This document shows positions 1 to 36,983 of a stretch of 36,983 bases of DNA, piece after piece (the first letter of the stretch is position 1; each line of letters begins with the position of its first letter). The stretch is from Parcubacteria group bacterium M6-OD1-1 (GTDB lineage: Bacteria; Patescibacteriota; Minisyncoccia; GWC2-36-17; M10-OD1-4), in NCBI GenBank assembly GCA_003056085.1, contig LSNK01000004.1:92326-129308 (forward strand). Reading direction: 5' to 3'. A model generated the notes under the pieces. That model made no database searches, was not told where the DNA came from, and was given only the letters and a program-made list of their open reading frames with translations. The position numbers were made by a program, and so were the translations under genes.

Positions 1-255
1 AACATGAGGTCTCTTGATCTTTCAATATTTAAAATAGGATTTTTCTCAAGTAAATTTATGGTTGTTGCTCTTTTAATTTCTGTTGCTATTCAATTTTTGG
101 TTATCTATATTCCGTTTTTCCAAAATGTATTCAGTTTTGAAAGGCTAAATATACAAGAGTGGGTATTGATTATCGGCTCATCTTCTTTGATTTTGGTTAT
201 TGTTGAAATCTATAAAATATTTAAGCGGAAAGCCAATAGCAGTGTAAAGCTATAG
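1..255 (+). CDS. Cation-transporting P-type ATPase, C-terminal fragment (5' end outside window)
   Basis: Open to the window start (AAC codon before the first Met). 'RSLDLSIFKIGFFSSKFMVVALLISVAIQFLVIYIPFFQNVF...EWVLIIGSSSLILVIVEIYK' resembles the C-terminal transmembrane domain of P-type Ca2+/cation ATPases. Confidence 0.75.
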   Translation, partial: NMRSLDLSIFKIGFFSSKFMVVALLISVAIQFLVIYIPFFQNVFSFERLNIQEWVLIIGSSSLILVIVEIYKIFKRKANSSVKL

Positions 256-310
256 AGTTATAAGTAATTTAAACTTTCTGTTTTTTAATTTATTTTGTTA
301 TAATAAATAC

Positions 311-685
311 ATGGTTTATTTATTTTTAAAATGGAAATTTATTGATTCTAATCGGGATTTTTTAAAAGCCTGGTTTGAATTTTCAAAATTCGGTCTGAAT
401 ATTTTTTCAGTCCCGCTTTTGGTCAGGACGTTCTTCTGGCCGTGGCACAAATATCAAAGCGTATATCCGTCAGGCTTTAATCCAAAAAAAGTTTTTTTAG
501 TTTTTTTTGGGAATATAATGTCCAGGATAATAGGGATGATTTTAAGAACATTTTTTATTTTTATTGGTTTGATATTTGAAATTTTTATTTTATTTTTTGG
601 ATTTATTTTATTTTTAATTTGGTTTACATTGCCGTTTTTTGCACTTTATTTTTTATATATAGGAATAGATTTCTTACTTCGATAG
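311..685 (+). CDS. Hypothetical membrane protein (2-3 TM segments)
   Basis: 124-aa ORF with long hydrophobic stretches; good coding spacing between neighbours. Confidence 0.65.
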   Translation: MVYLFLKWKFIDSNRDFLKAWFEFSKFGLNIFSVPLLVRTFFWPWHKYQSVYPSGFNPKKVFLVFFGNIMSRIIGMILRTFFIFIGLIFEIFILFFGFILFLIWFTLPFFALYFLYIGIDFLLR

Positions 686-724
686 AGCCTAAATGAGATA
701 GAAGTTAAAAGATATAAACATGAT

Positions 725-820
725 AAAAGTTACAAGATACAAATCACAAATAACAAACAAATCTCAAGAAACAATAGCCAACAACCAAAGTAGCGTCGTG
801 TTTGCATCTTGCATCTTATT
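725..820. repeat. Dispersed intergenic repeat, copy 1
   Basis: 'gttacaagatacaaatcacaaataacaaacaaatctcaagaaacaatagccaacaaccaaag..gcgtcgtgtttgcatcttgcatctt' aligns by eye with segments at ~11351 and ~36790; its ends are imperfect inverted repeats. Confidence 0.6.
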
Positions 821-906
821 ACTTATTACTGCTTTGTTTAATTTATTTATGTATTTAAAATTCTATTTTCTAACTTCTAATTTTTAAATTTTATATTCTT
901 TCGTTT

Positions 907-3438
907 ATGTTTAACTTAAAAAAGACTAAAACTTATTATGCTATTTTATTTCCAATCTTTTTTGTAAAGATTGTTTTTTGGGCATCTTTGTTTTCAACGC
1001 TTTTGTTATTGATTGATATTTTATTTCCAAAACTTTATATTTTGCCTTTAACTTTTTTGAGAGTTGAGGTTATAGGCTGGTTTTTTATATCTTTATTTAT
1101 TAATTTATTATTTTTCTCTCTTTATATTTTTTACAATTCTTTTTTAAGAAAAGAAGAACAAGTAAATTTAGAGGATGTCTTAGATTCTCAAAAAAACAAT
1201 GAAGATATTAATTTAGCAGAATATCTTTCTTATGATGCCGCCTTGGCAATGCGAAAAGCGATGCGATTTACCGAGAAAAAACATATAAAACTAAGTTATA
1301 ATTCAATATTTTTATTTTTACTTGAAAACAAAAGAGCAAAGTTTATATTTGACAGGCTTTTAATAAACGAAGAGCAATTTAGAAAAACTTTGGAAGTTGT
1401 CGTTGAAAGCCAAGAAAAAACTGTTGCGCAATATATAGACAGTTCAGAGCTTGAGAAAATCCTGTACGATGCCCTTTTAATTTCTCAAAAAAAAGGCAAC
1501 AAAAAAATTACTTTCGGCAGTGTGTTTGCCGCTGTTGTTTTGTCTGATGATGTTCTTAGGAATTTATTTTTTGATTATGGAGCAAAAAAGGAAGATGTTA
1601 TTGATGTCTCTATTTGGGAAGAAAACTATCATAATGAATATTTTATTAAAAAATCTTTTATTGCCGGGCTTGGCAGGGTGCAGGGAATAGCAGACACATG
1701 GACTTATGGTTATACTCCCGTGCTTTTGAAGTATGCACATGAAGTCTCAGTCTCTGACAGACCGGGGGAGCATATTCATGCTTTAGGGAGAGAGAAGGAG
1801 ATAGAAAAAATAGAGGAAATACTGTCATCTTCCGGTAAAAATAATGTAATTTTAGTCGGTGAGCCGGGAGCCGGAAGAAAAAATGTTATTTTAGGTTTTG
1901 TAAAAAGAATAAAAAAAGGCGTTGCAACAGGAGCGTTAAAACACAAAAGAGTATTTATGCTTGATATGAATTCTGTTATTTCAAGAACAAAAGATGTGAC
2001 AGAAACTGTGGCATTGCTTGATAAAATATTTTCTGAATGTTTGGGTGCTGGAAATATTGTTTTAATTATAGATGATATTCATAATTATGTAGGCAAGCAG
2101 GAGAAAGAAAAGATTGCCGCTTTTGATATTTCAGGGGTTTTAGTGCCTTACCTTCAGTCGGATAAATTTCAGTTGATAGCTCAAACCGATCATTCATCGT
2201 ATCATTCAAACATTGAATCAAATCCTTCTGTTTCTGTGATGTTGGAAAAAGTTGAAGTTTTGGAGATGGACGAACAAACAACCATTTTAAAACTTGAAGA
2301 CCTGACGCCTACGATAGAAAAAGAATATAAAATTTTTATTTCTTATCATGCTCTTTTGGCTGTGGTTTCAGATGCGGGTTCTTATATTCAAAATATACCA
2401 TTTCCGGAAAAGGCTATTTCTCTGCTTTCTGAAGTTATCTCTTTTGTTCAAGCTCATAAAGTTTATGGCAATATCGTAATTCAAGATCATGTTACGGAAG
2501 TTATTTCTCAAAAAACCGGAATACCTTTAGGCAGAATAGAAGGAGAGGAAAAGTCAAAACTTTTAAATATGGAAGAACTTTTGCATAAAAAAGTTATAGG
2601 GCAGGATAAAGCAATAGCGGTTTTGTCAGAAGCTATGCGCAGGGTGAGGTCCGGTATTTCTGAAAGAAAAAAACCGATAGGAACATTTTTATTTTTAGGT
2701 CCAACCGGTGTCGGGAAGACAGAAACCGCAAAATCTCTCGCCGATGTTTATTTTGGCTCTGAAGAAAGAATGATTCGTCTTGATATGTCAGAATACCAGT
2801 CCAAAGATTCAATGAAAAGGCTTATAGGAAGCGTTGACGAAGATGTTGAAGCTCAGTTTGCAAATAAAGTGAGAGAAAACCCTTTTTCGCTTATTTTACT
2901 TGATGAGTTTGAAAAATCACATCCTGATATAGCGGATCTTTTCTTGCAAATCTTAGATGAAGGCAGGCTGACAGATGCTTATCAAAGAAAGGTTTCTTTT
3001 AGAAATTCAATAATTATCGCAACCTCAAATGCCGGAGCTGAGTTTATAAGAGAATATATACTTTCCGGTCAAAATATAGAAGCATTGCATGATATACTTA
3101 TAAATTATTTGATAAAAGAAGAGATATTCAAGCCCGAATTTTTAAATAGGTTTGATGCAATCGTGGTTTTTGAGCCTCTGTCAAAAGAAGAAATAAAGAA
3201 AGTGGCAGAGTTAATACTAAAAGATCTTTTTGTCAGGCTTGAAGACAAAGGGATGAAATTTAAAATGACAGATGAGCTTTTGGATAGAATATCTGAAATA
3301 GGATATAGCCCGGCTTTTGGGGCGAGGGAAATGAAAAGAACTATACAGGAAAAAATAGAAAATAAAATTGCCGAAGATATCATAAAAGGAAAATACAAAT
3401 ATGGATCGGAAATATATATAGATCCGGAAACAATATAA
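907..3438 (+). CDS. Membrane-anchored ClpC-like AAA+ ATPase
   Basis: N-terminal hydrophobic segments, Clp-N-like region, two AAA modules. D2 has intact Walker A 'GPTGVGKTETAK' and Walker B 'LILLDEFEKSH'. Confidence 0.9.
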   Translation: MFNLKKTKTYYAILFPIFFVKIVFWASLFSTLLLLIDILFPKLYILPLTFLRVEVIGWFFISLFINLLFFSLYIFYNSFLRKEEQVNLEDVLDSQKNNEDINLAEYLSYDAALAMRKAMRFTEKKHIKLSYNSIFLFLLENKRAKFIFDRLLINEEQFRKTLEVVVESQEKTVAQYIDSSELEKILYDALLISQKKGNKKITFGSVFAAVVLSDDVLRNLFFDYGAKKEDVIDVSIWEENYHNEYFIKKSFIAGLGRVQGIADTWTYGYTPVLLKYAHEVSVSDRPGEHIHALGREKEIEKIEEILSSSGKNNVILVGEPGAGRKNVILGFVKRIKKGVATGALKHKRVFMLDMNSVISRTKDVTETVALLDKIFSECLGAGNIVLIIDDIHNYVGKQEKEKIAAFDISGVLVPYLQSDKFQLIAQTDHSSYHSNIESNPSVSVMLEKVEVLEMDEQTTILKLEDLTPTIEKEYKIFISYHALLAVVSDAGSYIQNIPFPEKAISLLSEVISFVQAHKVYGNIVIQDHVTEVISQKTGIPLGRIEGEEKSKLLNMEELLHKKVIGQDKAIAVLSEAMRRVRSGISERKKPIGTFLFLGPTGVGKTETAKSLADVYFGSEERMIRLDMSEYQSKDSMKRLIGSVDEDVEAQFANKVRENPFSLILLDEFEKSHPDIADLFLQILDEGRLTDAYQRKVSFRNSIIIATSNAGAEFIREYILSGQNIEALHDILINYLIKEEIFKPEFLNRFDAIVVFEPLSKEEIKKVAELILKDLFVRLEDKGMKFKMTDELLDRISEIGYSPAFGAREMKRTIQEKIENKIAEDIIKGKYKYGSEIYIDPETI

Positions 3439-3452
3439 CGGCAAGTAAAAAC

Positions 3453-3479
3453 ATATTTGGAAGCAAGGCTTCCAAATAT
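3453..3479. repeat. REP-like palindrome, copy 1 (upstream of transposase)
   Basis: ATATTTGGAAGC-AAG-GCTTCCAAATAT, perfect 12-bp stem with 3-nt loop. Confidence 0.85.
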
Positions 3480-3491
3480 AAATATAAAAAA

Positions 3492-4166
3492 ATGTCTATA
3501 AGAAAAACACCTTTTATAATAGGTGAATTTTATCATATATATAATCGTGGTGTTGAAAAAAGAGAATTTTTTCTTGATTTAAATGATCAGAAAAGGTTTT
3601 TTCAAAGCATGCATGAATTTAATACATTAGAGCCGATAGGAAGTATTTATGAAAAACAATTCATTGATAAAAAATTTGGAAGCAAGGCTTCCAAATCTGA
3701 AAAATTAGTAAATTTTGTTGCTTACTGTCTCAATTCAAATCATTATCATTTTATTTTAGAGCAAACAGCTGATAAGGGGATTGAAAAATTTATGCAGAGA
3801 TTAGGTACAGGTTATGCAAAGTACTTTAATAAAAAATATAAAAGAAGCGGAGTTCTATTTCAAGGAAAATTTAAAGCTGTTCATGTTAGTTCAAATAATT
3901 ACCTTCTTCATTTAAGCGCTTATGTAAACTTAAATAATTTGGTTCACCAACTTGAAAGCAAGGCTTCCAAGTTGGTGAAAAGCAAGACAAGTTGGGAAGA
4001 GTATATAGAAGACAATTCTGTAGGTTTTTGTAAGAGAAGTATTATATTAGAACAATTCAAAAATAAAAGAGAATATAAGAAGTTTGCAGAAGAGTCTCTG
4101 CGAGGAATTCTAGAAAAAAGATACGAATTGGATGATTTTGAGGATTTCTTATTAGAGTTAGAATAA
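3492..4166 (+). CDS. REP-associated tyrosine transposase (RAYT, Y1/HUH family)
   Basis: 'GEFYHIYNRGVEKREFF', HUH motif 'NSNHYHFIL', 'FMQRLGTGYAKYFNKKYKRSGVLFQGKFKAVHV', Tyr helix 'NNYLLHLSAYVNLN'. Confidence 0.9.
   Translation: MSIRKTPFIIGEFYHIYNRGVEKREFFLDLNDQKRFFQSMHEFNTLEPIGSIYEKQFIDKKFGSKASKSEKLVNFVAYCLNSNHYHFILEQTADKGIEKFMQRLGTGYAKYFNKKYKRSGVLFQGKFKAVHVSSNNYLLHLSAYVNLNNLVHQLESKASKLVKSKTSWEEYIEDNSVGFCKRSIILEQFKNKREYKKFAEESLRGILEKRYELDDFEDFLLELE
3674..3696. repeat. REP-like palindrome, copy 2 (inside transposase CDS)
   Basis: ATTTGGAAGCAAGGCTTCCAAAT, identical core to copies 1 and 4; translated as 'KFGSKASKS'. Confidence 0.85.
3943..3979. repeat. REP-like palindrome, copy 3 (inside transposase CDS, extended stem)
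   Basis: TTCACCAACTTGAAAGC-AAG-GCTTCCAAGTTGGTGAA, 17-bp stem with one A/C mismatch; translated as 'VHQLESKASKLVK'. Confidence 0.8.
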
Positions 4167-4180
4167 GATAATATTATTTT

Positions 4181-4203
4181 ATTTGGAAGCAAGGCTTCCA
4201 AAT
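4181..4203. repeat. REP-like palindrome, copy 4 (downstream of transposase)
   Basis: ATTTGGAAGC-AAG-GCTTCCAAAT, 14 nt after the transposase stop codon. Confidence 0.85.
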
Positions 4204-4276
4204 TTTTGGAATTTTGCGTTTTTTAGTTTTTGTTGCTATACTTTTTTCAGTAAGCAGTAAAAAAACAGTTGAATTT

Positions 4277-5770
4277 ATGAGTATTTTAGAGATAAAAAAA
4301 GTGAAATTAGAGAAGTCGGAAGCCTTGAAAAAACAAGGAGTTAGTTTGTATCCGGCCTCTACAGACAGGTCAGTTTCTATTTTTGAGGTTAAAAAGAATT
4401 TTGATGAAATTGTGTCTTCTGAAAAAGAAGTTGTTTTAGCCGGCAGGATTATGACAAAAAGAGAGCATGGAGGGTCTACTTTTTGTGATATTTATGACGG
4501 GACCGACAAGATTCAAGTTTATTTTAAGAAAAATGAAATTGGCGCAGAAAAATATCAAAACTTTTTAGATAATTTTGATATCGGTGATTTTATTGAAACA
4601 AAAGGAGGTTTTTTTGAAACTAAAAGAGGTGAAAAAACTCAACTTGTAAAAAGTTTTAAGATTTTATCAAAAGCTTTGTTGCCGTTGCCGGAAAAATGGC
4701 ATGGACTAACCGACGTTGAAGAAAGATACAGAAAAAGATATTTAGATGTTTTAATGAATAAAGATGTAAAAGATAAGTTTGTTAAAAGATCTCAAATAAT
4801 AAAATCGTTAAGGGAGTTTTTGGACAAAGATGGGTTTTTGGAGGTTGAAACTCCCATACTTCAGACTATCCCGGGGGGAGCCTTGGCAGAGCCGTTTAAA
4901 ACTCACTTAAACGCTTTAGATTTGGATTTATATTTAAGAATAGCTCCAGAGCTTTATTTAAAAAGACTGCTTGTGGGTGGCTTTGAAAAAGTTTATGAAA
5001 TAGGGAGATGCTTCAGAAATGAAGGAATGGACGCGACTCATAACCCGGATTTTACTATGCTTGAATGTTATGCCGCATATAAAGATTATAACGATTTTAT
5101 GAAAATGACAGAGGATTTGATTCTGCATGTAGTTTCTCAAACAAACAACGGTTTGCTTGAAATTGAGTATCAAAAAAAAGACGGTAAAAAAGAAAAAATA
5201 GATTTCAAAGGACCTTATCCAAAAATAGAGTTTACTGAACTTTTAAAGGACTATGCCAAAATTGATTATGATGCTTTAACAGAAGAGGAGCTTTTAAAAA
5301 AAGCCGGAGAGCTGAAAATAGATATTCCTAAAGGCTCAAACAAGGGGAAAATAGCGGATGAAATTTATAAAGATTTAGTAAGACCAAATATAGTGCAGCC
5401 TATTTTTATGATAAATCATCCTATTGAACTTTCTCCTTTGGCAAAAAAGATTGAAAACGATTCATCAAAAGTTGAAAGATTTCAGCTTGTGGTTGCCGGG
5501 CTTGAAATTGTGAATGCATTTTCTGAATTAAATGATCCCCAAGATCAGCTTGAAAGATTTAAAGAGCAGGAAAAAAACGCAAAAAAAGGAGATCAAGAGA
5601 GCTTAAGAATGGACGCAGACTTTATAGAGGCGTTAGAATACGGTATGCCTCCGGCAGCAGGACTTGGGCTTGGGGTAGAAAGACTTGTAGCTTTACTCAC
5701 AGATTCACATCATGTAAGAGAGGTAATACTTTTTCCAACCATGAGACCTAAAACACAATCTTTAGAATAA
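4277..5770 (+). CDS. lysS: Lysyl-tRNA synthetase, class II (start reassigned from the 4214 ORF)
   Basis: Class II motifs 'FRNEGMDATHNPDFTMLE' and 'GLGLGVERLVALLTDSHHVREVILFPTMRP'; homology begins near the internal Met 'MSILEIKKVKLEK'. Confidence 0.92.
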   Translation: MSILEIKKVKLEKSEALKKQGVSLYPASTDRSVSIFEVKKNFDEIVSSEKEVVLAGRIMTKREHGGSTFCDIYDGTDKIQVYFKKNEIGAEKYQNFLDNFDIGDFIETKGGFFETKRGEKTQLVKSFKILSKALLPLPEKWHGLTDVEERYRKRYLDVLMNKDVKDKFVKRSQIIKSLREFLDKDGFLEVETPILQTIPGGALAEPFKTHLNALDLDLYLRIAPELYLKRLLVGGFEKVYEIGRCFRNEGMDATHNPDFTMLECYAAYKDYNDFMKMTEDLILHVVSQTNNGLLEIEYQKKDGKKEKIDFKGPYPKIEFTELLKDYAKIDYDALTEEELLKKAGELKIDIPKGSNKGKIADEIYKDLVRPNIVQPIFMINHPIELSPLAKKIENDSSKVERFQLVVAGLEIVNAFSELNDPQDQLERFKEQEKNAKKGDQESLRMDADFIEALEYGMPPAAGLGLGVERLVALLTDSHHVREVILFPTMRPKTQSLE

Positions 5771-5806
5771 GTTCTAATTTTATGTTTTTGTCTGCTGTTT
5801 TAAAAG

Positions 5807-6001
5807 ATGACCAATCATAAAAAATTAAAAAAATACATCAGGAGGGCTCATAAAAAAGGATTTTCCGTTGCAAAAATAACTCAAACTCTGCTAAAAACAG
5901 GATGGACGCAAGATCAAATAAAAAAAGGGTTTAAAATTGCATCAAAAAGAAATATTTTTGTGAGGTTTTTTTATAGCTTTTTAAATATATTTAAAAGGTA
6001 G
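5807..6001 (+). CDS. Small basic hypothetical protein
   Basis: 64-aa ORF 'MTNHKKLKKYIRRAHKKGFSVAKITQTLLKTGWTQDQIKKGFK', a pattern similar to helix-repeat 'GW..EQI..A' segments. Confidence 0.6.
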   Translation: MTNHKKLKKYIRRAHKKGFSVAKITQTLLKTGWTQDQIKKGFKIASKRNIFVRFFYSFLNIFKR

Positions 6002-6021
6002 CTCATCATTAAATGTAAATC

Positions 6022-7299
6022 ATGATAGATATTAAACTCATAAGAGAAGATTTAGAAGAAATAAAAAACAGATTGTCAAAAAAAGGTGTTAAGCCGGCAG
6101 ATGTTGAGAAGGTGTTTTTGTTGGATAAAAAATACAGGGATATTCTGCAAATTTTAGAAGGGGACAAGGCGGAGCAGAACAGAATTTCAGAAGAAATATC
6201 TTCTCAAAAAGACAATGAAGAAAGAAATAAAAAAATAAATTCTATGCAGGCTCTTAAGTCTCAAATAAAAGAGTCGGAGCAAAAAATATCAGAAATTGAA
6301 GATGATTTGAAAAAGAGCTTAAATGCTTTGCCGAATATTCCGGCAGAAGATGCTTTAGAAGGGGATAGTGAAGATGATAATAAGGTTATAAAAACTTTTG
6401 AAGACATTCCAAAATTTGATTTTACTGTTTGTGATCATATGGAAATAGGAGAAAGACTTGACCTTATAGATACGAAACAGGCGGCTTTGGTTTCCGGGGC
6501 AAGATTTTTTTATTTGAAAAATGAAGCGGTCTTGCTTGAATTTGCTTTGGTTCAGTTTGTTTTTGAAAATTTAGTAAAAAAAGGATTCACTCCTTTAGTT
6601 CCCCCCGTAATGATAAGACCGGAAATGTATATGAGAATGGGGAGGTTGCAAATGGATCAAAAAGAAGAAAGATATTATATGCAAAATGATGATATTTATC
6701 TTGTGGGTTCAGCCGAGCATACCACAGGTCCTTTGCATTCAGATTATGTTTTTTCTGAAAAAGATTTACCAAAAAGATATATAGCTTTTTCCACCTCTTT
6801 CAGAAGAGAGGCGGGGACTTACGGAAAGGACACAAAGGGGATATTAAGAGTTCACCAGTTTGATAAGTTGGAGATGTTCTCTTTTACAAAACCGGAAGAC
6901 TCAAAAGAAGAGCATAAATTTTTGCTTTCCATGCAGGAAAATATGATGCAGGAGCTTAAGCTTCCTTACCAGGTTGTTGAGGTGTGCACCAATGATATGG
7001 GATTTACAGATGCCAAGCAATATGATGTTGAAACATGGATACCAAGCCAGGAAAAATATAGAGAAACTCATTCTTGTTCAAATACAACAGATTTTCAGGC
7101 AAGAGGGATAAATGCAAAATACAAAAACAAAGAGACGGGGAAAAATGAACTGGTTCATATGCTTAATGCAACAGGATTTGCCATAAGCAGGATATTGATT
7201 GCAATTTTGGAAAACAATCAACAAAAAGACGGATCTGTTAAAATACCTCAGGTTTTGCAAAAATTTATAGGAAAAGATTTGATAAAGAGCAAGAGCTGA
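6022..7299 (+). CDS. serS: Seryl-tRNA synthetase
   Basis: 'MIDIKLIREDLEEIKNRLSKKG' coiled-coil arm plus class II motifs 'FRREAGTYGKDTKGILRVHQFDKLEMF' and 'NATGFAISRILIAILENNQQKDGSVKIPQVLQKFIG'. Confidence 0.95.
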   Translation: MIDIKLIREDLEEIKNRLSKKGVKPADVEKVFLLDKKYRDILQILEGDKAEQNRISEEISSQKDNEERNKKINSMQALKSQIKESEQKISEIEDDLKKSLNALPNIPAEDALEGDSEDDNKVIKTFEDIPKFDFTVCDHMEIGERLDLIDTKQAALVSGARFFYLKNEAVLLEFALVQFVFENLVKKGFTPLVPPVMIRPEMYMRMGRLQMDQKEERYYMQNDDIYLVGSAEHTTGPLHSDYVFSEKDLPKRYIAFSTSFRREAGTYGKDTKGILRVHQFDKLEMFSFTKPEDSKEEHKFLLSMQENMMQELKLPYQVVEVCTNDMGFTDAKQYDVETWIPSQEKYRETHSCSNTTDFQARGINAKYKNKETGKNELVHMLNATGFAISRILIAILENNQQKDGSVKIPQVLQKFIGKDLIKSKS

Positions 7300-7316
7300 C
7301 AATTAATGTTAGTATT

Positions 7317-8195
7317 ATGTTCAGAAAAAGAAAAAATAAATTCAAAAAAATTAAGCCGCAAAATTTTGTATATACAAGAGTTAAAAAAAGAAAAAAAAGG
7401 ATTATTTTAACTATTTTATACATACTTTTAGGGGTGGTTTTTGCTTTTGGATTACTTTATTTTTTATTTTTTTCTGAATATTTCAATATAAAAAATATTT
7501 CTTTTTCCGGGGAAAAAACAATAAAAGAATACGATTTGAAAAATACTTACTTTGAATATACAGGTCAAAAAAAATATATTTTTTTGAATCAGAAAAATAT
7601 ATTGGCGCTTTCTTCTTCTGACTTATCCGAGGCTTTGAAGAAGTCTTTTAGAAGAATAAAAAATGTAAAAATAGAAAAAAATATTCCAAATTCTATTGAT
7701 ATTTTCATAGAAGAATACGAACCGGTTGGAATATCATGCAGAGATTTTAATTCTGCGGGGTTAGACTGTTTTTATTTTGACAAAGACGGGATTATTTTTG
7801 ATACAGCTCCTTTAATCATCGGTGAGATGTTTTTGTCCGTTTATGATAATAATTTAAATATTGAAAATTTTCCGAATGCTAAATACAAAAAAGATTTGAT
7901 AGATTTTGTTTTAAGATTTAAAAAAGAAATTTTAAAAAATTCCGATATGTCAGTTAAATATTTCAGTTTTAAAGATCAATTTGATGATATAGAAGTTTAT
8001 TTAAAAAGCGGATTTAAGATTTTTTTAACAAAAGACCAGAACCCGGAAAAACAAGTGTATGATGTAATGAGGGTTATAAAAGAAGAAATAAAAGAAAATT
8101 TTAAGGATTTAGATTATATAGATCTTAGGATAAAAAATAGAGCTTATTATAAGTTAAAGACCAATACTCCAACAGAGGAGCAAAAGATGCCTTAG
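7317..8195 (+). CDS. ftsQ: FtsQ/DivIB-like POTRA-domain protein
   Basis: Basic N-terminus, one TM helix, then 'FNIKNISFSGEKTIKEYDLKN...IKNVKIEKNIPNSIDIFIEEYEPV', POTRA-like. Confidence 0.65.
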   Translation: MFRKRKNKFKKIKPQNFVYTRVKKRKKRIILTILYILLGVVFAFGLLYFLFFSEYFNIKNISFSGEKTIKEYDLKNTYFEYTGQKKYIFLNQKNILALSSSDLSEALKKSFRRIKNVKIEKNIPNSIDIFIEEYEPVGISCRDFNSAGLDCFYFDKDGIIFDTAPLIIGEMFLSVYDNNLNIENFPNAKYKKDLIDFVLRFKKEILKNSDMSVKYFSFKDQFDDIEVYLKSGFKIFLTKDQNPEKQVYDVMRVIKEEIKENFKDLDYIDLRIKNRAYYKLKTNTPTEEQKMP

Positions 8196-8232
8196 TATTT
8201 TGTTTTTCTTTTCATTTTAAAATATGTTATTA

Positions 8233-8256
8233 TTAGTTAAATAACTAAAGTATAAT
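8233..8256 (+). promoter_or_regulatory. Putative promoter with abutting palindromic operator
   Basis: TTAGTTA-AA-TAACTAA (8233-8248) directly upstream of a TATAAT hexamer (8251-8256), ahead of the 8277 ORF. Confidence 0.45.
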
Positions 8257-8276
8257 AAGATTAATTTTTTAAAAAA

Positions 8277-8582
8277 ATGTTTGATGCAAAATTTATAGAA
8301 GAAAATTTACCAAAAATATTGGGTATTCATAGTATCCCGGAAGATAAAAAACAAAAAGTTATTGAAGCGATGCAAAAACATATACAAACTCAGCTTGCAT
8401 CAAAGATAATGGGTCAGTTGAATATGAGAGATAAAATGAAGCTTATGCCTCTTATGATGAAAAGAAATCCGGAAGAGATTATGAAATTTATGGTTGAGAA
8501 AGTTCCGAATTTTCAGGAAATTGTTCAAAAAGAAGTCATGGATTTTAAGCCTCAGGCGCTCAAAATAATCAATGAATCTTAA
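8277..8582 (+). CDS. Hypothetical protein (101 aa)
   Basis: Complete ORF in tight array with 8609 ORF. Confidence 0.65.
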   Translation: MFDAKFIEENLPKILGIHSIPEDKKQKVIEAMQKHIQTQLASKIMGQLNMRDKMKLMPLMMKRNPEEIMKFMVEKVPNFQEIVQKEVMDFKPQALKIINES

Positions 8583-8608
8583 TTAAAATAAAACTTCAAA
8601 TTATAAAT

Positions 8609-8821
8609 ATGAAAGAAAAAGAATTATCAGAGCAAGAAATAGCAAAAGAACAAGCTAATCTTCAGGAGCTTGTTGATGTTGCTTTTAATCAAGGAATAGC
8701 AAGCGCTATAAAAACCGCCCAAAAAATGAATGATCCTTATATTTTAGATGCTTTTCATGATCTTTTAGTTGACAAATTGTATGATGAGCTTGTTAAAAGA
8801 CATAGGTTAGAAGAGTTGTAA
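8609..8821 (+). CDS. Hypothetical protein (70 aa)
   Basis: Short ORF with soluble helical composition in a co-directional cluster. Confidence 0.6.
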   Translation: MKEKELSEQEIAKEQANLQELVDVAFNQGIASAIKTAQKMNDPYILDAFHDLLVDKLYDELVKRHRLEEL

Positions 8822-8863
8822 TTTGCTGATAATTGATTTAAATTATCAGTCACAAATCAATAT

Positions 8864-11347
8864 ATGCCATCAGTAGCCTCAGGATATTTATCAATATTTT
8901 TTTTAATTTTAATAATAGCAGCAGTTTCTGTTGCTCTTTGGTATGTTCGGAAATTTCAGAAAAAAGGAGAAATAACCCATTCTTTAAATATGGTTTTGCT
9001 TTTGGTCTCCGTTCCTCTGCATAAGGAAAAAGAAACGCAAATAAAAGAAGATTCAAACAGACTTATAGGTATTTGTGAACAATTTTTTTCAAGCCTAACT
9101 CAAGCAAAAGGAGGCGGTTGGGTTTCTAATGCATTTTCAGGTTCTTCTGCCATTACTTTTGAGATGGCGGTTCATGTTGTGGGCGAAGATGTTCATTTTT
9201 ATATGTCTGCTCCAAGAAAGTTTGCCGATACCGCAGAAAAACAAATTACGGCTGTAATCCCGGGAGCCAGAGTTGAAATAATTGAGGACTACAATATTTT
9301 CAATCCAAAAGGAGTAACAAGAGCTTCTTCTTTTAAATTTTCAAGAAGTCTTTTTTTGCCTATAAAAACATATAAAGATATGGATTCTGATCCATTGAAT
9401 TTGATTGTAAATTCAATGTCTAATTTTCAATTTGAAGATGAAGGGGCTGCAATCCAAATTTTGATTAGACCAAACAAAACCCTGCAAAAAACGGGAAGAA
9501 AAATAATAATGGAGATGAAAAAAGGAAAGTCATTTTCGGAGGCTCATTCAAATGCCGCAAAAGGAGCGTTGGGTGATATTATAGAGATTTTTCAAGGGAA
9601 AAAGAAAAAAGTTGAAAAAGAAGAATATGAAGAGCAGAAAGTTTTGGATGAAGAAACCATAAAAGCGCTCGAGTCTAAATTTTCAAAAGTTGGGTTTGAT
9701 GTTAATGTTCGGCTCGTTGCTTCCGCCTACACAGAGACAAGAGCAAATGCGATTTTGTCCGACCTTGAGAGTTCTTTTTTACAGTTTGAAAATTCAGGCA
9801 TCAACGGACTTAAGCCATACAGGCTTTCAGGTAAGCGTTTGCAAAGATTAATATATAATTTTTCTTTTAGAAATTTCAATTTCAAAAACAAGATGTATTT
9901 TAATTCAGAGGAGCTTGCAAGTATTTTTCATTTTCCAACGCCTTATCTTGAAACCAAAAAAATAAAAGTTCTTAAAGCAAAGACCGCTCCGGCGCCTTCA
10001 GGGATGCCCAAGGAAGGGATTTTAATAGGTGAAAATATTTACAGAGGAGTAAAAACCCCCGCCAGATTGATGGATGAAGACAGGCTGAGGCATCTTTACA
10101 TAGTGGGGCAAACAGGAACAGGTAAGTCGGTTTCTTTAAAAAATATGATACAGCAAGACATAGAAGCGGGACATGGCGTTTGTTTTATGGATCCTCACGG
10201 AGAGGATTTGGAAGATATCTTGTCTCGTATACCAAAAGAAAGAATGGAGGATGTTGTTGTTTTTGACCCCTCTGACATGCAAAGACCAATAGGTATAAAT
10301 ATGCTTGAATATGACCCCAAAAAACCGGAGCAAAAATCATTTATTATAAATGAAATGATAAGTATTTTTGACAAACTGTATGACTTAAAAAATACAGGCG
10401 GGCCTATGTTTGAGCATTATTTAAGAAATGCACTTTTGCTTATAATGTCAGACCCGGAGTCCGGCTCTACACTACTTGAAGTTCCAAGAGTTTTTTCAGA
10501 CCCAGAATTCAGAAAAATGAAACTTAAAAAAACAGACGATATCTTAGTTAAAAACTTTTGGATTTTAGAAGCGGAAAAAGCCGGAGGAGAAGCGGCTTTA
10601 GCGAATATAACTCCATACATAACAAGTAAATTTAATATATTTTTAGCAAATGAATTTGTAAGACCGATAATTGCTCAGCAAAAAAGTACTATAAACTTCA
10701 GAGAAATAATGGACAATAAAAAAATATTGCTTGTTAATTTGTCCAAAGGGAAAATAGGCGATATAAACAGCAATCTTTTAGGTCTTATAATAGTGGGCAA
10801 ACTCACGATGGCGGCATTAGGAAGGGGAGATGTCCCAAAGGAACAGCGACATCCATTTTATTTTTATATAGATGAATTTCAAAATTTTGCGACAGATTCA
10901 ATATCGGTTATTTTATCAGAGGCCCGCAAGTACAAACTTTCACTAACGATGGCGCACCAGTTTATAGCCCAGTTGCCTGAAAATATTCGAGATGCTGTTT
11001 TTGGAAATGTTGGTTCCATTATGTCGTTTCGGGTCGGAGTAGACGATGCTGAATTTTTAGAAAAACAATTTTCTCCCGAGTTTGATCAAAACGATCTGAT
11101 GAATATAGATAATCTAAACGCATATGTTAAACTACTGATAAATAATCAAGCAACAAAACCCTTTAATATTAAAGTTAGTTTTCCAGAGGAGGGTGATACA
11201 AACTTAGCCCAAAAAATAAAAGAGCTTTCAAGAATAAAATATGGTAAGTCAAAACAGGATGTAGATCTTGAAATAGAAGAGAGGTTTAAGAAAAAACCAA
11301 CAGAAGAAGAAAGACCGCAGATTAATGAAACAAAAAACACAGAATAA
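8864..11347 (+). CDS. TraG/TraD/VirB4-like ATPase with N-terminal TM segment
   Basis: Walker A 'LYIVGQTGTGKSVSLKNMI', 'GVCFMDPHGEDLEDIL', 'FYFYIDEFQNFATDSISVILSEARKYKLSLTMAHQFIAQL', typical of type IV secretion coupling ATPase families. Confidence 0.85.
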   Translation: MPSVASGYLSIFFLILIIAAVSVALWYVRKFQKKGEITHSLNMVLLLVSVPLHKEKETQIKEDSNRLIGICEQFFSSLTQAKGGGWVSNAFSGSSAITFEMAVHVVGEDVHFYMSAPRKFADTAEKQITAVIPGARVEIIEDYNIFNPKGVTRASSFKFSRSLFLPIKTYKDMDSDPLNLIVNSMSNFQFEDEGAAIQILIRPNKTLQKTGRKIIMEMKKGKSFSEAHSNAAKGALGDIIEIFQGKKKKVEKEEYEEQKVLDEETIKALESKFSKVGFDVNVRLVASAYTETRANAILSDLESSFLQFENSGINGLKPYRLSGKRLQRLIYNFSFRNFNFKNKMYFNSEELASIFHFPTPYLETKKIKVLKAKTAPAPSGMPKEGILIGENIYRGVKTPARLMDEDRLRHLYIVGQTGTGKSVSLKNMIQQDIEAGHGVCFMDPHGEDLEDILSRIPKERMEDVVVFDPSDMQRPIGINMLEYDPKKPEQKSFIINEMISIFDKLYDLKNTGGPMFEHYLRNALLLIMSDPESGSTLLEVPRVFSDPEFRKMKLKKTDDILVKNFWILEAEKAGGEAALANITPYITSKFNIFLANEFVRPIIAQQKSTINFREIMDNKKILLVNLSKGKIGDINSNLLGLIIVGKLTMAALGRGDVPKEQRHPFYFYIDEFQNFATDSISVILSEARKYKLSLTMAHQFIAQLPENIRDAVFGNVGSIMSFRVGVDDAEFLEKQFSPEFDQNDLMNIDNLNAYVKLLINNQATKPFNIKVSFPEEGDTNLAQKIKELSRIKYGKSKQDVDLEIEERFKKKPTEEERPQINETKNTE

Positions 11348-11348
11348 G

Positions 11349-11450
11349 AAAAGTAACAAGTAACAATAACCAAGCAACAAATAAATCGCAATAAACAATA
11401 ACCAAAACAACGTCTATTTGCAGTTTATTTCTTATATCTTGTGACTTCGT
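11349..11450. repeat. Dispersed intergenic repeat, copy 2
   Basis: 'aacaagtaacaataaccaagcaacaaa' (27 nt) matches copy 3 exactly, followed by more divergent shared sequence. Confidence 0.65.
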
Positions 11451-11524
11451 TTTGTTTTTAGTCCTGGTATTCAAAGTTCTAAATTCTTTCATTTCTTCAA
11501 AATAATTGCTAATATATTTTAATC

Positions 11525-12622
11525 ATGGAACATAATTTAGTTTTATATAGAAAATACAGACCTCAGAGTTTTTCTGAAATTTTAGGTCAGGAGCACATAA
11601 CGCAAACCCTTGTAAATTCAGTTTTTCAAAACAGCATAGCTCATGCTTATCTTTTGTACGGTCCTCGCGGAACAGGAAAGACGAGTATAGCAAGGCTTTT
11701 TGCAAAAGCTGTAAACTGTGAAATAGATGCAAAAAAAAGCGGCGAGCCATGCAACAAATGCCAAAACTGTTTGGATATAAATTCTCAAAGAGTGTTGGAT
11801 GTGGTGGAAATAGACGCTGCGTCAAATACCGGAGTGGATAATATTCGCGACCTTATTGACGGTGTAAAGTTTAACCCCAGTCAGCTTAAATATAAAGTTT
11901 TTATAATAGACGAAGTTCATATGCTTTCAAAAGGGGCTTTTAACGCGCTTTTAAAAACTCTTGAAGAACCTCCAAAACATGCTATTTTTGTTTTGGCGAC
12001 AACAGAAATAGAAAAAGTTCCGGAAACAATACTTTCCCGTGTTCAAAGATTTGATTTTAAAAGAATTTCCATTAAAAAAATAATAGAAAAATTAACTCAT
12101 ATAGCAAAGAAAGAAAAAGTAAAAATTGATGAAGACGCTTTAAGAGTGGTGGCTCAACTTGCCGAGGGCGGTATGCGAGATGCAGAGTCCATCTTAACAA
12201 GAATTTTTTCTGTGTCGGGAGACAAAATAACCGTGGAAGATGTTGAAAATATAGCGGGTGCCACCAATTTTTCAAAAGTTTCAAAGTTTATAGATCTCTT
12301 TTCCGACAAAAATATTGGGGGCATTGTCGCATATTTAAATACATTAAAAGAAGAGGGTTCCGATATGCAGGAGTTTTTAAAAGCTGTTATGAAATACACG
12401 AGAAATCTTTTAATGTTTCAAATAGACCAGCATTTAAAAAATGTGGTTGCTTCCGATTTGACCGATGACCAGTTTGAATATATGATAAATCAAAACAAAA
12501 AGTTAAAGAGCGAAGATTTAAAAAGATTGCTTTCCGAGTTTATGGAAGCTGAGGAAATTGTTAAAAAAACATCTATTCCAATGCTTCCGATAGAACTTGC
12601 TGTTATGAAAGTGTTAAGTTAA
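11525..12622 (+). CDS. dnaX: DNA polymerase III subunit gamma/tau
   Basis: 'YRKYRPQSFSEILGQEHITQTL', 'YLLYGPRGTGKTSIARLFAKAVNC', Zn motif 'CNKCQNC', 'VFIIDEVHMLSKGAFNALLKTLEEPP'. Confidence 0.95.
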   Translation: MEHNLVLYRKYRPQSFSEILGQEHITQTLVNSVFQNSIAHAYLLYGPRGTGKTSIARLFAKAVNCEIDAKKSGEPCNKCQNCLDINSQRVLDVVEIDAASNTGVDNIRDLIDGVKFNPSQLKYKVFIIDEVHMLSKGAFNALLKTLEEPPKHAIFVLATTEIEKVPETILSRVQRFDFKRISIKKIIEKLTHIAKKEKVKIDEDALRVVAQLAEGGMRDAESILTRIFSVSGDKITVEDVENIAGATNFSKVSKFIDLFSDKNIGGIVAYLNTLKEEGSDMQEFLKAVMKYTRNLLMFQIDQHLKNVVASDLTDDQFEYMINQNKKLKSEDLKRLLSEFMEAEEIVKKTSIPMLPIELAVMKVLS

Positions 12623-12640
12623 TAAAATCTTTCGTTTTAT

Positions 12641-12711
12641 TGCCAGATCGTCTAATGGTAGGACTGCGCCCTTTGAAGGCGTCTATCTTGGTTCGAATCC
12701 AGGTCTGGCAG
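12641..12711 (+). tRNA. tRNA-Gln (anticodon UUG)
   Basis: Acceptor TGCCAGA/TCTGGCA, anticodon loop CTTTGAA, T-arm CTTGG-TTCGAAT-CCAGG, discriminator G. 3' CCA not encoded (next bases CAA). Confidence 0.93.
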
Positions 12712-12718
12712 CAATGTA

Positions 12719-12754
12719 AAATAAAACAACTTCGTAATGGAAGTTGTTTTATTT
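12719..12754 (+). terminator. Intrinsic terminator after tRNA-Gln
   Basis: AATAAAACAACTTC-GTAATG-GAAGTTGTTTTATT, ~15-bp stem with T-rich 3' arm. Confidence 0.75.
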
Positions 12755-12853
12755 ATCTCTATTTAAGTATTATACAGTACTATGCGTCTGGTATTTAGTA
12801 GAGCATTGGGATGTGTTATAATGGTATTTATAAGATAATTTTAATTAAAATAT

Positions 12854-13816
12854 ATGAGATTAAATAGTTTTGAATCAATGGGGATAGAGCCCTTAGGAGA
12901 AGGGCAGGAGAAAAGAACTTTCATAAATCCAGAGGACGAAAAAAGAGTTATTTCTGAGAAAAAAGAAGATGCAGAAAAAGATACACCATGTCAATTAAAG
13001 GGTAGATATTATCTTACAAAAATAGCCCACTCACTTCTTCCTGATAACATACCTGATATATATCAGGCAGGAGAATCTGTTAAGGGGAAACAGACCGTTG
13101 ATGTAGAGCGTATTTCCCACACATCCGAACATTCACTTTTACAAAAAAAGCGTTTATTGGGTGAAGATGAGGAATCAGTAAAAGAACAAATTATAGACGA
13201 TATGGGTAAGAAAATGGGAGAGTTGGATTTAGAACTTGAACGCATCGGACTTAGCTTTAATATTGATGAAAATGTTGGTAATTATACAAAAGATGAGGAA
13301 GGAAACGTACATTATCTTGAGACATTTAAACCTTGGCAGGTAAATCCCACAAACCCAAAGGAGCTCGAAATATTATTTGATGAAGAAGAATTAAGAGAGG
13401 CTATTGGTAGTATTTCTAATCAGGTGATAAAAGAAAGAAGCACAAAGTATTTGGATAGACTCCTTGTTCTATTGGAGGAAGACAAACAAGAATTACAGGC
13501 AAAGCAAGAATATCTCAAAGCAAACTTAATAGAAAGTGGTCCACATATTGAAGAACTCGAAGTTATGTTTGTTCCATTTATGAAAGAGGAATTCCTATTA
13601 AATTTAAATGTTATTCAGACGGAAGAAGAAGCTCGAAATAGTGAAGAAAGAAGCTCTGCCAACGAAGCTCTCGTACATATCTTCAAAAAATTACAGTTTT
13701 TATTAGAGGAAACAAATATTACTGATGAGAAATATAATGAACTGCAGGAAAAACGGCAGACCCTTTCTATGGCTACAGGAACAATAAATCGTGGAATAGT
13801 TGACCATAGTAGATAG
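12854..13816 (+). CDS. Hypothetical protein (320 aa)
   Basis: Long ORF; Gly-rich 'PLGEGQEKRTFINPEDEKRVI' and 'GNVHYLETFKPW' vaguely recall kinase-like fold elements (weak). Confidence 0.75.
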   Translation: MRLNSFESMGIEPLGEGQEKRTFINPEDEKRVISEKKEDAEKDTPCQLKGRYYLTKIAHSLLPDNIPDIYQAGESVKGKQTVDVERISHTSEHSLLQKKRLLGEDEESVKEQIIDDMGKKMGELDLELERIGLSFNIDENVGNYTKDEEGNVHYLETFKPWQVNPTNPKELEILFDEEELREAIGSISNQVIKERSTKYLDRLLVLLEEDKQELQAKQEYLKANLIESGPHIEELEVMFVPFMKEEFLLNLNVIQTEEEARNSEERSSANEALVHIFKKLQFLLEETNITDEKYNELQEKRQTLSMATGTINRGIVDHSR

Positions 13817-14017
13817 CTTCTATTTTAATTTTTTGTAAATTAAATTAAATAAAATCAACTACTATTTATGATGTGCGCAAAAAACATCGTTTTGGTAAAC
13901 TGGAATAATTAAAATAGCTTACTGGACTTGTACGACGATAGTTTTAGCTCGAAGTAATCAGCCTTATTTGAGCACAGTGTTTGTGCACAAGGAGCGTTAG
14001 TTTAATGAAATAAAAAT

Positions 14018-14515
14018 ATGAAAAAGATTGATATAAAATATTTAATAATAATTATTTTAATTAGTGTGATTTCTTATTTTTTTTACGTTTTCGAAACTAA
14101 TGAGTTAGTAGATATTGCATCAGGAAACCATGAGATGATAATCAAGAAGCCCGTTATTAATAAAATAACAGGACAAGGGAATTATGCATTGGATTGTTCT
14201 ACTAATAAGTATACGAATATAACTATTGGAGGTTCGTTTATCCCCGAATCTTCAATAAAAATATCTGATGGAAATGAAAAACAGGTGCTTTATATTGAGG
14301 GAGTAAAGGCAAAATACTTTGGTGCAGAATATGATGTTATTCAAGATACTGAAGCCTACTTAGTAATTATACGTTTTTATTCTGGTAGTGGGCTAACAGA
14401 AATTATTTCTATAAATAAAGAACTGGGTATTGGGTTTGATACAAAAACAAAATTATTAAGTTTGAGCGGAAGTCCCACAAGTGATACTTACTTAACATCT
14501 TGTTACCAACTTTAA
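14018..14515 (+). CDS. Hypothetical protein with N-terminal TM anchor
   Basis: 165-aa ORF, 'KYLIIIILISVISYFFYVF' TM segment then a soluble domain. Confidence 0.65.
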   Translation: MKKIDIKYLIIIILISVISYFFYVFETNELVDIASGNHEMIIKKPVINKITGQGNYALDCSTNKYTNITIGGSFIPESSIKISDGNEKQVLYIEGVKAKYFGAEYDVIQDTEAYLVIIRFYSGSGLTEIISINKELGIGFDTKTKLLSLSGSPTSDTYLTSCYQL

Positions 14516-14608
14516 TTTTAACAGAATTATTCAGAGAACATCAAACTTTATGAATAAAATATCAGGAAAAGTAGGCTAGTTTTTGTATGATAAAAAAGAG
14601 GAAAGATA

Positions 14609-14648
14609 AATCTGGCATTTGATGACGGACGTCATCAAATGCCAGATT
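14609..14648. repeat. Long perfect palindrome, family member A
   Basis: AATCTGGCATTTGATGAC-GGAC-GTCATCAAATGCCAGATT, 18-bp perfect stem, followed by T-rich sequence. Confidence 0.9.
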
Positions 14649-14676
14649 GTTTTATTTGGTAATAAGTTGGAAGGCA

Positions 14677-14714
14677 TTGCATGTATAGCTACATTTTGTT
14701 ATAATGTAGCTATA
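14677..14714 (+). promoter_or_regulatory. Promoter embedded in a palindromic operator for the HicA-like/antitoxin operon
   Basis: TATAGCTACATT-TTGTTAT-AATGTAGCTATA (14684-14714) overlapping extended -10 TGTTATAAT; -35-like TTGCAT at 14677 with 17-nt spacer. Confidence 0.7.
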
Positions 14715-14734
14715 ATTATTTAAAAATATAAAAC

Positions 14735-14974
14735 ATGACAAAAATAACAAAAAAGGTCGAAAAGTTTTTTAAAAGTCCAGCGTCTATAAAATATTTGGAT
14801 TTAGAAAGTATTTTAGTTTATTTTGGATTTAAAAAGATTAATGCGAAAGGAAGCCATGTTAAATTTAAGCATCCACAGCTACAAAATGATTTAATAATTC
14901 CAGTACATAAAAATGAGTGCAAAGATTTTTATAAAAAAGAATCAAAAAAACAAATCAAAAAAATAAAAATATAG
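14735..14974 (+). CDS. HicA-like mRNA interferase toxin
   Basis: 'LVYFGFKKINAKGSHVKFKHPQLQNDLIIPVHKNE' contains the HicA Gly-Ser-His signature and the dsRBD-like pattern. Confidence 0.75.
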   Translation: MTKITKKVEKFFKSPASIKYLDLESILVYFGFKKINAKGSHVKFKHPQLQNDLIIPVHKNECKDFYKKESKKQIKKIKI

Positions 14975-14989
14975 AATAAGGTAAAAAAT

Positions 14990-15313
14990 ATGAAAAATAT
15001 GAAAAAAGTAGTCGCAAGCATAACAATAAATAATAAAAAATATAATTATAGTCTTGAGGAAAAAAAACGAGGCTTGGTTTTTATTGAGTGCAAAAGCGCA
15101 AATATTGCGCAGGATTTTTTGACGGAAGACGTAGCTAATCTTCTTATGGATCTTCCAAATTTAATTATTGCTGAAAAGGAACACGCTAAAAAACAGTCTG
15201 AGGTAATAAGATTTAGAATTTCACCCACAGATAAAAGTAAGATAGAAAGAGAAGCAGTTAAGGAGGGGTACGATTCTCTTTCAGAATATATGCGTCACCG
15301 TGTTTTAAGTTAA
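14990..15313 (+). CDS. Probable cognate antitoxin (C-terminal ribbon-helix-helix-like)
   Basis: 15 nt after the HicA-like ORF; C-terminus 'EVIRFRISPTDKSKIEREAVKEGYDSLSEYMRHRVLS' resembles RHH DNA-binding domains. Confidence 0.65.
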   Translation: MKNMKKVVASITINNKKYNYSLEEKKRGLVFIECKSANIAQDFLTEDVANLLMDLPNLIIAEKEHAKKQSEVIRFRISPTDKSKIEREAVKEGYDSLSEYMRHRVLS

Positions 15314-15501
15314 TAGATGGTATTTTACCAATAATAACGCTTTGGACCACGGCGGAAGCGGAAGACGCGCATAGTGGCACAGTATTTTAAGGTTTTCTTA
15401 TTTATCAATGGAATATAGGAATCTTTAGTTGTGTTTTAAGAAAGATTGGTGTATAAATAATTGTAAGAAAAATCTTTGACGCACTATAAAAGGAGTATAA
15501 A

Positions 15502-15879
15502 ATGATTTATAAAGTTTTATTGAGAAAAGAAAAAACTTATTGGTGGGACGAGGATTCTTTTGGTAGTTGCATATTTAATGCGAAAAATGATGAACAAGCA
15601 AGAGCCTTTGTTGCAACAATTGTCCAACGAATGAATAGAAAGTATTGGAGAATTGGCGAACAACGAAATGTGTTTATCCAGTCAATTAGCCGCATTAAAG
15701 AAAGTGGGCTTGGTAATGTGTTGGAGCCGGTAAGTCTTTGGAATTGCATTGAGCCGTTAAAGGGATTTCGTAATATTAGGTTAGCTCTTGAAGCGTTCTA
15801 TCCAAAAAACAATGGCAAGCGTATATGGTCTATGATGCACATGTTTAGTAATTATGAGCCAATTCGTTTGAAGTCTTAA
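15502..15879 (+). CDS. Hypothetical protein (125 aa)
   Basis: Strong Shine-Dalgarno 'aaaggag' upstream of ATG; followed by a terminator. Confidence 0.65.
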   Translation: MIYKVLLRKEKTYWWDEDSFGSCIFNAKNDEQARAFVATIVQRMNRKYWRIGEQRNVFIQSISRIKESGLGNVLEPVSLWNCIEPLKGFRNIRLALEAFYPKNNGKRIWSMMHMFSNYEPIRLKS

Positions 15880-15901
15880 AAAAATATTGGAAGCCTTTAT
15901 A

Positions 15902-15930
15902 AAGGTCGTCATAATGGCGGCCTTCTTTTT
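15902..15930 (+). terminator. Intrinsic terminator
   Basis: AAGGTCGTC-ATAAT-GGCGGCCTT (9-bp stem with two G-U pairs) then TCTTTTT. Confidence 0.7.
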
Positions 15931-16062
15931 ATATATCAACTACAGAAGAAACAGCTTTTATATCCGTCGGATATTATAGAACCCTGTACATTTAATAATT
16001 TTTATGATAATTTTTTGTCTGTATTTAGTTGTTGGTATTTGAATAAAAACTGGAGGTGTACG

Positions 16063-16305
16063 ATGAAAATTCTTAATATTATAGGTTGTTGTATTAAAGC
16101 AATGATGATCGCGGTGGCGTGCTCACTCATGCTCGGATTAACAGTAGTTATATTTTACCGACATATTCCAACTTTTGGTATGGATCCGGTAGAAAGAGCA
16201 ATTGTTATTCAAAACGATGGTTTAAATGCAGGTTTAATGTATATAGGGCTCTTTCTTGTATCTTTAGTTTTTATTCTAGTAAGAGAATATATAAAATATA
16301 AATAA
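16063..16305 (+). CDS. Small membrane protein (~80 aa, two TM segments; start reassigned from the 16015 ORF)
   Basis: ATG at 16063 preceded by Shine-Dalgarno 'tggaggt'; hydrophobic segments 'MMIAVACSLMLGLTVVIFY' and 'LMYIGLFLVSLVFILV'. Confidence 0.6.
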   Translation: MKILNIIGCCIKAMMIAVACSLMLGLTVVIFYRHIPTFGMDPVERAIVIQNDGLNAGLMYIGLFLVSLVFILVREYIKYK

Positions 16306-16340
16306 TTTTTCTGAATAAATCAGAAAAAAGTAATTTAAAT

Positions 16341-16370
16341 AAATCGCCGTCTCAAATGACGGTGATTTTT
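16341..16370 (+). terminator. Intrinsic terminator
   Basis: AAATCGCCGTC-TCAAAT-GACGGTGATTT then T run. Confidence 0.7.
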
Positions 16371-16490
16371 CATATTTATAGGGAAGCTTTGATTGTTATG
16401 TTTTTTTATATATAATGTAAATGTGTAATATTTAATAAGTGCAAAAATTATTTTTACTTAAAAATTATCTAATACATTAGATAAAATATT

Positions 16491-17174
16491 ATGGGAATAA
16501 AATTCATACAAGTTAATTGTAAAGAAGAAATTAACACACCAAAATGGACCAGCCCGGATTATAGACAGGCTAAAGCTGTTTTAAAATACAAACCGGACAT
16601 TATTATCTTTGAAAAGGCTAATAATGGCAAAAATCCCAATACTATTTATAATAAATATAGTTACAAAAATAAACCTGTAAAATTAGTACGAAAACATCAG
16701 GAATGGTTAAAGGAAAAATCAAAAGAATATGGCGATGCGGCATCAGGTATCCCGATGTGGGATAATATAATAGAGTTATGGAGTGAAGGTCACAATGTTT
16801 TATTGTATAATGTAGATGGTTCTAATGAATTACGTCAGGAATTTTTTGAAGTTTGGAAATATATGTATCCTTGTGCTTTAAAAAATTGGCTTTGGTGGGT
16901 AAGAATATATTTAAGAGAAAAATATATGGCGAGAGATATTAAATGGATTCTTAAGAATAATAAAGGTAAAAAAAATCTTATTGTAGCCATCTTTCTTCAA
17001 AATTTTCATTGGGAGCATGTAGAATTTCTTTTAAAAAATCCTACCAAAAAACAGATTTGGGATTATTATTTTAAAAATTTTAAAGGCATAACGAAGGCTA
17101 ATATTACTGAAAAAATAAAGAAAGAAAATAAAGTTTTTTATAAGTATTGGAAAAATATTTCTGATTTCAATTAA
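16491..17174 (+). CDS. Hypothetical protein (227 aa)
   Basis: Complete ORF followed immediately by a terminator hairpin; no family recognised. Confidence 0.65.
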   Translation: MGIKFIQVNCKEEINTPKWTSPDYRQAKAVLKYKPDIIIFEKANNGKNPNTIYNKYSYKNKPVKLVRKHQEWLKEKSKEYGDAASGIPMWDNIIELWSEGHNVLLYNVDGSNELRQEFFEVWKYMYPCALKNWLWWVRIYLREKYMARDIKWILKNNKGKKNLIVAIFLQNFHWEHVEFLLKNPTKKQIWDYYFKNFKGITKANITEKIKKENKVFYKYWKNISDFN

Positions 17175-17175
17175 T

Positions 17176-17211
17176 AACAAAAAGACCATTTTATAAAACG
17201 GTCTTTTTGTT
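17176..17211 (+). terminator. Intrinsic terminator
   Basis: AACAAAAAGACC-ATTTTATAAAAC-GGTCTTTTTGTT, 12-bp stem. Confidence 0.75.
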
Positions 17212-17249
17212 GAGTCGGATGATTGTTATTTATATGATATAATTTTCAC

Positions 17250-17519
17250 ATGACAAACAATTCTCCCAACATCGTATATATACTAAAGTGCAGTGACAGT
17301 ACGCTTTATACTGGGTCTACTATCGATTTGGAAAAACGGGTTCAAGAGCACAACAAGTCAAAAAACGGAGCAAAATACACAAGAGCGCGCAGGCCCGTGG
17401 TGCTTGTGTATCAGGAGAAATGCAAAACATTGGCTGTTGCTCGAGCGCGCGAAGCAGAGATTAAAAATATGATTAGGAAAGAAAAGTTATTGCTTATAAA
17501 AAATTATCAGAAAATATAG
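17250..17519 (+). CDS. GIY-YIG domain protein (UPF0213/YhbQ-like endonuclease)
   Basis: 'NIVYILKCSDSTLYTGSTIDLEKRVQEHNKSKNGAKYTRARRPVVLVYQE', GIY-YIG variant 'VYI...LYTGST'. Confidence 0.88.
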   Translation: MTNNSPNIVYILKCSDSTLYTGSTIDLEKRVQEHNKSKNGAKYTRARRPVVLVYQEKCKTLAVARAREAEIKNMIRKEKLLLIKNYQKI

Positions 17520-17529
17520 CTTCACATAC

Positions 17530-17585
17530 AAAAACCAACCGTAGCATATGGTGACGACCGTCACCATATGCTACGGTTGGTTTTT
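17530..17585. repeat. Long perfect palindrome, family member B1
   Basis: 26-bp perfect stem, tetraloop GACC: AAAAACCAACCGTAGCATATGGTGAC-GACC-GTCACCATATGCTACGGTTGGTTTTT (first A paired at 17530). Confidence 0.92.
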
Positions 17586-17656
17586 ATTTTTTAAGGTGTT
17601 ATGATTTTTAAAGTTTGTGATATGTTGTAAAAATTTAAAATTTGCTAAATATGTGA

Positions 17657-17684
17657 ATGTAGTGTAAAACTGATGTAGTGTAAA
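17657..17684 (+). repeat. Direct repeat ATGTAGTGTAAA x2 in leader of 17704 ORF
   Basis: ATGTAGTGTAAA at 17657-17668 and 17673-17684 (16-nt period), immediately upstream of the SD 'cggagg'. Confidence 0.7.
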
Positions 17685-17703
17685 TCTCAACGGAGGACAG
17701 AAA

Positions 17704-18792
17704 ATGCAAACACTAAGAACTGAGGAAAAAATTTCTCAAGCTCTTGTTCCTTTAAATAAAAAACTTGCTTTAATTGAGGCAGGACAGAATATACTTTTAA
17801 AAGTAGGAAATACATATTCGCTTATGAAGTACGAAGGTCATAATGCAGAGATTGAAAAACATAATATTCATCGTTTTAGTCGTAATCTTAAAATAATGAC
17901 TTCCAATTGGCATTTTGCCGATACCAAAAAAAAGCAGCAAAAGCTTATTAAAAAACAACATCGCGAATGGAAGCGGTACAAGGGCAATATTTACGGCACA
18001 CACCGTTTAGATTTTACTTTTGACGAAGAGTTTGGAATTTTTCTTCCATCTTCTGATGGCCGTGATATGTTTCTTACGCTTGCAAGAGAAACTTTTGATG
18101 GTGATATTGTGCCAAGAAAGGATGTAATTGATATAATCAGTGATGATGATTTGATTGTAACAAAGTTGCGCGAGATTACTCGTCCACAATATTTCAGTAC
18201 AGTAGTTGCACCATTTTTGGAGAACAGGTGTACGGAATTTAAAATTCCTAAACGAAGTAAATTATTGATCTTTGAAGCCAATAAATTTACTTTATTAAAT
18301 CGTTTTGAAAGAGCGACACGCGACATTAAACACGGTGCGTTTGTGTATGTCGGGAGTAAAGAGGAAGTATATCTTCTTGGGCTTGCGCGAGGCAATAACG
18401 GCAGACCATACATGCAAGGAACATACTCAACAAGTACTAAGCCCATGTTTTATTTTTCTAATAATTATTTGGAATTTATATCCCGGCATGATGCGCAAAA
18501 GCCAAAATTTAAATGGGGCGGCGATTGTAATGTAGCTGTGTATCGGGCTTATGATATTCCAGGATTTCGCAGGCATCCGTTTATTTTTCCACAAATGGGA
18601 AGGAGGCAAAATTGCAAAAATACTATTTTTACAGGTAAACCACAGCTAATAACGGGTAATGTGAATGAGGCTATCGCGCATTTTACTACTACTGATTTTG
18701 CGGAGTTTGCAGATATTGTTAGCTTGTATGCAAAGCAAATTGACAGTATTCATCCTTCGTCTGATGAGCCAAATGGAGAGTTTTACTATTAA
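17704..18792 (+). CDS. Hypothetical protein (362 aa)
   Basis: Long ORF with strong SD 'cggagga'; bracketed by palindromes B1 and B2; no family recognised. Confidence 0.75.
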   Translation: MQTLRTEEKISQALVPLNKKLALIEAGQNILLKVGNTYSLMKYEGHNAEIEKHNIHRFSRNLKIMTSNWHFADTKKKQQKLIKKQHREWKRYKGNIYGTHRLDFTFDEEFGIFLPSSDGRDMFLTLARETFDGDIVPRKDVIDIISDDDLIVTKLREITRPQYFSTVVAPFLENRCTEFKIPKRSKLLIFEANKFTLLNRFERATRDIKHGAFVYVGSKEEVYLLGLARGNNGRPYMQGTYSTSTKPMFYFSNNYLEFISRHDAQKPKFKWGGDCNVAVYRAYDIPGFRRHPFIFPQMGRRQNCKNTIFTGKPQLITGNVNEAIAHFTTTDFAEFADIVSLYAKQIDSIHPSSDEPNGEFYY

Positions 18793-18817
18793 AGTGGTAA
18801 TTTTTTATATATTTTGG

Positions 18818-18847
18818 AAACGACAGCACAAAGTGCTGTCGTTTTTT
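18818..18847 (+). terminator. Intrinsic terminator of the 17704 ORF
   Basis: AAACGACAGCAC-AAA-GTGCTGTCGTTT then TTTC, 12-bp stem. Confidence 0.85.
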
Positions 18848-18880
18848 CTTTTATAGGGCGGTTTGCATAAAACTAAAAAC

Positions 18881-18932
18881 AAACCAACCGTAGCATATGG
18901 TGACGACCGTCACCATATGCTACGGTTGGTTT
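18881..18932. repeat. Long perfect palindrome, family member B2
   Basis: 24-bp perfect stem, tetraloop GACC; identical to B1 in the same orientation from AAACCAACCG through GGTTTTTATTT. Confidence 0.92.
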
Positions 18933-19014
18933 TTATTTGAGAGTTTTTTGATTTTGAGTTAGAATGGATATATAAATTTCAAAAAATTTAAAAAACTAAG
19001 TAATTTTATTAATA

Positions 19015-20247
19015 ATGATGAATGTAACAGCAGAGGCTTATAAAGAAAGCAAAAAGCTTCTTGAATATATTTCAACTCCTGCCGGGTTTGTAGCTTCTGC
19101 GATTGACACAGACAACTACCATCGTATTTTTGCAAGAGATGGGGTAATAGCAACAATAGCCGCATTATTAACTGAAGATAAGAAGTTAATAAAAACCGGA
19201 AAACAAACACTACTCACACTTGCAAAGTATCAAGATGAAACAGGGCGTATAGTGAGCAATGTTTCGCCAGATGGCAAAAGAGTGAGTTTTGGAATTCAAG
19301 TTGGCAGGATAGATGCAAGTGCGTGGTTTATTATAGGTGTAGGTCAATACGTAAAAAGGACAAAGGATATTGCGTTTGCTAAAAAAATGCATCCTTACAT
19401 AAAAAAAACAATCCAATATTTATCTGCTATTGAAATGAACGGCAGAGGGTTTTTGTATATACCATTTGGAGGCGATTGGGCTGATGAATATTTAAATCAT
19501 GGATATGTTCTTTTTGACCAACTTCTTTATTTGCAGGCACAGAGAGATTTTGTTTATATAAATAAAATTTTAAAATACAAATATAAAGACATTGAAAGAA
19601 AATCAAAGTTTTTGGAAAAACAGATAATAGTTAATTTTATTCCAAAGCTTACAGATGTTGATGATCCGGCTTTTTATCAAAGGAGTGAGGCTTTCGAAAA
19701 ATTACATCAAGGCTTTAAAAAACCTTACGCCTTGGCATATTTTGTTCAGGGTGATATGGGGGAGTATTTTGATGTCTTTGCAAACTCATTGCTTTTAATT
19801 TTAACAAAATTACCCGATACTTTTAAAAAAGAATTTTTAAAATATTCTCTTAATCTTTTGAACAAACAAAAGATTTCATTGATTCCCGCTTTTTCTCCGG
19901 TTATTAAGAAAAATCATGAAAAAAATCAGCATCATAGATGGAAGATGCTAAAGTTTAGTTATGTTTTTCGTCAAAAAAATAAACCGTATCATTATCATAA
20001 CGGGGGTCTTTGGCCTTTAGTCCAGGGGTTTTTTATTGCTGCTTTATATTGCGAGGGGAAAAACAAAGAAGCCAAAAAAATAACAGAGGATTTTGCCGAT
20101 ATACTTGCGAAAAATAAATATAAATTTGTTGAGTATTATGATGGTAAAAATGGGAAGCCTAATGGAACTGAATTTTTAGGATTTTCCGCATCGGCATATA
20201 TTTTTGCTTACCTAACTTCTTTTGATAATAAGAAAATTTTTATATGA
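19015..20247 (+). CDS. GH100-like (neutral invertase / amylo-alpha-glucosidase-type) glycoside hydrolase
   Basis: 'NYHRIFARDGVIATIAALL', 'GGDWADEYLNHGYVLFDQLLYLQAQ', 'PYHYHNGGLWPLVQGFFIAAL' (HNGGxWP as in GH100 invertases). Confidence 0.65.
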   Translation: MMNVTAEAYKESKKLLEYISTPAGFVASAIDTDNYHRIFARDGVIATIAALLTEDKKLIKTGKQTLLTLAKYQDETGRIVSNVSPDGKRVSFGIQVGRIDASAWFIIGVGQYVKRTKDIAFAKKMHPYIKKTIQYLSAIEMNGRGFLYIPFGGDWADEYLNHGYVLFDQLLYLQAQRDFVYINKILKYKYKDIERKSKFLEKQIIVNFIPKLTDVDDPAFYQRSEAFEKLHQGFKKPYALAYFVQGDMGEYFDVFANSLLLILTKLPDTFKKEFLKYSLNLLNKQKISLIPAFSPVIKKNHEKNQHHRWKMLKFSYVFRQKNKPYHYHNGGLWPLVQGFFIAALYCEGKNKEAKKITEDFADILAKNKYKFVEYYDGKNGKPNGTEFLGFSASAYIFAYLTSFDNKKIFI

Positions 20248-21098
20248 TAAAGCTTTTTGCTACAGATTTAGACAGAACGCTGCTTCCGGTTGGTAGTCAA
20301 CCATATGATGGTTCAATGTCTATTTTAAATAAAATTTTAAAAGAAAATAAAATGATTGTTGTTTTTGTTTCCGGCAGGCATCTATCTTTGATAAAGGATG
20401 CCATAAAAACATATAACACCCCAAGTCCTGATTATATTATAGGAGACGTTGGAACAACTTTGTGGGTCAGAGTAAGTGAAGAGTTTGTCCGTGATATGTC
20501 GTGGGATTCTTATATAAAGAAAAATACTAAAAATTGGAATGTAAAATTATTTAAAGAGAAAATAAAAGAAAGAAATGGTTTAAGATTACAAGAAAAAAGC
20601 AAACAAAATATATTTAAATTGAGCTATTATATAGATGATATAAAAAATTCAGAAAAAATAATTAAAGATTTTAAAAACATTATATCAAATCTATGCGGTT
20701 GCGAGGATGCGACTGTGGTTTATAGTATTGATGAAACTTTAAATCAAGGGCTTTTGGATGTTTTGCCTAAAGCAGCGACAAAGCAGGGAGCGATAGAATT
20801 TTTGCGTGAAAAGTTGGATATTAAAAAAAATGAGATTATTTATTGCGGTGATAGCGGGAATGACATCTTGCCTTTAACTCAAGGATATTTTAGTATTATG
20901 GTTCGAAATACTATTCCTGAAGTTAGAAATGAAGTTTTTAATATTGCAAAAGAAAAAGGAATTCTTAATAAAATATATATTGCGGAAGGATATGGAAGTT
21001 TAAATGGTTACTATGTTTCTGGTATAATAGAAGGGATGATAAAATTTAAATTCATTTCAGAAAAATATTTAAATTGTAATACAAGAAATAAAATTTAA
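20244..21098 (+). CDS. HAD-family sucrose-phosphate phosphatase-like hydrolase
   Basis: 'LFATDLDRTLLP', 'VFVSGRHLSLIKDAI', 'DYIIGDVGTTLW', 'IIYCGDSGNDILPL'; overlaps the upstream stop by ATGA. Confidence 0.75.
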   Translation: MIKLFATDLDRTLLPVGSQPYDGSMSILNKILKENKMIVVFVSGRHLSLIKDAIKTYNTPSPDYIIGDVGTTLWVRVSEEFVRDMSWDSYIKKNTKNWNVKLFKEKIKERNGLRLQEKSKQNIFKLSYYIDDIKNSEKIIKDFKNIISNLCGCEDATVVYSIDETLNQGLLDVLPKAATKQGAIEFLREKLDIKKNEIIYCGDSGNDILPLTQGYFSIMVRNTIPEVRNEVFNIAKEKGILNKIYIAEGYGSLNGYYVSGIIEGMIKFKFISEKYLNCNTRNKI

Positions 21099-21119
21099 AA
21101 TTAGATTAATAATAAAAAT

Positions 21120-22292
21120 ATGGGCATATTTTCTTTTTTAAAAAAAGAAGAAAAGCTATTTGATAAAAAAGGATTTTTACTCGTAATAGCTGTTTTTTCC
21201 GATAGAGTGGTTTTGTTCTTGCTTCAAAAAAAACACATTGATAAGAAAGATGAGATTTTTATTGAAGATATGATTTTAGAAACGCAAGAGGAAGGATTTT
21301 TTAGTAAAGAATTTGATTTTGAAAAACTTAATTTAAATTGCGGCAAAATAAAAAACCAGCTTTGGAAAAAAAATATTAAAACAAAAAATGTTTTATTTGC
21401 TTTTTGTCCGGAAGTCGCAAAGTCTGTTTTTGTTTCTAAAAAATTCAGAAGAAAAAATAGAGAACAAAAAATTTCCAAGGATGAGATTAACAGAATGACA
21501 GCAAATATTAAATATGAGTATTCAAAAAAAGGAAATGATATATCTTTAGAGAAGATAGAGAAGGTGTTGATAGACGGGTATCTTATTCAAAAACCAATAG
21601 GGCTTCATGGCAAAGATATTACAATCGGTCTTTTAGGAGTTTTGTTTAAAGGTAATTTAAATAGAAATTTTAAAAATTTAGCCTCTTTCTTAAGACTAAA
21701 TTTTAAAGGTGTTTTAGCAATGGATTCTGCGTTTGTTAAAGCGGAAAATGAAGTTAAAAAAATAGGAAATGGTTTGTTTATAAATATATTTGAAAATTAT
21801 TCAAGTGTATTTTTAATAAGAAACGGCTTTATTGACGCCGTTGAAAATGTAGATATGGGGTATGGTGAATTGGTTAAAAAAATATCCAAGGAGCTTTCTG
21901 TAGGGATGGAAGAGGCTGAAAACATTAAAAATAAATTTATTTTTGGAGATTTAGATGTTTCTGTGCTGGAAGAAATTAGAAACATTTCTTTTTCGGCTTC
22001 AGAAGACTTGCTTAAAAAAATAAAACAAGCTTTAATAAGGCTTGGCAGCGCTGATCTTTTGCCGGGGGATGTTTTTATTTGTTTTTCTTCCGATGTTTCA
22101 TTGCAATTTAAGCAAATTTTCAGAAAAGGGAATAACTGGTATTCTGACCTTCCTTTTGTCCAAAATGTTGATGTAGTATTTTTAGGTATAAATGATGTTT
22201 TATGTATCGCAAAAGACGAGAAAAAATTATTCACAGATGTGAAAGATTTATATATTTATGGTATAATAAACAGTATAAATAAACTAAAATAA
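21120..22292 (+). CDS. PilM/FtsA-like actin-fold protein (hypothetical)
   Basis: Overall pattern resembles PilM-like ATPase-fold proteins ('GLFINIFENYSSVFLIRNGFIDAVENVDMGYGELVKKI'), 2 nt before the next ORF. Confidence 0.5.
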   Translation: MGIFSFLKKEEKLFDKKGFLLVIAVFSDRVVLFLLQKKHIDKKDEIFIEDMILETQEEGFFSKEFDFEKLNLNCGKIKNQLWKKNIKTKNVLFAFCPEVAKSVFVSKKFRRKNREQKISKDEINRMTANIKYEYSKKGNDISLEKIEKVLIDGYLIQKPIGLHGKDITIGLLGVLFKGNLNRNFKNLASFLRLNFKGVLAMDSAFVKAENEVKKIGNGLFINIFENYSSVFLIRNGFIDAVENVDMGYGELVKKISKELSVGMEEAENIKNKFIFGDLDVSVLEEIRNISFSASEDLLKKIKQALIRLGSADLLPGDVFICFSSDVSLQFKQIFRKGNNWYSDLPFVQNVDVVFLGINDVLCIAKDEKKLFTDVKDLYIYGIINSINKLK

Positions 22293-22294
22293 TT

Positions 22295-24040
22295 ATGAAA
22301 AAAACACTACGCGTTCATAAAGATGAATCACTCGCTTATCTTATAGATAGAGTGGAGAACACAAAAGAAAATGACATTTATCTTGATATAGATGATAATC
22401 TGGAGTTATTTTCTGAAATTAGAAATTTAAAACTTTTAAAAAGAGAATCCGATGTTTTAGGCAAGACTCTTACGATGGTGTCGGAAGATCAAGGTATGCT
22501 TTCTTTTTTAGAAAATGCCGGCTTTGATGTTTTGGAAAGAAATGACGAAGTTGAGTCCGATGCCAAACAAATCAATGTTTCTGTTTCAAAAGAAGACAAA
22601 GATGAGCCATTGATATCTGATATTAAAAAGCCTTCATTTTTAGAAGATGAATCAGAGTCAAAAACATATAAAAAAATAGACTTAGATGTATCAAAAAACA
22701 AAGACGAGCCGGAAAACCCGGAAAACTCAGAGGAGTATGTTTACGGAAGTGATATGGATCGCGATGCTGAAAGTTTTTTTGAAAAAACTATAAAAGAAAC
22801 GCGAAAATCTGAACCTTCTATATTTAATAAAAAAAGAGAAAGTACCGAAGACGGAGAAGGGTTTAAGTGGTCAGGTTTTAATTTTTCTTCTTTTGGCAAA
22901 AACAAAAAAGTTACCACTTATGGCGCTGCGATTCTCGTTGTTTTAATAATTGGCGGTATATTTTTCTTTAAGTCAAAAGCAACTTTAGATATTGTAATAA
23001 AAAAAGAAACGATTAATTTCACATTCCCTGTCTCAGCGGATGTTGGTTTGTCCGGAATTGATTTCGAAAATTCTAAAATTCCCGGACAAATAATTAAATT
23101 AGAAAGAGAAACTTCAGGAGAGTTTAAGGCAACAGGAGCGTCTTCTGGAGCTACAAAAGCGACAGGAAAATTAACAATATACAATAATTACAGTTCAGAT
23201 TCACAGCCCTTGATTGCAAAAACAAGATTTCAAACAAAAGATGGAAAAATTTTCAGAATTTCAAAAAGAGTTATAGTCCCGGGAGCGAAAATGGACGGCA
23301 AAAAAGTTGTTTCACCAGGTGTTTTGGAGGTTGAGGTAACCGCCGACCAGCCTGGCGCAGATTATAACATCGGCTCATCTGATTTTACAATTCCAGGATT
23401 TAAAGGAACTAATAAGTTTGATGGATTTTCTGCAAAATCTTCAACTAATATGACAGGCGGTTCTTTTGGGGAAACGAGAGCGGTGTCAAAGTCTGACTTA
23501 GACAACGCAAAGTCAAGCCTTTTAAAACAACTTCAAGAGGGTAGAAAAGATTATATAGCATCCAATGTACCTAATAATTTAGTGGTGCTGGATAGCGGAA
23601 TAAATGAAAATGTTATAGAATTCAAAGCTCCGAAAGAAGGAACATCAGTGGATAATTTTACAGCTTCCGTTAAAGTCTTATATAATGTTTTTGCTTTTGA
23701 TGAAAAAGATGTGGTTAAGCTTTCAGATCAAAACTTAGTTAAAAGAATAAAAAAAGAAAGAAAGACTTATCCTGACACTTTAACTATTTCTTATGAAGAG
23801 GGAATTTTAAATTTAGACAAATCTTCATTTGATTTTTTAGTTCGCTCCAGTGAAGTTGTTGGAGGAAAAGTAGATGAAGCTAATTTAAAAAGTAAATTGG
23901 CAGGAAAAGGAGAGCTTGAAATTAAAAAAGTTTTAACAGGGAATGACGCAATAGAAAGCGCCGAGATAACTCTTTGGCCATTTTGGTCGTCTAAAGCGCC
24001 TTCAAACCCCAATAGGATAAATATAAAGATAGAAGAGTAA
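22295..24040 (+). CDS. Membrane protein with baseplate J-like domain
   Basis: Single TM 'YGAAILVVLIIGGIFFFKSKATLDI', then 'ATGKLTIYNNYSSDSQPLIAKTRFQTKDGKIFRI...VEVTADQPGADYNIGSSDFTIPGFKG' as in baseplate J-like domains. Confidence 0.65.
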   Translation: MKKTLRVHKDESLAYLIDRVENTKENDIYLDIDDNLELFSEIRNLKLLKRESDVLGKTLTMVSEDQGMLSFLENAGFDVLERNDEVESDAKQINVSVSKEDKDEPLISDIKKPSFLEDESESKTYKKIDLDVSKNKDEPENPENSEEYVYGSDMDRDAESFFEKTIKETRKSEPSIFNKKRESTEDGEGFKWSGFNFSSFGKNKKVTTYGAAILVVLIIGGIFFFKSKATLDIVIKKETINFTFPVSADVGLSGIDFENSKIPGQIIKLERETSGEFKATGASSGATKATGKLTIYNNYSSDSQPLIAKTRFQTKDGKIFRISKRVIVPGAKMDGKKVVSPGVLEVEVTADQPGADYNIGSSDFTIPGFKGTNKFDGFSAKSSTNMTGGSFGETRAVSKSDLDNAKSSLLKQLQEGRKDYIASNVPNNLVVLDSGINENVIEFKAPKEGTSVDNFTASVKVLYNVFAFDEKDVVKLSDQNLVKRIKKERKTYPDTLTISYEEGILNLDKSSFDFLVRSSEVVGGKVDEANLKSKLAGKGELEIKKVLTGNDAIESAEITLWPFWSSKAPSNPNRINIKIEE

Positions 24041-24106
24041 AATAAGGCTTATTTAAGCTAAAAACTACGAATTTAAGACAAAGGGCATTGTTGTAAGGTA
24101 GGTTTT

Positions 24107-24148
24107 GGGGTGTATTTATTTTTTAAAAAATAATATCCCCAGTTTTTA
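24107..24148 (+). terminator. Putative terminator (imperfect hairpin)
   Basis: GGGGTGTATTTATTTTTT/AAAAAATAATATCCCC followed by AGTTTTT. Confidence 0.45.
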
Positions 24149-24187
24149 CTGTTGACTTTTGTTTAATTTTTTGTTAAAAGTATAGCT

Positions 24188-24242
24188 AAGACTTATTATT
24201 TAATAATTTTTTTTGTAAAGAAATTATTAAATAATAAGTCTT
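24188..24242 (+). promoter_or_regulatory. Long hairpin in leader of the infA operon
   Basis: AAGACTTATTATTTAATAATTT / AAATTATTAAATAATAAGTCTT, 22 perfect pairs, extendable to 26 including a T-G pair; ends 6 nt before infA ATG. Confidence 0.75.
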
Positions 24243-24248
24243 TAAATT

Positions 24249-24464
24249 ATGGAAAAAGAAAACATAACAAAAGAGGGTGTGGTTGAAGAAACTTTGCCCA
24301 ATACTACTTTTCGTGTTAGGTTGGAAGACGACAGTTTGATTTTAGCTCATCTGTCCGGCAAAATGCGAATGCATTATATTAAAATTCTTCCCGGAGATAA
24401 GGTTAGGTTGGAAATGAGCCCGTATGACCTCACAAAAGGCAGAATAACTTATAGACTAAAATGA
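24249..24464 (+). CDS. infA: Translation initiation factor IF-1
   Basis: '[63 protein letters not shown]'. Confidence 0.96.
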
Positions 24465-24574
24465 AAGTAAAAGTATCAGTAAAAAAAATCTGCGCAAAAT
24501 GTAAAACTGTCAGAAGAAAAGGCAGGGTTCATGTTGTTTGTGAAAATCCAAGACACAAGCAGAGACAAAAATAA
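24461..24574 (+). CDS. rpmJ: 50S ribosomal protein L36 (missing from the supplied ORF track)
   Basis: 37-aa [37 protein letters not shown], Zn-binding CxxC...C...H; ATGA overlap with infA. Confidence 0.95.
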
Positions 24575-24657
24575 TTAATCGGAAATTAGTAATTTAGAAA
24601 TTAGCTTATTAGGTGTCTAAAAAGTTAATAAGTTAAAAAGCTAAATAAGTATAAAAA

Positions 24658-25044
24658 ATGCCAAGAATAGCAGGTGTAAATATACCGGATAATAAAAGAA
24701 TAGAAATAGCATTGACTTACGTTTTTGGTATTGGCAGAACAACGGCTCAGAATGTGCTTAAGTCAACAAAGATAGATCCGGCAACAAAAGCGAATAAACT
24801 TTCACCGGACGATGTTAATAAGCTTAAGGATTTTATAGAAAAAAATTATAAGATTGAGGGAGATCTAAAAAGAGATATAATGTTTGACGTTAAAAGATTA
24901 AAAGACATTAAGTCATATAGGGGTTCAAGACATATAAAAGGTCTTCCTTCTAAAGGACAAAGAACAAAAACTAATTCAAGAACAAGAAGAGGCAACAAAA
25001 GAACAACAGTAGGTTCTGGAAGGGTTTCTGTCGCAAAAAAATAA
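24658..25044 (+). CDS. rpsM: 30S ribosomal protein S13
   Basis: 'RIAGVNIPDNKRIEIALTYVFGIGRTTAQ...GSRHIKGLPSKGQRTKTNSRTRRG'. Confidence 0.97.
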   Translation: MPRIAGVNIPDNKRIEIALTYVFGIGRTTAQNVLKSTKIDPATKANKLSPDDVNKLKDFIEKNYKIEGDLKRDIMFDVKRLKDIKSYRGSRHIKGLPSKGQRTKTNSRTRRGNKRTTVGSGRVSVAKK

Positions 25045-25053
25045 TATAATATT

Positions 25054-25509
25054 ATGGGAAAGAAAAAAATATTAAAACAAACCGAATCAGACTTGATGAA
25101 GGAAACTCAAAATATTGAGAATGCCGTTATGAAAAGTTCCGGCAATGTTTCAAAAAAGAATGTTCTGAGAAAAGGAAAGGCTTATGTTGAAGCAACTTAT
25201 AATAATACAAGAATTACAATTTCAGACGAAAAAGGCAATGTTTTGGCATGGTCCTCAGCTGGGTCTTTGGGGTTTAAAGGAGCTAAGAAGTCTACTCCTT
25301 ATGCCGCGGCAAAAGTAGCTGAGACAGTTGTTGAAAAAATAAAAAAAACAGGTTTGCAGGACATAGCTGTTTATGTTAAAGGAGTAGGGTCAGGAAGAGA
25401 ATCTGCCGCAAGAGGGCTTGCTAATTTCGGTTTAAACATTACTTCAATAGCAGATATTACGCCTATACCGCATAATGGCTGCAGACCAAAAAAACCAAGA
25501 AGAGTATAA
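25054..25509 (+). CDS. rpsK: 30S ribosomal protein S11
   Basis: '[43 protein letters not shown]...[15 protein letters not shown]'. Confidence 0.97.
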
Positions 25510-25530
25510 TTTGATAAAAAATTTATTTTT

Positions 25531-26157
25531 ATGGAATCAAGTTCAAAATGTAAAAAATGCAGAAGAGCAGGCGAAAAACTTTTTTTGAAAAGTGATCGCT
25601 GTTTTACACAAAAATGCGCTTTAACAAGAAAGCCTTATTTGCCGGGTGCTCACGGAAATAAAAAAAGAAGAAGAACAATATCAGAATACGGCATTCAGTT
25701 AAATGAAAAACAAAAAGTAAAGAGAAGTTATTATCTTCGTGAAGCTCAATTTAAAAAATATTTCAATATAGCAAATAAAAAAAACGGAATTACTGGAGAT
25801 GTATTGCTTCAAATTTTAGAAACAAGATTAGACAACGTTGTTTTCAGGGGCGGTTTTGCAGGTTCAAGAAGTATGGCAAAACAGATGGTTGGACACGGAC
25901 ACGTTATGCTTAATGGAAGAAAAGTTGATATCCCATCTATTTTGGTTTCAGTTGGTGATAAAATCTCAATAAGAAAAGGTTCGGAGGAAAAAGTAATTTT
26001 CAAAGATTTAAAAGATAAGTTAAAGAAATTTAAAACACCGGGCTGGATGGAGTTGGATAAAGACGGCATGACTATAGAAATAAAGAGAACACCGCAAAAA
26101 GAAGATATTGAAACAATATTTAATATGCAATTGATTACAGAATTTTATTCAAGATAA
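25531..26157 (+). CDS. rpsD: 30S ribosomal protein S4
   Basis: 'CRRAGEKLFLKSDRC', 'LETRLDNVVFRGGFAGSRSMAKQMVGHGHVMLNGRKVDIPSILVSVGD'. Confidence 0.97.
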   Translation: MESSSKCKKCRRAGEKLFLKSDRCFTQKCALTRKPYLPGAHGNKKRRRTISEYGIQLNEKQKVKRSYYLREAQFKKYFNIANKKNGITGDVLLQILETRLDNVVFRGGFAGSRSMAKQMVGHGHVMLNGRKVDIPSILVSVGDKISIRKGSEEKVIFKDLKDKLKKFKTPGWMELDKDGMTIEIKRTPQKEDIETIFNMQLITEFYSR

Positions 26158-26216
26158 TTAAGTACAGCTTAAATGATATAAAATTTATCATTTTTGTTGT
26201 TTAAAAATATATTTAT

Positions 26217-27173
26217 ATGGAAATAACTTTACCAAAACAACCAAAAGTTACCAAAAAAGAGAATAATCACGCCGTTATTGAAATAGAAGAATTATATCCC
26301 GGATACGGTATGACATTGGGTAACGCCATAAGAAGAGTGTTACTTTCTTCATTGCCCGGTGCCGCAGTAACTTTTGTTAAAATAGAGGGTGTTTCCCATG
26401 AATTTTCAACAGTTCCGCATGTTATGGAAAATGTTGTTGATATTCTTTTAAATATAAAGCAGCTTAGATTTAAGCTGTATTCAGATGAACCCCAGACTAT
26501 AACTGTAAGAGTTAAAGGAGAAGGAACAGTAACCGGAAAAGACATAAAAACCTCAGATCAAATTGAGGTCGTTAATAAAGATTTAGTAATAGCGACTTTA
26601 ACTGATAAAAAAGCTGATTTTGAAATGGAAATAATAGTGGAGAAGGGTCTTGGTTATGTTCCTGTTGAAGAGAGAAAAAAAGAGAAATTGGCAGTTGGTC
26701 TTATTGCGGTTGATTCAATATTTACACCAATTAGAAAAATTGATTATAGTGTAGAAGAAATGCGTGTTGGCGACAGAACAGATTTTAATAAATTAAAAGT
26801 TGTAATTGAAACTGATGGAAGCATTGACCCCGAAGATGCTTTTAATGATTCTGTAGATATCTTAGTAGGTCAGTTTTCTAAATTAAAAAAAGACTCCGAA
26901 GTTGCGGTAGATGAGGAAGTTCAAGATGAATATGAAAAAGAAGAAGTAATGGAAGATGTTGAACAAAAAGAAGATGCGGGTAAAATGAAAGTGTCTGAGC
27001 TTGATTTGTCTGCAAGAACTTTGTCCGCTCTTGAAAATTCAAGCATTAAAACTGTAGCGGGCTTGATTAAAAAATCAGAATCTGATATTTTAGACTTTGA
27101 GGGTATGGGAGAAAAAGGGCTTTCTGAAATTAAAAAAGTATTGAAAAAATTAGATTTAGAGTTAAAAAAATAA
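26217..27173 (+). CDS. rpoA: DNA-directed RNA polymerase subunit alpha
   Basis: 'YPGYGMTLGNAIRRVLLSSLPGAAVTFVKIEGVSHEFSTVPHVMENVVDILLNIK' and alpha-CTD 'LDLSARTLSALENSSIKTVAGLI'. Confidence 0.97.
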   Translation: MEITLPKQPKVTKKENNHAVIEIEELYPGYGMTLGNAIRRVLLSSLPGAAVTFVKIEGVSHEFSTVPHVMENVVDILLNIKQLRFKLYSDEPQTITVRVKGEGTVTGKDIKTSDQIEVVNKDLVIATLTDKKADFEMEIIVEKGLGYVPVEERKKEKLAVGLIAVDSIFTPIRKIDYSVEEMRVGDRTDFNKLKVVIETDGSIDPEDAFNDSVDILVGQFSKLKKDSEVAVDEEVQDEYEKEEVMEDVEQKEDAGKMKVSELDLSARTLSALENSSIKTVAGLIKKSESDILDFEGMGEKGLSEIKKVLKKLDLELKK

Positions 27174-27174
27174 A

Positions 27175-27522
27175 ATGAATAATCTTAGAAAAGGCAGAAA
27201 ACTTCATAGAGTGTCCGGGCAGAGAAAGGCTTTATTAAAAGCTCTGATGACCGCGTTGATTATAAATGAAAAAATAATAACAACAGAGGCAAAAGCCAAG
27301 GAACTTCGTCCTCATATTGAAAAGATGGTTACAAAAGCAAGAGTTAAATCAATTTCAAATATAAGAGGAGTGAGGGTTATTTTGTCGGAAGATGTAACCA
27401 AAAAGCTTTTTTCAGACATATCTCCAAAATACGTTAAAAGATCAGGAGGATATACCAGAATTACAAAATTAGAAAGAAGAAAATCTGACGGAGCTAAAAT
27501 GGCCCAGATAGAATTTGTATAA
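27175..27522 (+). CDS. rplQ: 50S ribosomal protein L17
   Basis: 'RKLHRVSGQRKALLKALMTALIINEKIITTEAKAKELRPHIEKMVTKA'. Confidence 0.96.
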   Translation: MNNLRKGRKLHRVSGQRKALLKALMTALIINEKIITTEAKAKELRPHIEKMVTKARVKSISNIRGVRVILSEDVTKKLFSDISPKYVKRSGGYTRITKLERRKSDGAKMAQIEFV

Positions 27523-27608
27523 AAACTTCCACAATTGGTGAATTTTTTATCTTAAGTTAATGCACTTAATTTTTCAAATTCATTTAAGTATAAAATTTTT
27601 AAAAAAAC

Positions 27609-27980
27609 ATGACGGAAAAAAATAAAATCAAAAAAATTGATGCAAAAGACAAGATTTTAGGAAGGTTAGCTTCTGAAATTGCTTGGTATTTAATGGGGAA
27701 GGATGACCCGTCTTTTCAAAGACACAACATAGACGCTTCAAGCGAGGTTTATGTTTTTAATTCTGATAGTATTAAATTTTCAGGTAATAAATTCAGCCAG
27801 AAAATCTATTTTAGACATTCAGGGTATCCTGGGGGGTTAAAGTCCACCAATCTGGAAAAGATGATGGAAAAAGATTCAAGAGAGGTTTTGAAAAAGGCGA
27901 TAAATGGTATGTTGCCAAAAAATAAATTAAGACCAAAAATGCTTAAAAAACTTAAAATTTATAAGGGAGAAATTTCCTAA
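27609..27980 (+). CDS. rplM: 50S ribosomal protein L13
   Basis: 'IDAKDKILGRLASEIAWYLMGKD...YFRHSGYPGGLKSTNLEKMMEKDSREVLKKAINGMLPKNKLR'. Confidence 0.95.
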   Translation: MTEKNKIKKIDAKDKILGRLASEIAWYLMGKDDPSFQRHNIDASSEVYVFNSDSIKFSGNKFSQKIYFRHSGYPGGLKSTNLEKMMEKDSREVLKKAINGMLPKNKLRPKMLKKLKIYKGEIS

Positions 27981-27995
27981 TAAATCTATATAATA

Positions 27996-28514
27996 ATGAC
28001 AGAAAAAACAAAAAAAACAATTGAAAAAACAGAAGAGGAAGCTGTAAAAAAAATGGAGAAAGAAACAGTGAAGAAGGTTGAGGAAGAAACAGCAAAGAAA
28101 ACAGAAGAAGATGCCGCCGGAAAAAGCGACAGGTACTATGAGGCTGTTGGAAGAAGAAAGTCAGCTACTGCCAGAGTAAGGATTTTTACCAAAGGATCAG
28201 GTATTTTAGTAAATGATAAAGATTATAAGGAATATTTTCCTCAAGATGAATTGCATGGAGGGATTGAAGCGCCTCTTAAAAAGATGAAGAGCTTAGAGAA
28301 GTTCAGGATTTCTGTTAAAGTTGTTGGAGGCGGATTGAGAGGACAAGCAGAAGCTGTCAGACACGGCCTTTCAAGAGCATTGATTGTATTTAATCCGGAC
28401 TTTAAGAAAAGACTCAAAAGAGCGGGATACTTAAAAAGAGATCCGAGAGTAAAAGAAAGAAAGAAATACGGACTCAAAAAAGCAAGAAAATCTCCAAGAT
28501 GGTCAAAGAGATAA
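27996..28514 (+). CDS. rpsI: 30S ribosomal protein S9 with long charged N-terminal extension
   Basis: 'YEAVGRRKSATARVRIFTKGSG...RGQAEAVRHGLSRAL...LKRDPRVKERKKYGLKKARKSPRWSKR' preceded by ~45 Lys/Glu-rich residues. Confidence 0.95.
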   Translation: MTEKTKKTIEKTEEEAVKKMEKETVKKVEEETAKKTEEDAAGKSDRYYEAVGRRKSATARVRIFTKGSGILVNDKDYKEYFPQDELHGGIEAPLKKMKSLEKFRISVKVVGGGLRGQAEAVRHGLSRALIVFNPDFKKRLKRAGYLKRDPRVKERKKYGLKKARKSPRWSKR

Positions 28515-28552
28515 AAATAAAAACCCAACTTATAAGTTGGGTTTTTATTTTT
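28513..28552. terminator. Bidirectional terminator between convergent genes
   Basis: AAAATAAAAACCCAACTTATAAGTTGGGTTTTTATTTT, symmetrical. Confidence 0.85.
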
Positions 28553-28568
28553 GTTTAAACGATATATT

Positions 28569-29927
28569 TTATTTTTCCTCTATTATTGTTATTTTTTCTA
28601 ATTTATTGTTTTTTATTGTATAAACACTTTTATCTATGTTGTTGTAGCTATATTTGATTATGCCTTTTATTATGTTGTAAGAATTTCTCTTGTCTCTTCC
28701 GTCTAATTCTATGATTTTTAAATTATCTTCTATATTAAAAAATATATGGTGATTATTATAGGAGAACCAAGAAGCTTCTTTTATTTTTGATCCGAATCTG
28801 CCCAAAAGATCTATTTCGCCGGATTTTTTACCGGGATAGGATTTTTCAAGATAATAAACATAAATTTCCCGTTCTTTTCTGTAAAGAAGTTTTGAAGAAT
28901 CTTTTGATATTTTTGCGTCCAAAACACCCTCTGCTAATTTTTTAAATTTTTCCGAAGTATAATCAAACAAAAGCAGGTTTTTGTTTTTATCAATTATTGC
29001 AATTGGGTCGCCAAATCTTGTTATTATCTCTGAGTTTATATTGGTGTCTTTGACCGGGTTAAATGTTATTTGAGTTATTTTTTCTGATTCTATATTTTTT
29101 TTATAAAAATTAGCAGGCTCCTGAGTTAGATAAACCAAATCGTTCTTAGTTGCATAAAAATTGTTTATTTTTTGCAGAATTTCTTTTATTTTAACTTCTT
29201 TTTTGAAGCCTATTTCATAAAGGATGCTTTTGTCAGACAATGCATAAAGTGTGTCTTTGTCTTTTTGGCTGGGAAGTATTTTTAAATATTTTTCTGTTTT
29301 TGGTTTTTTAAGATTAATTAGTTTATTTTCTTTAAAATCTGTTTTAAATATTTTTGTGTTGTTTTCTAAAAATATATCGTTTTCATCGGAGGAAAATCCT
29401 ATTAGTTTCAGTTTGTTATCTTCAGAAATTTTAATGCTTTTTTTCTTTTGGTTTTTAACATCAAAAATAATAATTGAATTTTTTGTTATGTATCCTATGT
29501 TTTTTTCTGTTTCCGATGTTATAAGATCAATAACATCTTCGTCAATTTCTATCGGTTTTAAATCTTTTTTAATTAAAATCGCATTTTTAATTTCTGTTAC
29601 AAGTCCGGATTTTATTTTTAAGGTTTTTCCCCAAGGAATATACCCTTCTTTTTCTATAACCACTTTATAATTTCTCGGCATTAAATTTGGTATTAAAGCG
29701 CCTCTTTGTGTAAATAATGTTTTATTGACTTCTTTTTTTATCTTTCCATTTAGTGTTATTTTGTATTGATTGTAGTCTAAGTCTATAAACATTCCTCCGG
29801 TTTTTTGCAGTTTAAGCGTTTTTGTGTCTAACTTATAACCCAAAGAATACATTATGATAATTGGGCTTGCTGTCAGAAATATTAAAAGTGAGGCAAAAAA
29901 TAAGGTTCTTCTTGTTTTTATATTCAT
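28569..29927 (-). CDS. Membrane-anchored PEGA-domain protein with beta-propeller-like region (start reassigned from 29996)
   Basis: 'MNIKTRRTLFFASLLIFLTASPIIIMYSLGYKLD' TM anchor; 'NLMPRNYKVVIEKEGYIPWGKTLKIKSG' PEGA pattern. Confidence 0.75.
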   Translation of the reverse strand: MNIKTRRTLFFASLLIFLTASPIIIMYSLGYKLDTKTLKLQKTGGMFIDLDYNQYKITLNGKIKKEVNKTLFTQRGALIPNLMPRNYKVVIEKEGYIPWGKTLKIKSGLVTEIKNAILIKKDLKPIEIDEDVIDLITSETEKNIGYITKNSIIIFDVKNQKKKSIKISEDNKLKLIGFSSDENDIFLENNTKIFKTDFKENKLINLKKPKTEKYLKILPSQKDKDTLYALSDKSILYEIGFKKEVKIKEILQKINNFYATKNDLVYLTQEPANFYKKNIESEKITQITFNPVKDTNINSEIITRFGDPIAIIDKNKNLLLFDYTSEKFKKLAEGVLDAKISKDSSKLLYRKEREIYVYYLEKSYPGKKSGEIDLLGRFGSKIKEASWFSYNNHHIFFNIEDNLKIIELDGRDKRNSYNIIKGIIKYSYNNIDKSVYTIKNNKLEKITIIEEK

Positions 29928-30034
29928 TGTTTTTTCGTTGTTTGGAATTATTAATAATTTGAGTTTTTCAGAGCAAACTTGTAAAAGTCGTTCCAATAGC
30001 TTATTATAGTATAAGTTAATTTAAAGATATTGTC

Positions 30035-31336
30035 ATGTCAGAAAAATTTGTAATAGAAGGAGGACATAAATTGAAGGGTGAAATTGAGGTTTTGGGCGCA
30101 AAAAATGCCACTTTACCCATTTTAACAGCCGCTATTTTGTCTTCTGAAGTATCGGTTATTGATAACATCCCTCTTATAGGGGATGTTTATTCAATGATTA
30201 AGATTTTGAAAAGCATAGGTGTTAAAGTAAAATTTATCGGGAAAAGAAAAATCAGAATAGATGCTTCAAATATAAATATAAAAAATATTGATTATGACTT
30301 GGTTACTCAAATAAGGTCTTCCATATTATTATTTGGGTCTTTGTCATCAAGACTTAAAGACTTTAAACTTACTACACCCGGAGGCTGTCAGCTTGGCGCG
30401 AGAGTTTTAGATCCTCACATTGATGCTTTGTCAGAGGTCGGCGTTAAGATAAAAAAAGAAAAAAATATTTTTCATATAACAAACAAGAAGAACTCTAAAA
30501 AAAATAGAGAAATTGTGTTGTCTGAAATGTCAGTCACCGCGACAGAAAATGTTATTATAGCCTCTGTTTTATCAGACGGAATTATCAAACTTTATGCCGC
30601 TGCAAAAGACCATTATGTTCAAGATTTGTGTCATTTCTTAAATAAGATGGGCGCAAAGATATCAGGTATAGGGACTAATGACTTAACTATAGAAGGCGTC
30701 AAAAAATTAAAAGGGGCAGAGCATTTTGTAATATATGATCCGATAGAAGCCGGAACATTTATTGCGCTTGCCTCAGGGACAAAAAGTCACATCATTGTAA
30801 AAAACATAATCCCGGATTTTATCAGATTTGAACTATTGAAATTTAAAGAGGCAAATGTTAGTTTTAAATTACGCAACGTAAGAAAATTTGAAAAAGGATG
30901 GGGCTATCAGGTGGCAGATTTGGAGATTTTTCCTTCAAATTTAAAAGCGGTTAAAAAAATTCATAATATGCCATACCCCGGGTTTTCTGCAGATATTTTG
31001 CCGATATTTGCGGTTTTGATGACTCAATCTAAAGGTGTAAGTTTAATACATGATTGGATGTATGAGGGCAGAATGAAGTACATTGAAGAGTTAAACAGAA
31101 TGGGTGCCGATGCTTTTTTGTGCGACCCCCACAGGGCTTTGGTGACCGGTCCTACAAAATTAGAAGGAAAAGAGATAACAAGTTTTGACTTAAGAGCCGG
31201 CGCTACATTGATAATTGCCGCGTTAATTGCTGACGGAGAAAGCATCATAAGCAATGCATATCAGGTGGATAGAGGATATGAGGCAATGGAGAAAAGATTG
31301 AGTAAAGTGGGTGCGAAAATTAAAAGGATTAAATAA
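30035..31336 (+). CDS. murA: UDP-N-acetylglucosamine 1-carboxyvinyltransferase
   Basis: 'IEGGHKLKGEIEVLGAKNATLPILTAAILSSEV', 'PGGCQLGARVLDPHIDAL', 'YPGFSADILPIFAVLMTQSKG', 'FDLRAGATLIIAALIADGES'. Confidence 0.95.
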   Translation: MSEKFVIEGGHKLKGEIEVLGAKNATLPILTAAILSSEVSVIDNIPLIGDVYSMIKILKSIGVKVKFIGKRKIRIDASNINIKNIDYDLVTQIRSSILLFGSLSSRLKDFKLTTPGGCQLGARVLDPHIDALSEVGVKIKKEKNIFHITNKKNSKKNREIVLSEMSVTATENVIIASVLSDGIIKLYAAAKDHYVQDLCHFLNKMGAKISGIGTNDLTIEGVKKLKGAEHFVIYDPIEAGTFIALASGTKSHIIVKNIIPDFIRFELLKFKEANVSFKLRNVRKFEKGWGYQVADLEIFPSNLKAVKKIHNMPYPGFSADILPIFAVLMTQSKGVSLIHDWMYEGRMKYIEELNRMGADAFLCDPHRALVTGPTKLEGKEITSFDLRAGATLIIAALIADGESIISNAYQVDRGYEAMEKRLSKVGAKIKRIK

Positions 31337-31341
31337 AAAGA

Positions 31342-32343
31342 ATGAAAAAAATAGGAATTGATCTTGGTACTACAAATTGTTTAGTTTTTGTCCCAAAAAA
31401 AGGAATTCATGTAAATGAGCCTTCTGTTGTTGCTGTCTCTGTTTTAGATAATTCGGTGCTTGCCGTTGGTTTTGAAGCTAAAGAAATGTTGGGCAGAACT
31501 CCGGACACAATAAAAGCCATAAGACCTTTAAAAGATGGCGTTATTGCAGATTATAAAATAACAGAAGCGATGCTTCGTTATTTTATAAATAAGGCAACAG
31601 GGAGAATAAGGTTTATAAGACCTGAAGTTATGATTTCTGTGCCTGCGGGTATTACTTCCACCGAACGAAGGGCTGTTATTGATGCTGCTATGCAGGCAGG
31701 AGCAAAAGCCGCTTATCTTGTAAAAGAGCCTGTGCTTGCAGCTATCGGAGCGGGAATTCCTATAAACGAGGCATCGGGGAATATGATTGTAAATATCGGC
31801 GGCGGAACTTCAGAAATTGCCGTTATTTCTTTAGGAGGGATAGTTTCATGGGCTTCTGTAAGAGTCGCGGGAAATAAATTAGATCAGGCGATTGCAGATT
31901 ATATAAAAAAAGAACATAACTTGGCCATTGGAGAAAGAACAGCCGAGGAGATAAAAATTGAAATAGGTTCAGCTATTAAGAAGAAAGACGAAGACATAAT
32001 AGAAATCAGAGGAAGAGATTTAGTGGCAGGACTTCCAAAGACAATTCAGATAACAAGCAATGAAATAACAGAAGCTATTTCTGATCAGCTAAAGGAAATA
32101 GTAAGGGCTGTCAAAATGGTTCTTCAGGATACTCCTCCCGAACTTGCAGCGGACATTATGGACAAAGGAATGGTGGTTTCCGGAGGGGGTGCTCTTTTAA
32201 GGGATATTGACCAGCTTCTTTTGGACGAAACCGGAGTTCATTGTGTAAAGGCAAAAGATCCATTGTTTTGCGTAGCTAACGGTACAGGCGCTGTTTTGGA
32301 TAATCTTGATGTTTATAAACGCAGTATAATGACAAAAAAGTAA
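31342..32343 (+). CDS. mreB: Rod shape-determining protein MreB
   Basis: 'GIDLGTTNCLVFVPKKGIHVNEPSVVAV', 'MLRYFINKATGR', 'MIVNIGGGTSEIAVISLGGIV', 'GGGALLRDIDQLL'. Confidence 0.95.
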   Translation: MKKIGIDLGTTNCLVFVPKKGIHVNEPSVVAVSVLDNSVLAVGFEAKEMLGRTPDTIKAIRPLKDGVIADYKITEAMLRYFINKATGRIRFIRPEVMISVPAGITSTERRAVIDAAMQAGAKAAYLVKEPVLAAIGAGIPINEASGNMIVNIGGGTSEIAVISLGGIVSWASVRVAGNKLDQAIADYIKKEHNLAIGERTAEEIKIEIGSAIKKKDEDIIEIRGRDLVAGLPKTIQITSNEITEAISDQLKEIVRAVKMVLQDTPPELAADIMDKGMVVSGGGALLRDIDQLLLDETGVHCVKAKDPLFCVANGTGAVLDNLDVYKRSIMTKK

Positions 32344-32357
32344 ATCAGCTCAAAAAA

Positions 32358-33437
32358 ATGAAAATAGGAATTCATATAGGATCAGCATTTTCAAAAGAAA
32401 AAACAGGAGTAGAGGAATATGCTTTTAGGTTAATAAAAAATATTTCAAAATTAGACGATGCAAAAAAACATCAATTTGTATTGTATTCAAATCCAAAAAA
32501 TAATATAAAATATCCTGATTTACCGGATAACTTTGAAATAAAAGAATTAAGAAGTCCCTTTTTTTGGACAAAATTAAGACTTTCCTTGGAAATTATTAAA
32601 AATCCTCCGGATGTATTATTCGTTTTAGCTAATTTTTTACCTTTGTTTTATCCTAAAAATACTATCGTTACCATTCATGGTGTTGAGTTTGATTTTTGTC
32701 CTGAAGGCTATACAAAAAAACAAATTTATTATTTGAAGCAAGGAACAAGCAGCGTCATTAAAAAAGCAAAAAAAATAATAGCCGTGTCTGAAAATACAAA
32801 AAATGATCTTGTGGAATTTTATGGAGCAGACCAGGAAAAAATATCTGTTGTGCATCATGGAGTTTATATTCCGGAAAAAACAAACTTAGTTTTTGAAAAA
32901 GAAAAATATATTTTATATTTAGGCAGAATAGAGACAAAAAAGAATATAGACGGGATTTTAAAGTCTTTTGAAACTGCAAAGAAAAAATACAATATTCCGC
33001 ACAAATTAATTTTAATCGGAGGCGGCGGGAAGGGGTTTTTGTCTCTTAAAAAAGCAGTAGAGGGCTCACCTCAAAAAGAAAATATTAAGATGTTGGGCTA
33101 TGTAAAAGAAGGCAGGAAAGAAGAGATTTTAAAACATGCGGATATGTTTTTATTTCCATCATTTTATGAGGGTTTTGGGATGCCTATATTGGAAGCTCAG
33201 TCAGAAGGGGTTCCTGTTATCACTTCAAATACTTCCTCTATGCCGGAAGTTGCAGGAGAAGGAGCTTTGTTTGTTGATCCAAAAAATACAGAAAGCATAG
33301 TAGATGCAATATATAAGCTCGCTCAAAATGAGAAATTAAGAAAAGATTTAATAGAGAAAGGATTTAAAAATATTCAAAAATACAGCTGGGAAAAGTGCGC
33401 GCAAGAGACATTAAATGTATTAGTAAAAAGTTTATAA
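32358..33437 (+). CDS. Glycosyltransferase family 4
   Basis: 'KYILYLGRIETKKNIDGILKSFETAKKK', 'HADMFLFPSFYEGFGMPILEAQSEGVPVITSNTSSMPEVAGEGALFVDP'. Confidence 0.9.
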   Translation: MKIGIHIGSAFSKEKTGVEEYAFRLIKNISKLDDAKKHQFVLYSNPKNNIKYPDLPDNFEIKELRSPFFWTKLRLSLEIIKNPPDVLFVLANFLPLFYPKNTIVTIHGVEFDFCPEGYTKKQIYYLKQGTSSVIKKAKKIIAVSENTKNDLVEFYGADQEKISVVHHGVYIPEKTNLVFEKEKYILYLGRIETKKNIDGILKSFETAKKKYNIPHKLILIGGGGKGFLSLKKAVEGSPQKENIKMLGYVKEGRKEEILKHADMFLFPSFYEGFGMPILEAQSEGVPVITSNTSSMPEVAGEGALFVDPKNTESIVDAIYKLAQNEKLRKDLIEKGFKNIQKYSWEKCAQETLNVLVKSL

Positions 33438-33488
33438 AAATAGTAAATGATTTCGTTGTTTATTGTCTATAAATCATAACCCAATAAA

Positions 33489-34589
33489 ATGAAAGTAGCG
33501 TTAGTTCATGATTATTTGTTAAATTATGGCGGAGCCGAAAGGGTTCTGTCTTCTTTGCGTAAAATTTATCCGGATGCTGATATTTTTACCCTGCTTTATG
33601 ACAAAAGACTTTCAAAATATTTTCCAAAAGAAAAAATAAAAGTGTCTTTTTTAGACCAACTTCCATCTTTTTTAAAAAAACATCATAAATTTTTACTTCC
33701 TATTCTTCCGATAGCGGTAGAAGGCTTTGATCTTTCTGATTATGATCTTGTAATTTCCTCATCTTCCGTTTTTGCAAAGGGTGTTGTGACAAATCCGGGG
33801 ACTACGCATATATGCTATTGTCATAGCCCGGCAAGATTTTTATGGGATTATAATGAAAGATATTTAAAAGATGAAAAAAATAATGTTTTTTTCAAGCCAT
33901 TTATAAAATATTTAATACACAAATCAAGAATTTGGGACAGGTCTTCATCTGAAAGAGTGGATTTTTGGATAGCAAATTCAAAAGTAACGCAAGAAAGAAT
34001 TAAAAAATATTATAAAAAAACTTCAGTTGTGATACATCCGCCGGTTAAGCATTTAACATGTAAAAAAGATGATATTAAAATAAAAGATTATTTTTTGGTG
34101 GTTTCAAGACTTTCTCCTTATAAAAAAATAGACATTATTATAAAGGCATTCAATGAAACAGGAGATCCGCTTGTTATAGTGGGTGGGGGGAGAGACAAAA
34201 AAAGATTAAAAAAATTAGCGGGAGAAAATGTAATTTTTACAGATTTTATTTCAGATTCTGAGCTTGCTTGTTATTATAAAAATTCCAAAGCCTTTGTTAT
34301 GGCTCAAGAAGAGGATTTTGGAATAGCTCCTGTTGAGGCGATGTATTTTGGCAAGCCGGTTTTAGCTTACAAAAAAGGAGGCGCTGAAGAATGGCTTACG
34401 GAAGGAAAAAATGGGGAATTTTTTAAAGAACAGACAATAGAATCTTTAAAAGAAGGTATAGAAAAAATAAACAGAAACTTGCCAAATTATAACAGATCGT
34501 ACATTAGAGAAAGCGCAGAGAGGTTTAATTTTGAAAAATTTAAAAATAAAATAGAAAATTTTGTAAATAATGAGGCAAACGAGGTTTAA
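33489..34589 (+). CDS. Glycosyltransferase family 4 (WbaZ-like)
   Basis: 'VHDYLLNYGGAERVLSSL', 'CYCHSPARFLWDYNERYL', 'FLVVSRLSPYKKIDIIIKAF', 'EEDFGIAPVEAMYFGKPVLAYKKGGAEEWL'. Confidence 0.9.
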   Translation: MKVALVHDYLLNYGGAERVLSSLRKIYPDADIFTLLYDKRLSKYFPKEKIKVSFLDQLPSFLKKHHKFLLPILPIAVEGFDLSDYDLVISSSSVFAKGVVTNPGTTHICYCHSPARFLWDYNERYLKDEKNNVFFKPFIKYLIHKSRIWDRSSSERVDFWIANSKVTQERIKKYYKKTSVVIHPPVKHLTCKKDDIKIKDYFLVVSRLSPYKKIDIIIKAFNETGDPLVIVGGGRDKKRLKKLAGENVIFTDFISDSELACYYKNSKAFVMAQEEDFGIAPVEAMYFGKPVLAYKKGGAEEWLTEGKNGEFFKEQTIESLKEGIEKINRNLPNYNRSYIRESAERFNFEKFKNKIENFVNNEANEV

Positions 34590-34717
34590 TATTTTAAATA
34601 TAAAGCCCCAAATATAAAATTATAAAAAATTTACTCATATTGACTTATTCCTAAAAATAGTTTATTATAGCAATAAACTAAGGTAGTTTGTCCTTTCACA
34701 ATAAGAGGTATAAGTTA

Positions 34718-36637
34718 ATGAATAATATTTTATTGAAAGTACTTGTTCTCGCAGGTTTGTTGTTTTCACTGACAGCTTGTGGAGGAGGTGGCAGCGGAGG
34801 ATCAAGTTCTGCCGCTAATAATCCCGATCCTATAGTTGATAATTCACCAGTCAGTGATTCTGACCCTGTGGTTGACAATCCAGGATCCGGAGCTGACGAT
34901 CCGTCAGATGGAAACCCAGGTCCTGCAGTTAACAACCCGCCCACTAACGCTTCGGCAAACATCACAACCAACGAAGACTCTTCTGGTTCAACGGTTCCTC
35001 AGGTGAGTGATGTTGACGACACGATTCATTCGTTTATCATCGAAACTCAACCGCAAAATGGAACGGCTCAAGTTGCCGGTAATACTCTTGTTTATACGCC
35101 AAATCCAAACTGGAACGGTTCTGATAGTTTCACTTTCAGAGCTGTCGATGGTGGAGGTTTGTTCGTTGTGGGCACGGCTCAAGTTACAGTTAGTCCGGTA
35201 AACGACACTCCGACAACTCAAGATATTTCCTCACAGGATGTAGAGCCGGAAGTTGCTTTTACATCAACTCCTCAGGTTTCAGATCCGGATCAAGGCGATG
35301 ATTACACTATTAGTGTAGCTATGGCTCCGCAAAATGGAACGGTGGAAGTAAGCAGTGACGGAAAGTCTTTGCTCTATACTTCAAATGCAAATTTTGAAGG
35401 CAAAGATGAAATTACTTTTTTGGTTACCGATTCAGGAAATTTAACGGCAACGGCAATTGCATATTTTAATGTTTTGCCAAAAGTCATTTCTCCTGTAATG
35501 AGCCAAATAACGACTGAAGCGGCTTGGTATCTTTCTCCAAGAGTGGAAGTTTTGGGTAACAAAGTCGCTCTTTTGTGGGGTAAAAAAACAGCAAGATATC
35601 AAGCTGATGTTTATGCGTCGTTTTCGTTTGATGATGGTCTCAATTTTGGACCAGTTGAATTTGCCGGAGGATCATTTGGATGGCAATTCCGTACTTTTAT
35701 TGATGATATGAGTAATTTGTATTGGAATTTCAAACAAAGACCCGCTATTTTTAGAAGTCTCGGGTTTACCGGCGGAAATTGGCAGTATGTTTCTGTAAGA
35801 ACATGGACTGATGCCGCCTGGGTGAATGGCAGCAATATATATGCGGCTACCGGCTGGGAAAATAATACAGGCATTCTTCCAAAATTTGCCATTAGTAATG
35901 ATGAGGGTGTTACGTGGGCAATTTATCGATTTGGAGATAATGCTGGTTGTGTACGTTTTTCTATAAGTCAATCGCCGGTAGATGGCTCTATTCATATGCT
36001 GTATAATTGCCAGACAAAAGGCTTTTATTACGTAAAATACAGCCAAGGAGTTGTAAGTCAGCCAATAAAAATAGCAGAGGCTTACACAGACGGAACACAA
36101 TCTGTTCATGCGGTGAGGGATAAAATATATTTTATAAACTCCTGTATGTATTTTCCTCGAAAGGAAAGCAATGGCAGTATACATGTGTTGAAGTCGTGTG
36201 ATGACGGATTGTCATGGGAAGACATCTTTGTATCAGATATGTTTAGGGCCAATCTAACTTTATTTAAAGAGGATGGCACAATACTTGTTTCCTATGTTCC
36301 GCAAAAAGTCTGGATGGATTCAAGTACAATGACCATTTATGCTTTTGAAGAGTCTGAAGCCAGAAACGGCTACTTGGTTTTTAAGGCATATAGGCATGAT
36401 GCTTTAAACGGCACATGGAATCAAAAAGGCGAAAGCATAACAGATCTTTTTGATTCCCTTAACATAGATATAAGGGAAGATTATGGTGTGGAGCAGAGAT
36501 ATGTTGAAATAGGCAGTGCTTTACGTTTTGCAGATCTTGATATGGAAATGTCAGAAACTGATCTCCATTTTTTATATTCTTCTGGTGGAGATACTGGAAA
36601 TATATTTTACTTCAAAGTACCTCTTAAGTCTAAGTAA
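34718..36637 (+). CDS. Secreted lipoprotein with cadherin-like/tandem-95 and BNR (sialidase-like) repeats (start reassigned from 34688)
   Basis: ATG at 34718 with SD 'aagaggt'; lipobox 'LFSLTACGGGGSGGSSS'; two 'PQNGTAQV..LVYTPNPNWNGSDSFTF' modules; Asp-box-like 'SNDEGVTW', 'SCDDGLSW', 'SFDDGLNF'. Confidence 0.85.
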   Translation: MNNILLKVLVLAGLLFSLTACGGGGSGGSSSAANNPDPIVDNSPVSDSDPVVDNPGSGADDPSDGNPGPAVNNPPTNASANITTNEDSSGSTVPQVSDVDDTIHSFIIETQPQNGTAQVAGNTLVYTPNPNWNGSDSFTFRAVDGGGLFVVGTAQVTVSPVNDTPTTQDISSQDVEPEVAFTSTPQVSDPDQGDDYTISVAMAPQNGTVEVSSDGKSLLYTSNANFEGKDEITFLVTDSGNLTATAIAYFNVLPKVISPVMSQITTEAAWYLSPRVEVLGNKVALLWGKKTARYQADVYASFSFDDGLNFGPVEFAGGSFGWQFRTFIDDMSNLYWNFKQRPAIFRSLGFTGGNWQYVSVRTWTDAAWVNGSNIYAATGWENNTGILPKFAISNDEGVTWAIYRFGDNAGCVRFSISQSPVDGSIHMLYNCQTKGFYYVKYSQGVVSQPIKIAEAYTDGTQSVHAVRDKIYFINSCMYFPRKESNGSIHVLKSCDDGLSWEDIFVSDMFRANLTLFKEDGTILVSYVPQKVWMDSSTMTIYAFEESEARNGYLVFKAYRHDALNGTWNQKGESITDLFDSLNIDIREDYGVEQRYVEIGSALRFADLDMEMSETDLHFLYSSGGDTGNIFYFKVPLKSK

Positions 36638-36660
36638 GTCTAAGTAAGGCTTAAAATATG

Positions 36661-36695
36661 AAGCCCCCGTTCAATTTTGAACGGGGCTTTTTTTG
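36661..36695 (+). terminator. Intrinsic terminator
   Basis: AAGCCCCCGTTCA-ATTT-TGAACGGGGCTTTTTTT (one bulged C). Confidence 0.85.
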
Positions 36696-36789
36696 TCCAC
36701 ATCTTAATTTTATATACATTAGCTTGATATATGTTATAATAAAAATACAAAACAAATTTCAAATAATAAATGAATTAAACAAAATAACT

Positions 36790-36891
36790 GTAAGCAACAA
36801 GTAACAATAACCAAGCAACAAACAAATTCCAAGAAACAATGACCAATAACCAAAACGACGACGTGTTTGTAACTTGTAACTTGTATCTTGG
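36790..36891. repeat. Dispersed intergenic repeat, copy 3
   Basis: 'caacaagtaacaataaccaagcaacaaacaaattccaagaaacaatgaccaataaccaaaacgacgacgtgtttgtaacttgtaacttgtatcttgg', similar to copies 1 and 2. Confidence 0.65.
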
Positions 36892-36911
36892 ATGCTTCTT
36901 AACTTTCTATT

Positions 36912-36983
36912 ATGATCTCAAATAAATTAACAAAAACACTCTCTCTAACACTTTTTGTTTTCATCTTTCTAATCTTAGGCTCT
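36912..36983 (+). CDS. Partial CDS, N-terminus with hydrophobic leader (runs off window)
   Basis: ATG ATC TCA AAT AAA ... MISNKLTKTLSLTLFVFIFLILGS, open to the window end. Confidence 0.5.
   Translation, partial: MISNKLTKTLSLTLFVFIFLILGS

Follow-up and report, generated by a model that had tools for sequence, protein, structure and literature searches.

The window analysed here (the whole stretch of 36,983 nucleotides, corresponding to C2:92326-129308 of G000, a genome of 766 kb in 6 contigs whose assembly is 97% complete) carries three long palindromes, and the question they raise is what such structures are and how they came to lie where they do. The initial annotation had described three perfect hairpins with a shared core, and all three were confirmed in the sequence, with the following features:

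14609-14648, palindrome A, a solo copy whose stem counts 19 bp if the centre is taken as 2 nt, and 18 bp if it is taken as GGAC; centre GACGGACGTC
17530-17585, palindrome B1, whose stem counts 27 bp with AC as the centre, and 26 bp with GACC
17541-17574, conserved type-B unit of B1, GTAGCATATGGTGACGACCGTCACCATATGCTAC
17704-18792, plus strand, an open reading frame of 362 aa flanked by B1 and B2 as direct repeats, not a PaaX_M protein (see below)
18881-18932, palindrome B2, with a stem of 25 bp around AC
18890-18923, conserved type-B unit of B2

B2 is identical to B1 over 52 nt, and the outer stem AAAAACCAACC/GGTTGGTTTTT is restricted to these two copies. Palindrome A has the same base as B at 10 of 12 inner positions, and the two differences, reported earlier as compensated in the opposite arm, are real; judged by its sequence, A is probably a type-B copy that has diverged, the tenth of its kind. 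An Rfam search gave no match at the hairpins.

The palindromes of the window belong to a family dispersed over the whole genome. The shared core GCATNTGNTGACNNNNGTCANCANATGC, which the initial annotation had proposed to look for elsewhere, occurs at 10 genome sites, against none for the reversed control, which settles the refuting condition set there of a core with no other occurrence. The 10-mer GACGNNCGTC is found at 18 sites, in the middle of a long inverted repeat every time; the arms are perfect over 15-29 bp at 15 of these sites and near-perfect at the other 3, and the repeats are intergenic as judged by open reading frames. The 8-mer ACGACCGT forms a palindrome centre at 22 of its 23 sites, C5:82192 being counted among them with a one-base slip. 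The type-B unit is present in 9 copies and the type-C unit ATGACAACTTTGGGGACGACCGTCCCCAAAGTTGTCAT in 7, with type D and other arm families having fewer copies in this genome. Selection for a structure plus a core motif, as suggested at the outset, was the right direction, but the fixed part is the centre, ACGACCGT in this genome, and the arms vary between families. The location in an accessory segment, on the other hand, does not hold for the family, which is spread over C1, C2, C4, C5 and C6, with many copies adjoining housekeeping genes. Among 92 relatives, the B and C arms were found in none; long hairpins with the same centre but other arms are present in G004, of the same order, and in G119, of the same class. 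Matches to the core 10-mer in G046, G214, G268 and G280 were set aside as chance, having stems of 4-5 bp only. The commonest palindrome centre in relatives is CGATCG, followed by CTATAG, CGACCG/CGGTCG, CGGCCG and CTCGAG. Viral contigs gave no B or C pattern and one relative of A3, and plasmids gave a single weak PaaX match; with this near-absence from both, the palindromes and the elements described below look chromosomal.

The paired copies point to what the family is. Pairs of palindromes ~660-740 bp apart flank a gene of ~200 aa at one locus of this genome (C6:204179-204796) and at three loci of G004, and all three genes of this genome encoding a PaaX_M protein have ACGACCGT palindromes on either side, one of those flanking the C1 gene being imperfect. 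Full flanks were available for 70 loci from assembled metagenomes, the source of all the data, and the repeats to the left and right match at 86% of these, compared with 16% of shuffled pairs and 17% of control genes. The same comparison gave 94% of 68 independent GTDB loci and 11% of shuffled pairs, the loci being drawn from a search that gave at least 560 relatives, 80 of which were kept, nearly all of them labelled as Patescibacteria or Parcubacteria groups. Most repeats at these loci are palindromes around a self-complementary centre, and their arms are equal at both ends of one element and unlike between elements; for example, two G004 proteins that are 69% identical are accompanied by different arms. 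The located unit has a median length of ~0.7 kb (elements roughly 0.65-0.85 kb), and homologous elements within one genome have the unit in common but not the flanks. The Pfam domain PF20803 was present in 56 of 93 relatives, at 0-13 copies per genome, and was not found in G001, of the same genus.

The protein encoded between the palindromes is ~180-210 aa long and combines a winged helix with a Cas2-like (PaaX_M) domain. It scores 40-54 bits against PF20803 ("PaaX protein central Cas2-like domain"), above the curated cut-off of 24, but only 14.8-18.4 bits against the PaaX equivalog TIGR02277 (cut-off 264.55) and 17.7-22.7 against the Cas2 model TIGR01573 (cut-off 24.5), and one of four proteins lies just above the cut-off of Pfam CRISPR_Cas2 (24.3 vs 23.8). 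The predicted structure (mean pLDDT 83.9) has helices and a winged helix in its N-terminal part and then a ferredoxin-like domain, and its neighbours in the PDB, at modest E-values of which none is below 0.001, are E. coli PaaX (8a39), which is the best match, several Cas2 proteins and winged-helix regulators. Two residues, Asp138 (in FDIPE) and Ser165, are invariant, occurring in all of 143 proteins. The same 143 proteins have no HUH motif, no column with His in at least 50% and no invariant Tyr, so the protein is not a Y1 HUH enzyme.

Evidence that the units move comes from sites where they are present in one species and absent from its sisters. In G011, an element lies between ftsA and ftsZ, with a 1143-nt gap in the alignment, and the ftsA-ftsZ gap in three sister species is 9, 35 and ~0 nt. 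Between ligA and a downstream gene, G011 has a further element that is absent in sister species, and in G126 (~84% DNA identity) the ligA-side flank runs into a terminator beyond the place of the G011 element. Presence or absence at orthologous sites was thus encountered at two loci of one genus, at both of which the neighbouring sequence also differs in part, so that the junctions are not exact to the base. The palindrome of the ftsA-ftsZ element recurs in G011 as five solo copies at other places, where the stretch read has no PaaX_M gene; the site of one of them, adjoining a dnaE-like gene, is common to G126. Solo copies with the arms of an element were also found in G000 and G004. For a solo of G000 no clean empty site was obtained, the orthologous gaps of G001 and G002 having no palindrome and being too diverged to define a junction. 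No target-site duplication was detected, the direct repeats at the ends being no longer than in shuffled pairs; such a duplication is not made by every type of element. The outer flanks of solos are complementary more often than those of shuffled pairs (p ~0.001), which hints at insertion into, or upkeep within, terminators, and selection for termination could give the same signal. For full elements, insertion into existing inverted repeats had no support (p 0.35). One G011 solo sits within a 14-bp terminator-like stem.

What is observed is the layout with its statistics, the multicopy, lineage-specific distribution, the presence or absence at two loci and the solo copies. We consider it probable that the palindromes form the terminal repeats of mobile elements of Patescibacteria that carry a PaaX_M gene, A, B1 and B2 being solo ends. 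The system is best read as similar to REP/RAYT, but with a mobilizing protein that is unrelated and possibly new. Of the roles first suggested for the hairpins, a REP-like one was close, in that they are dispersed hairpins, but here they appear as the ends of elements with a PaaX/Cas2-like gene, and nothing connects them with integrons, as an attC-like site would have it. We infer from the sequences that the PaaX_M protein would itself move the DNA and would act at the palindrome centre. A symmetric dimer might read both arms with its winged helices and bring the two ends together, and the Cas2-like domain, with its invariant Asp, would then act at the self-complementary centre (of the CGATCG or CGACCG type), its target perhaps being a hairpin or cruciform exposed in replication or transcription. 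PaaX itself is a transcription factor, and binding without cutting is possible. Solo palindromes would be copies of the end only, from which the gene has been lost (compare solo LTRs) or which have been mobilized in trans (compare REPINs). In the window, no PaaX_M gene lies between or beside A, B1 and B2. The 97%-complete assembly yielded no PaaX_M gene with type-B arms, the centre alone being common to both, so the B palindromes may be trans-mobilized or orphaned, or their gene may be absent from the assembly; their dependence on a PaaX_M-type protein is likewise conjectural. The 362-aa reading frame between B1 and B2 could be a passenger gene or a chance neighbor, and so could the AAA/DUF4143 gene that is bracketed by a B pair on contig C4.

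The main rival to a mobile element is a PaaX-type repressor, in which the PaaX-like protein would regulate transcription, binding the flanking palindromes as operators of its own gene and the solos as operators of its regulon. PaaX, the best structural match, represents a known repressor family, one palindrome often lies less than ~100 nt upstream of the start codon, and a dimeric regulator fits symmetric sites. However, a matching palindrome also lies just 3' of the stop codon, sister species differ in the presence of whole units, and up to 13 divergent genes occur per genome, all of which argues against operators as the full explanation. Moreover, the arms are individual to each gene, perfect arms of up to 29 bp are longer than a usual operator, and the solos are often 3' of genes and also between convergent genes. 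We judge this alternative rather unlikely as a whole, and autoregulation may be part of the life of the element. Less probable still is a selfish gene whose Cas2-like nuclease cleaves palindromes or palindrome-free sites, the host repair then copying the unit in a homing-like manner. Such a nuclease would suit the invariant Cas2-type Asp and the target duplication that was not found, and the solos could be its targets or relics, but the elements sit at unrelated sites with no common flanks, and this fold is not known among homing nucleases.

Bidirectional transcription terminators of the ordinary kind, with a favored loop, a role close to one proposed in the initial annotation, are very improbable as an account of the family. 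Palindromes flank one protein family on each side, and this paired association with PaaX_M largely refutes the terminator reading; the families of near-identical arms, which relatives do not have, also speak against it. Many copies lie 3' of genes, and an A tract 5' and a T tract 3' of the stem are present at B1, B2, C6:23124 and C2:74038, but the T tract is missing at C2:10414 and C6:123885, and C6:23124 lies between divergent genes. A GC-rich stem with a T tract 3' of a gene is thus seen for B1, B2 and some solos but not for others. What survives of termination is possibly a secondary function, at those solos that have A/T tracts or lie in terminator-like stems, and a dual role is possible. 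The least credible origin is that of REPs of the Y1 (RAYT-like) transposase at 3492-4166, since, although the window carries this Y1_Tnp gene and the type-B unit happens to start with GTAG, the gene has its own different hairpin just upstream (TTTGGAAGC...GCTTCCAAA, 3452-3480), with a relative of that hairpin at 3943-3979, the palindromes follow PaaX_M genes instead, and types A, C and D have no GTAG at the foot.

The mobile-element reading leads to a broader claim, namely a new class in which a winged-helix/Cas2-like protein moves palindrome-bounded DNA without a Cas1, HUH, DDE, serine or tyrosine recombinase of its own, and we see about as much reason to accept this claim as to doubt it. The element family is apparently undescribed and widespread in Patescibacteria. 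No published description was found in the open-access literature, nor a paper there that treats PaaX together with Cas2 or with Parcubacteria; preprints and most subscription papers lay outside this search, and the novelty is therefore provisional. If the claim is true, hundreds of solitary genes of Patescibacteria matching PaaX or Cas2 would form a large overlooked family of mobile elements, and an unexpected class of protein would be added to DNA mobility. Cas2-like proteins would then be tied to DNA integration in a way open to testing, and the Cas2 fold would act in DNA mobility independently of Cas1. From a genomic point of view, such elements would be a source of repeats and insertions in very reduced genomes, even between ftsA and ftsZ.

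Among the closest known systems are the REPtrons, in which REPs or REPINs are associated with RAYTs (TnpA-REP), which are HUH Y1 enzymes (PMC8266576, PMC3733652), and in which one end of a REP has an unpaired tag, GTAG or CGTC (PMC3733652). The likeness lies in short, dispersed, extragenic palindromes that form species-specific families mostly 3' of genes, and in a single gene flanked by palindrome copies with dispersed solos, as was found here. The protein, on the other hand, is winged-helix/Cas2-like and belongs to Pfam PaaX_M rather than Y1_Tnp, without the Y1 HUH signature, the arms are in many cases perfect, and it is the centre that is conserved. As for the tag, GTAG occurs only in type B, inside the stem and mirrored by CTAC, and types A, C and D and the other genomes do not have it. 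The IS200/IS605 elements are similar in being tiny, with a single gene, a hairpin at each end and no evident target duplication, but they rely on a Y1 HUH transposase and subterminal hairpins, whereas the protein here has neither the HUH motif nor the invariant Tyr. The palindrome-associated transposable elements (PATEs) of Haloquadratum are placed with IS200/IS605. E. coli PaaX (8a39) has the same order of a winged helix followed by a PaaX_M Cas2-like domain, but the element protein has ~200 aa rather than 305, is multicopy and has palindromes on both sides. With Cas2/VapD nucleases it has in common the ferredoxin-like domain, the Asp of the FDI motif and a QxSVF/W segment, but its Cas2-like domain is fused to a winged helix, and no CRISPR context was noticed at the element loci read. 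Casposons are Cas1 transposons, kilobases long and with several genes; they likewise tie a fold of the CRISPR-adaptation type to mobile DNA, whereas the elements described here do so with one Cas2-like gene in a unit of ~0.7 kb.

The palindromes and other features considered here lie at the following positions:
L038, a stretch of contig C6 of the source genome (G000), 7004-7042 (C6 near 191022): perfect palindrome ATTACTACTTATTGCGCGGTCGCGCAATAAGTAGTAAT
Contig C4 of G000, 1-1500 (stretch L013): type-B pair around an AAA/DUF4143 gene
Window 3452-4166: RAYT-like Y1_Tnp gene and the hairpin that belongs to it
Window 14735-15313: HicA-like toxin gene, then NikA-like ribbon-helix-helix protein
Window 34688-36637: gene with Ig/cadherin-like repeats
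L309, the ftsA-ftsZ gap of the relative G011, 3763-4100: small ORF beside the element
L361, a stretch of G011 contig C41, 5514-5561: solo palindrome

The ATTACTACTTATTGCGCGGTCGCGCAATAAGTAGTAAT palindrome, centered on CGGTCG and devoid of GACG/CGTC, probably represents one more family of the same kind. On C4, type-B palindromes flank the AAA/DUF4143 gene on both sides, with the repeat reaching ~50 nt past the palindrome at each; because the contig starts within this repeat, the arrangement may have arisen by tandem duplication or may reflect the edge of the assembly. The GGAAGCCTTGCTTCC hairpin of the window Y1_Tnp gene also adjoins these C4 palindromes; hairpin TTTGGAAGCCTTGCTTCCAAA lies directly upstream of that gene, and a related second hairpin lies in its 3' part.

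The HicA-like and NikA-like genes, directly after palindrome A, likely form a toxin-antitoxin pair. The Ig/cadherin-like repeat gene, at the extreme end of contig C2 and with a GC content (0.40) above the remainder, is possibly acquired or a contig-end misassembly.

In G011, the small ORF next to the element is missing from the sister species; the ftsA-ftsZ gap has therefore received more than one insertion or one larger unit. The C41 solo palindrome is enclosed by a terminator-like stem (ATGAAGGCATTTTA/TAAAATGCCTTCAT), which suggests that hairpin loops may serve as insertion targets.

Follow-up and report, generated by a model that had tools for sequence, protein, structure and literature searches.

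The two identical palindromes (B1 and B2) that bracket an orphan gene in Parcubacteria group bacterium M6-OD1-1 probably both belong to a REP-like hairpin family that is specific to this genome and of the type dispersed by RAYTs, the REP-type tyrosine transposases. This reading is favored by the presence of ten copies in the genome and of none in the 386 other genomes sampled from the class, and by RAYT genes in the same genome that have hairpin families of like build. The window, by which we mean the whole stretch of 36,983 nt that was analysed, comprises positions 92,326-129,308 of the forward strand of contig LSNK01000004.1 (G000:C2:92326-129308) in assembly GCA_003056085.1, which holds 766 kb in six contigs (GTDB lineage Bacteria; Patescibacteriota; Minisyncoccia; GWC2-36-17; M10-OD1-4). 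The genome was probed by searches and on selected stretches, and was compared with a class sample of 387 genomes, itself included, and with two closer relatives, G001 from the same family and G002 from the same genus.

Two identical palindromes flank an orphan gene

B1 and B2 share 100% identity over 58 nt and lie 1349 nt apart from start to start, in agreement with the first-pass annotation, which had reported more than 55 identical nucleotides and a spacing of about 1.35 kb. Its end for B2, 18932, had to be moved six bases further to 18938. In B1, the core GTAGCATATGGTGACG-AC-CGTCACCATATGCTAC is framed by the outer arms AACCAACC/GGTTGGTT, and a T-run is also present. Each palindrome forms a hairpin in which a GACC loop closes a near-perfect stem of 24-26 bp. 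When folded as RNA, B1 gave -45.1 kcal/mol (z -12.0) and B2 -43.1 kcal/mol (z -11.8), and none of 200 shuffles folded as well. A search of the window for the 17-mer half-site with up to three mismatches found four occurrences against 0.02 expected, all of them inside B1 and B2. The direct orientation claimed earlier for the pair can be read from two features only, an asymmetric centre of 2 nt and the flank TTTTTATTT, since the remainder is palindromic. Both copies take the form of an intrinsic terminator, with a G+C-rich hairpin and a T-run at the 3' end of a gene, and several other copies in the genome do not; B1 begins 13 nt past the stop codon of the GIY-YIG gene.

Between the palindromes lies a single unrecognised gene that has a strong SD and a terminator of its own as well as a leader motif that occurs twice, just as the first-pass annotation had described it. 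Its 362-aa product gave nothing usable in Pfam, NCBIfam, PADLOC, PHROGs or PDB sequences, and no homologues were found in the 387 class genomes, GTDB representatives, phages or plasmids. Two candidate matches were rejected, one in G036 (E = 0.002) that covers 50 residues interrupted by stop codons, at chance level for 387 genomes, and one to guanylate kinase of 14 bits, far under the cut-off. Single-sequence structure prediction gave a mean pLDDT of 31.

Table 1 Features of the window and related loci elsewhere (window positions unless a contig, C, or stretch, L, is named)
Feature	Position	Strand	Remarks
REP-type tyrosine transposase (Y1_Tnp)	3492-4166	+	224 aa; architectural comparison for B
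Hairpin family of the window RAYT	3453-3479, about 4178-4204 (flanks); 3672-3698, 3943-3979 (in frame)		
Variable region	12713-19014	.	tRNA-Gln to invertase gene
Third window copy of B, diverged	14609-14648	.	AATCTGGCATTTGATGACG-GA-CGTCATCAAATGCCAGATT; arm changes compensated
HicA-like toxin (79 aa) and 107-aa partner	14735-15313	+	partner: weak ribbon-helix-helix (NikA-like) match
GIY-YIG nuclease-domain protein	17250-17519	+	89 aa, directly upstream of B1
Palindrome B1	17532-17589	.	58-nt repeat unit with T-run
ORF leader	17655-17690	+	TGTAGTGTAAA twice (sequence)
Orphan ORF	17704-18792	+	362 aa, ATG start, GGAGGAC ribosome-binding site
Terminator-like hairpin of the 362-aa gene	18818-18844	+	AAACGACAGCACAAAGTGCTGTCGTTTTTT, separate from B2
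Palindrome B2	18881-18938	.	same as B1; borders variable region and conserved invertase gene
B copies, contigs C1 and C2	C1:22712, C2:10402, C2:106934, C2:109853, C2:111204		the last three are window 14609, B1 and B2
B copies, contigs C4 and C6	C4:49, C4:1469, C6:23099, C6:53155, C6:123873		
RAYT genes with own hairpin families	C2 (window), C6:80492, C6:85657, C6:171152		
RAYT stretches with in-frame hairpins	window 3453-4204; L068 888-1700; L069 884-1655; L124 15429-16238		

The unit sits at the end of a variable region, in which the interval from tRNA-Gln to the invertase gene takes up 6.3 kb. In G001 this interval measures about 560 bp and holds a single, unrelated gene of 162 aa. The region contains the HicA-like toxin and its partner, which likely form a toxin-antitoxin pair, together with the GIY-YIG protein and several unknowns, and it carries three of the ten copies of the palindrome. 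Among the window genes compared, the GIY-YIG gene has the most atypical codon usage, and it and the 362-aa ORF are the least typical. Codon usage and the variable interval together support acquisition of the region, though not of the bracketed unit alone. An Rfam search of the window returned tRNA only.

The palindrome belongs to a dispersed, genome-specific family

A whole-genome search for the pattern GTAGCATATGGTGACG-NN-CGTCACCATATGCTAC and its variants defined the ten copies of the B family, one of which, the diverged third copy in the window, the first-pass annotation had overlooked. A hairpin at C6:8528 (GGGGACGGTCGTCCCC) and another that follows murB (CTGACGACTGTCAG) are possible distant relatives of the family. 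Outside the genome, the exact 25-mer of the palindrome core was absent from GTDB contigs, and the family is missing from relatives that keep the neighbouring genes.

The copies examined are intergenic and are found at promoters as well as at 3' ends; read from the sequence, their contexts include positions behind a gene, between divergent rpe and ferric-reductase-like genes, and before a tRNA-like sequence. Six of the ten bracket no gene. The nearest relative of B1 is B2 and vice versa, outer arms included, and the copy closest to B1 outside the pair, C6:23099 (94% over 65 nt), stands alone between two divergent genes. It is the hairpin that demonstrably disperses.

Changes in one arm are mostly balanced in the other. 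Within the fixed 16-nt core arms, the variants CATATGG, CAAATGG and CAGATGG each occur with their complement, so that T/A, A/T and G/C alternate at one position, and at 14609-14648 G-C pairs have become A-T pairs across the arms. The outer arms vary from copy to copy and yet stay mostly complementary, with AACCAACC, ACCACC, CCCAT, TTAA or AATCTG paired in most copies. In most copies GTAG heads the core on both strands and is base-paired with CTAC inside the stem; C2:10402 has lost it from one strand, and the copy at 14609 has CTGG in its place.

Two other roles for the repeat were considered and rejected. A link to a homing-type nuclease through the GIY-YIG gene was set aside, as no recognisable gene of this type lies beside the other B copies examined. 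The reading as an uptake sequence for natural transformation was rejected because the half-sites are almost confined to palindromes and the copies are few.

RAYT genes in the genome carry hairpin families of the same build

A Y1_Tnp search of the genome gave five matches, of which four are genes of 224-234 aa and the fifth, at C1:34201, is likely a fragment. The RAYT in the window matches PF01797 (E 3e-8) and NCBIfam REP_Tyr_transpos (E 2e-5, under its cut-off). Each of the four genes is accompanied by its own hairpin family (GGAAGC..GCTTCC; TCGAGGTT.AACCTCGA; TAGGGGTT.AACCCCTA; ATAGGTG.CACCTAT), located on the flanks and partly inside the reading frame, with more copies elsewhere on the stretches read. 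These families and B are alike in build, with a fixed core and copy-specific complementary outer arms. B itself is absent from all five Y1_Tnp loci, four of which carry the other hairpin families. In G001, a RAYT 62% identical to that at C6:171152 occupies the same place among orthologous neighbours; it is flanked on either side by hairpins of a different core and has two more within its reading frame.

The in-frame hairpins were found at the same two protein positions in three RAYT genes. At the second position, three genes keep the outer arms ACCAACTT/AAGTTGGT (codons for HQL and KLV), slightly eroded in one of them, and the core between the arms differs.

Dispersed hairpins, cassette, terminator or operator

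We propose that the hairpin of about 58 nt would be a self-copying unit, moved by a RAYT, and that with its T-run it is shaped like an intrinsic terminator of the preceding gene. The 362-aa gene would then be one of several foreign-looking genes in the variable region behind the tRNA gene, and the sister hairpins may have come to flank it by local copying, whether through a hairpin hop, gene conversion or recombination. Several observations run against a REP-like origin, namely that no RAYT adjoins any B copy, that GTAG is paired and not an unpaired tag, and that ten copies are a low number for REPs.

The main rival, put forward in the first-pass annotation, is a mobile single-gene cassette, in which the gene together with one palindrome integrates and excises by site-specific or homologous recombination at the palindromes. 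Part of that proposal stood up, in that the gene is an orphan with atypical codons in a variable interval, the two palindromes are in direct orientation and are each other's closest relatives, and a second pair brackets another gene. At C4:49 and C4:1469, direct repeats of 128 nt (97% identical) surround an AAA/DUF4143 ATPase gene, which also matches the PADLOC candidate family PDC-S01, and two close pairs among ten copies have a probability of about 0.01 under random placement. Furthermore, a 117-aa PQ-loop/SemiSWEET-like gene lies alone between two near-identical 27-nt palindromes (C6:28487-28981, stretch positions 8487-8981) that belong to the hairpin family of the C6:85657 RAYT. This last pair is, however, in opposite orientation by its centre base, and the C4 repeats, which by our own reading include the end of a LamG-type frame (its 3' part), are explained equally well by segmental duplication. 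The B copies with cargo carry different genes, the 362-aa ORF and the ATPase. The first-pass annotation had held that palindromes at many unrelated loci without cassette behaviour would speak against its proposal, and this is largely what we found, since six other loci have the palindrome but no gene bracketed by it. Nor was an empty site with one palindrome found: G001 is without the whole region and any B, and at this place G002 showed no invertase match and a weak, probably paralogous dnaX match, which leaves G001 as the one comparable relative. A scan of proteins at C4 and in the vicinity of B1/B2 showed no recombinase. Homologous recombination might in principle make use of the 58 identical bases, and gene and hairpin may move as a unit. 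Nevertheless, given the six solitary copies, the failure to find an empty site in the relatives or a recombinase at the loci examined, and the possible duplication at C4, we favor dispersed REP-like hairpins with local copying and regard the cassette as rather unlikely. A misassembly at the 58-nt repeat is also conceivable.

Two further readings fit the data less well. If B1 and B2 were purely a pair of strong intrinsic terminators, immobile and kept or copied for termination, the position of B1 just behind the GIY-YIG gene, its T-run and its strong hairpin would be expected; but a separate terminator already follows the 362-aa gene ahead of B2, C6:23099 lies upstream of both genes of a divergent pair and so at a place that needs no terminator, C1:22712, C6:53155 and C6:123873 have no T-run immediately behind the stem on the strand of the upstream gene, and a 34-nt core common to ten loci is unlike ordinary terminators. 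We consider this reading improbable. An operator or chromosome-organisation site, bound by a dimeric DNA-binding protein and kept for that function, would agree with the near-perfect symmetry, the conserved core and the location of copies at promoters and 3' ends, and is nonetheless very improbable: the compensated core changes agree at least equally well with a folded strand, the family is absent from relatives in which the neighbouring genes are conserved, and three of the ten copies lie in the variable region.

As for the C4 locus itself (C4 1-1594), we observed that the repeat holds both the B palindrome and a GGAAGC hairpin, that the contig starts inside the first repeat copy, and that the second is preceded by a broken LamG-like C-terminus.

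Hairpins at equivalent sites in relatives

Some of the sites that hold B here have hairpins of other, genome-specific families in the relatives. Both G001 and G002 carry such a hairpin behind murJ and before rpe, and G002 carries one of another family behind the 3D-domain gene, whereas the orthologous sites behind murB in G001 and before L31 in G001 and G002 are without a hairpin. The cores seen at these gene ends are GGAGATTGAGTCTCC in G002 and CTCACGATCGTGAG in G001. Counted over gene ends, three of four B ends have a hairpin in G002 versus 1 of 36 other ends (p = 0.0016), and two of five versus 8 of 174 in G001 (p 0.026), in a test with small numbers, two sites common to both comparisons and stretches picked for B sites. 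An explicit, stricter gene model gave p = 0.0035 for G002 and 0.17, not significant, for G001. When the comparison was confined to gaps of at least 100 nt, the values were 0.07 (G002) and 0.15 (G001); the shared-site statistic may therefore partly reflect long intergenic gaps. The sharing of sites between families speaks for the REP-like reading but is suggestive only.

Taken further, RAYT-type hairpin pairs might mobilise single non-transposase genes, driven in trans by REP transposases, with families that turn over at sites that persist. The genes concerned would be the orphan, the AAA/DUF4143 ATPase with its match to a defence-candidate family, and the PQ-loop protein; we consider this extension a long shot.

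Relation to known systems

Most of what is known of REP/RAYT systems comes from larger genomes, and the literature searched on this point held no description of them in Patescibacteria-type genomes. B resembles the REPs that occur with RAYT/TnpA_REP genes in REPtrons (PMC3733652, PMC8266576) in being a short, dispersed, mostly intergenic and genome-specific palindrome with GTAG, the tetranucleotide tag of REPs (PMC8266576), at its foot in most copies, in a genome whose RAYTs are bracketed by comparable hairpins. It differs in having no adjacent RAYT, a paired GTAG, only ten copies, and outer arms that are variable yet complementary. CGTC-tagged REPs, which lack a dedicated adjacent transposase (PMC3733652), are likewise dispersed palindromes with no such gene beside them, but their stems are 8-9 bp as compared with 17-26 bp in B, and CGTC lies in the inner stem of B and is not an unpaired end tag. 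TIRtrons, that is, RAYT genes flanked by TIRs (PMC3733652), share with the B1/B2 unit a bracketed gene and, in part, self-complementary repeats; the gene between B1 and B2, however, is not a transposase.

The unit also recalls integron gene cassettes, with a single gene, a folded repeat on each side and one orientation, but no integrase or attC core was seen at the B loci. Integron attC sites have boxes, whereas the B repeats are near-perfect palindromes without them.

This 0.77-Mb genome, in which several hairpin families have a RAYT of their own and one has none, offers a compact place to ask about the roles of RAYTs and the carriage of genes by hairpin pairs. If the persistence of sites with species-specific cores is confirmed, the turnover of cores could be observed directly.

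Further observations in the window

The window also contains a 55-nt A-rich direct repeat (AAGTAACAAGTAACAATAACCAAG...) in three copies (727-781, 11351-11405 and 36792-36846), which are 76-89% alike and 10 and 25 kb apart. In addition, a gene at 34688-36637 encodes a 649-aa protein with bacterial Ig/cadherin-like domains, and is high in G+C for the window and less typical in codon usage.
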